A stretch of DNA of 52,613 nucleotides from Iphinoe sp. HA4291-MV1. Lineage in GTDB: Bacteria; Cyanobacteriota; Cyanobacteriia; Cyanobacteriales; Nostocaceae. Of the stretch, positions 1 to 52,613 are shown one piece after another. The notes beneath the pieces were generated by a model, which was not told the DNA's origin, ran no database searches, and saw only the letters and a list, made by a program, of their open reading frames with translations. Each line of letters begins with the position of its first letter. The stretch's first letter is position 1. The position numbers and the translations under genes were made by a program. Location: contig JAHHHH010000050.1 in the NCBI GenBank assembly GCA_019359415.1, positions 1 to 52,613 of the forward strand. Direction: 5' to 3'.

Positions 1-144
1 ATCATTGAACGCTTTGTTAATTAGCGTACTATCTAACACATTTCATGCTCAAATTCGATACACCGCTCTATACTTTAGCAAATTAGTCTGTATTCTTAAG
101 CACAAAATTAGATGCGCTTACCCTGAATAGAAATGTATTCTGTA

Positions 145-1017
145 TCATTCATGGCTTTCAATATTTGATGAACGAGAATTAGCAATCGGTAGGCGACGTG
201 TCATACCCATACCCATCGTTGTTTTGCGTCCAACTCCTGCATACAAAGCAAAGTCAGCAAGGGCGTTTATTTGCTTAATTGCGATTGGTTCAATATCTCC
301 TAGAATCCGATAGCTCATTTCGCCAACGCAACCAATAAATTTGTTGTCATAGTTGCTAATCACTTCGGTACGGATGTTGACAAAACTTGGATAAATTGAC
401 TCGATAGGAGTGTTGGTAAATTCAATACCACTATATTTGTTCCAGCGACTGACAAGACTATTAAAGACACATTCCCGAATTGGCAGAATGGTATCGTATC
501 CTCCTTGGCGAAAAGCTACGGGTGTGGCGAGAGTGAAGTTGAGAGTGCGATCGCTCTGGCTTGCTTGTTCGTACAATTGCGTATAAGTGCAAGCATTTGC
601 CCAAGGTTGTGTTGATTGGGGTGTACCAAAAATGCTAGTAATGTACAAGTCTGTAGAACCCAAATGCCAAGCGTGTTTGGGGTTGAGATTGAGCCAAAGT
701 GGAGTCAGCTTGTCAAAAAGTGTGTCGTCTAATAGCGAAATGCGCCACCAGCAAGGTGTACCTGCGGGGATTAGGCGTTGATGGGAAAATTGCAAGATAT
801 CATTGTGTTTTTTGTGCGGATTTTTATGATTTCGTTGTATTTGTAAGGGTGAAAGGGTGAAGGCTTTGTCTGCGTTGGATTGGTGTAGATAGTCTCCTAA
901 GGTGCGATCGGCTGAACTGACGAGGGTGAGGAATAGGGCGTGGTAGTGTCTTCCTGTGAGGAATTCGGGGTAGATGGGAGACTGGGGAATGAGGTTAAGG
1001 ACGAGACTGTGAGGCAT
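145..1017 (-). CDS. cas6: Type I-D CRISPR pre-crRNA endoribonuclease Cas6
   Basis: Cas6-family RAMP endoribonuclease that cuts CRISPR precursor RNA inside each repeat and delivers mature crRNA to the I-D Cascade. The N-terminus carries a TGRHYHALFL segment around residues 21-30 with candidate catalytic histidines. The C-terminus carries the family's glycine-rich loop (GVGRKTTMGMGM, about residues 261-272) that contacts RNA. Length (290 aa) is normal for the family. It is the last minus-strand cas gene in view and is separated from csc1 by an oppositely oriented gene. In related loci cas4-cas1-cas2 follow cas6; here only 144 bp remain before the window edge and I see no cas4 start in them. Family assignment is firm; the catalytic residue is inferred. 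Confidence 0.9.
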   Translation of the reverse strand: MPHSLVLNLIPQSPIYPEFLTGRHYHALFLTLVSSADRTLGDYLHQSNADKAFTLSPLQIQRNHKNPHKKHNDILQFSHQRLIPAGTPCWWRISLLDDTLFDKLTPLWLNLNPKHAWHLGSTDLYITSIFGTPQSTQPWANACTYTQLYEQASQSDRTLNFTLATPVAFRQGGYDTILPIRECVFNSLVSRWNKYSGIEFTNTPIESIYPSFVNIRTEVISNYDNKFIGCVGEMSYRILGDIEPIAIKQINALADFALYAGVGRKTTMGMGMTRRLPIANSRSSNIESHE

Positions 1018-1062
1018 ACAATTGTTCTAAATTAAGAAAAAACTACATTAGGAGTAACACTA

Positions 1063-1476
1063 ATGAGGATTGATGAGTACGATGAGGCGATCGCATTGAC
1101 GGAAAAGTTAAAAGAGACTTTACCAATGACAGTACGAGCAGGAAAGCAGTTTTTGAAAGTCTTAAAGGAGCAAGGAGAAAAAATCGATCCGGATCGAGAG
1201 TACACAATTGACTACGTTGGTTATTCGGGAGATGAAGGTGGGATTATGTGTACTATTGCAGTAGATCCGAATCAACCAAATAATAAAGAGCGCCATTTCG
1301 TATCAATTACCCACCTAAAAATTGATCCTAATCATCCCCTAGCTTCAGAAGTTCAGGCGTATCAACGCCAGCGAATTCGTAAGTTAATGTTGCAAAATCA
1401 AGGTGGTTTTGCAGCAGAGGTGATGATATTGGAGCCAGGAAAGAAAAAAAATCGTGGAAAAGGTTTTGGGAAGTAA
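1063..1476 (+). CDS. Conserved hypothetical protein encoded against the cas operon
   Basis: A 137-aa protein I cannot assign to a function. An AGGAG ribosome-binding site lies just upstream of the ATG. The sequence is mixed alpha/beta with a 'GYSGDEGGIMC' stretch near residues 53-63, an 'HFVSITHLKIDP' stretch near 78-89, and a basic glycine-rich tail (GKKKNRGKGFGK). It sits on the plus strand between two minus-strand cas genes, 45 bp from the cas6 start and directly abutting the csc1 stop codon, so any csc1-to-cas6 transcript is antisense to it. It could be an ordinary cyanobacterial housekeeping hypothetical that moved in, or an accessory of the CRISPR locus. Coding status is well supported; function is unknown. 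Confidence 0.8.
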   Translation: MRIDEYDEAIALTEKLKETLPMTVRAGKQFLKVLKEQGEKIDPDREYTIDYVGYSGDEGGIMCTIAVDPNQPNNKERHFVSITHLKIDPNHPLASEVQAYQRQRIRKLMLQNQGGFAAEVMILEPGKKKNRGKGFGK

Positions 1477-2184
1477 TTAGCTCCGAAAACGATACGCCAT
1501 CCGCACTGGGATTTTTATCTGCTTGTTCTCATTCAATTGATAGTATGTTCCTCGCATTTGCACATTTTGAATGAGACTGACTGGAGGCATATTTACGACA
1601 TCATAGCTCAGCACCTGATTCGTAAACATGACATCCAATGGATTTAAGGGATGTGTACAGGTAAATAAGCCTTCAGTAGTTTTTGGTTGACGCAATTCTT
1701 CAACTATTAACTCAGCTTTACTCATCCACTTACCCAAGCGAATCCATTTTGGGAGCTTCAGTTGCTTTTGAGAAATCACAAAAAACTCAAATCGACTTTC
1801 TGGCGCAATCTCTTTTGTTCTACCAAAACTAGGAATATTCTTTTGAGTTTTTTCCATCTCAACATGGTAGTTGTTATTAGCATACTTCCAGGTATTGAGA
1901 ATGGCAGTATGGTTGACTGCACGAGCTGGTGTGACATAAATTACCTGATGATTGAGTGGTGTTAAATGTTCCTCATATTTGGGAACTTGTTCTGGACAAA
2001 AGTAGCGATAGGAGTGTTCTTCTGCAACGGTTGTAGAGTAGATTTCACTATCTACTAATCCCAATGCGTAGCAAAGTGCGTAATTATGAAGAACTGGTTC
2101 TGTTTCGTAGAGTCTTCCTATCTCACGAGTCGCATAATATAGGCTGTCATGGAGTTCTAGTTGACAGTGGTAAATTAAGGTCAT
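1477..2184 (-). CDS. csc1: Type I-D Cascade subunit Csc1 (Cas5 type)
   Basis: Cas5-like RAMP subunit of the type I-D effector complex, which caps the 5' handle of the crRNA. The 235-aa length fits Csc1, as does the N-terminus with a short beta-strand start followed by 'LHNYALCYALGL' near residues 31-42. It follows csc2 with only 5 bp between the csc2 stop and the csc1 ATG, so the two are probably translated from one mRNA. Its stop codon touches the stop of the convergent 137-aa gene, leaving no room for a terminator between them. Assignment rests on sequence pattern plus the diagnostic I-D neighbours (Csc2, Cas10d). Confidence 0.88.
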   Translation of the reverse strand: MTLIYHCQLELHDSLYYATREIGRLYETEPVLHNYALCYALGLVDSEIYSTTVAEEHSYRYFCPEQVPKYEEHLTPLNHQVIYVTPARAVNHTAILNTWKYANNNYHVEMEKTQKNIPSFGRTKEIAPESRFEFFVISQKQLKLPKWIRLGKWMSKAELIVEELRQPKTTEGLFTCTHPLNPLDVMFTNQVLSYDVVNMPPVSLIQNVQMRGTYYQLNENKQIKIPVRMAYRFRS

Positions 2185-2189
2185 AGCTT

Positions 2190-3197
2190 TTACTTAGCAG
2201 ATACTTTTTCTTTACCTTTTATGTGTTTTTGGGCATAACCCTTAGCTTCCCCATCTGCTTTTTTCAGCATATTTTTCAATTTTTCTTCATTGGTAGTAAT
2301 GGCTTTGACTTCATTGAACAAAGGTTTAAATTGTTCACCGATAAAGTCTTCATGCACAAGAAACTCATCCTGCATTAGACTAACAATTGTACTTGTTGCA
2401 GCTTCAATGACATCATCTTCATTTAATGGCTCTGAAGAATTTAAAGTTACATTCTTCTTCATATAGTCGTAAATTCCCTGCGTCCATCGTAAATTGCTGA
2501 TAATTTCTCCGTCAGCAAATACTACACCTATTAATTCATTCCGTACTCTTCCTGTACGTGTCGTTTGCGCTCCATAATGACGAGTACGCAAGATGTTATT
2601 AAAGACGTACAAAAAGCTCGCTTCTGTGGGGTCTTTTAATGTCACTATGCTAGGAAAGAATATTTGAGGTTTAATGTGGTCTTGTTGATTAATTCGGCTA
2701 GTGACTTCACCAGGTTTAGAACCATTTTCACCCTTGGATGCCATTGTACCATTTTCAAAGGGAGCGTTGAGGGTAAATGTCTCATGTGATTCAGCAAAGT
2801 CGGTGATGGAAAAAGCTGTATCTACCACAACTTTAGATTTTTCAGAACCAGAATCACCAATCGCAAAACCATAGATAATACAATCAGGATTATCCATTGC
2901 AAATTTGACGTTATACTCGCACTCTTCCGCAGTCATTAAACCGTAATTTCTGAGTAATTCTCGACCGACTAAACGCTCTGGTGTGGATTGTTTACGTTTG
3001 AACATAGTCAAGCGACTAATAGTTGTTTTGTCCTCAATTCCTGCTCGTACTCGTGATTTATTGAGTTCGCCATCAGTTTGAAATAGTGGATATGATTCAG
3101 TAACGCGTATGGTCAAAAAATGAACGTACTTTCCCATTGGTTTGTAGGGAATCTCAGCATGAAAATGTTTGCCATCAACAGTCTTTAGAATAGTCAT
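2190..3197 (-). CDS. csc2: Type I-D Cascade backbone subunit Csc2 (Cas7 type)
   Basis: Cas7-like protein that polymerises along the crRNA to form the backbone of the type I-D Cascade. Length (335 aa) is right for Csc2. The sequence shows RAMP-like features, including 'FNNILRTRHYGAQTTRTGRVRN' around residues 204-225, a conserved-looking basic/glycine loop, and a lysine-rich C-terminus. It lies between cas10d (105 bp upstream) and csc1 (5 bp downstream) on the same strand, in the order typical of I-D operons. Nothing suggests truncation. Confidence 0.92.
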   Translation of the reverse strand: MTILKTVDGKHFHAEIPYKPMGKYVHFLTIRVTESYPLFQTDGELNKSRVRAGIEDKTTISRLTMFKRKQSTPERLVGRELLRNYGLMTAEECEYNVKFAMDNPDCIIYGFAIGDSGSEKSKVVVDTAFSITDFAESHETFTLNAPFENGTMASKGENGSKPGEVTSRINQQDHIKPQIFFPSIVTLKDPTEASFLYVFNNILRTRHYGAQTTRTGRVRNELIGVVFADGEIISNLRWTQGIYDYMKKNVTLNSSEPLNEDDVIEAATSTIVSLMQDEFLVHEDFIGEQFKPLFNEVKAITTNEEKLKNMLKKADGEAKGYAQKHIKGKEKVSAK

Positions 3198-3302
3198 GAT
3201 AATTCTCCAATTGTTTTAATCTTGTCAGAGTTAGCACTGTGAGATTGTCAAAAAAATTAGATAGAGATATGAACAGGTTAGAAGCCATATCCAAAGAAGT
3301 TA

Positions 3303-6300
3303 CTAATCCGCATCTAAATCATCAGTTTCATCTTCTACTTTGACAGGACGTTCTTCATAATTAGCGAGACGGTAAAGATACTCGCAAGTATTACGGATAT
3401 AGTTCATTTGGCGTCCTTGCAAACGAGCGCGATCGCTTGCAAAAGATTCATTAAAAACCTTAACCACAAAATACTCAGCAAAATCTCGAATAGCTTGTAA
3501 TTCCTCCTCTTTCTGACTAATTACCCAGCGTCCTTCCGCTCTAGAAGCATGAACTCGTTTCATGAGCTGGAAGACTTCTGCAGTTACCAAATCAATCAAT
3601 GCATCATCAGAAAAACTGGTATCAGCTTTGAGAATGATATCAGCAGCGACATCAATGGGTTTAAGAATCGCATTTGCTGGTATTGGCTGCTTACCAGTTT
3701 TTTTAGCGTGTCTGTAAAACTTTCGGAATCTCTCTGTTAATTCTTTGGGATGATTCAATTGTGATTTTTGTGTCACTTTCCATGTCTCCGATTGAAAATC
3801 ATATTCTGCATAGGGGTCAAAACAAGGGTAAAAGTAATAAGCATAGAGCTTTATTTTATTAATGCTAGGTGTTTCGACGTTTTGGCGTCGCGTCCAACTC
3901 TTAAGGTAGCTAAAGACATTGAGCGGACTTGTTTCTAAATCTCTTGCTAATTCAGAAAACTTACTCCAATTGGATTCATATTTTCCCTTACTTTGTTTAG
4001 CATTAACATCAAGATGAATAGCATAAGCCGCAGTTAATACATTTAGTGGCGCAGGATATTTTTTGTTGTTTTCCTCCCAGCCTTCAAGGATATAATCAAG
4101 ACGAAATCTATCTCGTCCCACCAATACCCGAAAAGCTTGTGGCGCACTATCCAAAAACACAGTTTCTTCAAATTCAGCACCATCATTAAACGGTGGAATG
4201 GGTGACTCAGAAACGACAGTCTTGACATCTAAAATCATTGGAAACGCAAATGCTAGCCAACTTGGCATAACCCAAGATTCAGTATCAGTCGGATCGAGTC
4301 CTGGTGGTAGCGCCATGAAGTAAAATGTCAAAGGTTGGTCTTCAGGATAAGAAAGCTTAAATGTTCGGTCTTGTTTACGTTCTCGATGATTTTCTGGTAA
4401 ATCTTTTTTACGCTGCAAGTCCTCATCTATCAGGAATGTATCAACACTTTGATAGCGTTGTCGCCCAAAATCCGCTTGCAAATCATCATTGATAAAATGA
4501 TTACGGATGCTAGCATTAAACCGAGTTTGAGCAATATTAGTATAAGCCCACTGAAGAAATTTATTTGTCTCCGGTGTGCAGTAATAAGTTGGATAAAAAT
4601 AGAGATAACGGTACTTACCATCTTCAAATCTTTTACCCACCGCCTGAGTTTGATTCATCAAGATTTGACGCAGCATCATTTCTATACCTGCAATGCTGGA
4701 AATGTTGCGTTTTGCATTGGAACCACCCAGCATTTGCTTATTTGTATAAACTTGGGGAGTAAACAGCACCGCAGATTCCATCTGTTCTGTGACGGTGTAA
4801 GCAGAATGAGAAACCGAGCAAATCAACTGTCGTCCACGCCCAGATTTCTTCGCCAGTTGATAGCGTTCTAACTCATCCAGAAAAACTTTTGTAGAATCAA
4901 TATCTTGCAGCTTCTCCTTTCCAGGTAGAATGATAACACGTTGCACCCACAAGCGTAAATCGTCCCATCCATCTGGTAACTTATATTGTTCTACAATTGG
5001 TGAAATGAGCTTCGCCAGATGATTGATAACACTCTCACAAACTTCCTCTACGTTCTCAATTTCTGGGTTACGTTCTAAGTACTTTGCTGCCAAGTAATAC
5101 CATTCATAAGGCACACCGCCAGTATTACCTTTAAGTTTTAGTTCCTTAAGCGTATCATTAATCCTTTGTATTTCTCGGATTGGAGGCAAAGACTTTTCTA
5201 AATTCCAGAATTGAGCCACCTCTCGTACTAAATCTAAATCAGGTAAAGTTGGTAACTCCTTCTTATTTTTCTTGCTCTCTTTTCGTACCTCTTCAATCTT
5301 ATGAACCTTCTCTCCCCAAATTTTACGACTAATGACATCACCAAACTCAGCAATTTGGTCGATACGTATATCATCAGAGAAACTGAAATTGTAATCAGCT
5401 GAGAGAACACCTTGCTGTTGAAACTTAACTAAATTATCACTACGACTTTTAGCAACTGAACTTTTTCCAGATTTGAGAATGCGTAAATTTGCTTTGAGCG
5501 CAACGCGCATCAATCCTGTGTCATCAAAGAATTTATCATAATACTCGGCATATTTCATGCCTTTACCATCTCTACCAAAACCAGTTTGACGCTTAATAAG
5601 TTGTCCACCACAAAATTCTTTAATCTTGTGAACTACCCTATCTGGTAAATCTTCAGTCGATATTGCTGGTGAATTGCAGAGTGTTAAGTAAACAATACCT
5701 GTTGGTAAATATAGCAATGGCTTATAGTATTCAAGCTCTTGTGTATTTAAACTTGTGTGAGCCTCCATCAAAGCGTTGTTCACCACATTGGTTAAAACAC
5801 CTCTGTTTTCAGCAACTCGGTGATAAGTCAATTTCAGTTGTCCATCACTAAGATTGTGGAGAATGCCACTTAAAGTACGGTGTTCAGCATCTTGAGGATG
5901 TTTAATAACCGAGGCGAGTAAATCAGCTATACAAGTTAAGTCAGCAAGACAGACAAGGACATACTCATTAAGTATTGGCTGTAACCCATGCTCAGAAAGA
6001 TTTAAATTTGTATCACTTCTGCGCTGGGCGTTATAAGCAATGAATAGCAAGTCATCTCTATATTCTTGCCATGTTTCTGGTTCGTCGGGGCTGATAAATT
6101 TATCAATATTCAGTTCCCGAACAATCACATCTATAATTTCACGGTGCGCTGCTAGAGGTAACTCACGAATTTTTTGTTCCTTGTCTAAAGCGATCGCTTT
6201 GTACACTTCCGGCATTTTTGGAAAAAGTCGATAATCAAACTTTTCAAAATCATGTAGGATAAATCCAGCAATCAGTAAGCGTCTTTCTTTTTCATGGATG

Positions 6301-6764
6301 ACTCTTTTGACAGTTGTGTTTAGTTTTTTAAGGCGACGTTCAATGAGATTAGCAGGAAGTAATCCGTTAAGTAGATGTGTATTTAAAGATTGATCGCCTG
6401 CGTTATCTCGCCTAACGTTTTCTTTCCCTTTCTTTTGATCGAGATAATCAAAAAACTTACCACCCTTCGCCGTCACTCCAATAGCTAGTCGTAGCAAGTT
6501 TGGTAACACATATTGGCTAAAGTCCTGCATGATGAAATCATCAGGGTTTTCTGTTGTGATCGCTCTTTGCAATAACTTGAGCGTGAGCAGTTCAGATGGT
6601 TTGGTTGCAACTGTGCGATTAGATGTTATTTCAAAGTCTGAGTCATCTCCAGACATCCAATCATTATCTGAGTTATCTAACTCTTCGGAGTTAATATCCT
6701 GATTTGCTTCCAACAGAGAGAGTTGTTGTGCTTGTTCTTCTAATTTTTTGCGTTTCTTCGCCAT
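3303..6764 (-). CDS. cas10d: Type I-D large subunit/HD nuclease Cas10d (Csc3)
   Basis: Large subunit of the type I-D effector, carrying the DNA-cutting HD domain that other type I systems keep in Cas3. HD-domain residues are visible: H130 (in 'SLNTHLLNGLLPA'), H171-D172 (in 'FILHDFEKFD') and H207. The remaining roughly 900 residues would contain the Cas10-like palm; I see no GGDD cyclase motif, as expected for Cas10d. The N-terminal 60 residues are acidic and low-complexity. Full length (1153 aa). The neighbouring cas3' gene is a helicase without an HD domain, which confirms the I-D split of activities. Upstream (6765-6955) is a 190-bp gap before the coiled-coil ORF, so it may have its own promoter. 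Confidence 0.93.
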   Translation of the reverse strand: MAKKRKKLEEQAQQLSLLEANQDINSEELDNSDNDWMSGDDSDFEITSNRTVATKPSELLTLKLLQRAITTENPDDFIMQDFSQYVLPNLLRLAIGVTAKGGKFFDYLDQKKGKENVRRDNAGDQSLNTHLLNGLLPANLIERRLKKLNTTVKRVIHEKERRLLIAGFILHDFEKFDYRLFPKMPEVYKAIALDKEQKIRELPLAAHREIIDVIVRELNIDKFISPDEPETWQEYRDDLLFIAYNAQRRSDTNLNLSEHGLQPILNEYVLVCLADLTCIADLLASVIKHPQDAEHRTLSGILHNLSDGQLKLTYHRVAENRGVLTNVVNNALMEAHTSLNTQELEYYKPLLYLPTGIVYLTLCNSPAISTEDLPDRVVHKIKEFCGGQLIKRQTGFGRDGKGMKYAEYYDKFFDDTGLMRVALKANLRILKSGKSSVAKSRSDNLVKFQQQGVLSADYNFSFSDDIRIDQIAEFGDVISRKIWGEKVHKIEEVRKESKKNKKELPTLPDLDLVREVAQFWNLEKSLPPIREIQRINDTLKELKLKGNTGGVPYEWYYLAAKYLERNPEIENVEEVCESVINHLAKLISPIVEQYKLPDGWDDLRLWVQRVIILPGKEKLQDIDSTKVFLDELERYQLAKKSGRGRQLICSVSHSAYTVTEQMESAVLFTPQVYTNKQMLGGSNAKRNISSIAGIEMMLRQILMNQTQAVGKRFEDGKYRYLYFYPTYYCTPETNKFLQWAYTNIAQTRFNASIRNHFINDDLQADFGRQRYQSVDTFLIDEDLQRKKDLPENHRERKQDRTFKLSYPEDQPLTFYFMALPPGLDPTDTESWVMPSWLAFAFPMILDVKTVVSESPIPPFNDGAEFEETVFLDSAPQAFRVLVGRDRFRLDYILEGWEENNKKYPAPLNVLTAAYAIHLDVNAKQSKGKYESNWSKFSELARDLETSPLNVFSYLKSWTRRQNVETPSINKIKLYAYYFYPCFDPYAEYDFQSETWKVTQKSQLNHPKELTERFRKFYRHAKKTGKQPIPANAILKPIDVAADIILKADTSFSDDALIDLVTAEVFQLMKRVHASRAEGRWVISQKEEELQAIRDFAEYFVVKVFNESFASDRARLQGRQMNYIRNTCEYLYRLANYEERPVKVEDETDDLDAD

Positions 6765-6955
6765 TGGTTTATCTCCATTAAATTTGCATGCCGACTTAAG
6801 CCCTGATTAGGACTGTAAGAAAATTAACAATTCAGACGTTGCATAAATGCGGGATGAATTGGCTGTTGAAACCGTTGAAAATTTGTTCTGAATTAGGCGA
6901 AATCATCCCATGATTACGCAACGCCACAATTCAATTTATTTGTGAACTGTAGATA

Positions 6956-7288
6956 TTATTCAATCTGCCTATAAAAAGCTGCTATCTCTTCTAGTTCCTG
7001 ATTTCGAGGAATTAGATATTCAAATTGATGGACTTTTACTACAGCAAAAGTGCTTGACTCCTGGCACTCCTCTATTTGAGCTTGCTGATCCTGAACTTTA
7101 AACTGTAGTCCTTGTAACATAATCATATTTTCTTCATATTTCTGTTTTAATTCAGCTAACTGACTGTCATGTTCTGAAAGTCGATGATCTTGAATGAGAT
7201 TGTGCTGTTGCTGCAACTTCATGCGATCAATCAGATCATTGATGGAATAGCGGAGTAACTCTAGTGAGTCAGGATTTTGGCTGTGCAT
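6956..7288 (-). CDS. Small coiled-coil hypothetical protein inside the cas operon
   Basis: A 110-aa acidic, glutamine-rich protein with a predicted long coiled coil from about residue 15 to 75 (heptad-like spacing of L/I/M, e.g. 'INDLIDRMKLQQQHNLIQ'). The C-terminus is different: 'FEYLIPRNQELEEIAAFYRQIE'. I do not recognise the family. It is co-directional with cas10d, 190 bp upstream of it, and downstream of the crRNA-like element at 7459-7588. It may be a passenger, a structural accessory or a regulator of the cas genes; nothing in the sequence decides between these. Confidence 0.6.
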   Translation of the reverse strand: MHSQNPDSLELLRYSINDLIDRMKLQQQHNLIQDHRLSEHDSQLAELKQKYEENMIMLQGLQFKVQDQQAQIEECQESSTFAVVKVHQFEYLIPRNQELEEIAAFYRQIE

Positions 7289-7379
7289 CTGGCCTTTTCG
7301 TTGTTTGAAGAGTTACCCTAGAGTCTAGCATGATACATTTTGTATAACCATCGTTTTTCTGAAACAAACGCATTTATTA

Positions 7380-7424
7380 TCAATCTGTCAATTTATGATT
7401 CTGTAACAAGAGCAAGTAGAACAT
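7380..7424 (-). CDS. Possible 14-codon hydrophobic mini-ORF near the crRNA-like element
   Basis: Reading on the minus strand, an ATG at 7424-7422 opens MFYLLLLQNHKLTD and ends at a TGA (7382-7380). An AGGGAG Shine-Dalgarno-like motif (7439-7434) lies 9 nt before the ATG, a good spacing. The site matched by the neighbouring crRNA-like spacer (7383-7404, PAM 7405-7407) lies wholly inside it. CreT toxins of CreTA modules can be very small hydrophobic peptides or RNAs placed next to crRNA-like CreA, which is why I list it. A 14-codon ORF with an SD can arise by chance, so this is a hypothesis. Confidence 0.2.
   Translation of the reverse strand: MFYLLLLQNHKLTD
7383..7407 (-). promoter_or_regulatory. 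Candidate target site (protospacer plus GTT PAM) of the crRNA-like RNA
   Basis: On the minus strand this reads GTT followed by ACAGAATCATAA and then ATTGACAGAT. The spacer after the isolated repeat (from 7496, plus strand) reads ACAGACTCATAA and then TTGACTGAT. Positions 1-12 agree except at position 6, the position known to be tolerant in type I Cascades. The match continues after a 1-nt gap (19 of 22 columns overall). GTN is the known type I-D PAM. The site also holds a TTGACA hexamer on the minus strand (7391-7386) and a TATGAT on the plus strand (7394-7399), so Cascade binding here could block transcription either way. Confidence 0.45.
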
Positions 7425-7458
7425 TCGCTTGAACTCCCTTTTGTGATACGCTAATTAC

Positions 7459-7588
7459 AAGGGTAGTTAGTCAAATCCCTATCAGGGATTGAAACACAGA
7501 CTCATAATTGACTGATATTTACTTATCTACCCCTGGCTTGAAACAAGTCAAGCTAGCTTAACTACAAATCCCTATTAGGGATAGCCTT
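7459..7588 (+). CRISPR. Isolated CRISPR repeat plus degenerate repeat: crRNA-like (CreA/CreR-like) element
   Basis: A canonical cyanobacterial repeat end is present: AATCCCT (7474-7480), ATC loop, AGGGATT (7484-7490), then GAAAC (7491-7495). Counting a 37-nt unit gives 7459-7495. A second copy (AATCCCT 7567-7573, ATT, AGGGAT 7577-7582) has lost the GAAAC end and runs into the cas3' stop codon at 7587-7589. The interval between repeats would be about 56 nt, longer than a normal spacer. There is no array. The first ~21 nt of the interval resemble a PAM-flanked site at 7383-7404. Repeat, divergent spacer and degenerate second repeat between cas genes is the architecture of CreA/CreR regulators. 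The alternative is a decayed array remnant. Confidence 0.55.
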
Positions 7589-9776
7589 AAGCAATCCATA
7601 TCTCATTCCCTTTAAGAGGATAAGTTTGGGTGTCTAGCAACAGGGCAGACTGCCCAAGAGCTATACAATACGGTGGTGTTGTATCGAGAACGCTGTACTG
7701 ATCACTAATTGGGTAAATCTCAAAGTGCATCGGCAGTTGTAACCGCCGCCGTACCTCATCGACACGTAATGGCACTACATAAGAAACTAACGCCTGCTTT
7801 TTCAGTTGCTTATTAATTTCACTAATCCAGTAGTTTCCTGGCTGCCAAACTTGGATGCCTAACAAAACCTGAACTTTCCAAGCATTAGCGATCGCTTCCA
7901 AATCCCCAGGATAAGTAAACTTCCAATCTAGTCTTTCCTCTCGATATCCAAGCAACTTCATAAATCCCAGACAGTATTCAAACCTGCCTTTGGGGATGGG
8001 GGTGTTGGTACGTTGAGCGATCGCACAACGCAGTCGTTCAAACTCTGTCCCCTTCATTGGTTCAATTTCCAAATTGCTGAGAATCCCTGGTAAATCGTAA
8101 GTTTTAAATCCATCTGCTTCATTCTGTTCAGTCTTGTCATATATTCCACACAGCAAAGGACTCGTACCCCGAAAACTCGCCGCCTCCTCTAAAATTGGGT
8201 TTCCTTTGTCTTTTCCTGATAGTTCTTGCCACTCCTTTTCCCATTCTTTGCTGCGAGCAAACACAGATTTGAGGTTTACCTTTTTCTTGTCAGTCTTGAA
8301 AACCAGTTCACAATCATTTTTAAGTGCTTCCTGGCTACCTTCGTACTGCTGCTTAACATAAGGATGTCCTAACTGTCGAACGAGTCGCATCGACTGTACA
8401 GTACCCCATTTGAAGTAGTAGTCTTCAAAATTATTGATTTTGCGGTACTTCTCCCGAATCTGGAGGTGGAAAAATGGACGTTCGTAAACCTCTTCTGACT
8501 TCAAAGGTGGGGAATCACCCGTAAACAGTTTGTCAATTAAGAAGTTGGGTACAAGTGCGTAAGCAGTAAAATCGGTAAAAGTTATATGCTGTCCGTCACG
8601 TTCATACCCATCATGTCGTCCCAATCTGCCCAAACGTTGAATAAAGTTACCAGCATCTGCTGACTCAAAAAATAGGAAGTTGATTTTGAAATCTACACCG
8701 ACATCAATAGTGCTAGTTCCCAAAACTAAGTCAGCTTGCAGCGATTCCTCTTTTGTTTTCTTCCCTGATAAACCAGTATTCTCATCAGCTTTGAACCCGT
8801 ATGGCTTAAGAAAATTATCAAAAAAGTCTTTTAACCGCTTCACTGCAGCAATTGAGTTCAGAATAATTGCACCTTTACCACCACGTTGCAAGTGAGTCAA
8901 AATCAATTCACTATTATCTTTCAGCCAAGTTTCAGACGCTTTTGAGGTAGGTTCTAGCCGGACAAAATGTAAGGATATTTCTCGTGAGACTTGCCGCCAA
9001 CCTTGAGCTTTTAGCTGCTGACACTCAATAGCAGTATCAGGAAATTTATACTTGTTCTCTTTAAGTGGATCAATTTCATGACAGCGAAACCCTGCTGATT
9101 GAAGTCTCTTAACTAGTTCCGGATTTGGTGTTGCAGAGAGAAACAGAAACTTCTTGCGCCGATTAGTGCGGCGAATTAACAACATAGTATTGATGACGCT
9201 AGCAATCTGCGGTGCTTGGAAAACATGAAACTCGTCGAACACAATCACATTGAAACGCTTATCAATCCTCCCCCACAGCTTGTCCGGACTATCATTAAAA
9301 AGTAGATACGCGCCCCGATGCAGGTAATGAAAAATATCTGGATTTGCCAGTAAAATTTCGGTTTGCCCCACGCGTGTTTCTAAAGCTGCGCCTTTTTTTA
9401 AGTTTTCTTGTTCCGCATAAACTTCCAACTCTTGTCCACTCAATCGATGAACACGCGGTTCATGTTCTGGTTGAAATAGCTCAATGTATCGCCGAACTTG
9501 CATTTCTTGGTCTCTTGCAAGTTCGTTAGTCGGATATAATCCTAGAATTGGTGAATATACGTGTAAAATATCCAGATAACCAGCAAGAGTTTTGCCATCG
9601 CCAGTCATAGCAATATTGGAAATAACATCTATATCTGGATCGCGTATCGCCTTTAGAGTTTCTGCTTGATGCCAGGAAAGCATCCAGCCCTCAGGTAGTT
9701 TCACCCCCTTTGGAACATCTGATGCAGATGCAGGGCATGAATAAACGGGTTTAAGAATAATGTTGTATTCGGACAT
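7587..9776 (-). CDS. cas3: Type I-D CRISPR helicase Cas3' (no HD domain)
   Basis: Superfamily 2 helicase recruited by the effector to unwind target DNA. Motif I is AMTGDGKT (residues 56-63), motif II DEFH (in 'VIVFDEFHVFQAP'), motif III SATPNPE, motif V 'STIDVGVDF' and motif VI 'QRLGRLGRHD'. No N-terminal HD nuclease is present; the protein opens directly into the helicase core, which is the I-D arrangement. 729 aa. The stop codon abuts the degenerate CRISPR repeat. It is divergent from the WYL regulator with 99 bp between the start codons, a region that contains AGTGTCCGT repeats. Confidence 0.92.
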   Translation of the reverse strand: MSEYNIILKPVYSCPASASDVPKGVKLPEGWMLSWHQAETLKAIRDPDIDVISNIAMTGDGKTLAGYLDILHVYSPILGLYPTNELARDQEMQVRRYIELFQPEHEPRVHRLSGQELEVYAEQENLKKGAALETRVGQTEILLANPDIFHYLHRGAYLLFNDSPDKLWGRIDKRFNVIVFDEFHVFQAPQIASVINTMLLIRRTNRRKKFLFLSATPNPELVKRLQSAGFRCHEIDPLKENKYKFPDTAIECQQLKAQGWRQVSREISLHFVRLEPTSKASETWLKDNSELILTHLQRGGKGAIILNSIAAVKRLKDFFDNFLKPYGFKADENTGLSGKKTKEESLQADLVLGTSTIDVGVDFKINFLFFESADAGNFIQRLGRLGRHDGYERDGQHITFTDFTAYALVPNFLIDKLFTGDSPPLKSEEVYERPFFHLQIREKYRKINNFEDYYFKWGTVQSMRLVRQLGHPYVKQQYEGSQEALKNDCELVFKTDKKKVNLKSVFARSKEWEKEWQELSGKDKGNPILEEAASFRGTSPLLCGIYDKTEQNEADGFKTYDLPGILSNLEIEPMKGTEFERLRCAIAQRTNTPIPKGRFEYCLGFMKLLGYREERLDWKFTYPGDLEAIANAWKVQVLLGIQVWQPGNYWISEINKQLKKQALVSYVVPLRVDEVRRRLQLPMHFEIYPISDQYSVLDTTPPYCIALGQSALLLDTQTYPLKGNEIWIA

Positions 9777-9867
9777 ACACTAAAATAGTGTCCGTAAGTG
9801 GTTGTTGAAATCTATCTTGGCACGCAAAATAGAGATTGGCAAGAAGAAACAAAGACAAAGTGTCCGT
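9770..9867. promoter_or_regulatory. Divergent cas3'/WYL promoter region with repeated AGTGTCCGT motif
   Basis: The stretch between the two divergent genes holds two identical 9-mers AGTGTCCGT (9787-9795 and 9859-9867), an inverted core CGGACA (9770-9775), and a perfect inverted repeat ACACTA/TAGTGT (9777-9782, 9786-9791) with a 3-nt centre that overlaps the first 9-mer. WYL-domain repressors next to I-D loci are known to regulate the cas promoter, so these are the obvious operator candidates. The binding protein and the promoter positions are inferred. Confidence 0.45.
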
Positions 9868-9875
9868 GTAAATTT

Positions 9876-10742
9876 ATGACTCGAAAAGGTCAGTCTATAA
9901 CCCTGTCAGTATCAGAACGCGACAAAGCCGAACTAGAAAACCTTGCTCGTGAATTTGGCATGATGTGGGGCGATCGCCCAAACATTTCCAAGCTCGTGGA
10001 AGCCATTGCTCAACAACGGCTGCTGATTACTCCCAATAACAATTGGTTACAAGAGCGAATAACAGCGTTAAAGCAAGCGATTGATGCCTTAACAGATGTT
10101 GGTAAGGCAGAAGAAGCTTTACTTATTGCCAATCTACTATTGGAACGTAGTGAGCTATCATTACCTCTGAGAGCAGAAATTGAACGGTTTTTAGGTAATC
10201 CTCCCCCACCCTGGCGAATAGAACTTAACCAATATATCCGTCGCGAGCAACCGTTTCAGCTTTCCTACCAAGATGCAACAGGGCGCTTATGGAACTTTAC
10301 CGTTCGCCACGCCAAAATAGTTCCGTATGAAGAACGTCAATATCTTAATTGCTGGTGTGAAGAAACAGAAGGGAATTTGGATGTAGAAGAATTGCATCAC
10401 AACTGGAGTTTACGCCTAGACAGAATTCCAGAAGCAGGTGTCATACCAATTTATGGTAAGTGGCGTTCTAATTTAGATGAGCTGCAAGTAGAAATGCATA
10501 TACATGGACGCTTGGCTTTTGCTTACAAAACCAAAAATGAGGATGTAGATAGTAAATTGTTGGAAGCTTCTCCACCAGTTCGCCGAGTTATCAGACGCGT
10601 CTTTAGTACCTACTGGTTCATCCGTGAAGTCTTGCGAGATGCGCCAGATGTTTTGATTATGTCGCCGGAAAATGTGTGCTTGCTTGCTAAAGAAAAACTC
10701 AAATTGCTTTACCAACGTTACAATCTAGAAATTCCTTCTTAA
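9876..10742 (+). CDS. WYL-domain transcriptional regulator of the type I-D locus
   Basis: Probable DNA-binding repressor with an N-terminal helical DNA-binding segment ('GQSITLSVSERDKAELENLA' and the following 25 residues) and a C-terminal ligand-binding WYL-type domain (about residues 130-210; 'PFQLSYQDATGRLWNFTVRHAKIVPYEERQYLNCW' covers the WYL core). Synechocystis Sll7009, a WYL protein encoded divergently from its I-D cas operon, represses that operon; the arrangement here is the same. I chose the ATG at 9876 (288 aa) over an in-frame GTG at 9798, because the upstream 26 codons cover the operator-like repeats and read as non-family sequence. Autoregulation is likely but unproven. Confidence 0.82.
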   Translation: MTRKGQSITLSVSERDKAELENLAREFGMMWGDRPNISKLVEAIAQQRLLITPNNNWLQERITALKQAIDALTDVGKAEEALLIANLLLERSELSLPLRAEIERFLGNPPPPWRIELNQYIRREQPFQLSYQDATGRLWNFTVRHAKIVPYEERQYLNCWCEETEGNLDVEELHHNWSLRLDRIPEAGVIPIYGKWRSNLDELQVEMHIHGRLAFAYKTKNEDVDSKLLEASPPVRRVIRRVFSTYWFIREVLRDAPDVLIMSPENVCLLAKEKLKLLYQRYNLEIPS

Positions 10743-10793
10743 AACTTAGGTAAGGTTTTTCTTGCACCCAAACTTCCTCGTCTAGCTTTAGCC

Positions 10794-11054
10794 TTACGTA
10801 TCTACTGACTTGGTTGTACCTAAAGGAATTTCCACAAAAACATCCCGCGCCATTTCTGCACCATAGGCGAGACAAGCAAGCACATCTTCTCGCTCAATAC
10901 TTGGATATTCCTCAAGAATTTCCTCAATGGTTTCACCGCTAGCTAAGAGATCAAGAATGAGAGAAACCCAAATACGATGTCCGCGAATACAAGGTTTGCC
11001 AAAACAAATATTCGGATTGATAGAAATTCTCGATAGCAAATTATCTCTGGTCAT
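10794..11054 (-). CDS. DUF433 family protein (antitoxin-like)
   Basis: An 86-aa DUF433 protein. The hallmark is 'PNICFGKPCIRGHRIWVSLILDLLASGETIEEIL' (residues about 13-46), followed by 'EYPSIEREDVLACLAYGAE'. The family folds as a small helix-turn-helix-like domain and is usually the antitoxin of a DUF5615 PIN-like toxin encoded immediately downstream. Downstream here are only 51 bp before the end of the convergent WYL gene, so no toxin is present. It is therefore an orphan, either a solitary regulator or a leftover of a toxin-antitoxin pair. Confidence 0.8.
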   Translation of the reverse strand: MTRDNLLSRISINPNICFGKPCIRGHRIWVSLILDLLASGETIEEILEEYPSIEREDVLACLAYGAEMARDVFVEIPLGTTKSVDT

Positions 11055-11147
11055 ACCAAAAAAGGTAAGTATTCATTACGAGTGTACAAAGAATAAACAA
11101 GTGGCAATGTGGTGAGGGAAGCGAAATGCCGATGTCCTTTTAAGTAT

Positions 11148-11849
11148 CTACCTACTAAACAAAAAAGTTGTTAAATCCTGTAAAACACGCAACCCCCTAA
11201 GAGAACCAGAAACAAAACGAGTTGCAGCAATCGGTTGTCTAAGGAGTCCCATTGCTAAAGGAAACGCCCGCAAAGAACCATCAGAGTTCAATGCATTGGT
11301 GAGGTTGGGAATATCGTGATGTACATCATCGCTGATGACTCGCAGCATCGCAACAGCAATTCCCAACCGACTCAAAACTTCTAATGCTGCATATCCCTCC
11401 ATATCGACAACATCAGCACCATATACTTGACCCAATTGTAGTTTTTCACTCGCAGAATAAATCAAGCGATCGCTCATCAACCCAACTCCTGTAAAAACTC
11501 TATCTTGTGATTGATTTTGCAGTATTTTTGATAACTCGTAATTACAAAAAACCTCAGTAGCATTTTTCTTTTCTTCTGCATTAGGATAAACGCAACTTCG
11601 ATACAGTACAGCCTTTCCTACACTGTATTTGGCTGACAAACTTCCACATAACCCCATCAACAAAACTCTAGGTTGCGGATATTGAGAAAGGTGTCCAGTT
11701 TGTAACCATTGTTCTAAGTATTTCGTTAATGCTGATGGTCCCATAGGAATGGGAAAAACAGGCGGCGTGGGAACTGTAAGGCGCTTTAATCCTTTGCAAA
11801 CAGATTTATACTCTGGTCCTTGAGCAACTAAAATAGCATCAACAAGCAT
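11148..11849 (-). CDS. hpnG: HpnG-like nucleoside phosphorylase (adenosylhopane nucleosidase type)
   Basis: PNP/UDP-phosphorylase superfamily protein (233 aa). In the hopanoid pathway HpnG removes adenine from adenosylhopane to give (phospho)ribosylhopane. Family signs are 'LLMGLCGSLSAKYSVGKAVLY' (about residues 63-83) and the purine/ribose-binding 'GADVVDMEGYAALEVLSRLGI' near residues 144-164, with the D-x-E signature. Its hopanoid role is supported by hpnA and hpnH 0.8-2 kb away, although it is on the opposite strand and separated by a repeat region and a broken gene. It could instead be a general MTA/SAH nucleosidase-like enzyme. Confidence 0.72.
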   Translation of the reverse strand: MLVDAILVAQGPEYKSVCKGLKRLTVPTPPVFPIPMGPSALTKYLEQWLQTGHLSQYPQPRVLLMGLCGSLSAKYSVGKAVLYRSCVYPNAEEKKNATEVFCNYELSKILQNQSQDRVFTGVGLMSDRLIYSASEKLQLGQVYGADVVDMEGYAALEVLSRLGIAVAMLRVISDDVHHDIPNLTNALNSDGSLRAFPLAMGLLRQPIAATRFVSGSLRGLRVLQDLTTFLFSR

Positions 11850-11919
11850 TGTTTCGTTAACAAATGTCTCTTAACTATCGAACACTGATAACTTAGTACA
11901 ACATTTCATGAATACGAGC

Positions 11920-12090
11920 GCGAATTCTCCGCGTCCCCACCGTCCCTTGCGCGTGCCCGTAGGGCAAGCTTTGAGTCTCCTCCGGAGACGCTACGCGAAC
12001 GGAGGAAACCTCCGCTCAAACTTCTCTCTGCGCTTACCTCTGCGCTCCTCTGCGTTTAAATATCAACCCTCAATTCACCACGATTTTACG
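11920..12090. repeat. Composite of dispersed short repeats
   Basis: The stretch contains GC-rich back-to-back palindromic segments (the CTCCGGAGACG and GGAGGAAACCTCC type, 11970-12015) followed by a 'CTCTGCG'-rich segment and a CAACCCTCAATTC-ACCACGATTTTA segment (12025-12090). The latter recurs inverted at 28127-28200. It ends inside the 3' end of the truncated solute-binding gene. It carries no convincing gene; an ORF through it reads as repeat translation. Confidence 0.65.
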
Positions 12091-12517
12091 GGGAATTTTT
12101 AATCATTTCCCATTGTTGAAAAATTTGCTGAATTTTTGCGATCGCTTCATCTGCGGCTTGTTCAGCAGAGACATCATCGACAATGACGCGATTGAGTGCC
12201 TGACTCCAAACATTCTCATTGAGTACCATGCTATAAGCGGGATGGTAAGCTTGATAAAAGGGACGGGTTTGTCTTTGAGTGAAGACATTGGCGACAACTG
12301 AGAAATGCGGATCTGCTGGATTTGTCCAGAAGCGATCGCGCCAAAACGACTTCATGACAGGTAAATTCCGACTCGCAGCTTTTAGAAACGGTCCTAGTGT
12401 TTGAGGTTTGAGCAGATAGTTGAGAAACTCCTTAGCTGTCTTGTAGTGCTTTGTATCAGCAAATGTCACAATTTGCCGATACGCAACAACATAACGCATA
12501 GTAAGCATCAAAAGCAA
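12086..12517 (-). pseudogene. C-terminal remnant of an ABC transporter solute-binding protein
   Basis: 143 codons resembling the last third of a family-1 extracellular solute-binding protein ('KTAKEFLNYLLKPQTLGPFLKAASRNLPVMKSFW', then 'AYHPAYSMVLNENVWSQALNRVIVDDVSAEQAADEAIAKIQQIF'). Such proteins are about 420 aa with a signal peptide, so roughly the first 270 residues are missing. No signal peptide precedes the fragment, and upstream sequence (12518-12612) is the hpnA promoter region. No ABC permease or ATPase genes for a sugar importer are nearby. Its stop codon lies in a dispersed repeat, so the 3' end may have been remodelled too. Probably non-functional. Confidence 0.7.
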
Positions 12518-12612
12518 TCTCTTTATTTTCTATCTTGTGTTTTTACATAGTTGAGGCAATTATATTCTTTTGCGTATTGTGTTTAATAGCGTTCTAGCAA
12601 GGTACACGACTA

Positions 12613-13614
12613 ATGACAATTCGTGCGTTTGTGACTGGTGCTACAGGTTTCGTCGGTGCTAACTTGGTACGGTTACTCCTTCAAGAAGGCTATGCAGTCC
12701 GGGCGTTAGTTCGTTCTCACAGCCGCTTAGACAATTTACAAGGTTTAGACGTAGAGATTGTAAATGGCGACCTGAACAAGCCAGATTTATACCGAAACAT
12801 ACAGGGCTGTCAGGTACTATTTCACGTTGCGGCTCACTATTCCCTTTGGCAAGCTGACCAATATGCACTGTACCAGGATAACGTTTTGGGAACGCGTAAT
12901 ATGTTATCGGCTGCCCGTCAAGCAGGTATCGAACGTACTGTTTATACCAGTTCCGTTGCTGCTATTGGGGTAGGTAAACTAGGAAATGTTGTAAATGAAA
13001 CTCATCAAAGTCCTGTTGAGGAACTTGTTGGTTACTATAAGAAGTCTAAATATCTGGCTGAGCAGGAAGCGAAGCAAGCGGTAAAACAGGGTCAAGATAT
13101 TGTGATAGTCAATCCGAGCACTCCAATTGGTCCTTGGGATATCAAACCCACTCCCACTGGGGATATTGTTCTTCGGTTTTTGCGGAGGCAAATGCCTTTT
13201 TATCTGAATACGGGTTTGAATTTTATCGATGTGCGCGATGTGGCAAGGGGACACCTATTAGCTTTGGATAAAGGAAAAACAGGAGAACGTTATATCCTAG
13301 GCAACCAAAATCTTTCTCTTAAAGAATTGCTTGATCAACTTGCCGAAATAACAGGTTTGAGTGCTCCTCAAAAATCTGTCCCAACGTGGCTACCCCTCAG
13401 TTTAGCTTGGATTGATGAGCGAATTCTTGCTCCTTTGGGCAAACCCCCTTCGATTCCTTTGGATGGTGTTCGCATGTCGCATCAGCTCATGTATTATGAT
13501 GCCTCAAAAGCCGTCCGAGAATTGGGTTTGCCTCAAACCCCAATTAGAAATGCTTTAAAAGATGCCGTAAGTTGGTTTGTAGAGCAGAAATACGTTGAGG
13601 TAGCATACAATTAG
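12613..13614 (+). CDS. hpnA: Hopanoid-associated NAD-dependent sugar epimerase HpnA
   Basis: Extended short-chain dehydrogenase. The N-terminus has the NAD-binding 'GATGFVGANLVRLL' (residues 8-21), a 'TSSVAAIG' substrate strand, and the YxxxK catalytic pair in 'YYKKSKYLAEQEA' (about residues 137-149). HpnA homologues are regularly linked to hopanoid genes, and hpnH follows 240 bp downstream on the same strand; the exact sugar substrate is not settled. Length (333 aa) is standard. The gap to hpnH carries heptamer repeats, so the two may be transcribed together but with a long linker. Confidence 0.87.
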   Translation: MTIRAFVTGATGFVGANLVRLLLQEGYAVRALVRSHSRLDNLQGLDVEIVNGDLNKPDLYRNIQGCQVLFHVAAHYSLWQADQYALYQDNVLGTRNMLSAARQAGIERTVYTSSVAAIGVGKLGNVVNETHQSPVEELVGYYKKSKYLAEQEAKQAVKQGQDIVIVNPSTPIGPWDIKPTPTGDIVLRFLRRQMPFYLNTGLNFIDVRDVARGHLLALDKGKTGERYILGNQNLSLKELLDQLAEITGLSAPQKSVPTWLPLSLAWIDERILAPLGKPPSIPLDGVRMSHQLMYYDASKAVRELGLPQTPIRNALKDAVSWFVEQKYVEVAYN

Positions 13615-13628
13615 GGGCTTATCATAAG

Positions 13629-13795
13629 CAGTGAACAGTGAACAGTGAAGGAGTCAGGAGTCAGGAGTCACCAAGTCACCAAGTCAGAAAACTAAATTCT
13701 TTATTTCTTCCTTCCTTCTGAATCAAGAATTGCTGTATTCTGAATTCTTCTTCCAATTGATAACTGATAACTGATAACTGATAACTGATAACTGT
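13629..13795 (+). repeat. Short tandem heptamer repeats between hpnA and hpnH
   Basis: A (CAGTGAA)-type run near 13629-13650, GAGTCAG and CACCAAGT duplications to 13686, and about five copies of the heptamer TGATAAC at 13758-13795. Heptanucleotide STRRs are typical of heterocystous cyanobacteria. Confidence 0.85.
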
Positions 13796-13855
13796 TAATT
13801 GGTTGAGTGCAGATTGCTGCTAGTTAGGGTTCATATTAAGGTGTAGAGGAGAATT

Positions 13856-14878
13856 ATGGGAATTCATTTACAACAAGCCATTGAAATAGGTAAGTACATA
13901 GTCACTCAACGTCTATTGGGTCGCAAACGCTTCCCTCTGGTTCTTATGTTGGAACCCCTGTTCCGGTGTAATTTAGCTTGTCCAGGTTGTGGTAAAATCC
14001 AGCATCCTAAAGAAATACTCAAGCAACACTTAACTCCTGAAGAATGCTTTGCTGCAGTGGAAGAGTGCGGCGCACCTGTTGTCTCCATTCCGGGAGGCGA
14101 ACCTCTGCTGCATCCTCAAATTGATGAGATTGTCCGAGGCTTGGTTAAGCGCAAAAAGTTTATTGTCTTGTGTACCAATGGATTGTTGTTAGAAAAAAAC
14201 CTGGATAAGTTTGAACCTTCACCATACCTGACTTTCAGTGTTCATTTAGACGGGATGCAGGAGTGGCACGATAAGTGTGTGGATCGCAAAGGAGTGTTTG
14301 ATATTGCAGTCGGTGCAATTCGTGCGGCAAAAGCGAGAGGATTTCGTGTTGCTACAAACACTACGGTTTTTGACGGTACTGACCCTAAACAATTGCAGGA
14401 GTTATTTGATTTCCTCAGCACGCTGGGTATTGATGGCATGACGATTTCTCCAGGCTATAGTTACGAATGGGCACCCGATCAAGATCATTTTCTCAAACGC
14501 GAACAAACACGGGCACTCTTCCGGCAAATCTTCGCTCCCTACAAGGCGGGTCAGAAAAACTGGAACTTTATTAACAGCCCACTGTTTTTAGATTTTCTCA
14601 TTGGTGAGAAAGACTACGAGTGTACGCCTTGGGGTAGTCCCAGCTATAGCGTTCTTGGTTGGCAAAAGCCTTGTTACCTTCTTAATGAAGGTCACTACAA
14701 AACTTTCCGAGAACTCTTAGACAAAACCGATTGGAGTCAATACGGTCATAAGAGTGGAAATCCCAAGTGTGCAGATTGCATGGTACACTGCGGCTATGAA
14801 CCAACAGCAGCAGTAGATTCGATGCAACCGGAAAACCTAGCTCGTTCGGTTGGAACTTTATTGAGGATAAGCAAATAG
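13856..14878 (+). CDS. hpnH: Adenosylhopane synthase HpnH (radical SAM)
   Basis: Radical SAM enzyme that attaches a 5'-deoxyadenosyl group to diploptene, the first step of C35 hopanoid side-chain synthesis. The [4Fe-4S] motif Cx3Cx2C is C38, C42, C45 (CNLACPGC). It is followed by '[11 protein letters not shown]' (the GGE SAM-binding element) and 'TNGLLL'. The C-terminal part has further cysteines ('[15 protein letters not shown]'), as in HpnH. A GGAG-type ribosome-binding site precedes the ATG. 340 aa, full length. It pairs functionally with the HpnG-like phosphorylase at 11148-11849 and with the cyclase at 46618-48612. Confidence 0.93.
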
Positions 14879-15366
14879 GTGCTTTCCCTGTCTTGAAAAT
14901 AGGCAATGGGCAAGCTCGCAATGGGCAATGGAGAATGGGCAATGGAGAAAGAAATATTTTCATGCCCTCGTTGTGGGCAATTGCCCGTGAATGTCTAGCT
15001 TGAAAATAGAGAATGGGGAAGGTGGGGTCCCCTCTAGGGATAAGGGACATGGGGCATTAAGGAAAAAACCCAATTCCCAATTCCCAATTCCCATTTTCAT
15101 TCGTTCTGGTGTTAGCGCAGCGTTAGCGACACCAGGAGCGTCGGCAGTGCGTTGGGGAGCCAGTACTGCAGGAGGGTTTCCCGACAGAGGTATCTGGCAT
15201 CCGGGTTTCCCGACTTGTTCCTTGCGCGTCTCCGCGCTTGAGAAGCAACTGCCGTTGGCGTAGCCTCTCCAGAGGAGACACCCGAACGCAAGTGCGTCTC
15301 CGTTAGGAGAAGGGTGTACGCAGTTCATGATGGCTACTTATATAGATAGATGCACTTCAAAGCAAC
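14879..15366. repeat. Gene-free stretch built of dispersed repeats
   Basis: No gene is seen. It contains GGGCAATG/GAGAATG heptamer runs (14903-14950), CCCAATT heptamers (15069-15092), a CTGGTGT/ACACCAG stem (about 15105-15134), the 103-bp repeat copy A (15145-15247), and GC-rich back-to-back palindromic segments up to 15320. Open frames crossing it are translations of the repeats. Confidence 0.75.
15145..15247 (+). repeat. 103-bp direct repeat, copy A
   Basis: Identical over 103 bp to 16647-16749, read base by base. It begins CAGTGCGTTGGGGAGCC and ends GCGCTTGAGAAGCA. A diverged partial inverted copy of its middle lies at 35234-35277. It contains no ORF of interest. Confidence 0.9.
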
Positions 15367-15546
15367 TTATGCAATTTTGAGGAACCTTGCTACCCACGGC
15401 CACCACAATCCCTTCTTGCACGCCTCTACAATTACTGCTTCTAGGGACTCAACTCGCTTCCATGTTCGCAAAGCTTCCTTGAGATCAGCGATCGCTCCTG
15501 GTACGCTGCCAAAGACGATAAGAAAACACAGAACAGAAAATTTCAC
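15367..15546 (-). CDS. Possible 59-aa secreted or membrane small protein
   Basis: A minus-strand frame from a GTG at 15546 encodes 59 residues: a hydrophobic, signal-like start (MKFSVLCFLIVFGSVPGAIA), an amphipathic helix (DLKEALRTWKRVESLEAVIVEA), and a tryptophan-rich end (GLWWPWVARFLKIA). It contains a HIP1 octamer. No clear Shine-Dalgarno precedes the GTG and I do not recognise the family. The composition looks coding rather than random, so it may be a small gene or the tail of a broken one. Low certainty. Confidence 0.3.
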   Translation of the reverse strand: MKFSVLCFLIVFGSVPGAIADLKEALRTWKRVESLEAVIVEACKKGLWWPWVARFLKIA

Positions 15547-15611
15547 GAATCATTTAAGATTGCTATATTCATCATAGATAGAAATTTTTGACAACAATTA
15601 GGGATTTTGTA

Positions 15612-15866
15612 ATGCCTAAAAGCCTTGGTAACAAAATAGTTGTATTTAGCTTACTTTGTTCTTTGCTGATTATGACAACTGCTTGTGAGGGTGACAGTTC
15701 CAGTGACACGAACTCAACGCACGTCAATCAAACAACAGAAATCAGGAATGGTGAAGTTAGACTGAGTTGTTCCTCTAGCTCACCAGATGATCAGGTCACT
15801 ACAACCGCGACTGTTAATGGGAAACAGTACAAATGTGAGAATGGGCGGACGGTGAGGGTGAGATAA
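15612..15866 (+). CDS. Small putative lipoprotein
   Basis: An 84-aa protein from the ATG at 15612, preceded by an AGGG ribosome-binding site. An upstream in-frame TTG is less likely. The N-terminus is a signal peptide (MPKSLGNKIVVFSLLCSLLIMTTAC) with a plausible lipobox cysteine at residue 25 (TTAC). The mature part is short, Ser/Thr-rich, with two further cysteines (LSCSSSSP, YKCENG). Unknown function, probably a periplasmic or outer-membrane lipoprotein. The neighbouring HEAT gene starts 72 bp downstream on the same strand. Confidence 0.6.
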   Translation: MPKSLGNKIVVFSLLCSLLIMTTACEGDSSSDTNSTHVNQTTEIRNGEVRLSCSSSSPDDQVTTTATVNGKQYKCENGRTVRVR

Positions 15867-15938
15867 TTAGCTCGTTTGTCTGAGAATTTGTAATAATACT
15901 TAATAGAAACATCATATAGAAAACGAGCTTTAGAGTAA

Positions 15939-16610
15939 ATGACAGCCCCAAGCTTACAAGAAATTTCCAATCAGTTAGAAAGTTCAAATTTGCGCGATCG
16001 CATGGTAGCTCTCGCCTCATTGAGGGATGTTCCCGCAGAGGATGCAGTCCCTTTGATTAAAAAAGTCTTGGATGACGAGTCTCTCCAGCTCAGATCGATG
16101 GCAATCTTTGCCTTGGGAATCAAGCAAACAGAAGAAAGTTACCCAATTCTAGTGCAAATATTGGAAACTGATCCAGATTATGGCATTCGGGCTGATGCCG
16201 CAGGTGCTTTAGGATATTTAGGCGATACCAGAGCAGTAGAACCTCTGATGAGAATATTTTATGAAGATACTGATTGGTTAGTACGCTTTAGTGCAGCAGT
16301 GTCTCTTGGTAATCTTAAAGACCCTCGTGCCCGTGAAATCCTCAGAAGGGCTTTGGATAGCGAGGAAGTCATCCTACAACAAGCAGCGATCGCTGCATTA
16401 GGAGAAATCAAAGATATCGAATCTGTGGATCTGATTTTGCGCTTTGCTCAATCAGACGATTGGTTAGTGCGCCAGCGTCTTGCAGAAGCCTTAGGTCATC
16501 TCCCTAGTCCCAAAAGTGTTTCAGCTTTGAAATACCTGGAAAAAGATAGCCACAACCACGTTGCTGAAGCAGCCAAATATTCCCTGAAACGCTTGGAGGA
16601 AGCAGGTTAA
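15939..16610 (+). CDS. HEAT-repeat protein, NblB/bilin-lyase related
   Basis: A 223-aa protein made of PBS-lyase-type HEAT-like repeats, about seven helical pairs. Clear examples are 'LRSMAIFALGIKQTEESYPILVQIL', 'IRADAAGALGYLGDTRAVEPLMRIF' and 'VRFSAAVSLGNLKDPRAREILRRAL'. Proteins of this size and repeat type in cyanobacteria include NblB, involved in phycobilisome turnover, and the CpcE/F-type bilin lyases. A CpcS/CpeS-type lyase gene lies 385 bp downstream, making a phycobilisome-related role reasonable. Repeat fold is certain; NblB identity is a guess. Confidence 0.8.
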   Translation: MTAPSLQEISNQLESSNLRDRMVALASLRDVPAEDAVPLIKKVLDDESLQLRSMAIFALGIKQTEESYPILVQILETDPDYGIRADAAGALGYLGDTRAVEPLMRIFYEDTDWLVRFSAAVSLGNLKDPRAREILRRALDSEEVILQQAAIAALGEIKDIESVDLILRFAQSDDWLVRQRLAEALGHLPSPKSVSALKYLEKDSHNHVAEAAKYSLKRLEEAG

Positions 16611-16995
16611 GCAAATAAACTAGGGGTATAAGGGTGTAAGGGGAGCCAGTGCGTTGGGGAGCCAGTACTGCAGGAGGGTTTCCCGACAGAGGTATCTGGC
16701 ATCCGGGTTTCCCGACTTGTTCCTTGCGCGTCTCCGCGCTTGAGAAGCACCTGGCGTTGTAAGGGTGTAAGGGAAATACATTAACCAGGGGATAGAGAAA
16801 ATGCATTTATTCTTTTATTCCTCTACACCCTTAGCTTTGGTCAAAATTTTTGAATTTTGCGGAAAGTGGGCGGTGTCGGTTTCCGTCCCGCCCAACTTTC
16901 CAAGACGAATTTTGAATTTTGAATTCCTTTGGGGAGTGACTCGCTCCTGCTACTTTGGAAAATGAAAAGGATTTTGAAGCAAGGTAATTTCATTG
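16611..16995. other. Gene-free gap with 103-bp repeat copy B
   Basis: The gap holds copy B of the 103-bp repeat (16647-16749), flanked on both sides by GGTGTAAGGG duplications (about 16631-16641 and 16761-16772), and the run-up to the lyase gene. A hairpin-prone GGAAAGTGGGCGG stretch lies at 16861-16910. No gene is seen. Confidence 0.7.
16647..16749 (+). repeat. 103-bp direct repeat, copy B
   Basis: Identical to copy A at 15145-15247 and 1502 bp away in the same orientation. The two copies bracket the lipoprotein and HEAT genes. It is flanked by duplicated GTGTAAGGG, which may be an insertion footprint or simply local heptamer-type repetition. Confidence 0.9.
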
Positions 16996-17562
16996 ATGAA
17001 TATTGAAGAGTTTTTTGAGTTAAGCGCTGGTAAATGGTTTTCCCATCGTACCAGTCACGATTTGGCTTGTAAGCAATCAGAAAACGGCAAATCAGACACA
17101 ATCATAGAAAGACTCAGTAGTGATCATCCAGAAGTAGTAAAACTGTGCCAACAGTACAATGTTGACCATAGCCCCAGTTGTTACGGTGCCAAAGTGACTT
17201 GGAATGCCACTATGGCAGGGAATGAAAAAAAACAGACTGGTTCTACAGTATTCGTTGCTATTCCAGATCAAGATAATCCCAATGAAGGCAAATTCCTGCG
17301 GGCAATCGATTCTCCTGGGAAACCCCCAGTTGTTGGGCGCTACAAAATAGGCACTGATGACGCATTGACCTTTACAACAGAGTACGAAACCGTGTGCTAT
17401 GAGGAACGCCTGTGGTTTGCTAGTCCCAATTTGCGGATGCGGGTGAGTGTGGTGAAACGTATTGATGGTTTTAGCACAGCTTCGTTCACTTCTGAAATTC
17501 GCATGGGTGGAGGTCAACCGACAGTGAAAGCTTCTGAGGCGACTAACTCAGCATTAAGTTAG
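16996..17562 (+). CDS. CpcS/CpeS-type phycobiliprotein chromophore lyase
   Basis: Lipocalin-fold lyase that attaches phycobilin to a cysteine of phycobiliproteins. Family features are the start '[24 protein letters not shown]', then '[21 protein letters not shown]', '[27 protein letters not shown]' and the terminal '[12 protein letters not shown]'. 188 aa from the ATG at 16996; the in-frame TTG one codon earlier is not needed. Whether it is CpcS, CpcU or CpeS cannot be decided by eye. A strong palindromic terminator follows at 17611. Probably monocistronic, with the HEAT protein upstream as a possible functional neighbour. Confidence 0.85.
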
Positions 17563-17610
17563 GTTTTCTGGGTAACAAGCACCTCACAGTGATCAAAGTT
17601 TTGATTGAAC

Positions 17611-17640
17611 TAGCCCCTGCTAGCAGGGGCTATAGTTTTG
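17611..17640 (+). terminator. Palindromic terminator after the phycobiliprotein lyase
   Basis: A perfect 22-nt palindrome (17611-17632, TAGCCCCTGC and its complement) is followed by TAGTTTT. It lies 48 bp after the lyase stop codon. Confidence 0.75.
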
Positions 17641-18102
17641 GCAAAGCCTTAATAGAATTGTTAATTGTTCTCTGAAGAGTCAAAAATGTACAAAAATATA
17701 TCACTTCACAGTAAAAGTACTGCTACTGATATGAATGCTTGCGAAATGAATAGTACTTTTACGGTACAATCAGCTTGAAATCACACTTAATATGGTGAAG
17801 CTATGGTAAAGAGTTTTCATTCCTGACAAAGCAGTAAAAGTAAAGTTTACGCAGAAGTGCCTACCAAAAAGTAGTCAGGGTCGTTTCAATCTGCCACACA
17901 CCAATTCAACAGGAAAGAAAACTGCTGAGAGCTTCTCTATTCTATGTTGGTGCATATACTTTCCATTTAGGAAACCATGTCAACTTTGACGTTCTACTAA
18001 CTTCTCTTATGACCTTATCAGCTCATACCCCTTCTTCATCTAGGTGACGAGGTGGGGAATACGAGGAGTTCCCATGAACTGGGGATGAAAGGTCGTGAGG
18101 TG

Positions 18103-18131
18103 AAAATCAAAAGTCAAAGACTTTTGATTTT
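18103..18131 (+). promoter_or_regulatory. Perfect 13-bp hairpin in the exporter leader
   Basis: AAAATCAAAAGTC (18103-18115), loop AAA, GACTTTTGATTTT (18119-18131), ending 39 nt before the exporter ATG. It may be an attenuator or repeat-derived hairpin (the AGTCAAAA heptamer type). No other evidence of function. Confidence 0.45.
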
Positions 18132-18170
18132 TGACTCATGACTGAGGACTAGTAACTCATCCAAAATCGC

Positions 18171-21155
18171 ATGACTTACACCGCTTCCATACAAGAGTTC
18201 ATCTCTGAATTATTTCCCTTCAATCAACTGCCGACACTAGAACTGGCAAACTTAATTCCAAAGTTTGAGATGTTGCGCTACCGCATGGGTCAAAGCGTTT
18301 TGGTGCGGGAACAAATGCCTGCTCAAATATCAATCATTTATGAAGGACAGGCTCGCTTACTGAGTTATGACCCTAATACTCAGATGCCAGAAACACTGCA
18401 ATTAGTTAAAAAAGGAGAAATCCTGGGTTGGACTAGTTTACTAAGAGGGATTCCATGCGAAACAGTCATAGCCTCTACAGAAACCGTTTGTCTAACTCTA
18501 AACGCTACAGAGTTTTTAGCGTTGCTGAAAAATTCTCCTGCTATTGCTATTTGCTTTGAAAATCGCTGTAGTGCTGTTGAAGTTTTTGAGCTACTGAGTA
18601 CTGAGTTAGGAAAGCGAGCTGATAGTGACGCTGTTTTGGCAGCATATGGTGCAACAGATGTCAAGGAATTGACTTTGAAAGTTTTAGACTCAGTAGTTGT
18701 CTGCACGTTCCTAGAAGAGAACATACCTTTGGAGCAGCTAGACTCTGAACTGGTGTGGTTTGTCAGCGGTGGGGGACTAAAAGATTTTCCTGTCGGAAGT
18801 CGCTTACAACTAGATGATGCCATCACCGATCTAGAGGTACAAACTTCTGGTTATGTTCGCTTAATAGGTTTGCCTCGGGCAACCCTTTCTGCGTCTGCGT
18901 CTGTAGTTAGAGCTTCCTCAAAGATAGACCCTTTACTAGAACAAATACCATATGCACCTGACCATCCTCCTGAGCGAGAAGAACCAGAACCATCAGATAA
19001 TCAATCACAGGCAAAATATCCTCATTTTCAAGGTAGAGGTCCTGTAAGAGCGACTTTGGCTTGCTTCCAAATGCTGAGCCAGCATTTAAATATGCCCTTT
19101 CGCCGGGATGTCATTCATCAAGTCCTGAACAACCAGGTAGAGCGCACTCAAACTCTTTCACTACAGCTTTGCGGTGCTATTGCTGAACTCATCGGGTTAA
19201 ATACTCAAATGGTCAACATCTCAGCAAAAGCAATCACAAAACTGCAACCTCCTGCCATGATTCGCTGGCAAGATACTTTCGCTATCCTTTATGAAATTAG
19301 CGAGAAAAAGCTAGTACTGGGTATACCAGAAATTGGCATTGTTCAGCAAGATCCTGAATATTTTGTTGAGAATTGGGGCGAACAAGGGCAGGTATTGCTC
19401 CTCAAAATTGCCAAATATACCCCTAAACAGCAGTTTAGTTTACGTTGGTTTGTCCCTTCTCTCCTGAAATACCGTAAAGTTCTCCTAGAAGTCCTCATTG
19501 CTTCCTTTTTTGTCCAAATCTTTGGTCTGGCTAATCCCTTAGTCGTCCAGATCATTATTGACAAAGTGATTATTCAAAACGGCTTTGAAACTTTGAATGT
19601 ATTGGGTATTGCACTCTTAATCATGGCTGTTTTTGAAGGACTTTTAACCAGTGTCCGCACTTATCTATTTGTTGATACAACTAACCGGATTGACCTGACT
19701 TTAGGTTCAGAAATTATTGATCGTTTGTTCCGTTTACCCTTGCGCTATTTTGAACGACGTCCTGTAGGGGAGCTAGCCACTCGCGCGAATGAACTGGAAA
19801 ACATTCGCTCTTTTATGACAGGAACTGCTTTAACAGTCGTGTTGGACGCAGTTTTTTCTACAATCTACATTGTGGTGATGCTGGTTTATAGTTGGTTGCT
19901 GACTCTTGTGGCTTTGGCGACTGTGCCCTTGTTTGCTTTTCTAACGATAGTTTTTTCCTCAATTATGCGTCGTCAACTGCGTTTCAAAGCTGAGCGTTAC
20001 TCGGAAACACAATCTTATTTAGTAGAGGCGTTGTCAGGTATTCAAACAGTGAAAGCGCAAAATATTGAATTGCGATCGCGCTGGCGGTGGCAAGAATACT
20101 ACAGCAATTATGTCACTGCGGGGTTCCAAACTGTTGTCACTTCCACTGCTGCTAATGTCACCAGCAATTTTCTTAACCAAGTCTCTTCCTTATCTGTATT
20201 ATGGGTAGGAGCCTACTTAGTACTGCAAGGAAAACTCAGCTTAGGGCAACTCATTGCCTTTCGCATTATTTCTGGCTACGTCACCGCTCCTTTACTACGA
20301 TTAACTCAGTTGTGGCAAAACTTCCAACAAACAGCTCTCTCTCTGGAACGCCTTGCAGATATCTTGGATACTCCGTCAGAAGTTGATGAAGATAGCCAAA
20401 ACATTCCCTTACCTGCCATTGAAGGTGCTGTCAAGTACGAAAACGTCTCGTTTCGCTTCACACCACATATTCCACTTCAGTTGAATAATATTAACCTGGA
20501 TTTTCCACCAGGAAAATTTGTCGGTATTGTGGGACAAAGTGGTTCTGGTAAAAGCACTTTGATGAAACTTTTACCACGACTATATGACTTAGAGTCTGGC
20601 AGAATTCTCATCGATGGTTACGATATCGCCAAAATAGAACTCTATTCCCTGCGCCGTCAGATTGGCATGGTGCTTCAAGACTCACTTTTGTTTGACGGTA
20701 CCATACAAGAAAATATCGCACTGACAAATCCTGACGCCACAACCGATGAAATTATTACAGCAGCCAAAGTTGCTGTTGCTCATGATTTTATTATGTCTTT
20801 GTCCAATGGCTATAACACCAGAGTCGGGGAGAGAGGCTCAGCTTTATCTGGAGGACAACGACAGCGTATAGCTATTGCTCGTACAGTTTTGCAAAACCCT
20901 CGCTTGTTGATTCTCGATGAAGCAACCAGTGCTCTAGATTATCAATCTGAACGGCAAGTCTGTGAGAATTTAGCAGAAGCATTCCAAGGACGAACAGTCT
21001 TTTTTATTACTCATCGTTTAAGTACAATCAAGAATGCTGATATCATTTTGCTACTAGAGCAAGGATTAGTTGCAGAACAGGGAACCCACGATGAACTGAT
21101 GGCGCAAAAAGGACGTTACTACTGCCTTTATCAACAACAAGAAGCACAGCTTTAA
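18171..21155 (+). CDS. Type I secretion ABC exporter with cNMP-like and inactive C39-like domains
   Basis: A 994-aa inner-membrane peptide/protein exporter. Order: cNMP-binding-like domain (about residues 20-130), linker with a Pro/Glu-rich segment (260-285), C39-like domain (287-415), six-helix membrane domain (430-725), ATPase (755-990). ATPase motifs: Walker A GQSGSGKST 788-796, signature LSGGQ 892-896, Walker B LLILDEATS 912-920. The C39 catalytic cysteine position is Ala294 (VRATLAC) and the expected catalytic His region reads PAMIRW, so it should bind but not cleave substrate, as in HlyB-type CLDs. HetC-like cyanobacterial exporters share this architecture. The HlyD partner is next, 123 bp downstream. 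No substrate gene is obvious. Confidence 0.88.
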   Translation: MTYTASIQEFISELFPFNQLPTLELANLIPKFEMLRYRMGQSVLVREQMPAQISIIYEGQARLLSYDPNTQMPETLQLVKKGEILGWTSLLRGIPCETVIASTETVCLTLNATEFLALLKNSPAIAICFENRCSAVEVFELLSTELGKRADSDAVLAAYGATDVKELTLKVLDSVVVCTFLEENIPLEQLDSELVWFVSGGGLKDFPVGSRLQLDDAITDLEVQTSGYVRLIGLPRATLSASASVVRASSKIDPLLEQIPYAPDHPPEREEPEPSDNQSQAKYPHFQGRGPVRATLACFQMLSQHLNMPFRRDVIHQVLNNQVERTQTLSLQLCGAIAELIGLNTQMVNISAKAITKLQPPAMIRWQDTFAILYEISEKKLVLGIPEIGIVQQDPEYFVENWGEQGQVLLLKIAKYTPKQQFSLRWFVPSLLKYRKVLLEVLIASFFVQIFGLANPLVVQIIIDKVIIQNGFETLNVLGIALLIMAVFEGLLTSVRTYLFVDTTNRIDLTLGSEIIDRLFRLPLRYFERRPVGELATRANELENIRSFMTGTALTVVLDAVFSTIYIVVMLVYSWLLTLVALATVPLFAFLTIVFSSIMRRQLRFKAERYSETQSYLVEALSGIQTVKAQNIELRSRWRWQEYYSNYVTAGFQTVVTSTAANVTSNFLNQVSSLSVLWVGAYLVLQGKLSLGQLIAFRIISGYVTAPLLRLTQLWQNFQQTALSLERLADILDTPSEVDEDSQNIPLPAIEGAVKYENVSFRFTPHIPLQLNNINLDFPPGKFVGIVGQSGSGKSTLMKLLPRLYDLESGRILIDGYDIAKIELYSLRRQIGMVLQDSLLFDGTIQENIALTNPDATTDEIITAAKVAVAHDFIMSLSNGYNTRVGERGSALSGGQRQRIAIARTVLQNPRLLILDEATSALDYQSERQVCENLAEAFQGRTVFFITHRLSTIKNADIILLLEQGLVAEQGTHDELMAQKGRYYCLYQQQEAQL

Positions 21156-21158
21156 ATC

Positions 21159-21230
21159 AGTGAACAGTGAACAGTGAACAGTGAACAGGGAACAAAATGA
21201 CAACTGATAACTGATAACTGTTAAAGAGAT
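21159..21230 (+). repeat. Heptamer tandem repeats between exporter genes
   Basis: Four copies of CAGTGAA (21159-21188), then TGATAAC repeats (about 21205-21220), the same heptamers as at 13629-13795. Confidence 0.85.
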
Positions 21231-21278
21231 GAGGGAGTAGGAAAAGAAAATTAATCACCAATAACTTCTTTAATAACT

Positions 21279-22832
21279 ATGGTTATGAGTGAATTGAACG
21301 GAATGAAACTTGAGCAAAAACCTGTAATTTCTCGAAAAGTACTAGAGAGCGAGATCAAAGTACCCGCAACATCTACTGAATATAGCGAATCTACACCATC
21401 TGTTGTTTTGAAACAGTCGCCTTTATTGTCACGAGCTATTCTTTGGGGACTGATAGGAATGACAACTTTGGTCGTAATTTGGGCAAATTTAGCCAAAATT
21501 GATGAAGCAGTTCCGGCTCAGGGGAAGCTAGAACCGCATGGTACCGTAAAGGAAATACAGACACCTGTGAACGGAGTTGTTCAAGCTGTTTATATTAAAG
21601 ATGGGCAAAAGGTACGCCGTGGCGATTTACTGTTGAGGCTAGATCCAACAACAGCGCGATCGCAACTGCTTTCTTTACAGAAAATTCGCTACACATTAAA
21701 GCAGGAAATTCAATTCTACCGTGCCCAACTTGTTGCAAGAAATGCTTTATCAAATCCACAACTCTCCATCAAGCAAACCAATCTACCTCCAGAGATAACT
21801 TCTCTGACAAAAAACCGAATAGCACTGCTGGCAGAAAATCAATTGTATCGTGCTCAATTGGGTGAAGACTCTCAAAAAATTCAGTTAGTGCCAGAGGAAG
21901 AAGCTCGTTTAGAATTTAGCAAAGCAGAATTAAACTCTCGACTTGCAGATGCGAAATTGGAAACAGCAAAATTAGAAAGACAACTCAGTCAAGCACACAT
22001 TCAGCTATCTTCTGCTGAACAAGTTAAAGCTGTGAGTCAGACTATTCTTAAGAATATCGAGAAACTTGCTAAACAAGGAGGAATTTCTCGCCTGCAATAC
22101 CTTCAGCAACAACAGGAAGTTAGCAAGCACCAATCTGAAGTGGAACAGTTGACTCAGGAACAACTGCGTTTACGATATGCGATCGCGCAATCAAAAGAAA
22201 AGCTGCGAAATACAATGGCTGTAGCGAAAAAGGATTTACTCACAAAAATTGCCGACAATGAGAAACAAATTGCGACTCTAGATAAAGATTTGAACAAAGT
22301 AATCGTAGAAAATGAGAAGCGGATTGCTGAAGTTGACAGTCAGATAAGCCAAGCTCAAGTCACTTTACAGTATCAAGAACTGCGTGCTCCATCTGACGGC
22401 ATTGTTTTCGACCTTAAAGCCAAGTCTCCTGGATTTGTTGCTAATCCTAGTCAACCAGTTCTCAAAATTGTACCAGATGAAGCTCTCACTGCTAAAGTTT
22501 TTATCACCAATAAAGACATAGGTTTTGTGAGAAAGGGAATGAAAGTTGATATTAGAATTGACTCTTTTCCCTTTAGTGAGTTTGGTGATATTAAAGGTGA
22601 GCTAGTTTGGATTGGCTCTGATGCTCTGCCACCTGAGCAAATTCGCCCATATGAGAGTTTTCCTGCCAAAATACGCTTAAATCGACAATCTCTGGTTGTT
22701 AATAATCAGGAATTATCTCTACAATCAGGGATGTCAATAACTGCAAATATTAAGGTACGCAATCGCACTGTCATGAGCATTTTTAGCGATTTGTTTACAA
22801 AGCAAATTGATAGCCTCAAATCGGTCAGGTAA
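21279..22832 (+). CDS. HlyD-family membrane fusion protein of the type I exporter
   Basis: A 517-aa periplasmic adaptor linking the ABC exporter to the outer-membrane channel. It has a cytoplasmic start, one membrane segment near residues 52-70 (LLSRAILWGLIGMTTLVVIWANL), a biotinyl-lipoyl half 'VQAVYIKDGQKVRRGDLLLRLD' (about 97-118), long coiled-coil hairpin (about 150-370), the returning lipoyl half 'ELRAPSDGIVFDLKAKSPGFV', and a beta-barrel end. Two possible starts (21279 and 21285) differ by two codons. Same strand and order as the ABC gene, so almost certainly one operon. The outer-membrane TolC homologue is not in the window. Confidence 0.9.
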   Translation: MVMSELNGMKLEQKPVISRKVLESEIKVPATSTEYSESTPSVVLKQSPLLSRAILWGLIGMTTLVVIWANLAKIDEAVPAQGKLEPHGTVKEIQTPVNGVVQAVYIKDGQKVRRGDLLLRLDPTTARSQLLSLQKIRYTLKQEIQFYRAQLVARNALSNPQLSIKQTNLPPEITSLTKNRIALLAENQLYRAQLGEDSQKIQLVPEEEARLEFSKAELNSRLADAKLETAKLERQLSQAHIQLSSAEQVKAVSQTILKNIEKLAKQGGISRLQYLQQQQEVSKHQSEVEQLTQEQLRLRYAIAQSKEKLRNTMAVAKKDLLTKIADNEKQIATLDKDLNKVIVENEKRIAEVDSQISQAQVTLQYQELRAPSDGIVFDLKAKSPGFVANPSQPVLKIVPDEALTAKVFITNKDIGFVRKGMKVDIRIDSFPFSEFGDIKGELVWIGSDALPPEQIRPYESFPAKIRLNRQSLVVNNQELSLQSGMSITANIKVRNRTVMSIFSDLFTKQIDSLKSVR

Positions 22833-22857
22833 TGGTGGTAGGAAGAACAATTCAAAT

Positions 22858-23112
22858 TTATCTAATTAAATAGTCTGCCCATTTGAAGTTGGGGCATCTT
22901 GATTTCACTTTGATGCCCTGAGTGCAATGGTTTTTGTAACTTTTGGTGCGTTTGCCCTGGCAGTAAAGCTTACCGTGAAAAATTGGTGTTTTCAACAACC
23001 TTGCATGAATAGCTTTGTCCAGCTTGTAGTTAGTGGAAAGTATTCTCAAAGTCCTAGTTACCTTAACTAGGACTTCTTTTTTTGGAGTAGAAATGACGCA
23101 GATACACAACAC
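22858..23112 (-). CDS. Unassigned 84-codon ORF, possible remnant
   Basis: A basic, cysteine-containing protein ('KLYCQGKRTKSYKNHCTQGIKVKSRCPNFKW' lies in its C-terminal half). The spacing of Lys/Cys looks like a nucleic-acid-binding fragment, but I do not recognise a family. A terminator-like hairpin for the opposite strand lies inside the frame, which argues against a functional gene. It may be the tail of a decayed mobile-element gene. Confidence 0.25.
   Translation of the reverse strand: MLCICVISTPKKEVLVKVTRTLRILSTNYKLDKAIHARLLKTPIFHGKLYCQGKRTKSYKNHCTQGIKVKSRCPNFKWADYLIR
23051..23082 (+). terminator. Rho-independent terminator
   Basis: Perfect 10-bp stem GTCCTAGTTA/TAACTAGGAC (23051-23060, 23064-23073), loop CCT, followed by TTCTTTTTTT. 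It faces the plus strand, 218 bp after the HlyD-family gene, and probably ends the exporter transcript. Confidence 0.8.
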
Positions 23113-23160
23113 TTAATTTCCATTCTTGGCAACAATCCCTAATTTACATAACTTTCAGCC

Positions 23161-23328
23161 TTAACTGAACTGTATTGGGTTATAGTCTTCATGTGGAACC
23201 TCAGTACCCCCTGATTGATATTGAATCTTGTCCAAGACATGAAGTGGCAAACCAGTGATTTGGGATAATCTCTTGCTGAGAGTTGATTTACCGCCTCCAG
23301 TATTGCCAAACACCGCTACTTTTTTCAT
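23161..23328 (-). pseudogene. Truncated adenylate-kinase-like P-loop ATPase (N-terminal 55 codons)
   Basis: An ATG at 23328, preceded by an AGGAG ribosome-binding site, opens MKKVAVFGNTGGGKSTLSKR, a P-loop (GNTGGGKST), and continues to 'LPLHVLDKIQYQSGGTEVPHEDYN' before a stop at 23163-23161. This is the N-terminus of the topology-modulation/FlaR-like adenylate kinase family, normally about 170-180 aa. Only about a third remains, so the lid and C-terminal helices are gone. Sequence downstream of the stop does not resume the family in any frame I could read. Probably a deletion remnant that keeps its translation start. Confidence 0.65.
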
Positions 23329-23618
23329 CGCCACTCTCCTTTTAGTGCAATCAAGTCACCTCGTAGACTAGATTGAGTTATGAAACCCAGCAATCCCAGT
23401 CCTTATAATTTCAGATGTTAATTGAGCGTTGCCAAGTGTTACTTAAACGGCAAGGTTTATTAGGGGGTAAAGCTGCGTTTATCTGGAGGACGCGAAGTAT
23501 TGTTAGGGTAGACTAACGGAGTACTCATGAATAGTTGCAGTGCTGTCAACCCACTGAACTAAATTTTACGCCATAAACTAATTTCACCAGAAATGTCTAT
23601 TCTAGCAGAGGGAATTTT

Positions 23619-25361
23619 ATGCGCGATCGCGATCAATTAGGCGACTCAAATAACGTCGGTGCTAAGTTTGAAGGCTTTTTTCTCCAGATGGTTATACCAG
23701 GACTAGAGCAAAGAGTTCAAGAAATCGTCACCCAAGCACTGGGTTCAGATTGGAAGGTTAAATCGATTGGAGATAATCGCACCGAGTTTGAGGTAACCCG
23801 AAACGGAGATACACTGTCAGTTAAAGAAGCTTGGGATAAGACATATTATCTGCGTTCTCAACCGGGAGTTGTCGATGCACAGCCACTATTTGCTGTTCCC
23901 ATAATATACTCTAACTGGAGTCAGGAGTTGTTGAAACAGCTGGCGAGAGAGTTTGAGCACGAAGCTCTAGACGAAAGCAGTGATCCAGAGTGGAGCCTCA
24001 AGCAACTTCGAGTCTTTGAGGCATGGTCACGCTTTTTCGGTGATCCGAATCTACCACCAGGACATGGAATTGTCATTGGGCATCCAGATACAGGCTACAG
24101 GGAACATCCAGAAATTTTTGTGAATTTGCTCCTTGAGGAAGGTTACGATTTTCTCAAGGACGACAAAGACCCAAAAGACGAACTCGAAACACATCCGACC
24201 GAAGTGATAAACAATCCAGGTCACGGCACATCAACAGCTAGTGTCATGATCAGCCCAAGAGGAGCACAAAGCAATTACCCAAGCGGAAAATATGTGACGG
24301 GAGTAGCACCCGGTGCCAAAGTAGTACCCCTTCGAGTCTCGTATTCAGTTGTACTATTGAGCGTGCGTAATTTAGCGGAAGCGATTGAGTACGCGGCTGA
24401 TCATGGTGTCCATGTCCTTTCAATTAGCCTGGGAACTGGTTTCGCCAATCAGCGTCTACGGAGTGCAATCATTTATGCGCAAAAACGAGGCGTTATTGTG
24501 GTAGCAGCATCTGGTACCTTGATTCCCTATGTGGTTTGGCCTGCTGCTTATGACGAAGTGATTGCTGTGACTGGCTGTAATGTGCGACGTGAGATTTGGT
24601 GGGGTTCATCGCGGGGAAGTCAAGTTGATGTCACTGCTCCTGGTGAGTCAGTTTGGTATGCAAAAGTCAAGAAGGACAATGGTGAGATTAACTATAACAT
24701 TTTGCAAGGCTCCGGTACTTCATTTTCTGCACCACTAGTTGCAGGTGTGGCGGCTTTATGGCTGGCATATCATGGACGCGAGCAACTTATCCAACGTTAT
24801 GGATCTGAAAAGATTCCTTTCATCTTTAATCAGATTCTGCGTGACAGTTGTGAGAAGTTTCCGACATGGAAGCCTAATCAGTTTGGCGAAGGTATTGTGA
24901 ATACAGAGAAAGTCCTTGCTGCACCACTACCTGATAATGTCACTCGCTCAGTGATTGCACCAGCGTTTGCTTTGGCAGAACACCCATCTATAGACAATGG
25001 AAGACTCGATACATTTGCCCATCTGTTTGAGCAGCAATTATCAGACAGTCAACTTAATGCTAATTTTGGAGTGGTTCAAGATCACACTAAGCTGCGGTCT
25101 TGTCTTGCTGAACTGTTATCTGTAACAGAAACAGAATTACCGAAGCGATTGAAAGAGGTGGGACAAGAGCTAGCATTTTACTTTGCTGTGAACCCGGAAC
25201 TTTACAAGCAATTTGCAGCAGATCTATCTAGTAAACAACCTCAAACTCAATTGGAAGGAAAATCTTTGATTGAGTCATCAAAGCCAAGCAATTTGGAGCA
25301 GACACGTGAGATGTTGCTATCACAAGGTGTATCTGAAGTGTTGAAGACAAAGCTGAGTTAA
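23619..25361 (+). CDS. Subtilase-family (S8) serine peptidase with altered oxyanion residue
   Basis: A 580-aa subtilisin-like protein. Catalytic triad: D157 (IGHPDTGY), H202 (GHGTSTA), S368 (GTSFSAP). The residue that normally stabilises the oxyanion, Asn in 'AAAGN', is Thr300 here (VVAASGTLIPYVVWPA, codon ACC at 24516-24518; AAC would restore Asn). There is no signal peptide. About 130 residues precede the catalytic domain, possibly a propeptide-like region, and a C-terminal helical extension (about 440-580) follows. It has a GAGGG-type ribosome-binding site and a HIP1 site at the start codon. Not in an obvious operon. It may be a low-activity protease or a binding protein. Confidence 0.88.
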   Translation: MRDRDQLGDSNNVGAKFEGFFLQMVIPGLEQRVQEIVTQALGSDWKVKSIGDNRTEFEVTRNGDTLSVKEAWDKTYYLRSQPGVVDAQPLFAVPIIYSNWSQELLKQLAREFEHEALDESSDPEWSLKQLRVFEAWSRFFGDPNLPPGHGIVIGHPDTGYREHPEIFVNLLLEEGYDFLKDDKDPKDELETHPTEVINNPGHGTSTASVMISPRGAQSNYPSGKYVTGVAPGAKVVPLRVSYSVVLLSVRNLAEAIEYAADHGVHVLSISLGTGFANQRLRSAIIYAQKRGVIVVAASGTLIPYVVWPAAYDEVIAVTGCNVRREIWWGSSRGSQVDVTAPGESVWYAKVKKDNGEINYNILQGSGTSFSAPLVAGVAALWLAYHGREQLIQRYGSEKIPFIFNQILRDSCEKFPTWKPNQFGEGIVNTEKVLAAPLPDNVTRSVIAPAFALAEHPSIDNGRLDTFAHLFEQQLSDSQLNANFGVVQDHTKLRSCLAELLSVTETELPKRLKEVGQELAFYFAVNPELYKQFAADLSSKQPQTQLEGKSLIESSKPSNLEQTREMLLSQGVSEVLKTKLS

Positions 25362-25728
25362 CACAAGTTTGTGTTATACCATTTCATGATCGGGTCTGAT
25401 ACAAATGGGCAATGGGCAATGGGCAATTTCCATTTGTATCAAAATTAAAGTGAAACGGTGTTACAGCTATTTTCAGAATTGATTTATAAAGTAAATCTTA
25501 AGTAGGGCAGGCAAAAAGCGGTGTGGATGTTCCTCCCGCTTTATTGCTGTTGCATTACGGCTTTGCTATATCGCACCATATTATATAACTGAATCGTATT
25601 GTCATCACACCTAAGTCGTATCTTATAAATCATTTTTATTTATTAAGTTAAAAATAAAAAATATTTGTTTTTATTGTTTTATAGAGATACAAAGAGATTA
25701 GAGGGATTTTGTAAACAAGAGGTGCATT
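25362..25728. other. Gap with an inverted-repeat element and AT-rich promoter region
   Basis: It contains a small ACACAA/TTGTGT hairpin at the protease stop (25361-25374), the inverted-repeat element at 25374-25464, a stem AAAGCGG/CCGCTTT (about 25515-25542), and an AT-rich stretch (25620-25690) upstream of the DUF7219 gene. No gene is seen. Confidence 0.6.
25374..25464. repeat. MITE-like inverted repeat with GGGCAAT core
   Basis: Imperfect arms of about 35 nt (left 25374-25408, right 25430-25464; both contain ACCATTTCA/ACCGTTTCA and TGATACAAATGG) surround GGGCAAT heptamers. The right arm (CATTTGTATCAAAATTAAAG) recurs at 45163-45182 next to devC. Confidence 0.65.
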
Positions 25729-25977
25729 ATGAAATTGCAAACAGACAAATATAGCTTTCTTTATCCAAGGCGAAGTTACCAGGGTCAGTTCACGCCAGAG
25801 GCTCTAGTATTCAACGCTAACTTACAAGAATTTGCCACACGAGTTGGCTACATTGGCAACTTACAGACTCTTGGAAAGCTCTCTCCAAAAGACGCTTATG
25901 AGCAAATTGACGCGCTCTGGGAACAGTTAAAACACAGCTATTCAGCACTGGAGACTGATTCAAACACAGTAAAATAG
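25729..25977 (+). CDS. DUF7219 family small cyanobacterial protein
   Basis: An 82-aa protein matching the cyanobacterial DUF7219 pattern: 'FLYPRRSYQGQFTPEALVFNANLQEFATRVGYI' followed by 'LETNGKLSPE'-like 'LQTLGKLSPKDAYEQIDALWEQLKHS'. Function is unknown; it is a soluble helical protein. A good AGAGG ribosome-binding site lies upstream of the ATG. Neighbouring genes (protease, convergent phosphatase-like gene) offer no functional hint. Confidence 0.8.
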   Translation: MKLQTDKYSFLYPRRSYQGQFTPEALVFNANLQEFATRVGYIGNLQTLGKLSPKDAYEQIDALWEQLKHSYSALETDSNTVK

Positions 25978-26071
25978 GGGTTCTGTGCAATTCAATTTGA
26001 TTCTCAACACAAACCCCTAGAACATGAGTTAAAAATTGCTGCTAGACAGCACGACGTCAAAGTTCTTTAGA

Positions 26072-27916
26072 TCACAGTCCAAGTGTACGACCTGGAAACC
26101 CAGCAACATCAAAGTAACGAGTTTTTCCTACTGTTTGATACTTAAGGATGGTCTTCAAATCGTTAGCGGCAGATGGAGATTTCAGGGTAAAAGACTTATA
26201 CTGAACGCTATCAGATCCACCGACTAGCGCTTCACTTAACACTCGACCAACTAGTTTACCCTGAGTGGATAACTTTAAATTTAGTACCTTAGCCACTGTT
26301 AGTGGTACATCTGCGTTACTCGCTGGAGCTTGGTCTTCATAGTCCCGTTTAAAGTCGGGTCCAATTGCTGCCATTGTATTGTAAGTATCAGCACGACTAA
26401 AGCTACCGTGCATTCCCTGTCCTTGCTGCAAGCCTGTATCGGCTAATTCCGCACCACACGCCGTAGGATTACCACAACCTGTATCAAAGGAACGAAAATT
26501 TACCAAAATGGATGGCTTGGGAGTTCGTGCTGCGCCTCGAAGAGCGATCGCATCCATTGGTAAAGTTCCAGGAATTTTTCCCAAAGAATCATCCACAAAT
26601 ATACCGCTAACATAGTCTTGCTTGAGCAGGAAATCTATAATTTTTTTAGCAGTTGCTTTTTTGTTTACGGCATTAGGCAGATAGAGTAAATCAGAACCAC
26701 CATTACCAGCAACAATGATATCAGGCTTTTTCGGGTCTTTCCCAATGATATTATTTTTAGAAAACTGCCCTTTAGTTGGATCTACAGTTGCATTCTTGTT
26801 ATCAGGGTCAAACAGAGGTAGCTTCAACTCATGGGCAATATCAATCGCCACAAAACCAGGTGGAATAAAACCTTTTGGTACATCCGGATAAGAAAGCGTT
26901 GCTGCATAACTGGTTTTGCTCTCCTTACTAATAGTCGAAAATCCGTGGTCAGCAGTCAAGAATATATTTGTGCTTTCTTCTAAACCCAAATCTTTTAATG
27001 CAGTGCGAATTTGAGCTAGGTTTTTGTCTACATTTTGGCGGGCTGCTTGGACTGTAGGACCGTTAATACCAGGAACAAGCTGGTTAAGACTATCACCGTG
27101 ATTATGCTGGGTACCATCCGGATCACGAGACCAATAGACTAACACAAAGGGTTTTTGTCGTTGCTTGAACAGTGGTAGGATAACTTTAGTCGTCACATCA
27201 GCAAAATATTGCTGCTGAATTGTATTAGCAACTTTGGTACCAGGAGTCTTGCTATCGCCAGGTTTGCCATTGTCACCTCGTGAAGGTGTTGCTGTTGGCA
27301 ATGAATTTTTCCCAAGCAATTCAGTCACTTCAGAACTTAGGGAAATTCCCGTAGATGTCCCAGTGGCGTCATCAAAAATGATAGTTGGTTCGCCCTTTTG
27401 CAAAGTCACATCTTGAATCAAAACAGGTCCGATTTTGCCGATAGCAGCAGTGCTGAAACCTGCTTTTCTTGCAGCTTTTAGAAGAGTTTGTTCGTTAAGG
27501 TAGTTAGCACCAAACTGTTTGTTCACTTCTTGGAGAACAGCATTGTTTTCTAAGAAAGGGACAAGGCTGTTTTTGGCACTTTTGACCGGGGCGCTGACTT
27601 GGATAGTATTGCTAAAGTCACCTGTATCGCCTAAATAATGACCAGTCGCGATCGCCGAAGCGTTAGCGGTGGTAAAAGTCGGAAACAAAGAGTGACTGTT
27701 GGTAAACTTGACTCCCCGTTCCCTTATCTCATTCATGGTTGGAGTATCAGTAGCATTTATCGAAGTTGGACGCAGCCCATCCGCAACGAAAATGACCATA
27801 TTATGTTGTGTCGCTTGCTCAGAGCGTTTTCCAGGAAAAGCCGTACATGCTACGATCGCTGCAATGACAAAAAGCGTTAGGAATACCCAGCGGCGATTGC
27901 CTGTCAAAAACCGCAT
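26072..27916 (-). CDS. Alkaline-phosphatase-superfamily phosphodiesterase/nucleotide pyrophosphatase, exported
   Basis: A 614-aa protein from the ATG at 27916; a longer frame to 27988 adds 24 residues before the signal sequence and is less likely. The N-terminus is a signal/anchor (MRFLTGNRRWVFLTLFVIAA) ending in a possible lipobox (IVAC). The metal-binding core is visible: 'VIFVADGLRPT' (first Asp), 'FPTFTTANASAIATGH' (nucleophile Thr region), 'LTADHGFSTI' (Asp-His) and 'GMHGSF' (His). These are the features of type I phosphodiesterase/nucleotide pyrophosphatases. It is probably periplasmic, cleaving phosphodiesters or phosphate monoesters. The exact substrate is unknown. Confidence 0.85.
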   Translation of the reverse strand: MRFLTGNRRWVFLTLFVIAAIVACTAFPGKRSEQATQHNMVIFVADGLRPTSINATDTPTMNEIRERGVKFTNSHSLFPTFTTANASAIATGHYLGDTGDFSNTIQVSAPVKSAKNSLVPFLENNAVLQEVNKQFGANYLNEQTLLKAARKAGFSTAAIGKIGPVLIQDVTLQKGEPTIIFDDATGTSTGISLSSEVTELLGKNSLPTATPSRGDNGKPGDSKTPGTKVANTIQQQYFADVTTKVILPLFKQRQKPFVLVYWSRDPDGTQHNHGDSLNQLVPGINGPTVQAARQNVDKNLAQIRTALKDLGLEESTNIFLTADHGFSTISKESKTSYAATLSYPDVPKGFIPPGFVAIDIAHELKLPLFDPDNKNATVDPTKGQFSKNNIIGKDPKKPDIIVAGNGGSDLLYLPNAVNKKATAKKIIDFLLKQDYVSGIFVDDSLGKIPGTLPMDAIALRGAARTPKPSILVNFRSFDTGCGNPTACGAELADTGLQQGQGMHGSFSRADTYNTMAAIGPDFKRDYEDQAPASNADVPLTVAKVLNLKLSTQGKLVGRVLSEALVGGSDSVQYKSFTLKSPSAANDLKTILKYQTVGKTRYFDVAGFPGRTLGL

Positions 27917-27984
27917 AAACTTCCGGATATAAGGACACCATGATTGTATGACTAGAAGGTTAAATTTCAACCTATAGATATAGG

Positions 27985-28250
27985 CCAAATGGCTAAGTAC
28001 AGCATTTCATTAATTCGTAGCGGATTAAATTTGGCGAGACTCTGCGTACCTTTGCGCTACCTCAGCTACCTGGTGCGTTTAAAAAAGTTACGAACTTGTG
28101 AAATCCTGTACTAAGTACAGGTTTGCGTAAAATCGTGGCGAATTGAGGGTTGAAATTTAAACGCAGAGGGACGCGGAGTCAGCGCAGAGTAACGCAGAGT
28201 CTTTGTGAAATTAATTCGTTACGAACTTGTGAAATCCTGTACTAAGTCAT
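27985..28250. repeat. Composite dispersed repeat with terminal inverted segments
   Basis: Left end CTAAGTACAGCATTTCATTAATTCGTAGCG (read 27991-28020) is mirrored at the right end (28210-28247). Inside are two identical 30-bp copies, 28087-28116 and 28218-28247 (GTTACGAACTTGTGAAATCC and onward), and the CAACCCTCAATTC-type segment (28127-28200) that also occurs inverted at 12025-12090. It fills most of the 27917-28342 gap. No gene is seen in it. Confidence 0.7.
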
Positions 28251-28342
28251 ATCATGTCCGGATGAATACAAGTCAATTGCGAGCGTAGCGTTTGTTCTGG
28301 GTATGAAACGGTTAAATTTAAATTCGATATTTTTAGTCTAAT

Positions 28343-29461
28343 ATGTCTATGTCCAAATTTTTACCCCGCAGGCAATTACTGAATTACGGTATAAAGGCTT
28401 TAATCGGTCTTTCTACCTTGAGTTTAATTAGTTTACACCGTAACCGCTCCCTTGGGGCTATAGACAAAGTCATTGCCAATCTAGAAGCGCAAGTTCCTGT
28501 GTGGATGCAAGCTGCGTTAATTCCTGGTTTAGAGTTGGCAATTATTCGGGATGGAGAACTGTTTTGGAGTCACGGTTTTGGGTTGAAGAATAGATCTACA
28601 AAAAAAGCTGTGACTAACGATACTGTATTTGCTGCGGCTTCCTTAAGTAAGCCTTTATTTGCTTACACGGTGTTGAAAATGGTGGAACAGGGGAAACTAG
28701 ATTTAGATACTCCACTGACAGAATATACTGCTAAACCCTATATTTCCGACTCAAGAATTAAACTCATCACTGCCCGTATGGTACTATCTCATACCACAGG
28801 TTTTCCGAATTGGAGTGGTGAAGACCCTCTCAAGATTGAGTTTCCCCCAGGTACAAAATTTAGTTATTCTGGAGAAGGCTATCTCTACTTACAGAAAGTA
28901 GTAGAAGAGATTACCCAACAACCTTTGAACGAGTATTTACATCAGCAGATTTTAGACGCCTTGGGAATGAGCAGCAGTAGCTTCATCTGGCAATCAGCTT
29001 ACCAAACAACAGCTAGTGACGGACACGATCGCCAAGGTAAACCCATACCTATAGGTAAATCGAAGCGAGCAAGTGCAGCTGGAAGTTTATATACGACCGC
29101 CACTGATTATGCTCAATTACTCATCGCCATGATCAAGCCAGGTAACACTGATAGTTCTAGACTAACAGAAGCTAGCTTGAATGAGATGCTGCGATCGCAG
29201 ATTCAGATTAATCAGTTCCTAGATTGGGGCTTAGGTTGGGGATTAGAAAGAACGAGGGATGGTAATTTCTTTTGGCATTGGGGCGATCTCAATACATTTA
29301 AGAGTTTTATAGTTGCTTCTAGAGAATTAGGTACAGGAATCGTGATTTTAACGAACAGTCAAAATGGCTTAAAAATCTGCAAAAAAATCGTCTCCCAAGC
29401 AATTGGTGGACAACATCCTGCTTTCAATTTCAAGATGTTTAATTACTCTGTAACGCATTAA
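28343..29461 (+). CDS. Beta-lactamase-fold serine hydrolase (class C/esterase type), Tat-like signal
   Basis: A 372-aa serine hydrolase. The SxxK motif is S100-L-S-K103 (AASLSKPLF), the tyrosine motif is Y-S-G in 'FSYSGEGYLYLQ', and the third element is 'HWGDLNTFKSF' (HxG replacing KTG). The N-terminus (LPRRQLLNYGIKALIGLSTLSLISL) resembles a twin-arginine signal with a hydrophobic core, so it is probably exported. The family includes class C beta-lactamases, D-aminopeptidases and esterases; the real substrate cannot be told from sequence. A second, class A-like protein lies at 32364-33698. Confidence 0.85.
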   Translation: MSMSKFLPRRQLLNYGIKALIGLSTLSLISLHRNRSLGAIDKVIANLEAQVPVWMQAALIPGLELAIIRDGELFWSHGFGLKNRSTKKAVTNDTVFAAASLSKPLFAYTVLKMVEQGKLDLDTPLTEYTAKPYISDSRIKLITARMVLSHTTGFPNWSGEDPLKIEFPPGTKFSYSGEGYLYLQKVVEEITQQPLNEYLHQQILDALGMSSSSFIWQSAYQTTASDGHDRQGKPIPIGKSKRASAAGSLYTTATDYAQLLIAMIKPGNTDSSRLTEASLNEMLRSQIQINQFLDWGLGWGLERTRDGNFFWHWGDLNTFKSFIVASRELGTGIVILTNSQNGLKICKKIVSQAIGGQHPAFNFKMFNYSVTH

Positions 29462-29462
29462 A

Positions 29463-29536
29463 TTAGTCATTAGTCATTAGTCATTAGTCATTAGTCATTA
29501 GTCATTAGTCATTAGTCATTAGTCATTAGTCATTAG
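29463..29536 (+). repeat. Heptamer tandem array (TTAGTCA)x10.6
   Basis: Perfect tandem repetition of TTAGTCA for 74 bp immediately after the beta-lactamase-fold gene's stop codon. Slippage-prone STRR. Confidence 0.95.
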
Positions 29537-29651
29537 CTAAAGTTGCAACCGCAGTTAATAGCAGATGCACGCGAATACGACAAACAATTATCTGCGTCGA
29601 GCTGCTTACCCTCCGGGAAGCCACCTTCTGGGCGTCTACGTCTGCGGTTCA

Positions 29652-30857
29652 TTAATTATTTTTTGCCTCTGCTAACATTAAATTTGAATCATTAACTCCA
29701 AATTTGTAACCAACACCAAAATTCAAGGGCTTAATACTCTTATTTGTCAGATAAATTTTCCTCAAGTCTGATTGATAGCGATTTGCAAACAAACCAATGG
29801 GACTGGTATAATTCCCATAAAACTTTAAGTTCCATTTAGAATGGTCAAAAGCTTTGAAGGGCATACCAGAATCATCTTGCAAGACATAATGACTTTGAGT
29901 CAAAATCAGCTTTTTAATCTCGTAAAAATTCTCGTAGTACATTAAATACGACGCGGCTTTCAGATAAGTAACCTTCTTGTCTAATTGACTAACAAATTTA
30001 TTAAACTCCGGTCGTTTTTTCAGCCCATCATCTGATAAATCGGTAGAGAAATAATACAGAATATGAGCCTGAGATTCTCCTTTTGGGACAAATGTCATCT
30101 TGACTCCGGAAACCATGCCTTTTTGGAATGGTTGAATTTTAGCATTTTGGTCTAGTCCAATCTGTTGCACGTCAAGGATACGATTTTCAGTACGTGCCAG
30201 AAACACATACAAAATCGGTAGAACTCCTTGTTTTTGCAAGTCCACCTTCATTTCATTAGTGAGGAAAAAGCTAAATTGCAGAATTGCAGAAAGAGAACCT
30301 CTGACTTCCTGCAACTTCCAATCGCGATCGCTCTCTGAAAGACTAGCCAAATCAGGAACACGACCCACTGGTTCTAAACCCACTAGCACGTATTCCTTGC
30401 TTTGGGGGAAAAAAGAATAAGCATACAAAAAATCAGGTCCGCTGAAGGGATAGAAAATAGACTGATAATTAATTTGCTTAAGTTCTTGCTGCGACCATTG
30501 TCTAACTTTCTTTAACTGTTCTGTTTCTAATTTTGACCAAGCATTATCAAAAAATCGGCGATGAAGTAACCAGCTATTATTGTTTTGGAATCGAGATAAG
30601 GAACTATTACTATCTACATTCATGCCAGCAAGGAATTTTGCTGTATTCGTTAACTGTTCAGATTTTGCTTTATCGAATGTCGCTCTTGGTTTTGGTGAAG
30701 CTTGAGGAGTTGATTTGAGGGAAACAGATTGCTGACTTTCTGGCTTGTCAACTGTATTTTTTTTATTGACATTTTTTCCAAAAGTCCAGTTTATGAGTAT
30801 AATAACAAGTATACTCATACTAACGCCTAAAATTAATTTAATTTTAATGTTCTTCAT
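29652..30857 (-). CDS. Membrane-anchored hypothetical protein
   Basis: A 401-aa protein with an N-terminal membrane anchor (KLILGVSMSILVIILINWTFG) followed by a Ser/Pro/Lys-rich linker (about 35-65) and a large extracytoplasmic domain I do not recognise. The C-terminal ~55 residues (LKFYGNYTSPIGLFANRYQS to the end) have a near copy at 33881-34087 on the opposite strand. Convergent with the beta-lactamase-fold gene and followed on its 5' side by a permease gene on the same strand. Function is unknown. The duplicated tail may be a conserved domain of its own. Confidence 0.7.
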   Translation of the reverse strand: MKNIKIKLILGVSMSILVIILINWTFGKNVNKKNTVDKPESQQSVSLKSTPQASPKPRATFDKAKSEQLTNTAKFLAGMNVDSNSSLSRFQNNNSWLLHRRFFDNAWSKLETEQLKKVRQWSQQELKQINYQSIFYPFSGPDFLYAYSFFPQSKEYVLVGLEPVGRVPDLASLSESDRDWKLQEVRGSLSAILQFSFFLTNEMKVDLQKQGVLPILYVFLARTENRILDVQQIGLDQNAKIQPFQKGMVSGVKMTFVPKGESQAHILYYFSTDLSDDGLKKRPEFNKFVSQLDKKVTYLKAASYLMYYENFYEIKKLILTQSHYVLQDDSGMPFKAFDHSKWNLKFYGNYTSPIGLFANRYQSDLRKIYLTNKSIKPLNFGVGYKFGVNDSNLMLAEAKNN

Positions 30858-30943
30858 AGTTGAAAATAGATTTCTCGTTAAGAATATTTAGCGGAACGCT
30901 TCTCCCTAATTCTTCTTTTCATTCATACAATTAAAGAGGAGAA

Positions 30944-32263
30944 TTAAGACAAGTTCGCTTGATTTCTGGCAGTTAATAGGTAGATGATTAGACCGATAGC
31001 TAAAGTCGCAAATCCTGCTAAAGATTCAACAGGTTTATCACGGAAAATAAACACCAACATCCACAAACTAATTGCTAAAAAGATAATGGGTGTAATGGGA
31101 TAGCCCCAGGTACGATAGGGTCGGGGTATATTAGGATATCTGATTCTAGCAATGAATACCCCTAACACAGTCAAAAACGAAGACAAAGTCAGGGTAAATC
31201 CCAGATAAGTAATGACTGCTTCAAAACTAGAAGTAATGAGTAAAACGATCACCAAAAATAATTGCAGAAAAATTGCATAGCTAGGAATATCCTGAGCATT
31301 CTTTTTGGCAAGCACTTTAAACAGCGGGATATCTTCGCCAATGACTTGGGTAACTCTAGGTCCAGCTAACACCATTGAACTTATCGAAGAAACGAGTCCC
31401 ACAGAGATGAGCAACCCCATTATCTTTGCCCCATTGATGCTAAAAAATTGACTAGCGGCTATGTAACCCACCTCAAGTTTTCCTGCTAATTTATCCAAAG
31501 GTGTAGTATACAGAAACATAAAATTTAGCAGCAAGTATAACCCCATGACAATGAGAGTTCCGACAATAAGAGCGCGGGGTAAATTTTTTCCTGGTTGTTC
31601 GACCTCATTGGCTAAATAAATAGCTGCATTCCAGCCCGAATAAGAATAGATGACATAGACAAGAGAAACCGCAAACGGAGAACTAAAAATCGCCCCGACA
31701 TCTGCTGCGGTGGGTAAAAAACTCAATGATTGTGGTTCTGCTAACAGAAAACCACAGGCGATCAGCACAACTATCAGCACGACTTTGAGCACAGTAAAGA
31801 TGAGTTGAAAGTTGCTGCCAAATCGCAGATTACGGGTGTGAATCAAGGAAATTCCAACCACAACTAATAAAGCTATTGGAGTTGAGGGAAGGATGGGAAA
31901 CACGCTATTTAAATACTTTCCTAATGCGATCGCAGCAGCAGCAATTGGTGCTGCAAAGCCTACTGTCACCGATACCCATCCCGATAAAAACCCGACTATG
32001 GGATGATAAATACGAGACAAATAATAGTACTCACCACCGTTGCGTGGCATTGCTGCTCCTAGTTCGCTATAAGACAAAGCACCGCATAAGGCGAAAATGC
32101 CTCCTAGCAACCACAGAAATAAAAGCGCAAAACCAGATTTGATATCGACAACTTGGAAACCTAAGCTAGTAAATACGCCTGTACCAATCATATTGGCTAC
32201 TACAATACAGGTGGCAGTAGACAGGTTGATACTCTTAGAGTTTTGTTGCTGATTTAATGACAT
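30944..32263 (-). CDS. APC-superfamily amino acid permease
   Basis: A 439-aa inner-membrane transporter with about 12 hydrophobic helices. The N-terminal signature 'VVANMIGTGVFTSLGFQV' (TM1 with the GTG unwound segment) and 'GALSYSELGAAMPRNGGEYYYLSRIYHP' (TM2-TM3) are typical of amino acid/polyamine antiporters of the APC family. Substrate is not deducible. It stands alone between the unknown anchored protein and the class A-like hydrolase, all minus strand with gaps of about 85-100 bp. Confidence 0.9.
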   Translation of the reverse strand: MSLNQQQNSKSINLSTATCIVVANMIGTGVFTSLGFQVVDIKSGFALLFLWLLGGIFALCGALSYSELGAAMPRNGGEYYYLSRIYHPIVGFLSGWVSVTVGFAAPIAAAAIALGKYLNSVFPILPSTPIALLVVVGISLIHTRNLRFGSNFQLIFTVLKVVLIVVLIACGFLLAEPQSLSFLPTAADVGAIFSSPFAVSLVYVIYSYSGWNAAIYLANEVEQPGKNLPRALIVGTLIVMGLYLLLNFMFLYTTPLDKLAGKLEVGYIAASQFFSINGAKIMGLLISVGLVSSISSMVLAGPRVTQVIGEDIPLFKVLAKKNAQDIPSYAIFLQLFLVIVLLITSSFEAVITYLGFTLTLSSFLTVLGVFIARIRYPNIPRPYRTWGYPITPIIFLAISLWMLVFIFRDKPVESLAGFATLAIGLIIYLLTARNQANLS

Positions 32264-32363
32264 TCTTTTGTTTCTTATATTTATTTTGAAAATTCTGATT
32301 AAGTGTGTTCAACAAAACTGACTTCAAGCAAATTTAATGTCATTTGTTGTCATGATGTAGGTT

Positions 32364-33698
32364 CTATTTTGTCACTATCTTGGTCTTGGATAATGACTTC
32401 AAATTGCGAGAAGTCATGCGGTTGTAGATAAGACGAGACATCTGTGGAAAAATTTGTGTATCATCGGCGTATGCCGAATCTTCAGCAAAAATCGCCAAAA
32501 TATAAGTAGCTCCACTATTTTCTGTGGTAATCATTGCAGTCTCTGCGCGGGAAAGAGAAACCCAGCCAGCCTTAGAATAAAGTTGGACATCAGTATCAGA
32601 TAAAGACTCACCAAAAAAGGTTTGTACGGGGTTAAACCCATCAGAGTCTAGTGGCTCTTTTTGCCAAACTTTAGGATTTAAATCCCTTTTTAGCCATCCG
32701 CACATTTTTTTGCTAGCTTGTGCAGAAACAGCCTGACCAGCGTAACAAACTTCGTATAATAGTCTAGCTCCCTGTTTGGTTGTTATCTTATTCCAGTTAG
32801 AAATTGGATTGCTTAACAGTTGCAATTCACTACCCTTAGGTTCTGGAAGATTGAGGTAGTCAATCGGAAATGTTTTTTGGCTAATATTAATGGGCTTGTA
32901 GCCTGCTTGTTGGAAAAATCGGTTAACTTGTTGGCGTTTGTTTTTCCAAATTTTAAATTTTTCACTCTCTAGTTCTGGTTCAGAGTGCGTACCTGTGACT
33001 TGGTCAATAATAAAGCTAGCAGCCTCATTATCAGACTCCTTAATCATCTTCGCCAGATAAGGAGTAAAATCCTTTTCATTTTTCCAAATACCGCTCTCTA
33101 TTTGAGCATATAAAATCACCATCCAAAACAACTTGACTACGCTGGCGGGATATCTCGGTGTATCTTGCTGATATCCTGCAGTAACACCCGTTTTTGCATC
33201 TATCAAGGTAATTGATAAAGCCTTTTTAGGCAGACCTTTCGCAGCAGTAAGATTAACAACATCGTTCACAATTGCTTGCAACTCCTGAGTTTGTCTAAAT
33301 TTTGGAGGCGTTTTGAGATTGTAAACAACTTCTGAATCTTCTTGTCTTACTTGACGAGAGGGAATGGGTAGTGATTTGGTAATAGCCCAGTCAGGAAGTA
33401 CCACAGGAGTAGTAGGTGAATTGAACGCTCGTTTGGGAGATGATGTGGCAAAAACCTGGACAGGAAGTACTGGAGGAGTAGTAGGTAAATTGAGGGCTTG
33501 TTTGGTAGATGGTCTGGCAGATTGTTCTACATGAGACTTAGTTATTAGGGTGGTTAGCAATACACTCACAATTGTCAATGTCACTGTCACTGTATTGACT
33601 TTACTAACAAGGCGTAGTCTCGAGAGTTGGTTAAGGAAAACCTTTATGGACCATTTTCGCATCTTTTTATAACTTTCAATAGATGAGAAGTATATCAT
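32364..33698 (-). CDS. Class A beta-lactamase/PBP-fold serine hydrolase, membrane-anchored
   Basis: A 444-aa protein with an N-terminal membrane segment ('VNTVTVTLTIVSVLLTTLIT', about 34-53), a Pro/Thr-rich linker with duplicated 'NLPTTPPVLP / NSPTTPVVLP' units (about 68-105), and a class A-like catalytic domain. SxxK is in 'YPASVVKLFWM', SDN is in 'IKESDNEAASF', and the KTG position reads KAG in 'LYSKAGWVS'. The start could also be the ATG at 33662 (12 codons shorter). The substrate may be a peptidoglycan peptide or beta-lactam. The Gly-for-Thr change and large anchor argue for a DD-peptidase-like rather than a resistance role. Confidence 0.82.
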   Translation of the reverse strand: MIYFSSIESYKKMRKWSIKVFLNQLSRLRLVSKVNTVTVTLTIVSVLLTTLITKSHVEQSARPSTKQALNLPTTPPVLPVQVFATSSPKRAFNSPTTPVVLPDWAITKSLPIPSRQVRQEDSEVVYNLKTPPKFRQTQELQAIVNDVVNLTAAKGLPKKALSITLIDAKTGVTAGYQQDTPRYPASVVKLFWMVILYAQIESGIWKNEKDFTPYLAKMIKESDNEAASFIIDQVTGTHSEPELESEKFKIWKNKRQQVNRFFQQAGYKPINISQKTFPIDYLNLPEPKGSELQLLSNPISNWNKITTKQGARLLYEVCYAGQAVSAQASKKMCGWLKRDLNPKVWQKEPLDSDGFNPVQTFFGESLSDTDVQLYSKAGWVSLSRAETAMITTENSGATYILAIFAEDSAYADDTQIFPQMSRLIYNRMTSRNLKSLSKTKIVTK

Positions 33699-33880
33699 GC
33701 GTTCTCTTATATTACTAATAAAAAGGCACAGTATATAATTCCAATTTCATTGATTGTTGCGGTGGAGTGACAGTATAAATAGGTACAGGATTAAGAGCGA
33801 TCGCGAATGACACCCTGCTTAATCAAAAATCTTTTGATAGTTGTATAAATTTCTTGTTTCTGATACTTGCTATAATCACC

Positions 33881-34087
33881 ATGAGCTTAAAATTTTATGG
33901 TTCTTATATTCGTCCGATCGCCGTGTTTAATCATGACTATCAACCAGAGTTGAGACGAATATATGCGACTGATAAAACTATTAAGCCGCTGAATTTTGGC
34001 ATTGGCTATAAGTTTGGAATCAATGAGTCAAATTTAATGTTAGCAGAGACGAAAAAAGAGCAAGTCATTACAGAGAATTACAGGTAA
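33881..34087 (+). pseudogene. 3' fragment duplicated from the 29652-30857 gene family
   Basis: From 33881 the frame reads MSLKFYGSYIRPIAVFNHDY and on to 'IKPLNFGIGYKFGINESNLMLAE', nearly the same as the C-terminus of the 401-aa protein (LKFYGNYTSPIGLFANRYQS; IKPLNFGVGYKFGVNDSNLMLAE). The rest of that gene is missing upstream, where there is only AT-rich sequence, and no ribosome-binding site is visible. It is in the opposite orientation and about 3.1 kb from its relative. Divergence between the copies suggests an old duplication; probably non-functional. Confidence 0.7.
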
Positions 34088-34171
34088 TAGATTTTGGAGT
34101 AGTCGATGGGGGGTGTCATTTTTTCTTGACAAAGGGAGTGGTCAGTGAGTTAAAGCTGCTTGTAACGCACT

Positions 34172-34561
34172 CTACTTAAGAGTTTGGACATCAGAATAAG
34201 CGAGAATTTTTGCGTCAGCCGTGAGTAACGGACACCCATAAATTCTTGCCGTAGCCACAATTATTTGGTCAGATGGATCGCGATGAAAACCTGTTAATTT
34301 AGTTGATTCCACAATAATTGGAATTGTCAAATCAAGTAGCTGTACTCCCGGATAAGCCAAAGCTACTGTTAACCACTCATCAACTGAAATGGACAGAGTG
34401 AGTTTGTTAATTTCAACTAATTTGGCGACTTCCCAACAAGAAATAATGCTCACTCCTAAACCTTGTGATTGATATTCTTCTATCCAATTTCGGTATTTCT
34501 CGGTCAGTCGACGATTGTTATCAACCCACCAAATCCATATGTGGGTATCTAATATTATCAT
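34172..34561 (-). CDS. VapC-type PIN-domain toxin
   Basis: A 129-aa PIN-domain ribonuclease, toxin of a type II toxin-antitoxin pair. Start: the ATG at 34561 ('MIILDTHIWIWW'); a TTG 15 nt upstream is an in-frame alternative. Acidic active-site residues are D5 (LDTH), E in 'SCWEVAKL', D in 'RDPSDQIIVATA' and D in 'LTADAKIL'. Its ATG overlaps the antitoxin stop (ATGA at 34561-34558), so it is translationally coupled and transcribed with the antitoxin. Confidence 0.88.
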   Translation of the reverse strand: MIILDTHIWIWWVDNNRRLTEKYRNWIEEYQSQGLGVSIISCWEVAKLVEINKLTLSISVDEWLTVALAYPGVQLLDLTIPIIVESTKLTGFHRDPSDQIIVATARIYGCPLLTADAKILAYSDVQTLK

Positions 34562-34896
34562 TGCAGCACTTCCCAATCTTCCGGAAGTACAGCAGGCTCA
34601 AATGGATCATCATAGCGAATGACTGTGCCGTGCAGGGGGTTGAGCAAAACATTTCTCATTGTCCGGTTAACCAAACTAAGATAATCGCTTAATTCTTCAT
34701 ATTCATCTAACTCTTTTTCGTCTTCAGAAGTGAGTGCAGTTTCTTTTTGTTTGGCTAATAATGTTTCAATTCGCTCTTGTACAAAGCTAGAAGCCCGAAA
34801 TATCGGCACTCCTTCTTCTAACTCAATGCGAACAGCCCCCTCTATAGGCAAAGTGTTAGGTAAGTGTTCTAACTTTAGCGGCAAATTATTTGTCAT
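34558..34896 (-). CDS. Antitoxin of the PIN-domain toxin
   Basis: A 112-aa acidic protein directly upstream of and overlapping the PIN toxin by the ATGA arrangement. N-terminal half 'LPIEGAVRIELEEGVPIFRASSFVQERIETLLAKQ' looks like a small DNA-binding/dimerisation region. The C-terminal part (TSEDEKELDEYEELSDYLSLVNRTMRN, EPAVLPEDWEVL) is the likely toxin-neutralising tail. I recognise the position and type, not the exact family. It should repress its own promoter, in the 34897-34960 region. Confidence 0.75.
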   Translation of the reverse strand: MTNNLPLKLEHLPNTLPIEGAVRIELEEGVPIFRASSFVQERIETLLAKQKETALTSEDEKELDEYEELSDYLSLVNRTMRNVLLNPLHGTVIRYDDPFEPAVLPEDWEVLQ

Positions 34897-34939
34897 GAGA
34901 TTTATCTCTATAAAAGTTAGGGCAGTTTATTATTTAGCC

Positions 34940-35173
34940 TTAATTATCTAATTGTAATTCACACTGTTGAAACACATAGTTAACAGCTGCAAATAGCTGA
35001 TCCAAATCCTGAATTGTATAGAAAGTTTTATTTTGTGTAAAAATATCTAAATTCAGTTTACCAAATTGCCATACTGCACCATTATGAAGGGACTCAGGAT
35101 AAAAACAGATGTGGACAAAAAAGAATGCAAAAAACTTGCGGAAGATAAGATTCAACCGCAACAACATCAGCAT
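34940..35173 (-). CDS. Hypothetical small protein or fragment
   Basis: A 77-codon frame. The first 25 residues are hydrophobic and basic and may not be translated. The remainder ('GAVWQFGKLNLDIFTQNKTFYTIQDLDQLFAAVNYVFQQCELQLDN') looks like a real globular protein end. No family recognised and no Shine-Dalgarno at the annotated ATG, so it may be the 3' part of a broken gene. It lies between the toxin-antitoxin pair and a repeat-rich gap. Confidence 0.3.
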   Translation of the reverse strand: MLMLLRLNLIFRKFFAFFFVHICFYPESLHNGAVWQFGKLNLDIFTQNKTFYTIQDLDQLFAAVNYVFQQCELQLDN

Positions 35174-35199
35174 TCTGAACTGTAATCACAACAAAAAAC

Positions 35200-35233
35200 C
35201 GCAAAGACGCAAAGATGTCTTTGCGTCTTTGCG
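35200..35233. repeat. Perfect 16-bp inverted repeat (hairpin)
   Basis: Arms CGCAAAGACGCAAAGA and its exact complement, separated by only TG. The arms are themselves tandem GCAAAGAC units. It directly adjoins a partial inverted copy (35234-35277) of the 103-bp repeat. Near-cruciform; could act as a transcription stop for the 2-OGDC gene, which ends at 35301. Confidence 0.8.
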
Positions 35234-35300
35234 ACGCCAGATACCTCTGTCGGGAAACCCTCATCAAGTACTGGCTCGTCTTGGTGTGAGGAAAATCTTC

Positions 35301-36944
35301 CTACATCGCACAATTCAACTCAACGGCTTTTCGCGAGAAACGGGCATTCTCTCGGTAGTCAACAGGACAATCTATCACTGCTGGAACATCCTGAGCCAAA
35401 GCCTCCTTCAAGACAGGAACCAAATCAGTCACAGATTCAATACGATAACCTTTTAAACCCATACTTTCAGCAAATTTAACAAAATCAGGGTTGCCAAAAT
35501 GCACAAAAGATGATCTGCCTTTGCCGAAGTAATTTTCTTGCTTCCACTCAACTAAACCATAACCACCATCATTAAAAATAAGAGTGACAAAAGGCGTACC
35601 AACACGTAAAGCTGTTTCCAATTCCTGGCAATTCATCATAAAGCCACCATCACCAGTTGCAGCAACAACTTTGCGGTTGGGATGCACAAGTTTTGCAGCG
35701 ATCGCACCAGGAATGGCAATACCCATTGCGGCAAAGCCATTGGAAATAATGCAAGTATTAGGACTATGGCAGTGATAATGACGGGCTATCCACATTTTAT
35801 GTGCACCAACATCAGAAATGACGATATCTTCTGGTCCCATCACCTGGCGCAAGTCGTAAATTAACTTCTGTGGCTTAACAGGAAACCCGTCATCATTGGC
35901 ATACTGTTCGTAGTCAGCACGAATATTTCCCCGTAGGCTGATAGAGTAAGGATCTGGTTTACCCTCCCGATCTGCGAACTTTAAGATTTCATATAGGGAA
36001 TCAGAAATATCCCCTACGACTTCAACATTAGGGATATAACTGCTATCAATCTCCGCAGGGTTTACCCCGATATGAATAATGGGAATTCTCCCATCGGGAT
36101 TCCATTTTTTTGGGGAAAACTCAATCAAATCATAGCCAATAGCAATCACTAAATCTGTGTTATCAAAGCCACAAGTAATAAAATCTCGCTGTTGCAATCC
36201 TACTGACCACAAAGCTAAGGAATGAGTGTAGGGAATCACACCTTTGCCCATGAAAGTGTTAACAACAGGAATATTCATTTGATTGGCAAATTGTGTAACC
36301 GCATTACTTGCCTGGGCGCGGATAGCCCCATTACCAACTAAAATAATTGGGTTAACTGCTTGGGAAATTGCTGCGGCTGCTGCCCTAATACTTGCAAAAG
36401 AAGCGAAGGTTTTTTCAATGTTGTCCTTACGTAAAGGATTTCCTTCTGCAGGCATTGCGGCAATATTTTCTGGTAAATCAATGTGAACGGCACCCGGTTT
36501 TTCACTTTGCGATCGCTTGAATGCTTTGCGCACAAGTTCTGGTGTAATACTCGGTCGTACAATCTGTTTATTCCACTTTGTTACAGGGGCAAACATCGCC
36601 ACCAAATCTAAATATTGATGGGATTCGATGTGCATTCTATCTGTACCGACTTGCCCAGTAATTGCTACCAAAGGCGCACCATCAAGGTTAGCATCTGCTA
36701 CCCCAGTCATCAAGTTTGTTGCTCCCGGACCAAGAGTTGAAAGACAAACTCCTGCTTTTCCTGTCAAACGTCCGTAGACATCCGCTATGAATGCTGCACC
36801 CTGTTCGTGACGGGTGGTAATAAATTGAATTGAAGAATGTTTCAGCGCCTCTAAAACGTGCAAGTTTTCTTCCCCAGGAAGTCCGAAAACGTATTGCACC
36901 CCCTCATTTTCTAAGCACTGTACGAGTAGTTCAGCTGTGTTCAT
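35301..36944 (-). CDS. 2-oxoglutarate decarboxylase (acetolactate-synthase-like ThDP enzyme)
   Basis: ThDP-dependent enzyme, 547 aa from the ATG at 36944, which has an AAGAGGAGAT ribosome-binding site; a frame to 37004 would add 20 unsupported codons. The N-terminal Pyr domain carries 'FGLPGEENLHVLEAL' and the catalytic Glu region 'TTRHEQGAAFIADVYGRLTGKAG'. The PP domain has 'ATGDGGFMMN…' (ThDP-binding GDG…N). It resembles acetolactate synthase, but its adjacency to an SSADH gene matches the Synechococcus 7002 pair A2770/A2771. There the product is 2-oxoglutarate decarboxylase, which makes succinic semialdehyde to bypass the missing 2-OG dehydrogenase. Same operon as SSADH (48-bp gap). Confidence 0.85.
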   Translation of the reverse strand: MNTAELLVQCLENEGVQYVFGLPGEENLHVLEALKHSSIQFITTRHEQGAAFIADVYGRLTGKAGVCLSTLGPGATNLMTGVADANLDGAPLVAITGQVGTDRMHIESHQYLDLVAMFAPVTKWNKQIVRPSITPELVRKAFKRSQSEKPGAVHIDLPENIAAMPAEGNPLRKDNIEKTFASFASIRAAAAAISQAVNPIILVGNGAIRAQASNAVTQFANQMNIPVVNTFMGKGVIPYTHSLALWSVGLQQRDFITCGFDNTDLVIAIGYDLIEFSPKKWNPDGRIPIIHIGVNPAEIDSSYIPNVEVVGDISDSLYEILKFADREGKPDPYSISLRGNIRADYEQYANDDGFPVKPQKLIYDLRQVMGPEDIVISDVGAHKMWIARHYHCHSPNTCIISNGFAAMGIAIPGAIAAKLVHPNRKVVAATGDGGFMMNCQELETALRVGTPFVTLIFNDGGYGLVEWKQENYFGKGRSSFVHFGNPDFVKFAESMGLKGYRIESVTDLVPVLKEALAQDVPAVIDCPVDYRENARFSRKAVELNCAM

Positions 36945-36991
36945 ATCTCCTCTTACTATTCCTCTGGGTTGATTGCACCTGATGTGGTTTA

Positions 36992-38359
36992 TTATTTCAC
37001 CCACACGGTTTTCACATTGACGAATTCATGTATACCTTGGATACTCAATTCTCTGCCATATCCAGAACGTTTGATACCACCAAAGGGTAATCGAGGGTCT
37101 GATTTTACCATACCGTTGATAAATACTGAACCTGCTTCGATTTCTTCTATCAAGCGATCGCGTTCTTGGGAGTTCGTTGTCCAAGCACTCGCGCCTAAGC
37201 CAAATGGTGTTGCATTAGCAAGTTTAATTGCTGCGTCGATATTTGGAACCCGGAATAACATCGCCACCGGACCAAAAAACTCTTCCTGCGCCACTGGATT
37301 CTCTGGGGAAATATCCGTGAGAATGGTTGGTGGATAGAAGTTACCGGGACGATCTGATAAAGGATGTCCACCTGTCAAAACTTTTGCCCCACTTTTGACA
37401 CCTGCTTGCACTTGCTGGTCTAAGTCTTTGAGAATATCAGGAGTTGCGAGTGGTCCCAAGTCAGTTTCGCTTTGCATCGGATCGCCAATTTTCAGTGCTT
37501 GGAATTTTTCCAGTAATAATTTTTCAAATTTGTCTGCTATTGTCTCAACGACAATAAAGCGTTTCGCTGCAATACAAGATTGTCCGTTGTTCAACATTCG
37601 CGCTGTCGTTGCGGTAGCAACTGCTGCTTCTAAATCTGCACTTTCTAATACAATAAACGGGTCACTTCCTCCCAATTCCAGGACGGTTTTCTTAATCTGT
37701 TTTCCTGCTGCGGTGGCTAAACTTATTCCTGCTGGTTCGCTTCCTGTCAACGTTGCTGCTTTGATGCGTTCATCAGTCATTAAGTCAGTAACCTTGCTAG
37801 CACCTATCAATAGAGTTTGAAATACGCCTTTGGGAAAACCTGCTCTTTGTATAATTTCTTCTATTGCTAAAGCACACTGTGGTACGTTGGAAGCGTGTTT
37901 GAGTAATCCCACATTCCCTGCCATAAGCGCAGGTGCTGCAAAACGGAAGACTTGCCAAAAGGGAAAATTCCACGGCATGACTGCGAGAATCACACCGAGT
38001 GGTTGGTATTTTATAAAACTATGACTTGCATCGGTTGTTACGGTAACATCAGCAAGGAATTGAGCAGCGTGTTCAGCATAGTAACGACAGACAACAGCAC
38101 ATTTTTCCACTTCCGCGATCGCTGCTTTGAAGGGCTTACCCATCTCCAGCGTCATGATTTTGGCAAAATCTTCTTTTTCTTGCTCTAAAATATCAGCACA
38201 TGATTGCATCCAAACAGAGCGCTCACCAAAAAGAGTTTTGTGGTACTTCTCAAAAGCTTGTTGTGCCAAATCTAATTTCTGAGCGATTTGTGCATCATTC
38301 AATGGCTCAAAAGTTTTCAGCAACTCTCCAGTTGCAGGATTAATAGTGGCGATCGCCAT
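36992..38359 (-). CDS. gabD: Succinate-semialdehyde dehydrogenase (NADP-type, GabD-like)
   Basis: A 455-aa aldehyde dehydrogenase that oxidises succinic semialdehyde to succinate, completing the cyanobacterial TCA bypass together with the 2-OG decarboxylase downstream. The catalytic cysteine motif is 'NNGQSCIAAKRFIV'; the general-base Glu motif is 'VLELGGSDPFIVLE'; 'MPWNFPFWQVFRFAAPALMAGN' is the substrate/cofactor N-terminal core. Length matches the short GabD1-type enzymes. First gene of a two-gene operon. Upstream lie about 290 bp without genes before a MITE. Confidence 0.9.
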   Translation of the reverse strand: MAIATINPATGELLKTFEPLNDAQIAQKLDLAQQAFEKYHKTLFGERSVWMQSCADILEQEKEDFAKIMTLEMGKPFKAAIAEVEKCAVVCRYYAEHAAQFLADVTVTTDASHSFIKYQPLGVILAVMPWNFPFWQVFRFAAPALMAGNVGLLKHASNVPQCALAIEEIIQRAGFPKGVFQTLLIGASKVTDLMTDERIKAATLTGSEPAGISLATAAGKQIKKTVLELGGSDPFIVLESADLEAAVATATTARMLNNGQSCIAAKRFIVVETIADKFEKLLLEKFQALKIGDPMQSETDLGPLATPDILKDLDQQVQAGVKSGAKVLTGGHPLSDRPGNFYPPTILTDISPENPVAQEEFFGPVAMLFRVPNIDAAIKLANATPFGLGASAWTTNSQERDRLIEEIEAGSVFINGMVKSDPRLPFGGIKRSGYGRELSIQGIHEFVNVKTVWVK

Positions 38360-38790
38360 ATCATGACCTCCCCGTTAAAAAATTACCATAGGTAGCATCC
38401 ATATGTTATGCACATCCATTACGGAAGCTACTTTATTGTAGTCTTTCAAGAAATGCTAACTTTACTTATATTAAAATTTTGCCATTAAAATTGAAACAAA
38501 CTATACATAAAATATATGTATTTATGCTTACAATTTTTGTTAAGTAAGTGTGCATTTCAATGACTCTGGTTGATTTTAGCAGGATGTGCCACTGTAATTA
38601 AAAATAAATTTTAAATTTAATACCTTTTTTAGGTTTTCATTACTACATATAGGATTCCTATTTGATTTTTGAAAAAAACTCAGTACATTTTCTGTTAAGA
38701 GTTCCCGTTCGGCTGACGCTCACGGCGAAGCCTGTTAAGCGTTCCCTACCTTCACGAGTCAGTTCACAAATCAAATCGGATTGCTATATT
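38360..38790. other. 431-bp gap, mostly AT-rich, ending in a MITE
   Basis: 38360-38646 is an AT-rich region that should hold the promoter of the SSADH-decarboxylase operon (minus strand). I see no clear promoter motif. The rest is the MITE at 38647-38789, next to the ylqF stop codon. No gene. Confidence 0.55.
38647..38789. mobile_element. MITE with 26-bp terminal inverted repeats
   Basis: Left end 38647-38672 and right end 38764-38789 are inverted copies with 22 of 26 positions matching (ATATAG...ATTTGATTT...TGA). It is 143 bp with no ORF. The interior has GC-rich palindromic pieces. The right end stops 1 bp from the ylqF stop codon, so the insertion may have set the gene's 3' boundary. Confidence 0.75.
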
Positions 38791-39672
38791 TCATTTTGGT
38801 GGTAACTCTAAAGGAATTGCGCCTAGCAAACCTTGACGAAAATCTGTGATTAATGCACGTGCAGTTTTTTCGACATCGCCTTTGTAACGATACTCTGCTA
38901 AGGCGAACACGTATTCTTCTCCAGTGAAGGGAGTAGGGTCAAGTTTGTAACGCGATCGCAAAGGATGTTCTGGTAACAAATCAGGAGCATTTGCTTGAAA
39001 ATTTCTTAGTATATCTACTAATGCCGCTGCTACTATTTGATTTTCGTAAGATGCTTCACCGATATCATCACAAATAGCTAACTTCAAAGCTGATTCTTGA
39101 TTTTCCAACCTAGCAGGGATAACACCAGGAGCATCTAGCAATTCCAATTCTTCAGAAATTCGCACCCAACGCAATTGGCGCGTCACCCCAGGACGTGCTG
39201 CACTTTTCACCACTCGACGTTTTAAGAGACGGTTGATAAGGGCTGACTTGCCAACATTAGGAAAGCCAATCACCACAGCACGGACTGGACGAGGTAACAT
39301 CCCGCGATTTTTCCGGCGTTCATTAATTACCACTCCAGCTGCTTGCGCCGCTTTTGACACTGCAGCGACTCCTTGACCTTGCTGGGCGTTGGTAAAATAA
39401 GGTACTTCCCCACGGCTCTTGAACCACTGTGTCCACACTTGCTTTACTTGGGGCAAAATCATATCAACTCGATTTAGCACCAATACCCGTGTTTTACTTC
39501 CCACCCATTCTCCTATTCGAGGATGATGTGTTATTAAAGGAATGCGGGCGTCACGTACTTCCAAAACGACATCGACTAGCTTGAGATGTTCTTTTAAGTT
39601 TTTTTCAGCTTTAGCGATGTGTCCTGGATACCATTGGATAAGATTTAATTTGTAGTTTTGAGTTATTGACAT
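38791..39672 (-). CDS. ylqF: Ribosome biogenesis GTPase YlqF/RbgA
   Basis: Circularly permuted GTPase required for 50S subunit maturation. 293 aa. N-terminal 'YPGHIAKAEKNLKEHLKLVDVVLEVRDARIPL' is diagnostic. The G4 motif 'LNRVD' precedes the G1 P-loop 'GFPNVGKSALINRLLKRRVVKSAARPGVTRQ' and the G3-like 'LLDAPGVIPA'. The C-terminal helical domain binds rRNA. It is a stand-alone housekeeping gene. Its stop codon abuts a MITE. Confidence 0.92.
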   Translation of the reverse strand: MSITQNYKLNLIQWYPGHIAKAEKNLKEHLKLVDVVLEVRDARIPLITHHPRIGEWVGSKTRVLVLNRVDMILPQVKQVWTQWFKSRGEVPYFTNAQQGQGVAAVSKAAQAAGVVINERRKNRGMLPRPVRAVVIGFPNVGKSALINRLLKRRVVKSAARPGVTRQLRWVRISEELELLDAPGVIPARLENQESALKLAICDDIGEASYENQIVAAALVDILRNFQANAPDLLPEHPLRSRYKLDPTPFTGEEYVFALAEYRYKGDVEKTARALITDFRQGLLGAIPLELPPK

Positions 39673-39829
39673 TATTCATCCTGTTTCTCATTGAAATCTC
39701 TTTCAAAGAGTGTTGCACATTCTAAGAATTTCGCAAGAGAGGCGCAGAGGCGCTAAGAAATACTTTGTGTCTTGGCATCTTTGCGCGAGATTTAAAAGAA
39801 GACTACCATACAATTTTATAAAGTCAAAA

Positions 39830-40207
39830 TTATCCTACTTTAGATTGATATAGGATTATCCGATGACCATCTGGATCATAAGTGTATATTTCCTTACCGT
39901 GAGAAGCATTGATAATTTCTCCTGGTGGTGGATAGCCCAATGCAGTTAGGTGAGCGATAGCACTTTCTAAATGACTCACCTGTAAACACAAACTCATCTT
40001 ACTTTTAGTTGGGTTTTCAAATTCAGAAAAGTGAGTTTGTTTTGGTTTAAAAATACCTAATTTCAAACTAGGAAGTTGAAACTCAGCATAAATATTTGGG
40101 ATGTAGGTAGTTGGTTCTATACCTAGAAATTGGGTATAGAAACCAACTAAGTTTTCTATACGAAAAGTTGCCAGAGTGACGAATGCATCAATGTATTGAA
40201 AAGTCAT
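39830..40207 (-). CDS. VOC (glyoxalase-like) superfamily protein
   Basis: A 125-aa single VOC domain: 'IDAFVTLATFRIENLVGFYTQFLGIEPTTYIPN', then 'LGIFKPKQTHFSEF', 'LCLQVSHLESAIAHLTALGYPPPGEI' and the terminal 'EIYTYDPDGHRIILYQ'. The conserved Glu/His metal-ligand positions are plausible (E in 'GKEIYTYDPDGH'). Exact role (glyoxalase, dioxygenase, drug-binding) cannot be told. It lies 60 bp from the fdhD 3' end on the same strand, with no obvious operon partner. Confidence 0.85.
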   Translation of the reverse strand: MTFQYIDAFVTLATFRIENLVGFYTQFLGIEPTTYIPNIYAEFQLPSLKLGIFKPKQTHFSEFENPTKSKMSLCLQVSHLESAIAHLTALGYPPPGEIINASHGKEIYTYDPDGHRIILYQSKVG

Positions 40208-40267
40208 CTCAACAATAAAGTGAAATCCCTATTCTGTTTTGCTCACTGCTGTTGCTGGTTTGTATTG

Positions 40268-41116
40268 CTATACCTTGTTTGTAAAACTGATTCTCTCCAA
40301 ACCAGTGTAGACATTGAACCGTTCCCCTCGCAAAAATCCAATAAGGGTCATCCCAAATTCCTTTGCTACAGATACTGCCAAACTGCTTGGCGCAGAAACA
40401 GAACAGACAATAGGAACACCAGCTGCTGTACACTTTTGCAAAATCTCAAAGCTAGAGCGTCCACTTACCATGACGATATGATTGCTCAAAGGTAACTGTT
40501 CACTGAGTAAAATCGAACCTATTAATTTATCTAAAGCATTGTGACGCCCCACATCCTCCTGCAAGTTCAGCAGTTGTCCTTGAGCATCAAACAAAGCCGC
40601 AGCATGTAGACCTCCTGTAGCTTTAAATATACCTTGAGCCGCCCGAAGCTTATCTGGTAAATTATAAATAATCTCAGCAGTAATAATTGGTTCTGGAAGA
40701 ATAACTGGACAACCCCGCAAACGCAAAGCTTCAAGACTTGCCTTACCACAAACTCCACAGGCGCTCGTCGTATAAAAGTGTCTTTCCAAAGGCTGTAAAT
40801 CTGGATACAAACCCTCTCGAAGAGTAACATTTACAATGTTTTGACGTTGTTCACCATCTACAGACTCATCCACGCAGTAACTCATGCGTTGAATATCTTC
40901 TCGACAACTAATAACACCCTCGCTATAGAGAAAACCCACAGTTAGTTCAAAATCTGCTCCGGGTGTCCGCATAGTGAGAGCTATTGTCTTCTGAGGAGAA
41001 GCAAGGCGAATCTCTAAAGGTTCTTCGGTAGCCAATTGGTCTCGTCTAGGACGTACCTGACCTTTTTCTACTACCCAAACAGAGGTTTTGGTTTTGCTGC
41101 CAGTTTGCGTATTCAT
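40268..41116 (-). CDS. fdhD: Formate dehydrogenase accessory sulfurtransferase FdhD
   Basis: FdhD passes sulfur to the molybdenum cofactor of formate dehydrogenase. 282 aa from the ATG at 41116; a longer frame to 41239 adds a hydrophobic stretch with no family support. Signatures: 'TEEPLEIRLASPQKTIALTMRTPGADFELTVGFLYSEGVI', the catalytic Cys loop 'TTSACGVCGKAS', 'LQEDVGRHNALDKLIG' and 'SGRSSFEILQKCTAAGVPIVCSVSAPSSLAVSVA'. No formate dehydrogenase gene is in the window. A molybdopterin-fold protein is encoded 8 kb away but is unlikely to be its client. Confidence 0.92.
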   Translation of the reverse strand: MNTQTGSKTKTSVWVVEKGQVRPRRDQLATEEPLEIRLASPQKTIALTMRTPGADFELTVGFLYSEGVISCREDIQRMSYCVDESVDGEQRQNIVNVTLREGLYPDLQPLERHFYTTSACGVCGKASLEALRLRGCPVILPEPIITAEIIYNLPDKLRAAQGIFKATGGLHAAALFDAQGQLLNLQEDVGRHNALDKLIGSILLSEQLPLSNHIVMVSGRSSFEILQKCTAAGVPIVCSVSAPSSLAVSVAKEFGMTLIGFLRGERFNVYTGLERISFTNKV

Positions 41117-41239
41117 ACTACCATTTTTCCATATGTAAATAAGTATAATTAACACAAAGAAGTGTTCAACATTAGGTAATCCTGTATAGTAATAGAGAAA
41201 TGGTAGGTTAATTCTGGAGTGATTCAAATTAGAGGTCAT

Positions 41240-41554
41240 GCTCTGCCCTCGTTGTCAATCGACAAACATCCCAAAATAAGCTAATCGTCATTTATTTTTC
41301 CAGAGAAAGCTTCTTGCAATAAGGGTTTCAGTGCTGATTTCGTGCAACTTCAATTTCAATGCTCATTTCCCTTCAATATTATTGTAGAAATTCCTTTGTA
41401 TATAAACATTATCAAAGTTATGGGAGTGTAGGAAAGTGGAAGCAGTCAAGAAACTATTGCACGTTTACGTTCCGCTACTCTTGAGAGTCGCATGACATTC
41501 GACACTTTTCATAAGGCTTTTAATAGCTAAATACATCGTCAATCAACATCTGCC
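41240..41554. other. Gap upstream of pcxA
   Basis: No gene is supported. A 13-codon frame (41238-41279, MLCPRCQSTNIPK) resembles the zinc-finger start of an IS1-type transposase, a likely tiny remnant. The rest is AT-rich and should hold the pcxA promoter. Confidence 0.5.
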
Positions 41555-42853
41555 ATGAAAATTGCATTTTTCAACAAAAGTATAGAGTTTATTCGACAAA
41601 AAGTTAAAGAATATTTACAGGCTGGTCACGAATGGTTACTGGATACAGCAGAAAGAGCATTATCAGAAGCTTACCAGGCTGCTTATAGAATTAAAAATAT
41701 TGAAACAGAGCAGTTTAATGATAAAAAAATAGCTCCGAAATCAGCTAATTATACTGAAAATATCATGGCTTATTGGCAGGTCTCTCTTAACAAAAACTTA
41801 ATAATTATTAAGATAAAGCTAGCAGAATTTCGTTTCATTTCTTCTCTACTCAAGATATCAAATTCTGTTTTTTTAGAAAAATTAAATTTTGTCGATGAGG
41901 TAATCTCGAAGTATTCTTTAGAAGATGAAAAAAATAGTAATAATGAAATAATACCAGTCTCTCAAACGTTACCAGTTAACCGTGACGAAGTTAGTAACCA
42001 GTCCGATTCATCTCATGTAGATAATATGAAAGTTGACCCTGTTTTTTTTAAAACAGGTGCATTTCCTAGGTCAATTGGAATAAAAATTAATAAAATCAAA
42101 GCGGATTTCTCACCACAAGCAGAAGAACAATTTATTAGAAAATTCCAAATTTCTAAAAAGAGAACAAGAACTGCTGTAAGATTTTTGGCAATGCTAGTTG
42201 TTGTGCCAATTCTAACTCAATACTTGTCTAAAGAATTATTAGTTAGTCCAATTGTGGAACGGATTAGAGATGAAATTAGAGATGAAAATTTAAGTCATAC
42301 TTTCCTTAATTATGAAATGGAGGAAGAAGCTCTCAATAAGTTAAAAACTTTTGAAGAGAAGCTGAAATTTGGTAATCTCATTCGTCAAGCACCACCAATT
42401 TCTTCAGAAGTCATAGAAGAAAAGGTTAGACATCAAGCTCGTCAAATTGCTGAAGAATTTAGAGAGAAAAGCAATAACGCTATTAGCAATATTTTTGCTG
42501 ATATGCTATCACTTATAGCTTTTGCATTAGTCATTTTTACAAGCAAAAGAGAAATTGTGATTGTGAAGTCTTTTATGGATGATGTGATGTATGGTTTGAG
42601 TGACAGTGCTAAGGCATTCTTGATTATTATCTTTACAGACATATTTGTAGGATTTCACTCACCACATGGCTGGGAGGTAATTCTTGAAGGATTTGCAGAA
42701 CATTTAGGGCTTCCAGCAAATCGAGACGCAATGTATCTATTTATTGCTACTTTCCCTGTCATTTTGGACACTATTTTTAAATACTGGATATTCCGCTTTC
42801 TCAGTCGGTTGTCTCCTTCAGCATTGGCTACATTGAAAGAAATGAATGAGTAA
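41555..42853 (+). CDS. pcxA: Proton extrusion protein PcxA (CemA family)
   Basis: Inner-membrane protein of the CemA/CotA/PcxA family, needed for light-dependent proton extrusion. 432 aa. It has a charged N-terminal half, then 'FKTGAFPRSIGIKINKIKADFSPQAEEQFIRKFQISKKRTRTAVRFLAMLVVVPILTQYLSKE' (about 163-226; first membrane helix), a charged loop, and three or more C-terminal helices ('ADMLSLIAFALVIFTSKREIVIVKSFMDDVMYGLSDSAKAFLIIIFTDIFVGFHSPHGWEVI', 'FIATFPVILDTIFKYWIFRFLSRLSP'). The C-terminal region is the conserved CemA core. Monocistronic, followed by a GC-rich hairpin region (42960-43010). Confidence 0.9.
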   Translation: MKIAFFNKSIEFIRQKVKEYLQAGHEWLLDTAERALSEAYQAAYRIKNIETEQFNDKKIAPKSANYTENIMAYWQVSLNKNLIIIKIKLAEFRFISSLLKISNSVFLEKLNFVDEVISKYSLEDEKNSNNEIIPVSQTLPVNRDEVSNQSDSSHVDNMKVDPVFFKTGAFPRSIGIKINKIKADFSPQAEEQFIRKFQISKKRTRTAVRFLAMLVVVPILTQYLSKELLVSPIVERIRDEIRDENLSHTFLNYEMEEEALNKLKTFEEKLKFGNLIRQAPPISSEVIEEKVRHQARQIAEEFREKSNNAISNIFADMLSLIAFALVIFTSKREIVIVKSFMDDVMYGLSDSAKAFLIIIFTDIFVGFHSPHGWEVILEGFAEHLGLPANRDAMYLFIATFPVILDTIFKYWIFRFLSRLSPSALATLKEMNE

Positions 42854-43043
42854 TTTCTCAATTTTAGCCGATCGCCTAGAGCATTCACCAACTTTGGAAG
42901 AGTGGGTGAAGCAAGTGAAAATTTCCCTTAGTAGCGAGTATCTGTAGGATGTTGCAGAATTACGACTGGGCGCTAAAGCGCAAAGCGCTCCCTTCTGGGC
43001 GCTTTGAGTCTGAAAGTATTACATCGCTATAATCAGAGTTTTT

Positions 43044-43802
43044 TCAATACTTAAGTACTCCATCTTCCATGTAAGCAACTCGATCAGCTAAATCTAAAAT
43101 ACGAGGATCATGGGTCACAATTAATACTGTGCAGCCTTGTTCTTTTGCTAGTCCGCGCAGCAACTCCATGACTAGGTGTCCGCTGTGAGAGTCTAAAGCA
43201 GCCGTTGGCTCATCTGCCATAATGACCTGTGGATGACCAGTTAAGGCACGAGCGATCGCCACTCTTTGTTTCTGTCCCCCCGACAAATCACGAGGAAGTT
43301 GCTTTGTTTTATCCGCCAGTCCAACTTGTTCTAACAAAGCTTGGGCTTCCTTGCGTGCTAACTTTCCACGAATCCCTTTGACGTTCAAGGCTGCTTCTAC
43401 ATTCTCAATCGCCGTTAGTGCCGGGAATAAGTTAAAATCTTGGAAAATAAAGCCAATATGGTGTCTTCGGAACCGAGCTAGTTCAGTTCGAGACATTGTA
43501 GTGATTTCTTCCCCAAGTAAATAAACATTGCCAGCCGTTGGAGTCAACAGTCCCGCTAAAATAGACAGCAAAGTCGTTTTTCCTGAACCAGAAGGTCCCA
43601 TTAAAATTTCAATATCACCCTTTTGGATCTCCCAGTAAATTTCTTTGAGGATTTGAAGGCGCTGCTGCTTAGAATTAATTACCATCTCCACCCCTTTAGC
43701 TACAATTGCACCTGCTATGGTGGAACTCATTTGATATTTGCTCTTGGCAAAATTATGAGATTGAATTATAGAATCAGTCATCTGCTCAAATTCTTTGGTC
43801 AT
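43044..43802 (-). CDS. devA: DevA-type ABC transporter ATP-binding protein
   Basis: A 252-aa ATPase of the MacB/LolD-like group, in cyanobacteria called DevA. Walker A 'GPSGSGKTTLLSILAGLL', signature 'DLSGGQKQRVAIARAL', Walker B 'VIMADEPTAALD' and switch His 'VTHD' are all intact. An N-terminal extension of about 30 residues precedes the usual start of the family. It is downstream of devC on the same strand (118-bp gap). In heterocystous cyanobacteria DevBCA exports glycolipid across the envelope; a DevB (membrane fusion) gene is absent here, so this may be a paralogue with another substrate. Confidence 0.85.
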   Translation of the reverse strand: MTKEFEQMTDSIIQSHNFAKSKYQMSSTIAGAIVAKGVEMVINSKQQRLQILKEIYWEIQKGDIEILMGPSGSGKTTLLSILAGLLTPTAGNVYLLGEEITTMSRTELARFRRHHIGFIFQDFNLFPALTAIENVEAALNVKGIRGKLARKEAQALLEQVGLADKTKQLPRDLSGGQKQRVAIARALTGHPQVIMADEPTAALDSHSGHLVMELLRGLAKEQGCTVLIVTHDPRILDLADRVAYMEDGVLKY

Positions 43803-43920
43803 ATACAGTTTTCAATTGTCGGTTGAGATTTGTTTGGTGCCTTCGACTACTAAAGTACTTGCTTATTTAATTTTGTAATAATTAGCACTTACTTAATAAA
43901 AGTCATGATTGCCAAGAGAA

Positions 43921-45108
43921 CTATCCTTTAAAGACAATCGCTGGGTCCACGCGAGTGACTTTTTGAATGGCAAAAACAGCAGAACTAACGCACATCAACA
44001 CTGTAATTCCGAAAACGGTAATTGCTGACAATGGTGTAATTAAAATTACAATACCTTGTGCCGTTGATGTCCAAGCTGCCACTCCTAGGCAAAGAACTAT
44101 CCCTGGTAGATAGCCTAAAATTGCCATCCAAATTGCTTGCTCAATAATTACATTGTAGATAAACCAATCAGATGCTCCCATTGCTTTAAGTGTGCCAAAT
44201 TCTTTTATGTGATCTGTGACAGAAGCGTAAAGAATTTGACTGACCACAACTGCCCCAACAACTACGCCAACCACCGCACCAAGACCGAGAATAAATCCAA
44301 TTCCAGAGCGTTCCTGCCAGTATTCCTGTGTGATTTTAGACATTTCTTGACGAGTGTAAGCACGGCTGTCTGACAAAGTCTGTTCCAAATTCTTTTTGAG
44401 TTTCTCTATGTTTTGACCTGGTTTTGCCCGAATCAAAACGAAGCTAATCTGGTCTGTTGATATTGGTTTTTTAGCAGAGGAACCGACGTTATTTGGAGAA
44501 GCCGTTGTCTGGGTGCCGTAATTTCTATAAGTATTGGCAGTCTCTAGAGAGGTGAACATCAAGGTACCAAAGACAATTGATTGAGTTCCTTGAGTGAAAC
44601 CCACTAACTTTGCTGCAATGTTGTTAATTTCTCCTACCTCACCCAAGCTTTTGAGATGAAGAGAATCCAGGTTAGTTTTATCAATAATGAAAGTAAACGA
44701 TTGCTTCAAGTCATCGAAACGACCTTCAACAATGTTTGAGCGGTCAAATAACATCCCTTGTGGATCTGCACCAACGATTGTGATGGAGGTAATCTCATCT
44801 GTTTCAAGTTCATGCCAAAGTCCACCATCAATGATGACAGCTTCAGCTTTGTCTACACCTTTGACTTTGCGCGCCTTGGTGACTTGTTCGTAGGGAATTG
44901 GTATAGTTAAGCCCAAATGCTGCATATTCTTTGAAGACACCCAAATATCAGCACGTGATTGATCGATTAACTGGGTAGAAGAACGAGCAAACCCATATTG
45001 AAGACCTGTTTGAATGGTGACTAAGCTCACAGCAAATAGAATTCCCGCCTGCGCCACCAAAAAGCGAGGAATGTCTTCCAGTAAATTCTTACGAGCAATT
45101 GAAGCCAT
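43921..45108 (-). CDS. devC: DevC-type ABC transporter permease
   Basis: A 395-aa permease from the ATG at 45108 ('MASIARKNLLEDIPRFLVAQAGILFAVSLVTIQTGLQYGFARS'). A frame extending to 45228 would add 40 residues that are just translated GGGCAAT/CCCATT repeats and is rejected. One N-terminal helix, a large periplasmic MacB-like domain, then three C-terminal helices ('GIGFILGLGAVVGVVVGAVVVSQILYASV', 'FIYNVIIEQAIWMAILGYLPGIVLCLGVAAW', 'ITVFGITVLMCVSSAVFAI'). It forms a pair with the DevA-type ATPase downstream. No devB is nearby. Confidence 0.85.
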   Translation of the reverse strand: MASIARKNLLEDIPRFLVAQAGILFAVSLVTIQTGLQYGFARSSTQLIDQSRADIWVSSKNMQHLGLTIPIPYEQVTKARKVKGVDKAEAVIIDGGLWHELETDEITSITIVGADPQGMLFDRSNIVEGRFDDLKQSFTFIIDKTNLDSLHLKSLGEVGEINNIAAKLVGFTQGTQSIVFGTLMFTSLETANTYRNYGTQTTASPNNVGSSAKKPISTDQISFVLIRAKPGQNIEKLKKNLEQTLSDSRAYTRQEMSKITQEYWQERSGIGFILGLGAVVGVVVGAVVVSQILYASVTDHIKEFGTLKAMGASDWFIYNVIIEQAIWMAILGYLPGIVLCLGVAAWTSTAQGIVILITPLSAITVFGITVLMCVSSAVFAIQKVTRVDPAIVFKG

Positions 45109-45242
45109 AAAACGTAATTGGGAATTGGGAATTGGGCAATGGGCAATGGGCAATGGGCAATTCCCATTTGTATCAAAATTAAAGTGAAATGGTATTAGTC
45201 GTTGGTTGTTGGTTGTTTTACCAACCACTAACGACTAACTTA
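45109..45242. repeat. Heptamer repeats and an inverted repeat between devC and hpnB
   Basis: GGGAATT/GGGCAAT heptamers (45118-45160) are followed by the CATTTGTATCAAAATTAAAG segment shared with 25432-25451 and an inverted TTAGTCGTT/AACGACTAA stem (45194-45202, 45230-45238). No gene. Confidence 0.8.
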
Positions 45243-46571
45243 TTAACTAGCATCTTTCGTTTTAGAATATACTCTTCCTTTCCAAGTTCCTCCTCGCTTT
45301 TGCCAATGACGCACAGCTGAGTCTATAGTCATAAGCGTATATAGGAGCGCAACTCCAGGAAGACAGAGTGTCAACCAGGGTGAACACCCATAAAATCGGA
45401 TGGTAGGCAAGTAAGTGTAACTCATAAGTAGCCAGCTCAATAAGCCGATGCATGCTACAAGCCAATTTCCGGTAAGCAAACCGAAGATTGCACTAATAGG
45501 TGGAACTATGTACACAAGTATCATTCCTATGACTGTTACGATTAACAGCCCCAAGGAATAATGTAGCTGCGTAAATGCAGTTCGGGCTATCATCTCCCAA
45601 ACAGTTGACAGCGATGGATATGATCGCAAGCTGTGGGTTAAGTCGTCCAGCCCCAGCCAAATTTTGTGGGAATTGGGAATTGGGAATTGGGAATTGGGAA
45701 TTGGGAATTGGGAATTGGGAACTGGGAACTGGGAATCGACTATTGCCTCTTGCCCCTTGCCCCTTGCCCATTGCCAAGTCGTCCCTGTCTCTCCCTCGGA
45801 AGCTTGGGAGACTTGACTAGACTTTACTGCTTGTGCTAAGGCACAATCATCAATGAGTGAACTGCGGACGACTTGGATACCACCAATCCGGGTTAAAGCT
45901 TCACAGGTTATTAAAATACACCCGCCAGCGGCGGCGGCTGTTGTCTTTGTGGGATCGTTCACCCAGCGAAAGGGGTAGATTTTTTGAAAGAAAAAGACAA
46001 ATGCTGGAATGAGGAGTTTTTCCCAAAAACTTTTACACCTCAGCAATACCATGAGAGAAACAAGCTCTAAATTCTCTTGTTGCGCCTTTGCTACCAAAGA
46101 GCGGAGATTGAGAGCATCATGTTCAATATCAGCATCTGTCAGGAGAAAATAGTCTGGTGACGGTGTTAGAGTCTTTACATACTGAGTACCTTGGTGTAAT
46201 GCCCATAACTTGCCCGTCCAGTCAGGAGGTAAAGGTTGTGCAGAAAGGACGTGTAATTGCTGAGTTTTATTTAATTCCTGAGCAACACTACGGGCAACGT
46301 TTGCTGTTCCATCGGTACTACTATCATCTACCAAAACGACAGTGAAACTACCAGCATAGTCTTGGTTGAGAAGCGATCGCAAAGTTATAGGAAGCAAATC
46401 GGCTTCATTTCTGGCAGGAACTACAGCACAAATGGTAGGGAACATTCGTAAATCTGTTTCCTGTCTTGTTAATCGTTGGTCACAGCGCCAAAACTGACCC
46501 CAAAATGCCAGTAGTATTACCCAAATTACCAAAGCTAGAACAGAAAGCCATAGTCCAATTTCACCGCTCAT
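45243..46571 (-). CDS. hpnB: Hopanoid-associated glycosyltransferase HpnB with in-frame repeat insertion
   Basis: A family-2 glycosyltransferase linked to hopanoid genes. 442 aa, with a GT-A core: '[29 protein letters not shown]' (about 46-74), '[12 protein letters not shown]', and the metal-binding '[13 protein letters not shown]' (about 143-155). There are membrane helices at the N-terminus and three to four at the C-terminus. Residues about 251-309 (45645-45821) are not family-like: they hold 'QFPIPNS' repeats translated from the GGGAATT heptamer array. They sit between 'CALAQAVK' and '[12 protein letters not shown]', which are contiguous in normal HpnB. Divergent from shc. The reading frame is intact; function may persist. 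Confidence 0.88.
45668..45737. repeat. Heptamer STRR inside hpnB
   Basis: Seven perfect GGGAATT units (45668-45716) followed by two GGGAACT and one GGGAATC (to 45737). On the coding strand three units encode seven residues, so unit number changes would alter the frame. Confidence 0.95.
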
Positions 46572-46617
46572 TGTGTTTTCATTTTTCTACATAGAAAACA
46601 CATTACAATGACAGCTT

Positions 46618-48612
46618 ATGAGAGAGAAAGAACTTTCTTGTTACAGCCAACAAGAAGCAGACGTGGTTGAGGAGCAACGGAAAACTATGCAAATTCAGGA
46701 TAAACACACAGTTTCCCGTGTGAGAGATGCGATCGCCAAGAGTCAGAACTATCTTCTTTCCATTCAAGATCCTACTGGATACTGGTGGGCAGAGTTAGAG
46801 TCCAATGTTACCATAACTGCGGAGGTTGTCCTCCTTCATAAAATTTGGGGAACAGACCGAGAAAGACCATTGCACAAAGTTGAAGCATACCTGCGTTCTC
46901 AACAACGGGAACACGGAGGATGGGAACTTTTCTACGGAGATGGAGGAGAGCTTAGTGTTTCTGTGGAAGCATATATGGCACTGAAGTTGCTCAGTGTACC
47001 AGAAACAGATCCCGCAATGATCAAGGCACGGAAGTTTATCATAGAACGCGGCGGTATCAGTAAAACTCGCATTTTTACCAAGTTACATCTGGCACTTATT
47101 GGATGTTACAACTGGCGAGGCATTCCTTCTCTGCCACCTTGGGTGATGTTGTTGCCCTCAAATTTTTTGTTTAACATCTACGAAATGTCGAGCTGGGCAA
47201 GGTCAAGCACAGTTCCTCTGCTGATTGTTATTGATCGCAAACCTGTTTTTCTGACTGACCCAGCCATTACCTTGGATGAACTGTATGCTGAAGGTATCGA
47301 GCAAGTCCGGTATGAGTTGCCCAGTAAGGGCGATTGGACAGATTTATTTATTACTCTCGATCATACCTTTAAGTTAGCAGAAACCCTGAATCTTGTTCCT
47401 TTTCGTGAAGAAGGTATTCAAGCTGCCGAGCGCTGGATTTTAGAACGGCAAGAAGCAACAGGCGATTGGGGTGGTATCATTCCCGCCATGCTGAATTCAC
47501 TGCTAGCTTTGCGCGCTCTGGATTATGACGCAGCAGACCCTATTGTAGAACGAGGACTACGCTCAGTTGACAATTTTGCAATTGAAACTACGGATATCTA
47601 TAGAATACAGCCTTGTATTTCCCCTGTATGGGATACTGCTTGGGCAATGCGAGCTTTAGTAGAGTCAGGCTTGGCATCGGAGCACCCAGCTGTCGTCAGA
47701 GCTGGAGAATGGTTGTTGAGCAAGCAGATTCTGGACTATGGTGATTGGGCTATTAAAAATCGCAAAGGAAAACCAGGAGCTTGGGCATTTGAGTTTGACA
47801 ACCGCTTTTATCCAGATGTAGATGACACTGCTGTTGTTGTCATGGCTCTCAATGAGGTGAAACTGCCCAATGAAAAACTTAAAGCTGTAGCGATCGCTCG
47901 TGCTGTAAACTGGATTGCTTCTATGCAGTGTCAGCCTGGAGGTTGGGCAGCATTTGATAAGGACAATAATCAGGACTGGCTCAACCAGCTTCCTTATGGT
48001 GACCTCAAAGCCATGATTGACCCAAACACAGCTGATGTCACCGCTAGAGTTTTAGAAATGTTGGGTATCGGTCATTTGCTCATTGAGACACGTAACCTGG
48101 AACAGTCAATTAATTATCTCATACGCGAGCAAGAAACTGAGGGTTGCTGGTTTGGTCGCTGGGGAGTGAATTACATTTATGGAACCAGTGGAGTTCTTTG
48201 CGCTCTGTCCTTAATTGCTCCAGAAAAGACGGGACTCAGTATCGAACGGGGTGCTGCTTGGTTAGTCGGATGTCAAAACTCAGATGGTGGCTGGGGTGAA
48301 ACTTGTTATAGTTATAATGATCCGGCTCTGAAAGGACAAGGTCCCAGTACTGCTTCTCAAACAGCTTGGGCAATACTAGGCTTAATAGCAGCAGGTCAAG
48401 CAACTGGTAAGTTTGCTAAACCTGCCATTGAGAAGGGAATTAGCTATTTGTTAGAAACTCAGCAATCTGATGGTACTTGGTATGAGGCAGATTTCACAGG
48501 GACTGGCTTTCCTGGTCATTTTTATCTGAAGTATCACCTCTATCAACAATATTTTCCTTTGTTAGCTTTGGGGCGCTATCAAGCGTTGTCACCAGTTGTG
48601 GTGATAGGCTAG
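46618..48612 (+). CDS. shc: Squalene-hopene cyclase
   Basis: Membrane-associated cyclase converting squalene to diploptene/diplopterol, the entry enzyme of hopanoid synthesis. The catalytic acid motif DVDD is residues 400-403 ('YPDVDDTAVV'). QW repeats ('QEATGDWGG', 'QCQPGGWAAF', 'QNSDGGWGE', 'QSDGTWYEADFTGTGFP') line the barrel. 664 aa from the first ATG; the usual start of cyanobacterial SHC corresponds to the ATG at 46687 (641 aa), which gives the family's 'MQIQDKHTVSRVRDAIAKSQ' opening. Divergent from hpnB, sharing a 46-115 bp promoter gap. Provides the substrate for HpnH. Confidence 0.93.
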   Translation: MREKELSCYSQQEADVVEEQRKTMQIQDKHTVSRVRDAIAKSQNYLLSIQDPTGYWWAELESNVTITAEVVLLHKIWGTDRERPLHKVEAYLRSQQREHGGWELFYGDGGELSVSVEAYMALKLLSVPETDPAMIKARKFIIERGGISKTRIFTKLHLALIGCYNWRGIPSLPPWVMLLPSNFLFNIYEMSSWARSSTVPLLIVIDRKPVFLTDPAITLDELYAEGIEQVRYELPSKGDWTDLFITLDHTFKLAETLNLVPFREEGIQAAERWILERQEATGDWGGIIPAMLNSLLALRALDYDAADPIVERGLRSVDNFAIETTDIYRIQPCISPVWDTAWAMRALVESGLASEHPAVVRAGEWLLSKQILDYGDWAIKNRKGKPGAWAFEFDNRFYPDVDDTAVVVMALNEVKLPNEKLKAVAIARAVNWIASMQCQPGGWAAFDKDNNQDWLNQLPYGDLKAMIDPNTADVTARVLEMLGIGHLLIETRNLEQSINYLIREQETEGCWFGRWGVNYIYGTSGVLCALSLIAPEKTGLSIERGAAWLVGCQNSDGGWGETCYSYNDPALKGQGPSTASQTAWAILGLIAAGQATGKFAKPAIEKGISYLLETQQSDGTWYEADFTGTGFPGHFYLKYHLYQQYFPLLALGRYQALSPVVVIG

Positions 48613-48696
48613 GTTACGAAACAGTAAATGATGCTGATTATTTAGGAAGCATCCCAAATCATCTACCAACGGATTGTTAAAACTGCAAAGAAACGA

Positions 48697-49389
48697 TTAA
48701 GGTTGCCAAAAATATTTAGGTTTTAAAGGGGAAGCAGGAGCAGAAAGCACTAGAATGCTTCTAACGTTGCTAATGTAACGTCCTCCTGCTTTATCACCAG
48801 GCACCACTAGACGAGCAAATCCCTCATCTGTATCTGTCAAATACTGAATGCTACCATCGTTTGCTTTTTTTGCATATGCAACTAGTACCTGTTTACCTTC
48901 AAAGTTGGGGTGAATTTCACCAATAGTCACGACAGCCCCATAGCAGTCAGTGGCTTCAGCAAGAACATACTGTCGAAGGAAAGCATTTTTAGGATTTTGA
49001 CCGGACTTACCAGGTTGAAGTCCCCCTGAAGAAATCTCATTATTAATTAACTCCCACAAGGGAACTCCGTAGTATGTTTCTGTTCTCGGACCTGCTCCTG
49101 TTTGGAAACTTACAGTGATTTCGGTAACTACTGCTGGGTTTTGATTCTTTAAATCTTCTTGCAAAGTTATAAGCTTTTGCAAATCGAAGGTTGTTGGATT
49201 TTTGACCTCACCACCCAAGCGGAATGTCTGCGACAGACCCCCTGGACACGAATATTCTTCCCAACGAGCTGGTTTGTTTTGTTCTGATTCCCAAGGTGCA
49301 AAGTTTCCTGGGTCAGCTAAAGTAGCTTGCCAAAACCCCAGTATCGATAATGTTAAGGACACAATTGCGATACGACGAGTAAAACGCAT
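48697..49389 (-). CDS. Secreted molybdopterin-oxidoreductase-fold protein
   Basis: A 230-aa exported protein. The signal peptide is 'MRFTRRIAIVSLTLSILGFWQATLA' with cleavage after TLA. The mature domain has the sulfite-oxidase-like Moco-binding fold pattern: 'FRLGGEVKNPTTFDLQKL', 'GAGPRTETYYGVPLWELI', 'ATDCYGAVVTIGEIHPNFEGKQVLVAYAKK' and 'TDEGFARLVVPGDKAGGRYISNVRSILVL'. The cysteine at 'ATDCYGA' is not the usual Moco ligand position for certain, so whether it binds cofactor is open. Its role is unknown. It is convergent with shc, 84 bp apart, without a clear terminator. Confidence 0.72.
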   Translation of the reverse strand: MRFTRRIAIVSLTLSILGFWQATLADPGNFAPWESEQNKPARWEEYSCPGGLSQTFRLGGEVKNPTTFDLQKLITLQEDLKNQNPAVVTEITVSFQTGAGPRTETYYGVPLWELINNEISSGGLQPGKSGQNPKNAFLRQYVLAEATDCYGAVVTIGEIHPNFEGKQVLVAYAKKANDGSIQYLTDTDEGFARLVVPGDKAGGRYISNVRSILVLSAPASPLKPKYFWQP

Positions 49390-49708
49390 AAAACATGCCT
49401 CAGTTTAAGTATTTAAAATTAGGTAGATTTTGCTGCTGCTGTTAACTTCCAGCTAAAAACAAGCACACGGAAGTCACTGTCAGGGACAATTACCAACTTT
49501 ATCAGCCATTACCAACTTTGTTTATATCACAATACGGTGTTACAAATACGGGCAAACTAATGATATTGTTGCTATCTGGACAACAGAATCAATAAAATTA
49601 ATGAGATTTCTTTAATATTTCCTTAACAACTGTTTAATAGGTTTCCCATAGACTTTTTAAGTAGCAGAGTAATGGCAATTTGCATTATTTTTTACTTAAA
49701 AAACGAAA
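49390..49708. other. 319-bp intergenic region between divergent genes
   Basis: Divergent promoters for the Moco-fold gene and surE must lie here. AT-rich towards 49590-49690 (TTAATATTTCCTTAACAACT, TTGCATTATTTTTTAC). Nothing else is recognised. Confidence 0.5.
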
Positions 49709-50644
49709 GTGAGGAAACCGTTGAAGTTGCACAGTTTGAGTTCCACCAAGATTCTTGGTAGCTTGACAACAGCTTGTCTAGTCCTGTTTGTTCAAGCTAA
49801 AGCGCATGCACTCAAAATCATGCTGGTTAATGATGATGGCTACCAAGCAGAAGGAATTACCATTTTATTTGATACTTTACAGGCAGCTGGTCACGAAGTC
49901 ACAATAGTTGCTCCAAAGCAAGACCAGAGTGGTATCGGTACATCACTTAACATTTCTCAGCTTTTACAACCAATTGAAGTAGTAAATTATGATACTAATC
50001 GCTGGTATGTAGATGCAACTCCCACGGTAACGACATGGGCAGGGTTGGATTATATTCTACGGGACAATAAACCTGATTTAGTAATTTCTGGGATCAACCG
50101 AGGTGAAAATATTGGAGTATTCGCTGTCTCCTCTGGAACAGTAAGTGCAGCTGTCGCAGCATTAAATCGCGGTATTCCAGCGATCGCAATCAGTGCTGGA
50201 GTAGATCAAACACAGAAGCCATATAAAACTGGAGCTAATTTTATTGTTGATCTCCTTAAACAACTAGAAGCGAGGAGAAAGCCAGGTTCGACACTGTTAC
50301 CGACGGGAATTGGCTTAAATATCAATATACCTGTGCGATTCCCATCTGGTATATCCGAGATTCGAGGAGTTGCTTTGACTCGCTTTGATCGCATCACGTC
50401 CTTCGATTTTACTTTTGGTGAACTGCCAACAGGCTCTGGAGTAGGGTTGAAGTTTGAAACTGTTAGTCTGCAACCTGACACAACTTTCAACCCAAAATCA
50501 GAAGGAGGACAGTTTCTCTCTGGGTATATAACAGTTACACCAATAGATGGCAACTGGAGTACTATTACGCAGAAAAACCAGGAGAAACTGCGTCAGAGTC
50601 TTCCTTCACTCTTTGATCCAAACCCAGCACTGCTATCACAATAA
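49709..50644 (+). CDS. surE: Exported 5'/3'-nucleotidase SurE
   Basis: SurE-family metal-dependent phosphatase (311 aa). Motifs: 'IMLVNDDGYQAEGITIL' (DD metal ligands), 'APKQDQSGIGTSLN', 'SGINRGENIGVFAVSSGTVSAAVAALNRGIPAIAIS'. Unlike typical cytosolic SurE (about 250 aa), it starts with a signal-like sequence ('ILGSLTTACLVLFVQAKAHA'), so it is probably periplasmic. Start: GTG at 49709, or the TTG at 49721 (M-K-L-H-S), which has a GAGG ribosome-binding site at the right spacing. Stand-alone gene. A hairpin lies 63 bp after its stop. Confidence 0.88.
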   Translation: MRKPLKLHSLSSTKILGSLTTACLVLFVQAKAHALKIMLVNDDGYQAEGITILFDTLQAAGHEVTIVAPKQDQSGIGTSLNISQLLQPIEVVNYDTNRWYVDATPTVTTWAGLDYILRDNKPDLVISGINRGENIGVFAVSSGTVSAAVAALNRGIPAIAISAGVDQTQKPYKTGANFIVDLLKQLEARRKPGSTLLPTGIGLNINIPVRFPSGISEIRGVALTRFDRITSFDFTFGELPTGSGVGLKFETVSLQPDTTFNPKSEGGQFLSGYITVTPIDGNWSTITQKNQEKLRQSLPSLFDPNPALLSQ

Positions 50645-51088
50645 TTCGTAATTGGGAGCGATCGCACAAAGCACTCTATCTCTTTGCTGCTGTCGCAAAA
50701 GAAAAAACCCCCTTGGCTCACGTTAAGGGGGTAAAGGGCTGTAATGAACGTAGGCAATGAGCAGCCTAATGATTGATAGATTCTAGTGAAATCAACTTAT
50801 GCACTTGGAAGTGTTCCCAAAACGTTAGAACTGTGTGTTGCTGCAGTTTCCCTAACCGCACGATTCCCCTTATCTACACATCACACAGCGATTTCCAGAG
50901 TGCAAGCAACCTCTATTTACCTTGAAACACAACTCTCCAGATGTAATTATTACTGGACTTACGCACAAAGTCTGTTCATCAAGACTTGGTGTGGAGGAGT
51001 CAGCGACGAAACGCAGCCCTAGACCTTAATTTTTCGTTTGTCTGTGCCAGTCGTGTATTATTTACCAGTAGCATTAATTCTCCAACTT
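50645..51088. other. Gap with a minus-strand terminator-like hairpin
   Basis: It holds the hairpin at 50707-50732 and otherwise no supported gene. A 78-codon frame at 50786-51022 lacks a ribosome-binding site and family features. A HIP1 site lies at about 50658. Confidence 0.5.
50707..50732 (-). terminator. Hairpin with minus-strand U tract
   Basis: ACCCCCTT (50707-50714) pairs with AAGGGGGT (50725-50732). On the minus strand the stem is followed by TTTTTT. It would stop a transcript coming from the right, but no minus-strand gene is seen there; on the plus strand it lacks a U tract after surE. Confidence 0.5.
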
Positions 51089-52420
51089 ATGAGTATCCCA
51101 TTTAGTCAAAAACTCGGTCTTACAGTCAGTTTTGCTACCTTATTACTTATCGGTTTAGCCAATAGTCATCTGTGTGCTCAGTCAAAAACTAAACAGCTAA
51201 CCCAACAACATACGGCGACACAGAATTTATCTCAAAATCAGCAGGAAAATTCTGCTCTACCTCAACAACAGATTCCCTTAGCCTTAAGTCAAAAGAATAC
51301 TTTTTTGGTTCAACAAACATCATATGAGAATCGAGACAAACAAACGACTCGTTCTTCTGGACAAAAGTCAACGCCAGTATCAACATACTATCAAGTTATT
51401 GATGAGTTACAAAAATATAAATTTAGCCTTCCAGGTAGTCAAGTTTTGGCTTCAGGAAAACTGCCTACTACTAAGATTAATTTCAATCAATCAGACTTAT
51501 TAACAGTTCTTGTTAATACTAGAAAATATTATCAAGATTACGCTTCCGAAGACCCAAATATTCTACGTACGGGACTGCTTGCAACTCAAGGAGTCACTGT
51601 ACAAGACATTCTCAAAACCTTAGATTTCATGATTGCTGTTTTGCAGGAAGATATTGCCAATAATCGAGCCACTCGTTTGCAAGATCCTAATTTTATTAAC
51701 ACCAATTTCCGTGTCATTAAGTGGTCTGCTTATAACTCCCAAAGCTCTGGTCAAAAACAATTGCGGATTACTAAATATGCGGTTTTTACTCATCCAGGTT
51801 CTCATAAGAAGACCTCTAATTATAATATACCAATCTATAGCCTAAAAGATAACTCGGTTACCGGCAAATTCTACACAAAATATACAAAACAGGATGTTTT
51901 ATCAGGTATTTATGAACCAGGTGGTAAAGAATTTGGTAAAGTGGAACCCCTTGCTTACTTAACCAGAGAAGGCTTAGAAGAAGCGCTCATGGAGGGAACA
52001 ATACTAGTTAATTTTACGGATGGTTCCAAAGCACTTTTTAATGTAGATAGAAGTAATGAAATGCCTTATATTCGAGGAGTAGCAGCCACAGCACAAAAGC
52101 GCTATTGGTATTTTAGACAAGTGGATGCGATAAAAGGCTATGGATATAAGATAGATGCGAAAATATCCATCAAACCAGGAGTCACTTTTGCTGGAGATGT
52201 CTTAAATATTGGTTTAGGTAGAGTGATTGTTCTTGAGTATCCTAAAGGTGGACGCAAACAACTACGATTAGGAGTCCTGGCAGATACAGGAGGAGCATTT
52301 CTACCTAATCTTCATCAACTTGATTTTTTGGCGGGTATTTTTCAAGATAGAAAAGATTTTGGGCAGCATACCAGACAACTACCTGAATATGCTACAGCAT
52401 ATATTCTTGTGAAAAAGTGA
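51089..52420 (+). CDS. Secreted MltA-like (3D-domain) protein
   Basis: A 443-aa exported protein from the ATG at 51089; a TTG 51 nt upstream is in frame but adds nothing family-like. Signal peptide 'MSIPFSQKLGLTVSFATLLLIGLANSHLCA', then a Gln/Ser/Thr-rich low-complexity linker (about 30-95). The globular part ends with 'RLGVLADTGGAFLPNLHQLDFLAGIF', which matches the 3D double-psi barrel of lytic transglycosylase MltA (ADTGGA…LDFLxG), with the catalytic aspartates present. It therefore probably cleaves peptidoglycan glycan strands. The N-terminal globular half is unfamiliar. Confidence 0.7.
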   Translation: MSIPFSQKLGLTVSFATLLLIGLANSHLCAQSKTKQLTQQHTATQNLSQNQQENSALPQQQIPLALSQKNTFLVQQTSYENRDKQTTRSSGQKSTPVSTYYQVIDELQKYKFSLPGSQVLASGKLPTTKINFNQSDLLTVLVNTRKYYQDYASEDPNILRTGLLATQGVTVQDILKTLDFMIAVLQEDIANNRATRLQDPNFINTNFRVIKWSAYNSQSSGQKQLRITKYAVFTHPGSHKKTSNYNIPIYSLKDNSVTGKFYTKYTKQDVLSGIYEPGGKEFGKVEPLAYLTREGLEEALMEGTILVNFTDGSKALFNVDRSNEMPYIRGVAATAQKRYWYFRQVDAIKGYGYKIDAKISIKPGVTFAGDVLNIGLGRVIVLEYPKGGRKQLRLGVLADTGGAFLPNLHQLDFLAGIFQDRKDFGQHTRQLPEYATAYILVKK

Positions 52421-52471
52421 AAAGAGTTCGTTAATAGACTTCTTGCAGCTGACTTTTCACGGGATGTGGAA

Positions 52472-52613
52472 GTGCGATTCGTTGGCAGCTGAATTCATAA
52501 GCTATCCAAGGTGAAAACCTAGAGTAACCTTGAACTCTTTTATGATAGGGGTGAGTAACAATCGAGAAACAAGTCCCCTCCTCCAAGGTTCGGAGTGACT
52601 CAAGACCTACCCT
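52472..52613 (+). mobile_element. Probable 5' end of a group II intron (partial)
   Basis: Begins GTGCG (52472-52476), the consensus 5' boundary of group II introns. The following sequence is structured: AAGGTGAAAACCT forms an AGGT/ACCT stem closed by a GAAA tetraloop (about 52511-52522). CCTTG (52530 region) can pair with CAAGG (52584 region), and GGGG with CCCC between them. It runs off the window, so the rest of the ribozyme and any reverse transcriptase are unseen. The call rests on boundary consensus and local fold only. Confidence 0.55.

Follow-up and report, generated by a model that had tools for sequence, protein, structure and literature searches.

A candidate CreA/CreR-type regulatory crRNA in a cyanobacterial type I-D CRISPR-Cas locus

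Introduction

What is the function of a short CRISPR-like unit that lies between the cas genes themselves? The question is raised by Iphinoe sp. HA4291-MV1, a member of the Nostocaceae, in which one intact repeat handle, a single over-long spacer and a second, degraded repeat are found beside cas3' of a type I-D system. The stretch analysed here comprises positions 1 to 52,613 of contig JAHHHH010000050.1 (GenBank assembly GCA_019359415.1) and is referred to as the window. A sequence-only reading of it had proposed a CreA/CreR-like regulatory crRNA aimed at a nearby site. Judged from the PAM, the seed and the covariation found in relatives, the assignment to this class in a cyanobacterial type I-D system is strongly supported. 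Since the guide and its site covary among related species, the element very probably serves regulation and not the cutting of viruses: it would let the CRISPR machinery switch a neighbouring gene off, and perhaps its own operon too.

Results

Organisation of the locus

The window carries a type I-D operon on its minus strand, in the order cas3', a 110-aa ORF, cas10d, csc2, csc1 and cas6 (Table 1). The mini-array is on the plus strand, in the gap that separates cas3' from the 110-aa ORF, and is antisense to both. The gene directly behind the target is this small ORF, here called the cargo; cas10d comes next, and the cargo is collinear with cas10d-csc2-csc1-cas6. No intrinsic terminator is called between cargo and cas10d (window 6740-7000), so that cargo and effector operon may be repressed jointly from one promoter. 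The gap between these two genes (6765-6955, minus strand) has a strong RNA fold (z -4.1) with a long imperfect inverted repeat, which could hinder read-through.

Table 1. Features of the type I-D locus and its mini-array in the window
Feature	Position	Strand	Basis or remark
cas6	145..1017	-	profile match
csc1 (cas5d)	1477..2184	-	profile match
csc2 (cas7d)	2190..3197	-	profile match
cas10d (csc3), large subunit	3303..6764	-	TIGR03174, E 3.4e-287
cargo gene, family A, 110-aa coiled-coil-like protein	6956..7288	-	cargo family comparison, profile searches, dN/dS of relatives
likely -10 region of cargo promoter, TATCATGCTAGACT	7322..7335	-	aligned with TATGCTAGGCTCT of relatives
target (protospacer), seed 7404-7393	7370..7404	-	seed 11/12, 19/22 with one bulge; 35-nt length assumed
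PAM, GTT	7405..7407	-	type I-D PAM GTN
predicted extended -10 (TGnTAnnnT) of mini-array transcript, TGATACGCT	7444..7452	+	comparison across loci
5' strand of leader/guide-3' stem, GGGTAG	7461..7466	+	weak alone; supported across loci
first pseudo-repeat, hairpin core and intact 8-nt handle ATTGAAAC	7474..7495	+	comparison with array repeat of contig C33
guide	7496..7530	+	in relatives the first 16-20 nt pair with target
3' strand of stem, CTACCC	7527..7532	+	comparison across loci
second pseudo-repeat, overlapping the cas3' stop codon	7567..7588	+	core 13/14, handle 3/8 against C33 repeat
cas3'	7587..9776	-	TIGR03158, E 2.5e-108

The two repeats were compared with the array repeat of contig C33, whose 3' 22 nt occur as serial copies on contigs C33, C35, C39 and C111 of this genome. 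The first agrees with it at 12/14 positions of the core, 8/8 of the 8-nt handle and only 4/15 of the 5' half. The earlier description of 7459-7495 as a canonical repeat therefore stands for core and handle and fails for the rest, and a canonical 37-nt repeat is rejected; the stretch once read as its 5' half looks, from the comparison below, like a transcript start together with one strand of a stem. The first pseudo-repeat scores 34.4 bits on Rfam CRISPR-DR5, under the gathering score of 40. The degenerate second repeat at the cas3' stop and the over-long spacer, both described before, are borne out by the alignment; the spacer length may be explained by the stem closing over the 3' part of the guide.

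In the window, the handle is thus kept in the first of two degenerate repeats (8/8) and lost in the second (3/8), as in CreTA, whereas several relatives retain it in the second. As far as the letters go, there is also a crRNA-like unit with a functional-looking first repeat near cas genes, as in CreR. An ordinary CRISPR array is not what is seen, there being one intact handle, an over-long spacer and a guide that matches its own locus. A minus-strand Rfam match to SAM-III (20.4 bits, gathering score 45) is taken as chance.

Guide-target match in the window

The guide starts with ACAGACTCATAA at 7496. Its first 12 nt match the minus-strand site 7404-7393, ACAGAATCATAA, at 11/12 positions, with the single mismatch at position 6; past a 1-nt gap the match extends to 19/22 columns, with a one-base bulge after position 10. 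Directly 5' of the site is GTT (7407-7405). The section of the type I-D review drawn on here gives GTN as the type I-D PAM and states that type I seeds skip position 6 (PMC10212523). TATGAT on the plus strand overlaps the seed, and TTGACA on the minus strand overlaps the extended match. The seed match with its mismatch, the gapped extension, the PAM and the two promoter-like hexamers had been pointed out in the sequence-only reading, and recomputation reproduces them.

A GTN followed by at least 11/12 matches arose in 2/20000 dinucleotide shuffles of 7289-7458, and the motif GTNACAGANTCATAA, with position 6 left free, is found once in the 7.36-Mb assembly, at the target site. Solitary repeats also occur elsewhere in this genome (G000; C108:11100, C111:30217, C122:85291 and C133:14324); no GTN-flanked site of at least 13/20 was found in the 2.4-2.5 kb around each of these four.

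Survey of related loci

With the cas3' of the window as query, matches were obtained in 143/198 genomes, its own included. From the matches listed, 90 loci were used (30 returned as loci, 60 fetched) and turned downstream; those below 40% identity were not used, nor were G081, G090, G098 and the short pieces G043, G056, G064, G156 and the second piece of G073. Repeats were searched without regard to targets. An antisense mini-array just after cas3', its guide repeat at most 180 nt from the cas3' stop, is present in 63/90 loci. One further locus (G146) escaped the repeat pattern and was entered as lacking a mini-array here and in the 5/27 given below; it does have one with a different repeat, seen by eye and then by script. 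Another (G074), in which the guide began inside a duplicated repeat, was dropped from the statistics, leaving n=62.

Each guide was scored by its best GTN-flanked match on either strand of a region of 246-371 nt per locus. Cognate pairs reach at least 14/20 in 50/62 loci, compared to 7/2968 non-cognate pairs drawn from different guide clusters, and at least 15/20 in 33/62 loci compared to 0/2968. A GTN site of at least 13/20 is absent, in ungapped comparison, from 10/62 loci, the window included. When the PAM filter is removed, the best matches of at least 14/20 are flanked by GTT in 26/52 cases and GTC in 17/52, together 43/52. The loci share ancestry; they form 10 guide clusters, 8 of which contain a pair of at least 13/20. 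One locus (G052) has lost target and promoter, and keeps guide and cargo.

In a second clade, comprising 11 loci with a usable guide, the best GTN match of at least 13/20 is on the guide's own strand in 8 loci and on the other strand in 1, and 2 have none; no second repeat was found in this clade. The 8 targets are direct repeats of the guide, and seed and PAM are still kept. As a direct repeat cannot form a hairpin, a simple hairpin fails as a general explanation for the match. Several loci of cargo families B and C (described below) have additional copies resembling the guide, not flanked by GTN, at about 230-660 nt after cas3'; these may represent a second unit or act as a decoy in the leader of the cargo.

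A further set of 18 records, several of them repeating genomes of the main survey, gives a GTN site of at least 13/20 in five: Coleofasciculus sp. LEGE 07092, Argonema antarcticum, UBA11370, Picosynechococcus sp. PCC 7117 (GTC, 16/20; its repeat differs) and Anabaena sp. 90 (GTC, 15/20). In PCC 7117 the mini-array is carried by a plasmid together with a winged-helix cargo, for which the PLSDB gene table has no entry. The remaining 13/18 are without such a site, some having no mini-array. After cas3' of Synechocystis 6803 and Pseudanabaena galeata no repeat was found, and their cas3'-cas10d gaps are short (13 nt in Synechocystis 6803); Stanieria PCC 7437 has a repeat-like match for which no target was found. 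In general, no mini-array was found where cas10d closely follows cas3' (Synechocystis 6803, G022, G023, G174, G187). The gap often holds more genes in relatives, some of which, in named records, are toxin-antitoxin-like, namely DUF433 (Stanieria PCC 7437) and HepT-like and PDDEXK genes (Anabaena sp. 90).

Periodic mismatches and covariation

Type I Cascade flips out every sixth base of the pairing (6, 12, 18). In 50 distinct guide-target pairs, positions 6, 12 and 18 are mismatched at rates of 0.66, 0.64 and 0.86, compared to 0-0.14 at positions 1-5, 7-9 and 13-15 and 0.26-0.32 at positions 10-11, and the rates climb from position 16 on. Positions 6 and 12 differ from the other 15 of the first 17 with a Fisher p of 9e-30, where the pairs are treated as independent, which they are not. 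The signs of targeting by a type I Cascade, namely mismatch tolerance with a 6-nt period and a GTN PAM, are therefore found across relatives in these 50 pairs.

Compensation was analysed in 414 ordered comparisons of related guides, the two guides differing at 1-6 of 15 constrained positions, among loci whose own guide scores at least 11/15. In 397 of these the region pairs better with its own guide than with the related one, in 17 equally well and in 0 worse, and the loss of fit with the related guide broadly increases with the number of differences. Within the window's family, there is a change of C to G in both guide and target at guide position 15.

The conservation of seed and PAM with drift elsewhere, named in the sequence-only reading as a check to be made, is thus found across relatives, with the window pair among the weaker ones. 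Its seed and PAM are intact and its ungapped score is below 13/20. The window target carries a one-base insertion, and Anabaena catenula FACHB-362 shows the reverse, with one base fewer (by eye). The window guide scores 13/15 on the regions of four relatives, above the ungapped 11/15 on its own. The pair may be weaker or drifting and, taken alone, this copy could be in decay.

Promoters and leader stem

A sigma-70 consensus promoter scan of 7240-7640 found nothing, so that both promoter assignments in Table 1 rest on comparison. The sequence TGnTAnnnT ends 2-14 nt before the stem in 20/44 loci whose stem scores 16 or more, in 17/20 at 5-8 nt, compared to a mean of 1.4 and a maximum of 6 in 300 shuffles. 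Given this extended -10 just before it, transcription probably starts at the stem strand itself.

The stem itself is formed by the leader before the first repeat, which can pair with guide positions of about 22-47, mostly 25-40. Its mean score is 18.7 for cognate combinations, 13.7 for the 2968 non-cognate and 15.3 for 814 non-cognate combinations within clusters, and scores of at least 22 occur in 14/62 loci where 0.9 are expected. The two-member cluster ATGAC shows no cognate advantage, its within-cluster non-cognate mean of 22.5 exceeding the cognate 21.5. It should be added that the stem was seen by eye first, and that the narrower positional test was designed after a wide one, in which only 18/63 loci reached a shuffle p <= 0.02. 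The window RNA 7459-7590 folds at z -3.9; the stem is present in the minimum free energy fold, where part of the guide is also paired with the leader, and is absent from the centroid fold, which has other partners.

By eye, some 14-16 nt separate the end of the protospacer from the likely -35 downstream of it in the window's family, which makes a direct block of RNA polymerase less clear there, whereas in other families the protospacer overlaps the -35 (also by eye). For the window's family, a possible alternative is that bound Cascade hinders an upstream activator or the divergent promoter from which the guide itself would be transcribed.

Cargo genes

Six cargo families are found behind the target: A (coiled-coil-like, as in the window), B (winged-helix-like, labelled 'HTH' by PADLOC with E 9.8e-27), C, D, E (HTH-like) and F. 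Family C has two QLxLF-like motifs, with QLxLF or QLELxLF in 8/8 aligned members; family F is RAMA-like at 29 bits, under the Pfam cut-off of 35.2, and has QL[HD]IF in 4/4 aligned members. These motifs resemble sliding-clamp-binding peptides.

A gene of one of these families is present in the fetched downstream stretch of 60/63 loci with a mini-array and 5/27 without (Fisher 2.8e-13), a comparison somewhat favoured by the use of mini-array loci for building the cargo profiles; of the five, G146 does have a mini-array. Guide family tracks cargo family. Three sisters from the window's genus (G001, G006, G007) lack both cargo and mini-array, and one of them (G006) retains a single repeat.

The dN/dS of the window's cargo family is 0.25-0.45 over 10 pairs of five relatives, with the window itself outside the calculation; these values point to a protein-coding family A cargo under purifying selection. 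Against Pfam, NCBIfam, PHROGs and PADLOC, the window cargo gave weak matches only. Neither a toxin family, for the cargo representatives tested, nor KilA-N, for the window cargo and seven other representatives, is among the matches listed (in one Pfam list, the best 25 of 29). A plasmid search gave no match with a family C cargo and one match (E 3e-6) with a family B cargo.

The start of cas10d was located in 31/63 mini-array loci, at 635-1732 nt downstream of cas3'; in many of them the cargo is followed by additional ORFs. One rearranged locus (G036; C77, L177) has the order mini-array, family A cargo, 895-aa ORF, csc2, csc1, cas3', cas4, cas1 (two ORFs), cas2. Its guide and target agree at 15/20 with GTT (counted by eye), and the 895-aa ORF has no NCBIfam or Pfam match at the limits used. 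To judge from gene order, this arrangement favours a link to the effector operon.

Discussion

Proposed mechanism

On the basis of these observations we propose, with a probability of roughly 0.87, that the element is a one-guide mini-CRISPR that holds type I-D Cascade at an uncut site upstream of the cargo and so represses the cargo, with or without the effector operon. From the mini-array, the guide-target covariation, the PAM, the periodic mismatches, the cargo link and the leader stem, we infer the transcription, processing, Cascade binding, sign of regulation and cargo function as follows. The mini-array would be transcribed on the plus strand, convergent with cas3'; Cas6 would cut at the intact first pseudo-repeat; and the crRNA-like product would be loaded into type I-D Cascade, which would be held at the GTN-flanked site upstream of the small gene after cas3'. 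A duplex unpaired at positions 6, 12 and 18 and weakening past about 16-20 would allow binding and not license full interference, and this incompleteness would keep the site from being cut. Bound Cascade would repress the cargo promoter, possibly cas10d-csc2-csc1-cas6 too, and the cargo would be released once Cascade is lost, blocked or saturated.

Which gene is regulated

Two readings differ in what the repression is for. One, to which we give an even chance, is that Cascade silences a harmful or stress-response cargo, so that the loss of Cascade is punished or sensed, as in CreTA and CrePA. It would account for the near-constant company of cargo and mini-array, for the tracking of cargo family by guide family, and for the sisters that lack both, one with a leftover repeat; the clamp-binding-like motifs of families C and F point the same way. 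Against it, no toxin family or KilA-N appears among the matches listed for the representatives, the cargo profiles favour the association by their derivation, and transcription may continue into cas10d. The other reading, which we rate somewhat short of an even chance, is that the real target is the promoter of the effector operon before cas10d, as in CreR, and that the cargo is a passenger. The collinear order with no terminator called in 6740-7000 agrees with it, as does the rearranged locus, where the module still precedes the 895-aa gene and csc2-csc1-cas3', and mini-arrays aimed at large-subunit promoters are reportedly known. It sits poorly with the failure to find a mini-array where cas10d closely follows cas3', and with the distance to cas10d and the extra ORFs behind the cargo in the 31/63 loci. 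Because cargo and mini-array come and go together, we lean slightly to the cargo as the regulated gene.

That the element is a decayed CRISPR array, or a chance inverted repeat or hairpin, is very improbable. One degenerate repeat and a long spacer would suit it, and cas3' could make use of the second repeat, whose hairpin is terminator-like, but covariation, PAM and 6-nt periodicity speak against it, as do the direct-repeat orientation in 8/11 second-clade loci and the lack of such targets at the four other solitary repeats of the genome. Even less credible is an RNA anti-CRISPR of the Racr kind left by a mobile element: a single functional repeat is what such an element would have, but Racrs are not known to rely on a guide-target pair, and here a guide with a conserved target lies inside the cas operon in most of the 63 loci.

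A wider and quite tentative proposal builds on repression by Cascade. In it, the module is an exchangeable Cascade-gated cassette, in which a stem-folded mini-array RNA silences one of several unrelated small effector genes. Such a cassette would stand guard or raise an alarm upon the loss, blocking or saturation of Cascade. The effectors would be, equally tentatively, coiled-coil, winged-helix or RAMA-like proteins, or proteins with a clamp-binding-like motif, and the last might stop replication. The stem may replace the second repeat in the second clade.

Significance

The comparison places RNA-guided regulation by type I-D Cascade on a firm comparative footing. The 50 distinct natural pairs show which bases Cascade needs, namely PAM and seed with 6, 12 and 18 skipped, and the loci point to small genes of no known function that CRISPR seems to silence. 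Guard, sensor and autoregulation models become testable, and the stem would, if true, represent a novel means of defining or gating a guide. In Synechocystis 6803, the model for type I-D, the 13-nt gap between cas3' and cas10d leaves no room for the element, which may explain why it went unnoticed there.

Comparison with known systems

CreTA works through a toxic RNA, which ties up a rare tRNA and is kept repressed by the guide; in CrePA, the cargo is toxic and is released by anti-CRISPRs. Shmakov et al. (NAR, 2023) are said to have surveyed repeat units, mostly of type I, that stand alone and target the promoters of cas or cargo genes, and reportedly included mini-arrays targeting large-subunit promoters; the element resembles them in both the standalone repeat unit and the kind of promoter.

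CreTA, CreR and CrePA are distinguished as separate classes in the part of PMC12737573 used here, which gives a KilA-N type toxin protein as the typical CrePA cargo. Excerpts of other papers report CreR for types I-B, I-E and V-A (PMC13131331), a CreTA first repeat that retains its handle and a second that loses it (PMC9458426), Racrs as solitary repeats of viral genomes (PMC10651486) and mini-arrays of mobile elements (PMC11656645). In the portions of two reviews, we found no mention of autoregulation or mini-arrays for type I-D (PMC10212523), and none of mini-array, toxin, crRNA-like or ectopic for cyanobacterial type I (PMC11903412). In the titles and opening lines of abstracts surveyed, no such type I-D element is described; the 2023 survey is outside that scope, and we make no claim to a first report.

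The element shares with CrePA a crRNA-like RNA beside a small protein gene, but its cargo belongs to other families, with no KilA-N among the matches listed. With CreTA (type I-B, Haloarcula) it shares two degenerate repeats, the handle kept in the first and lost in the second, and a guide aimed at a neighbouring promoter within the CRISPR-Cas locus; it differs in that the cargo of the window's family resembles a protein gene under purifying selection. As in CreR, a crRNA-like unit in a cas locus has partial complementarity to a promoter, here flanked by a PAM and near the large-subunit gene. PAM and seed are present at the site; the promoter there would first serve the cargo, and cas10d lies behind it with no terminator called between. 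The element thus departs from CreR in its type I-D setting, in the cargo gene that separates target from cas10d, and in the stem predicted at the 5' end of its RNA.
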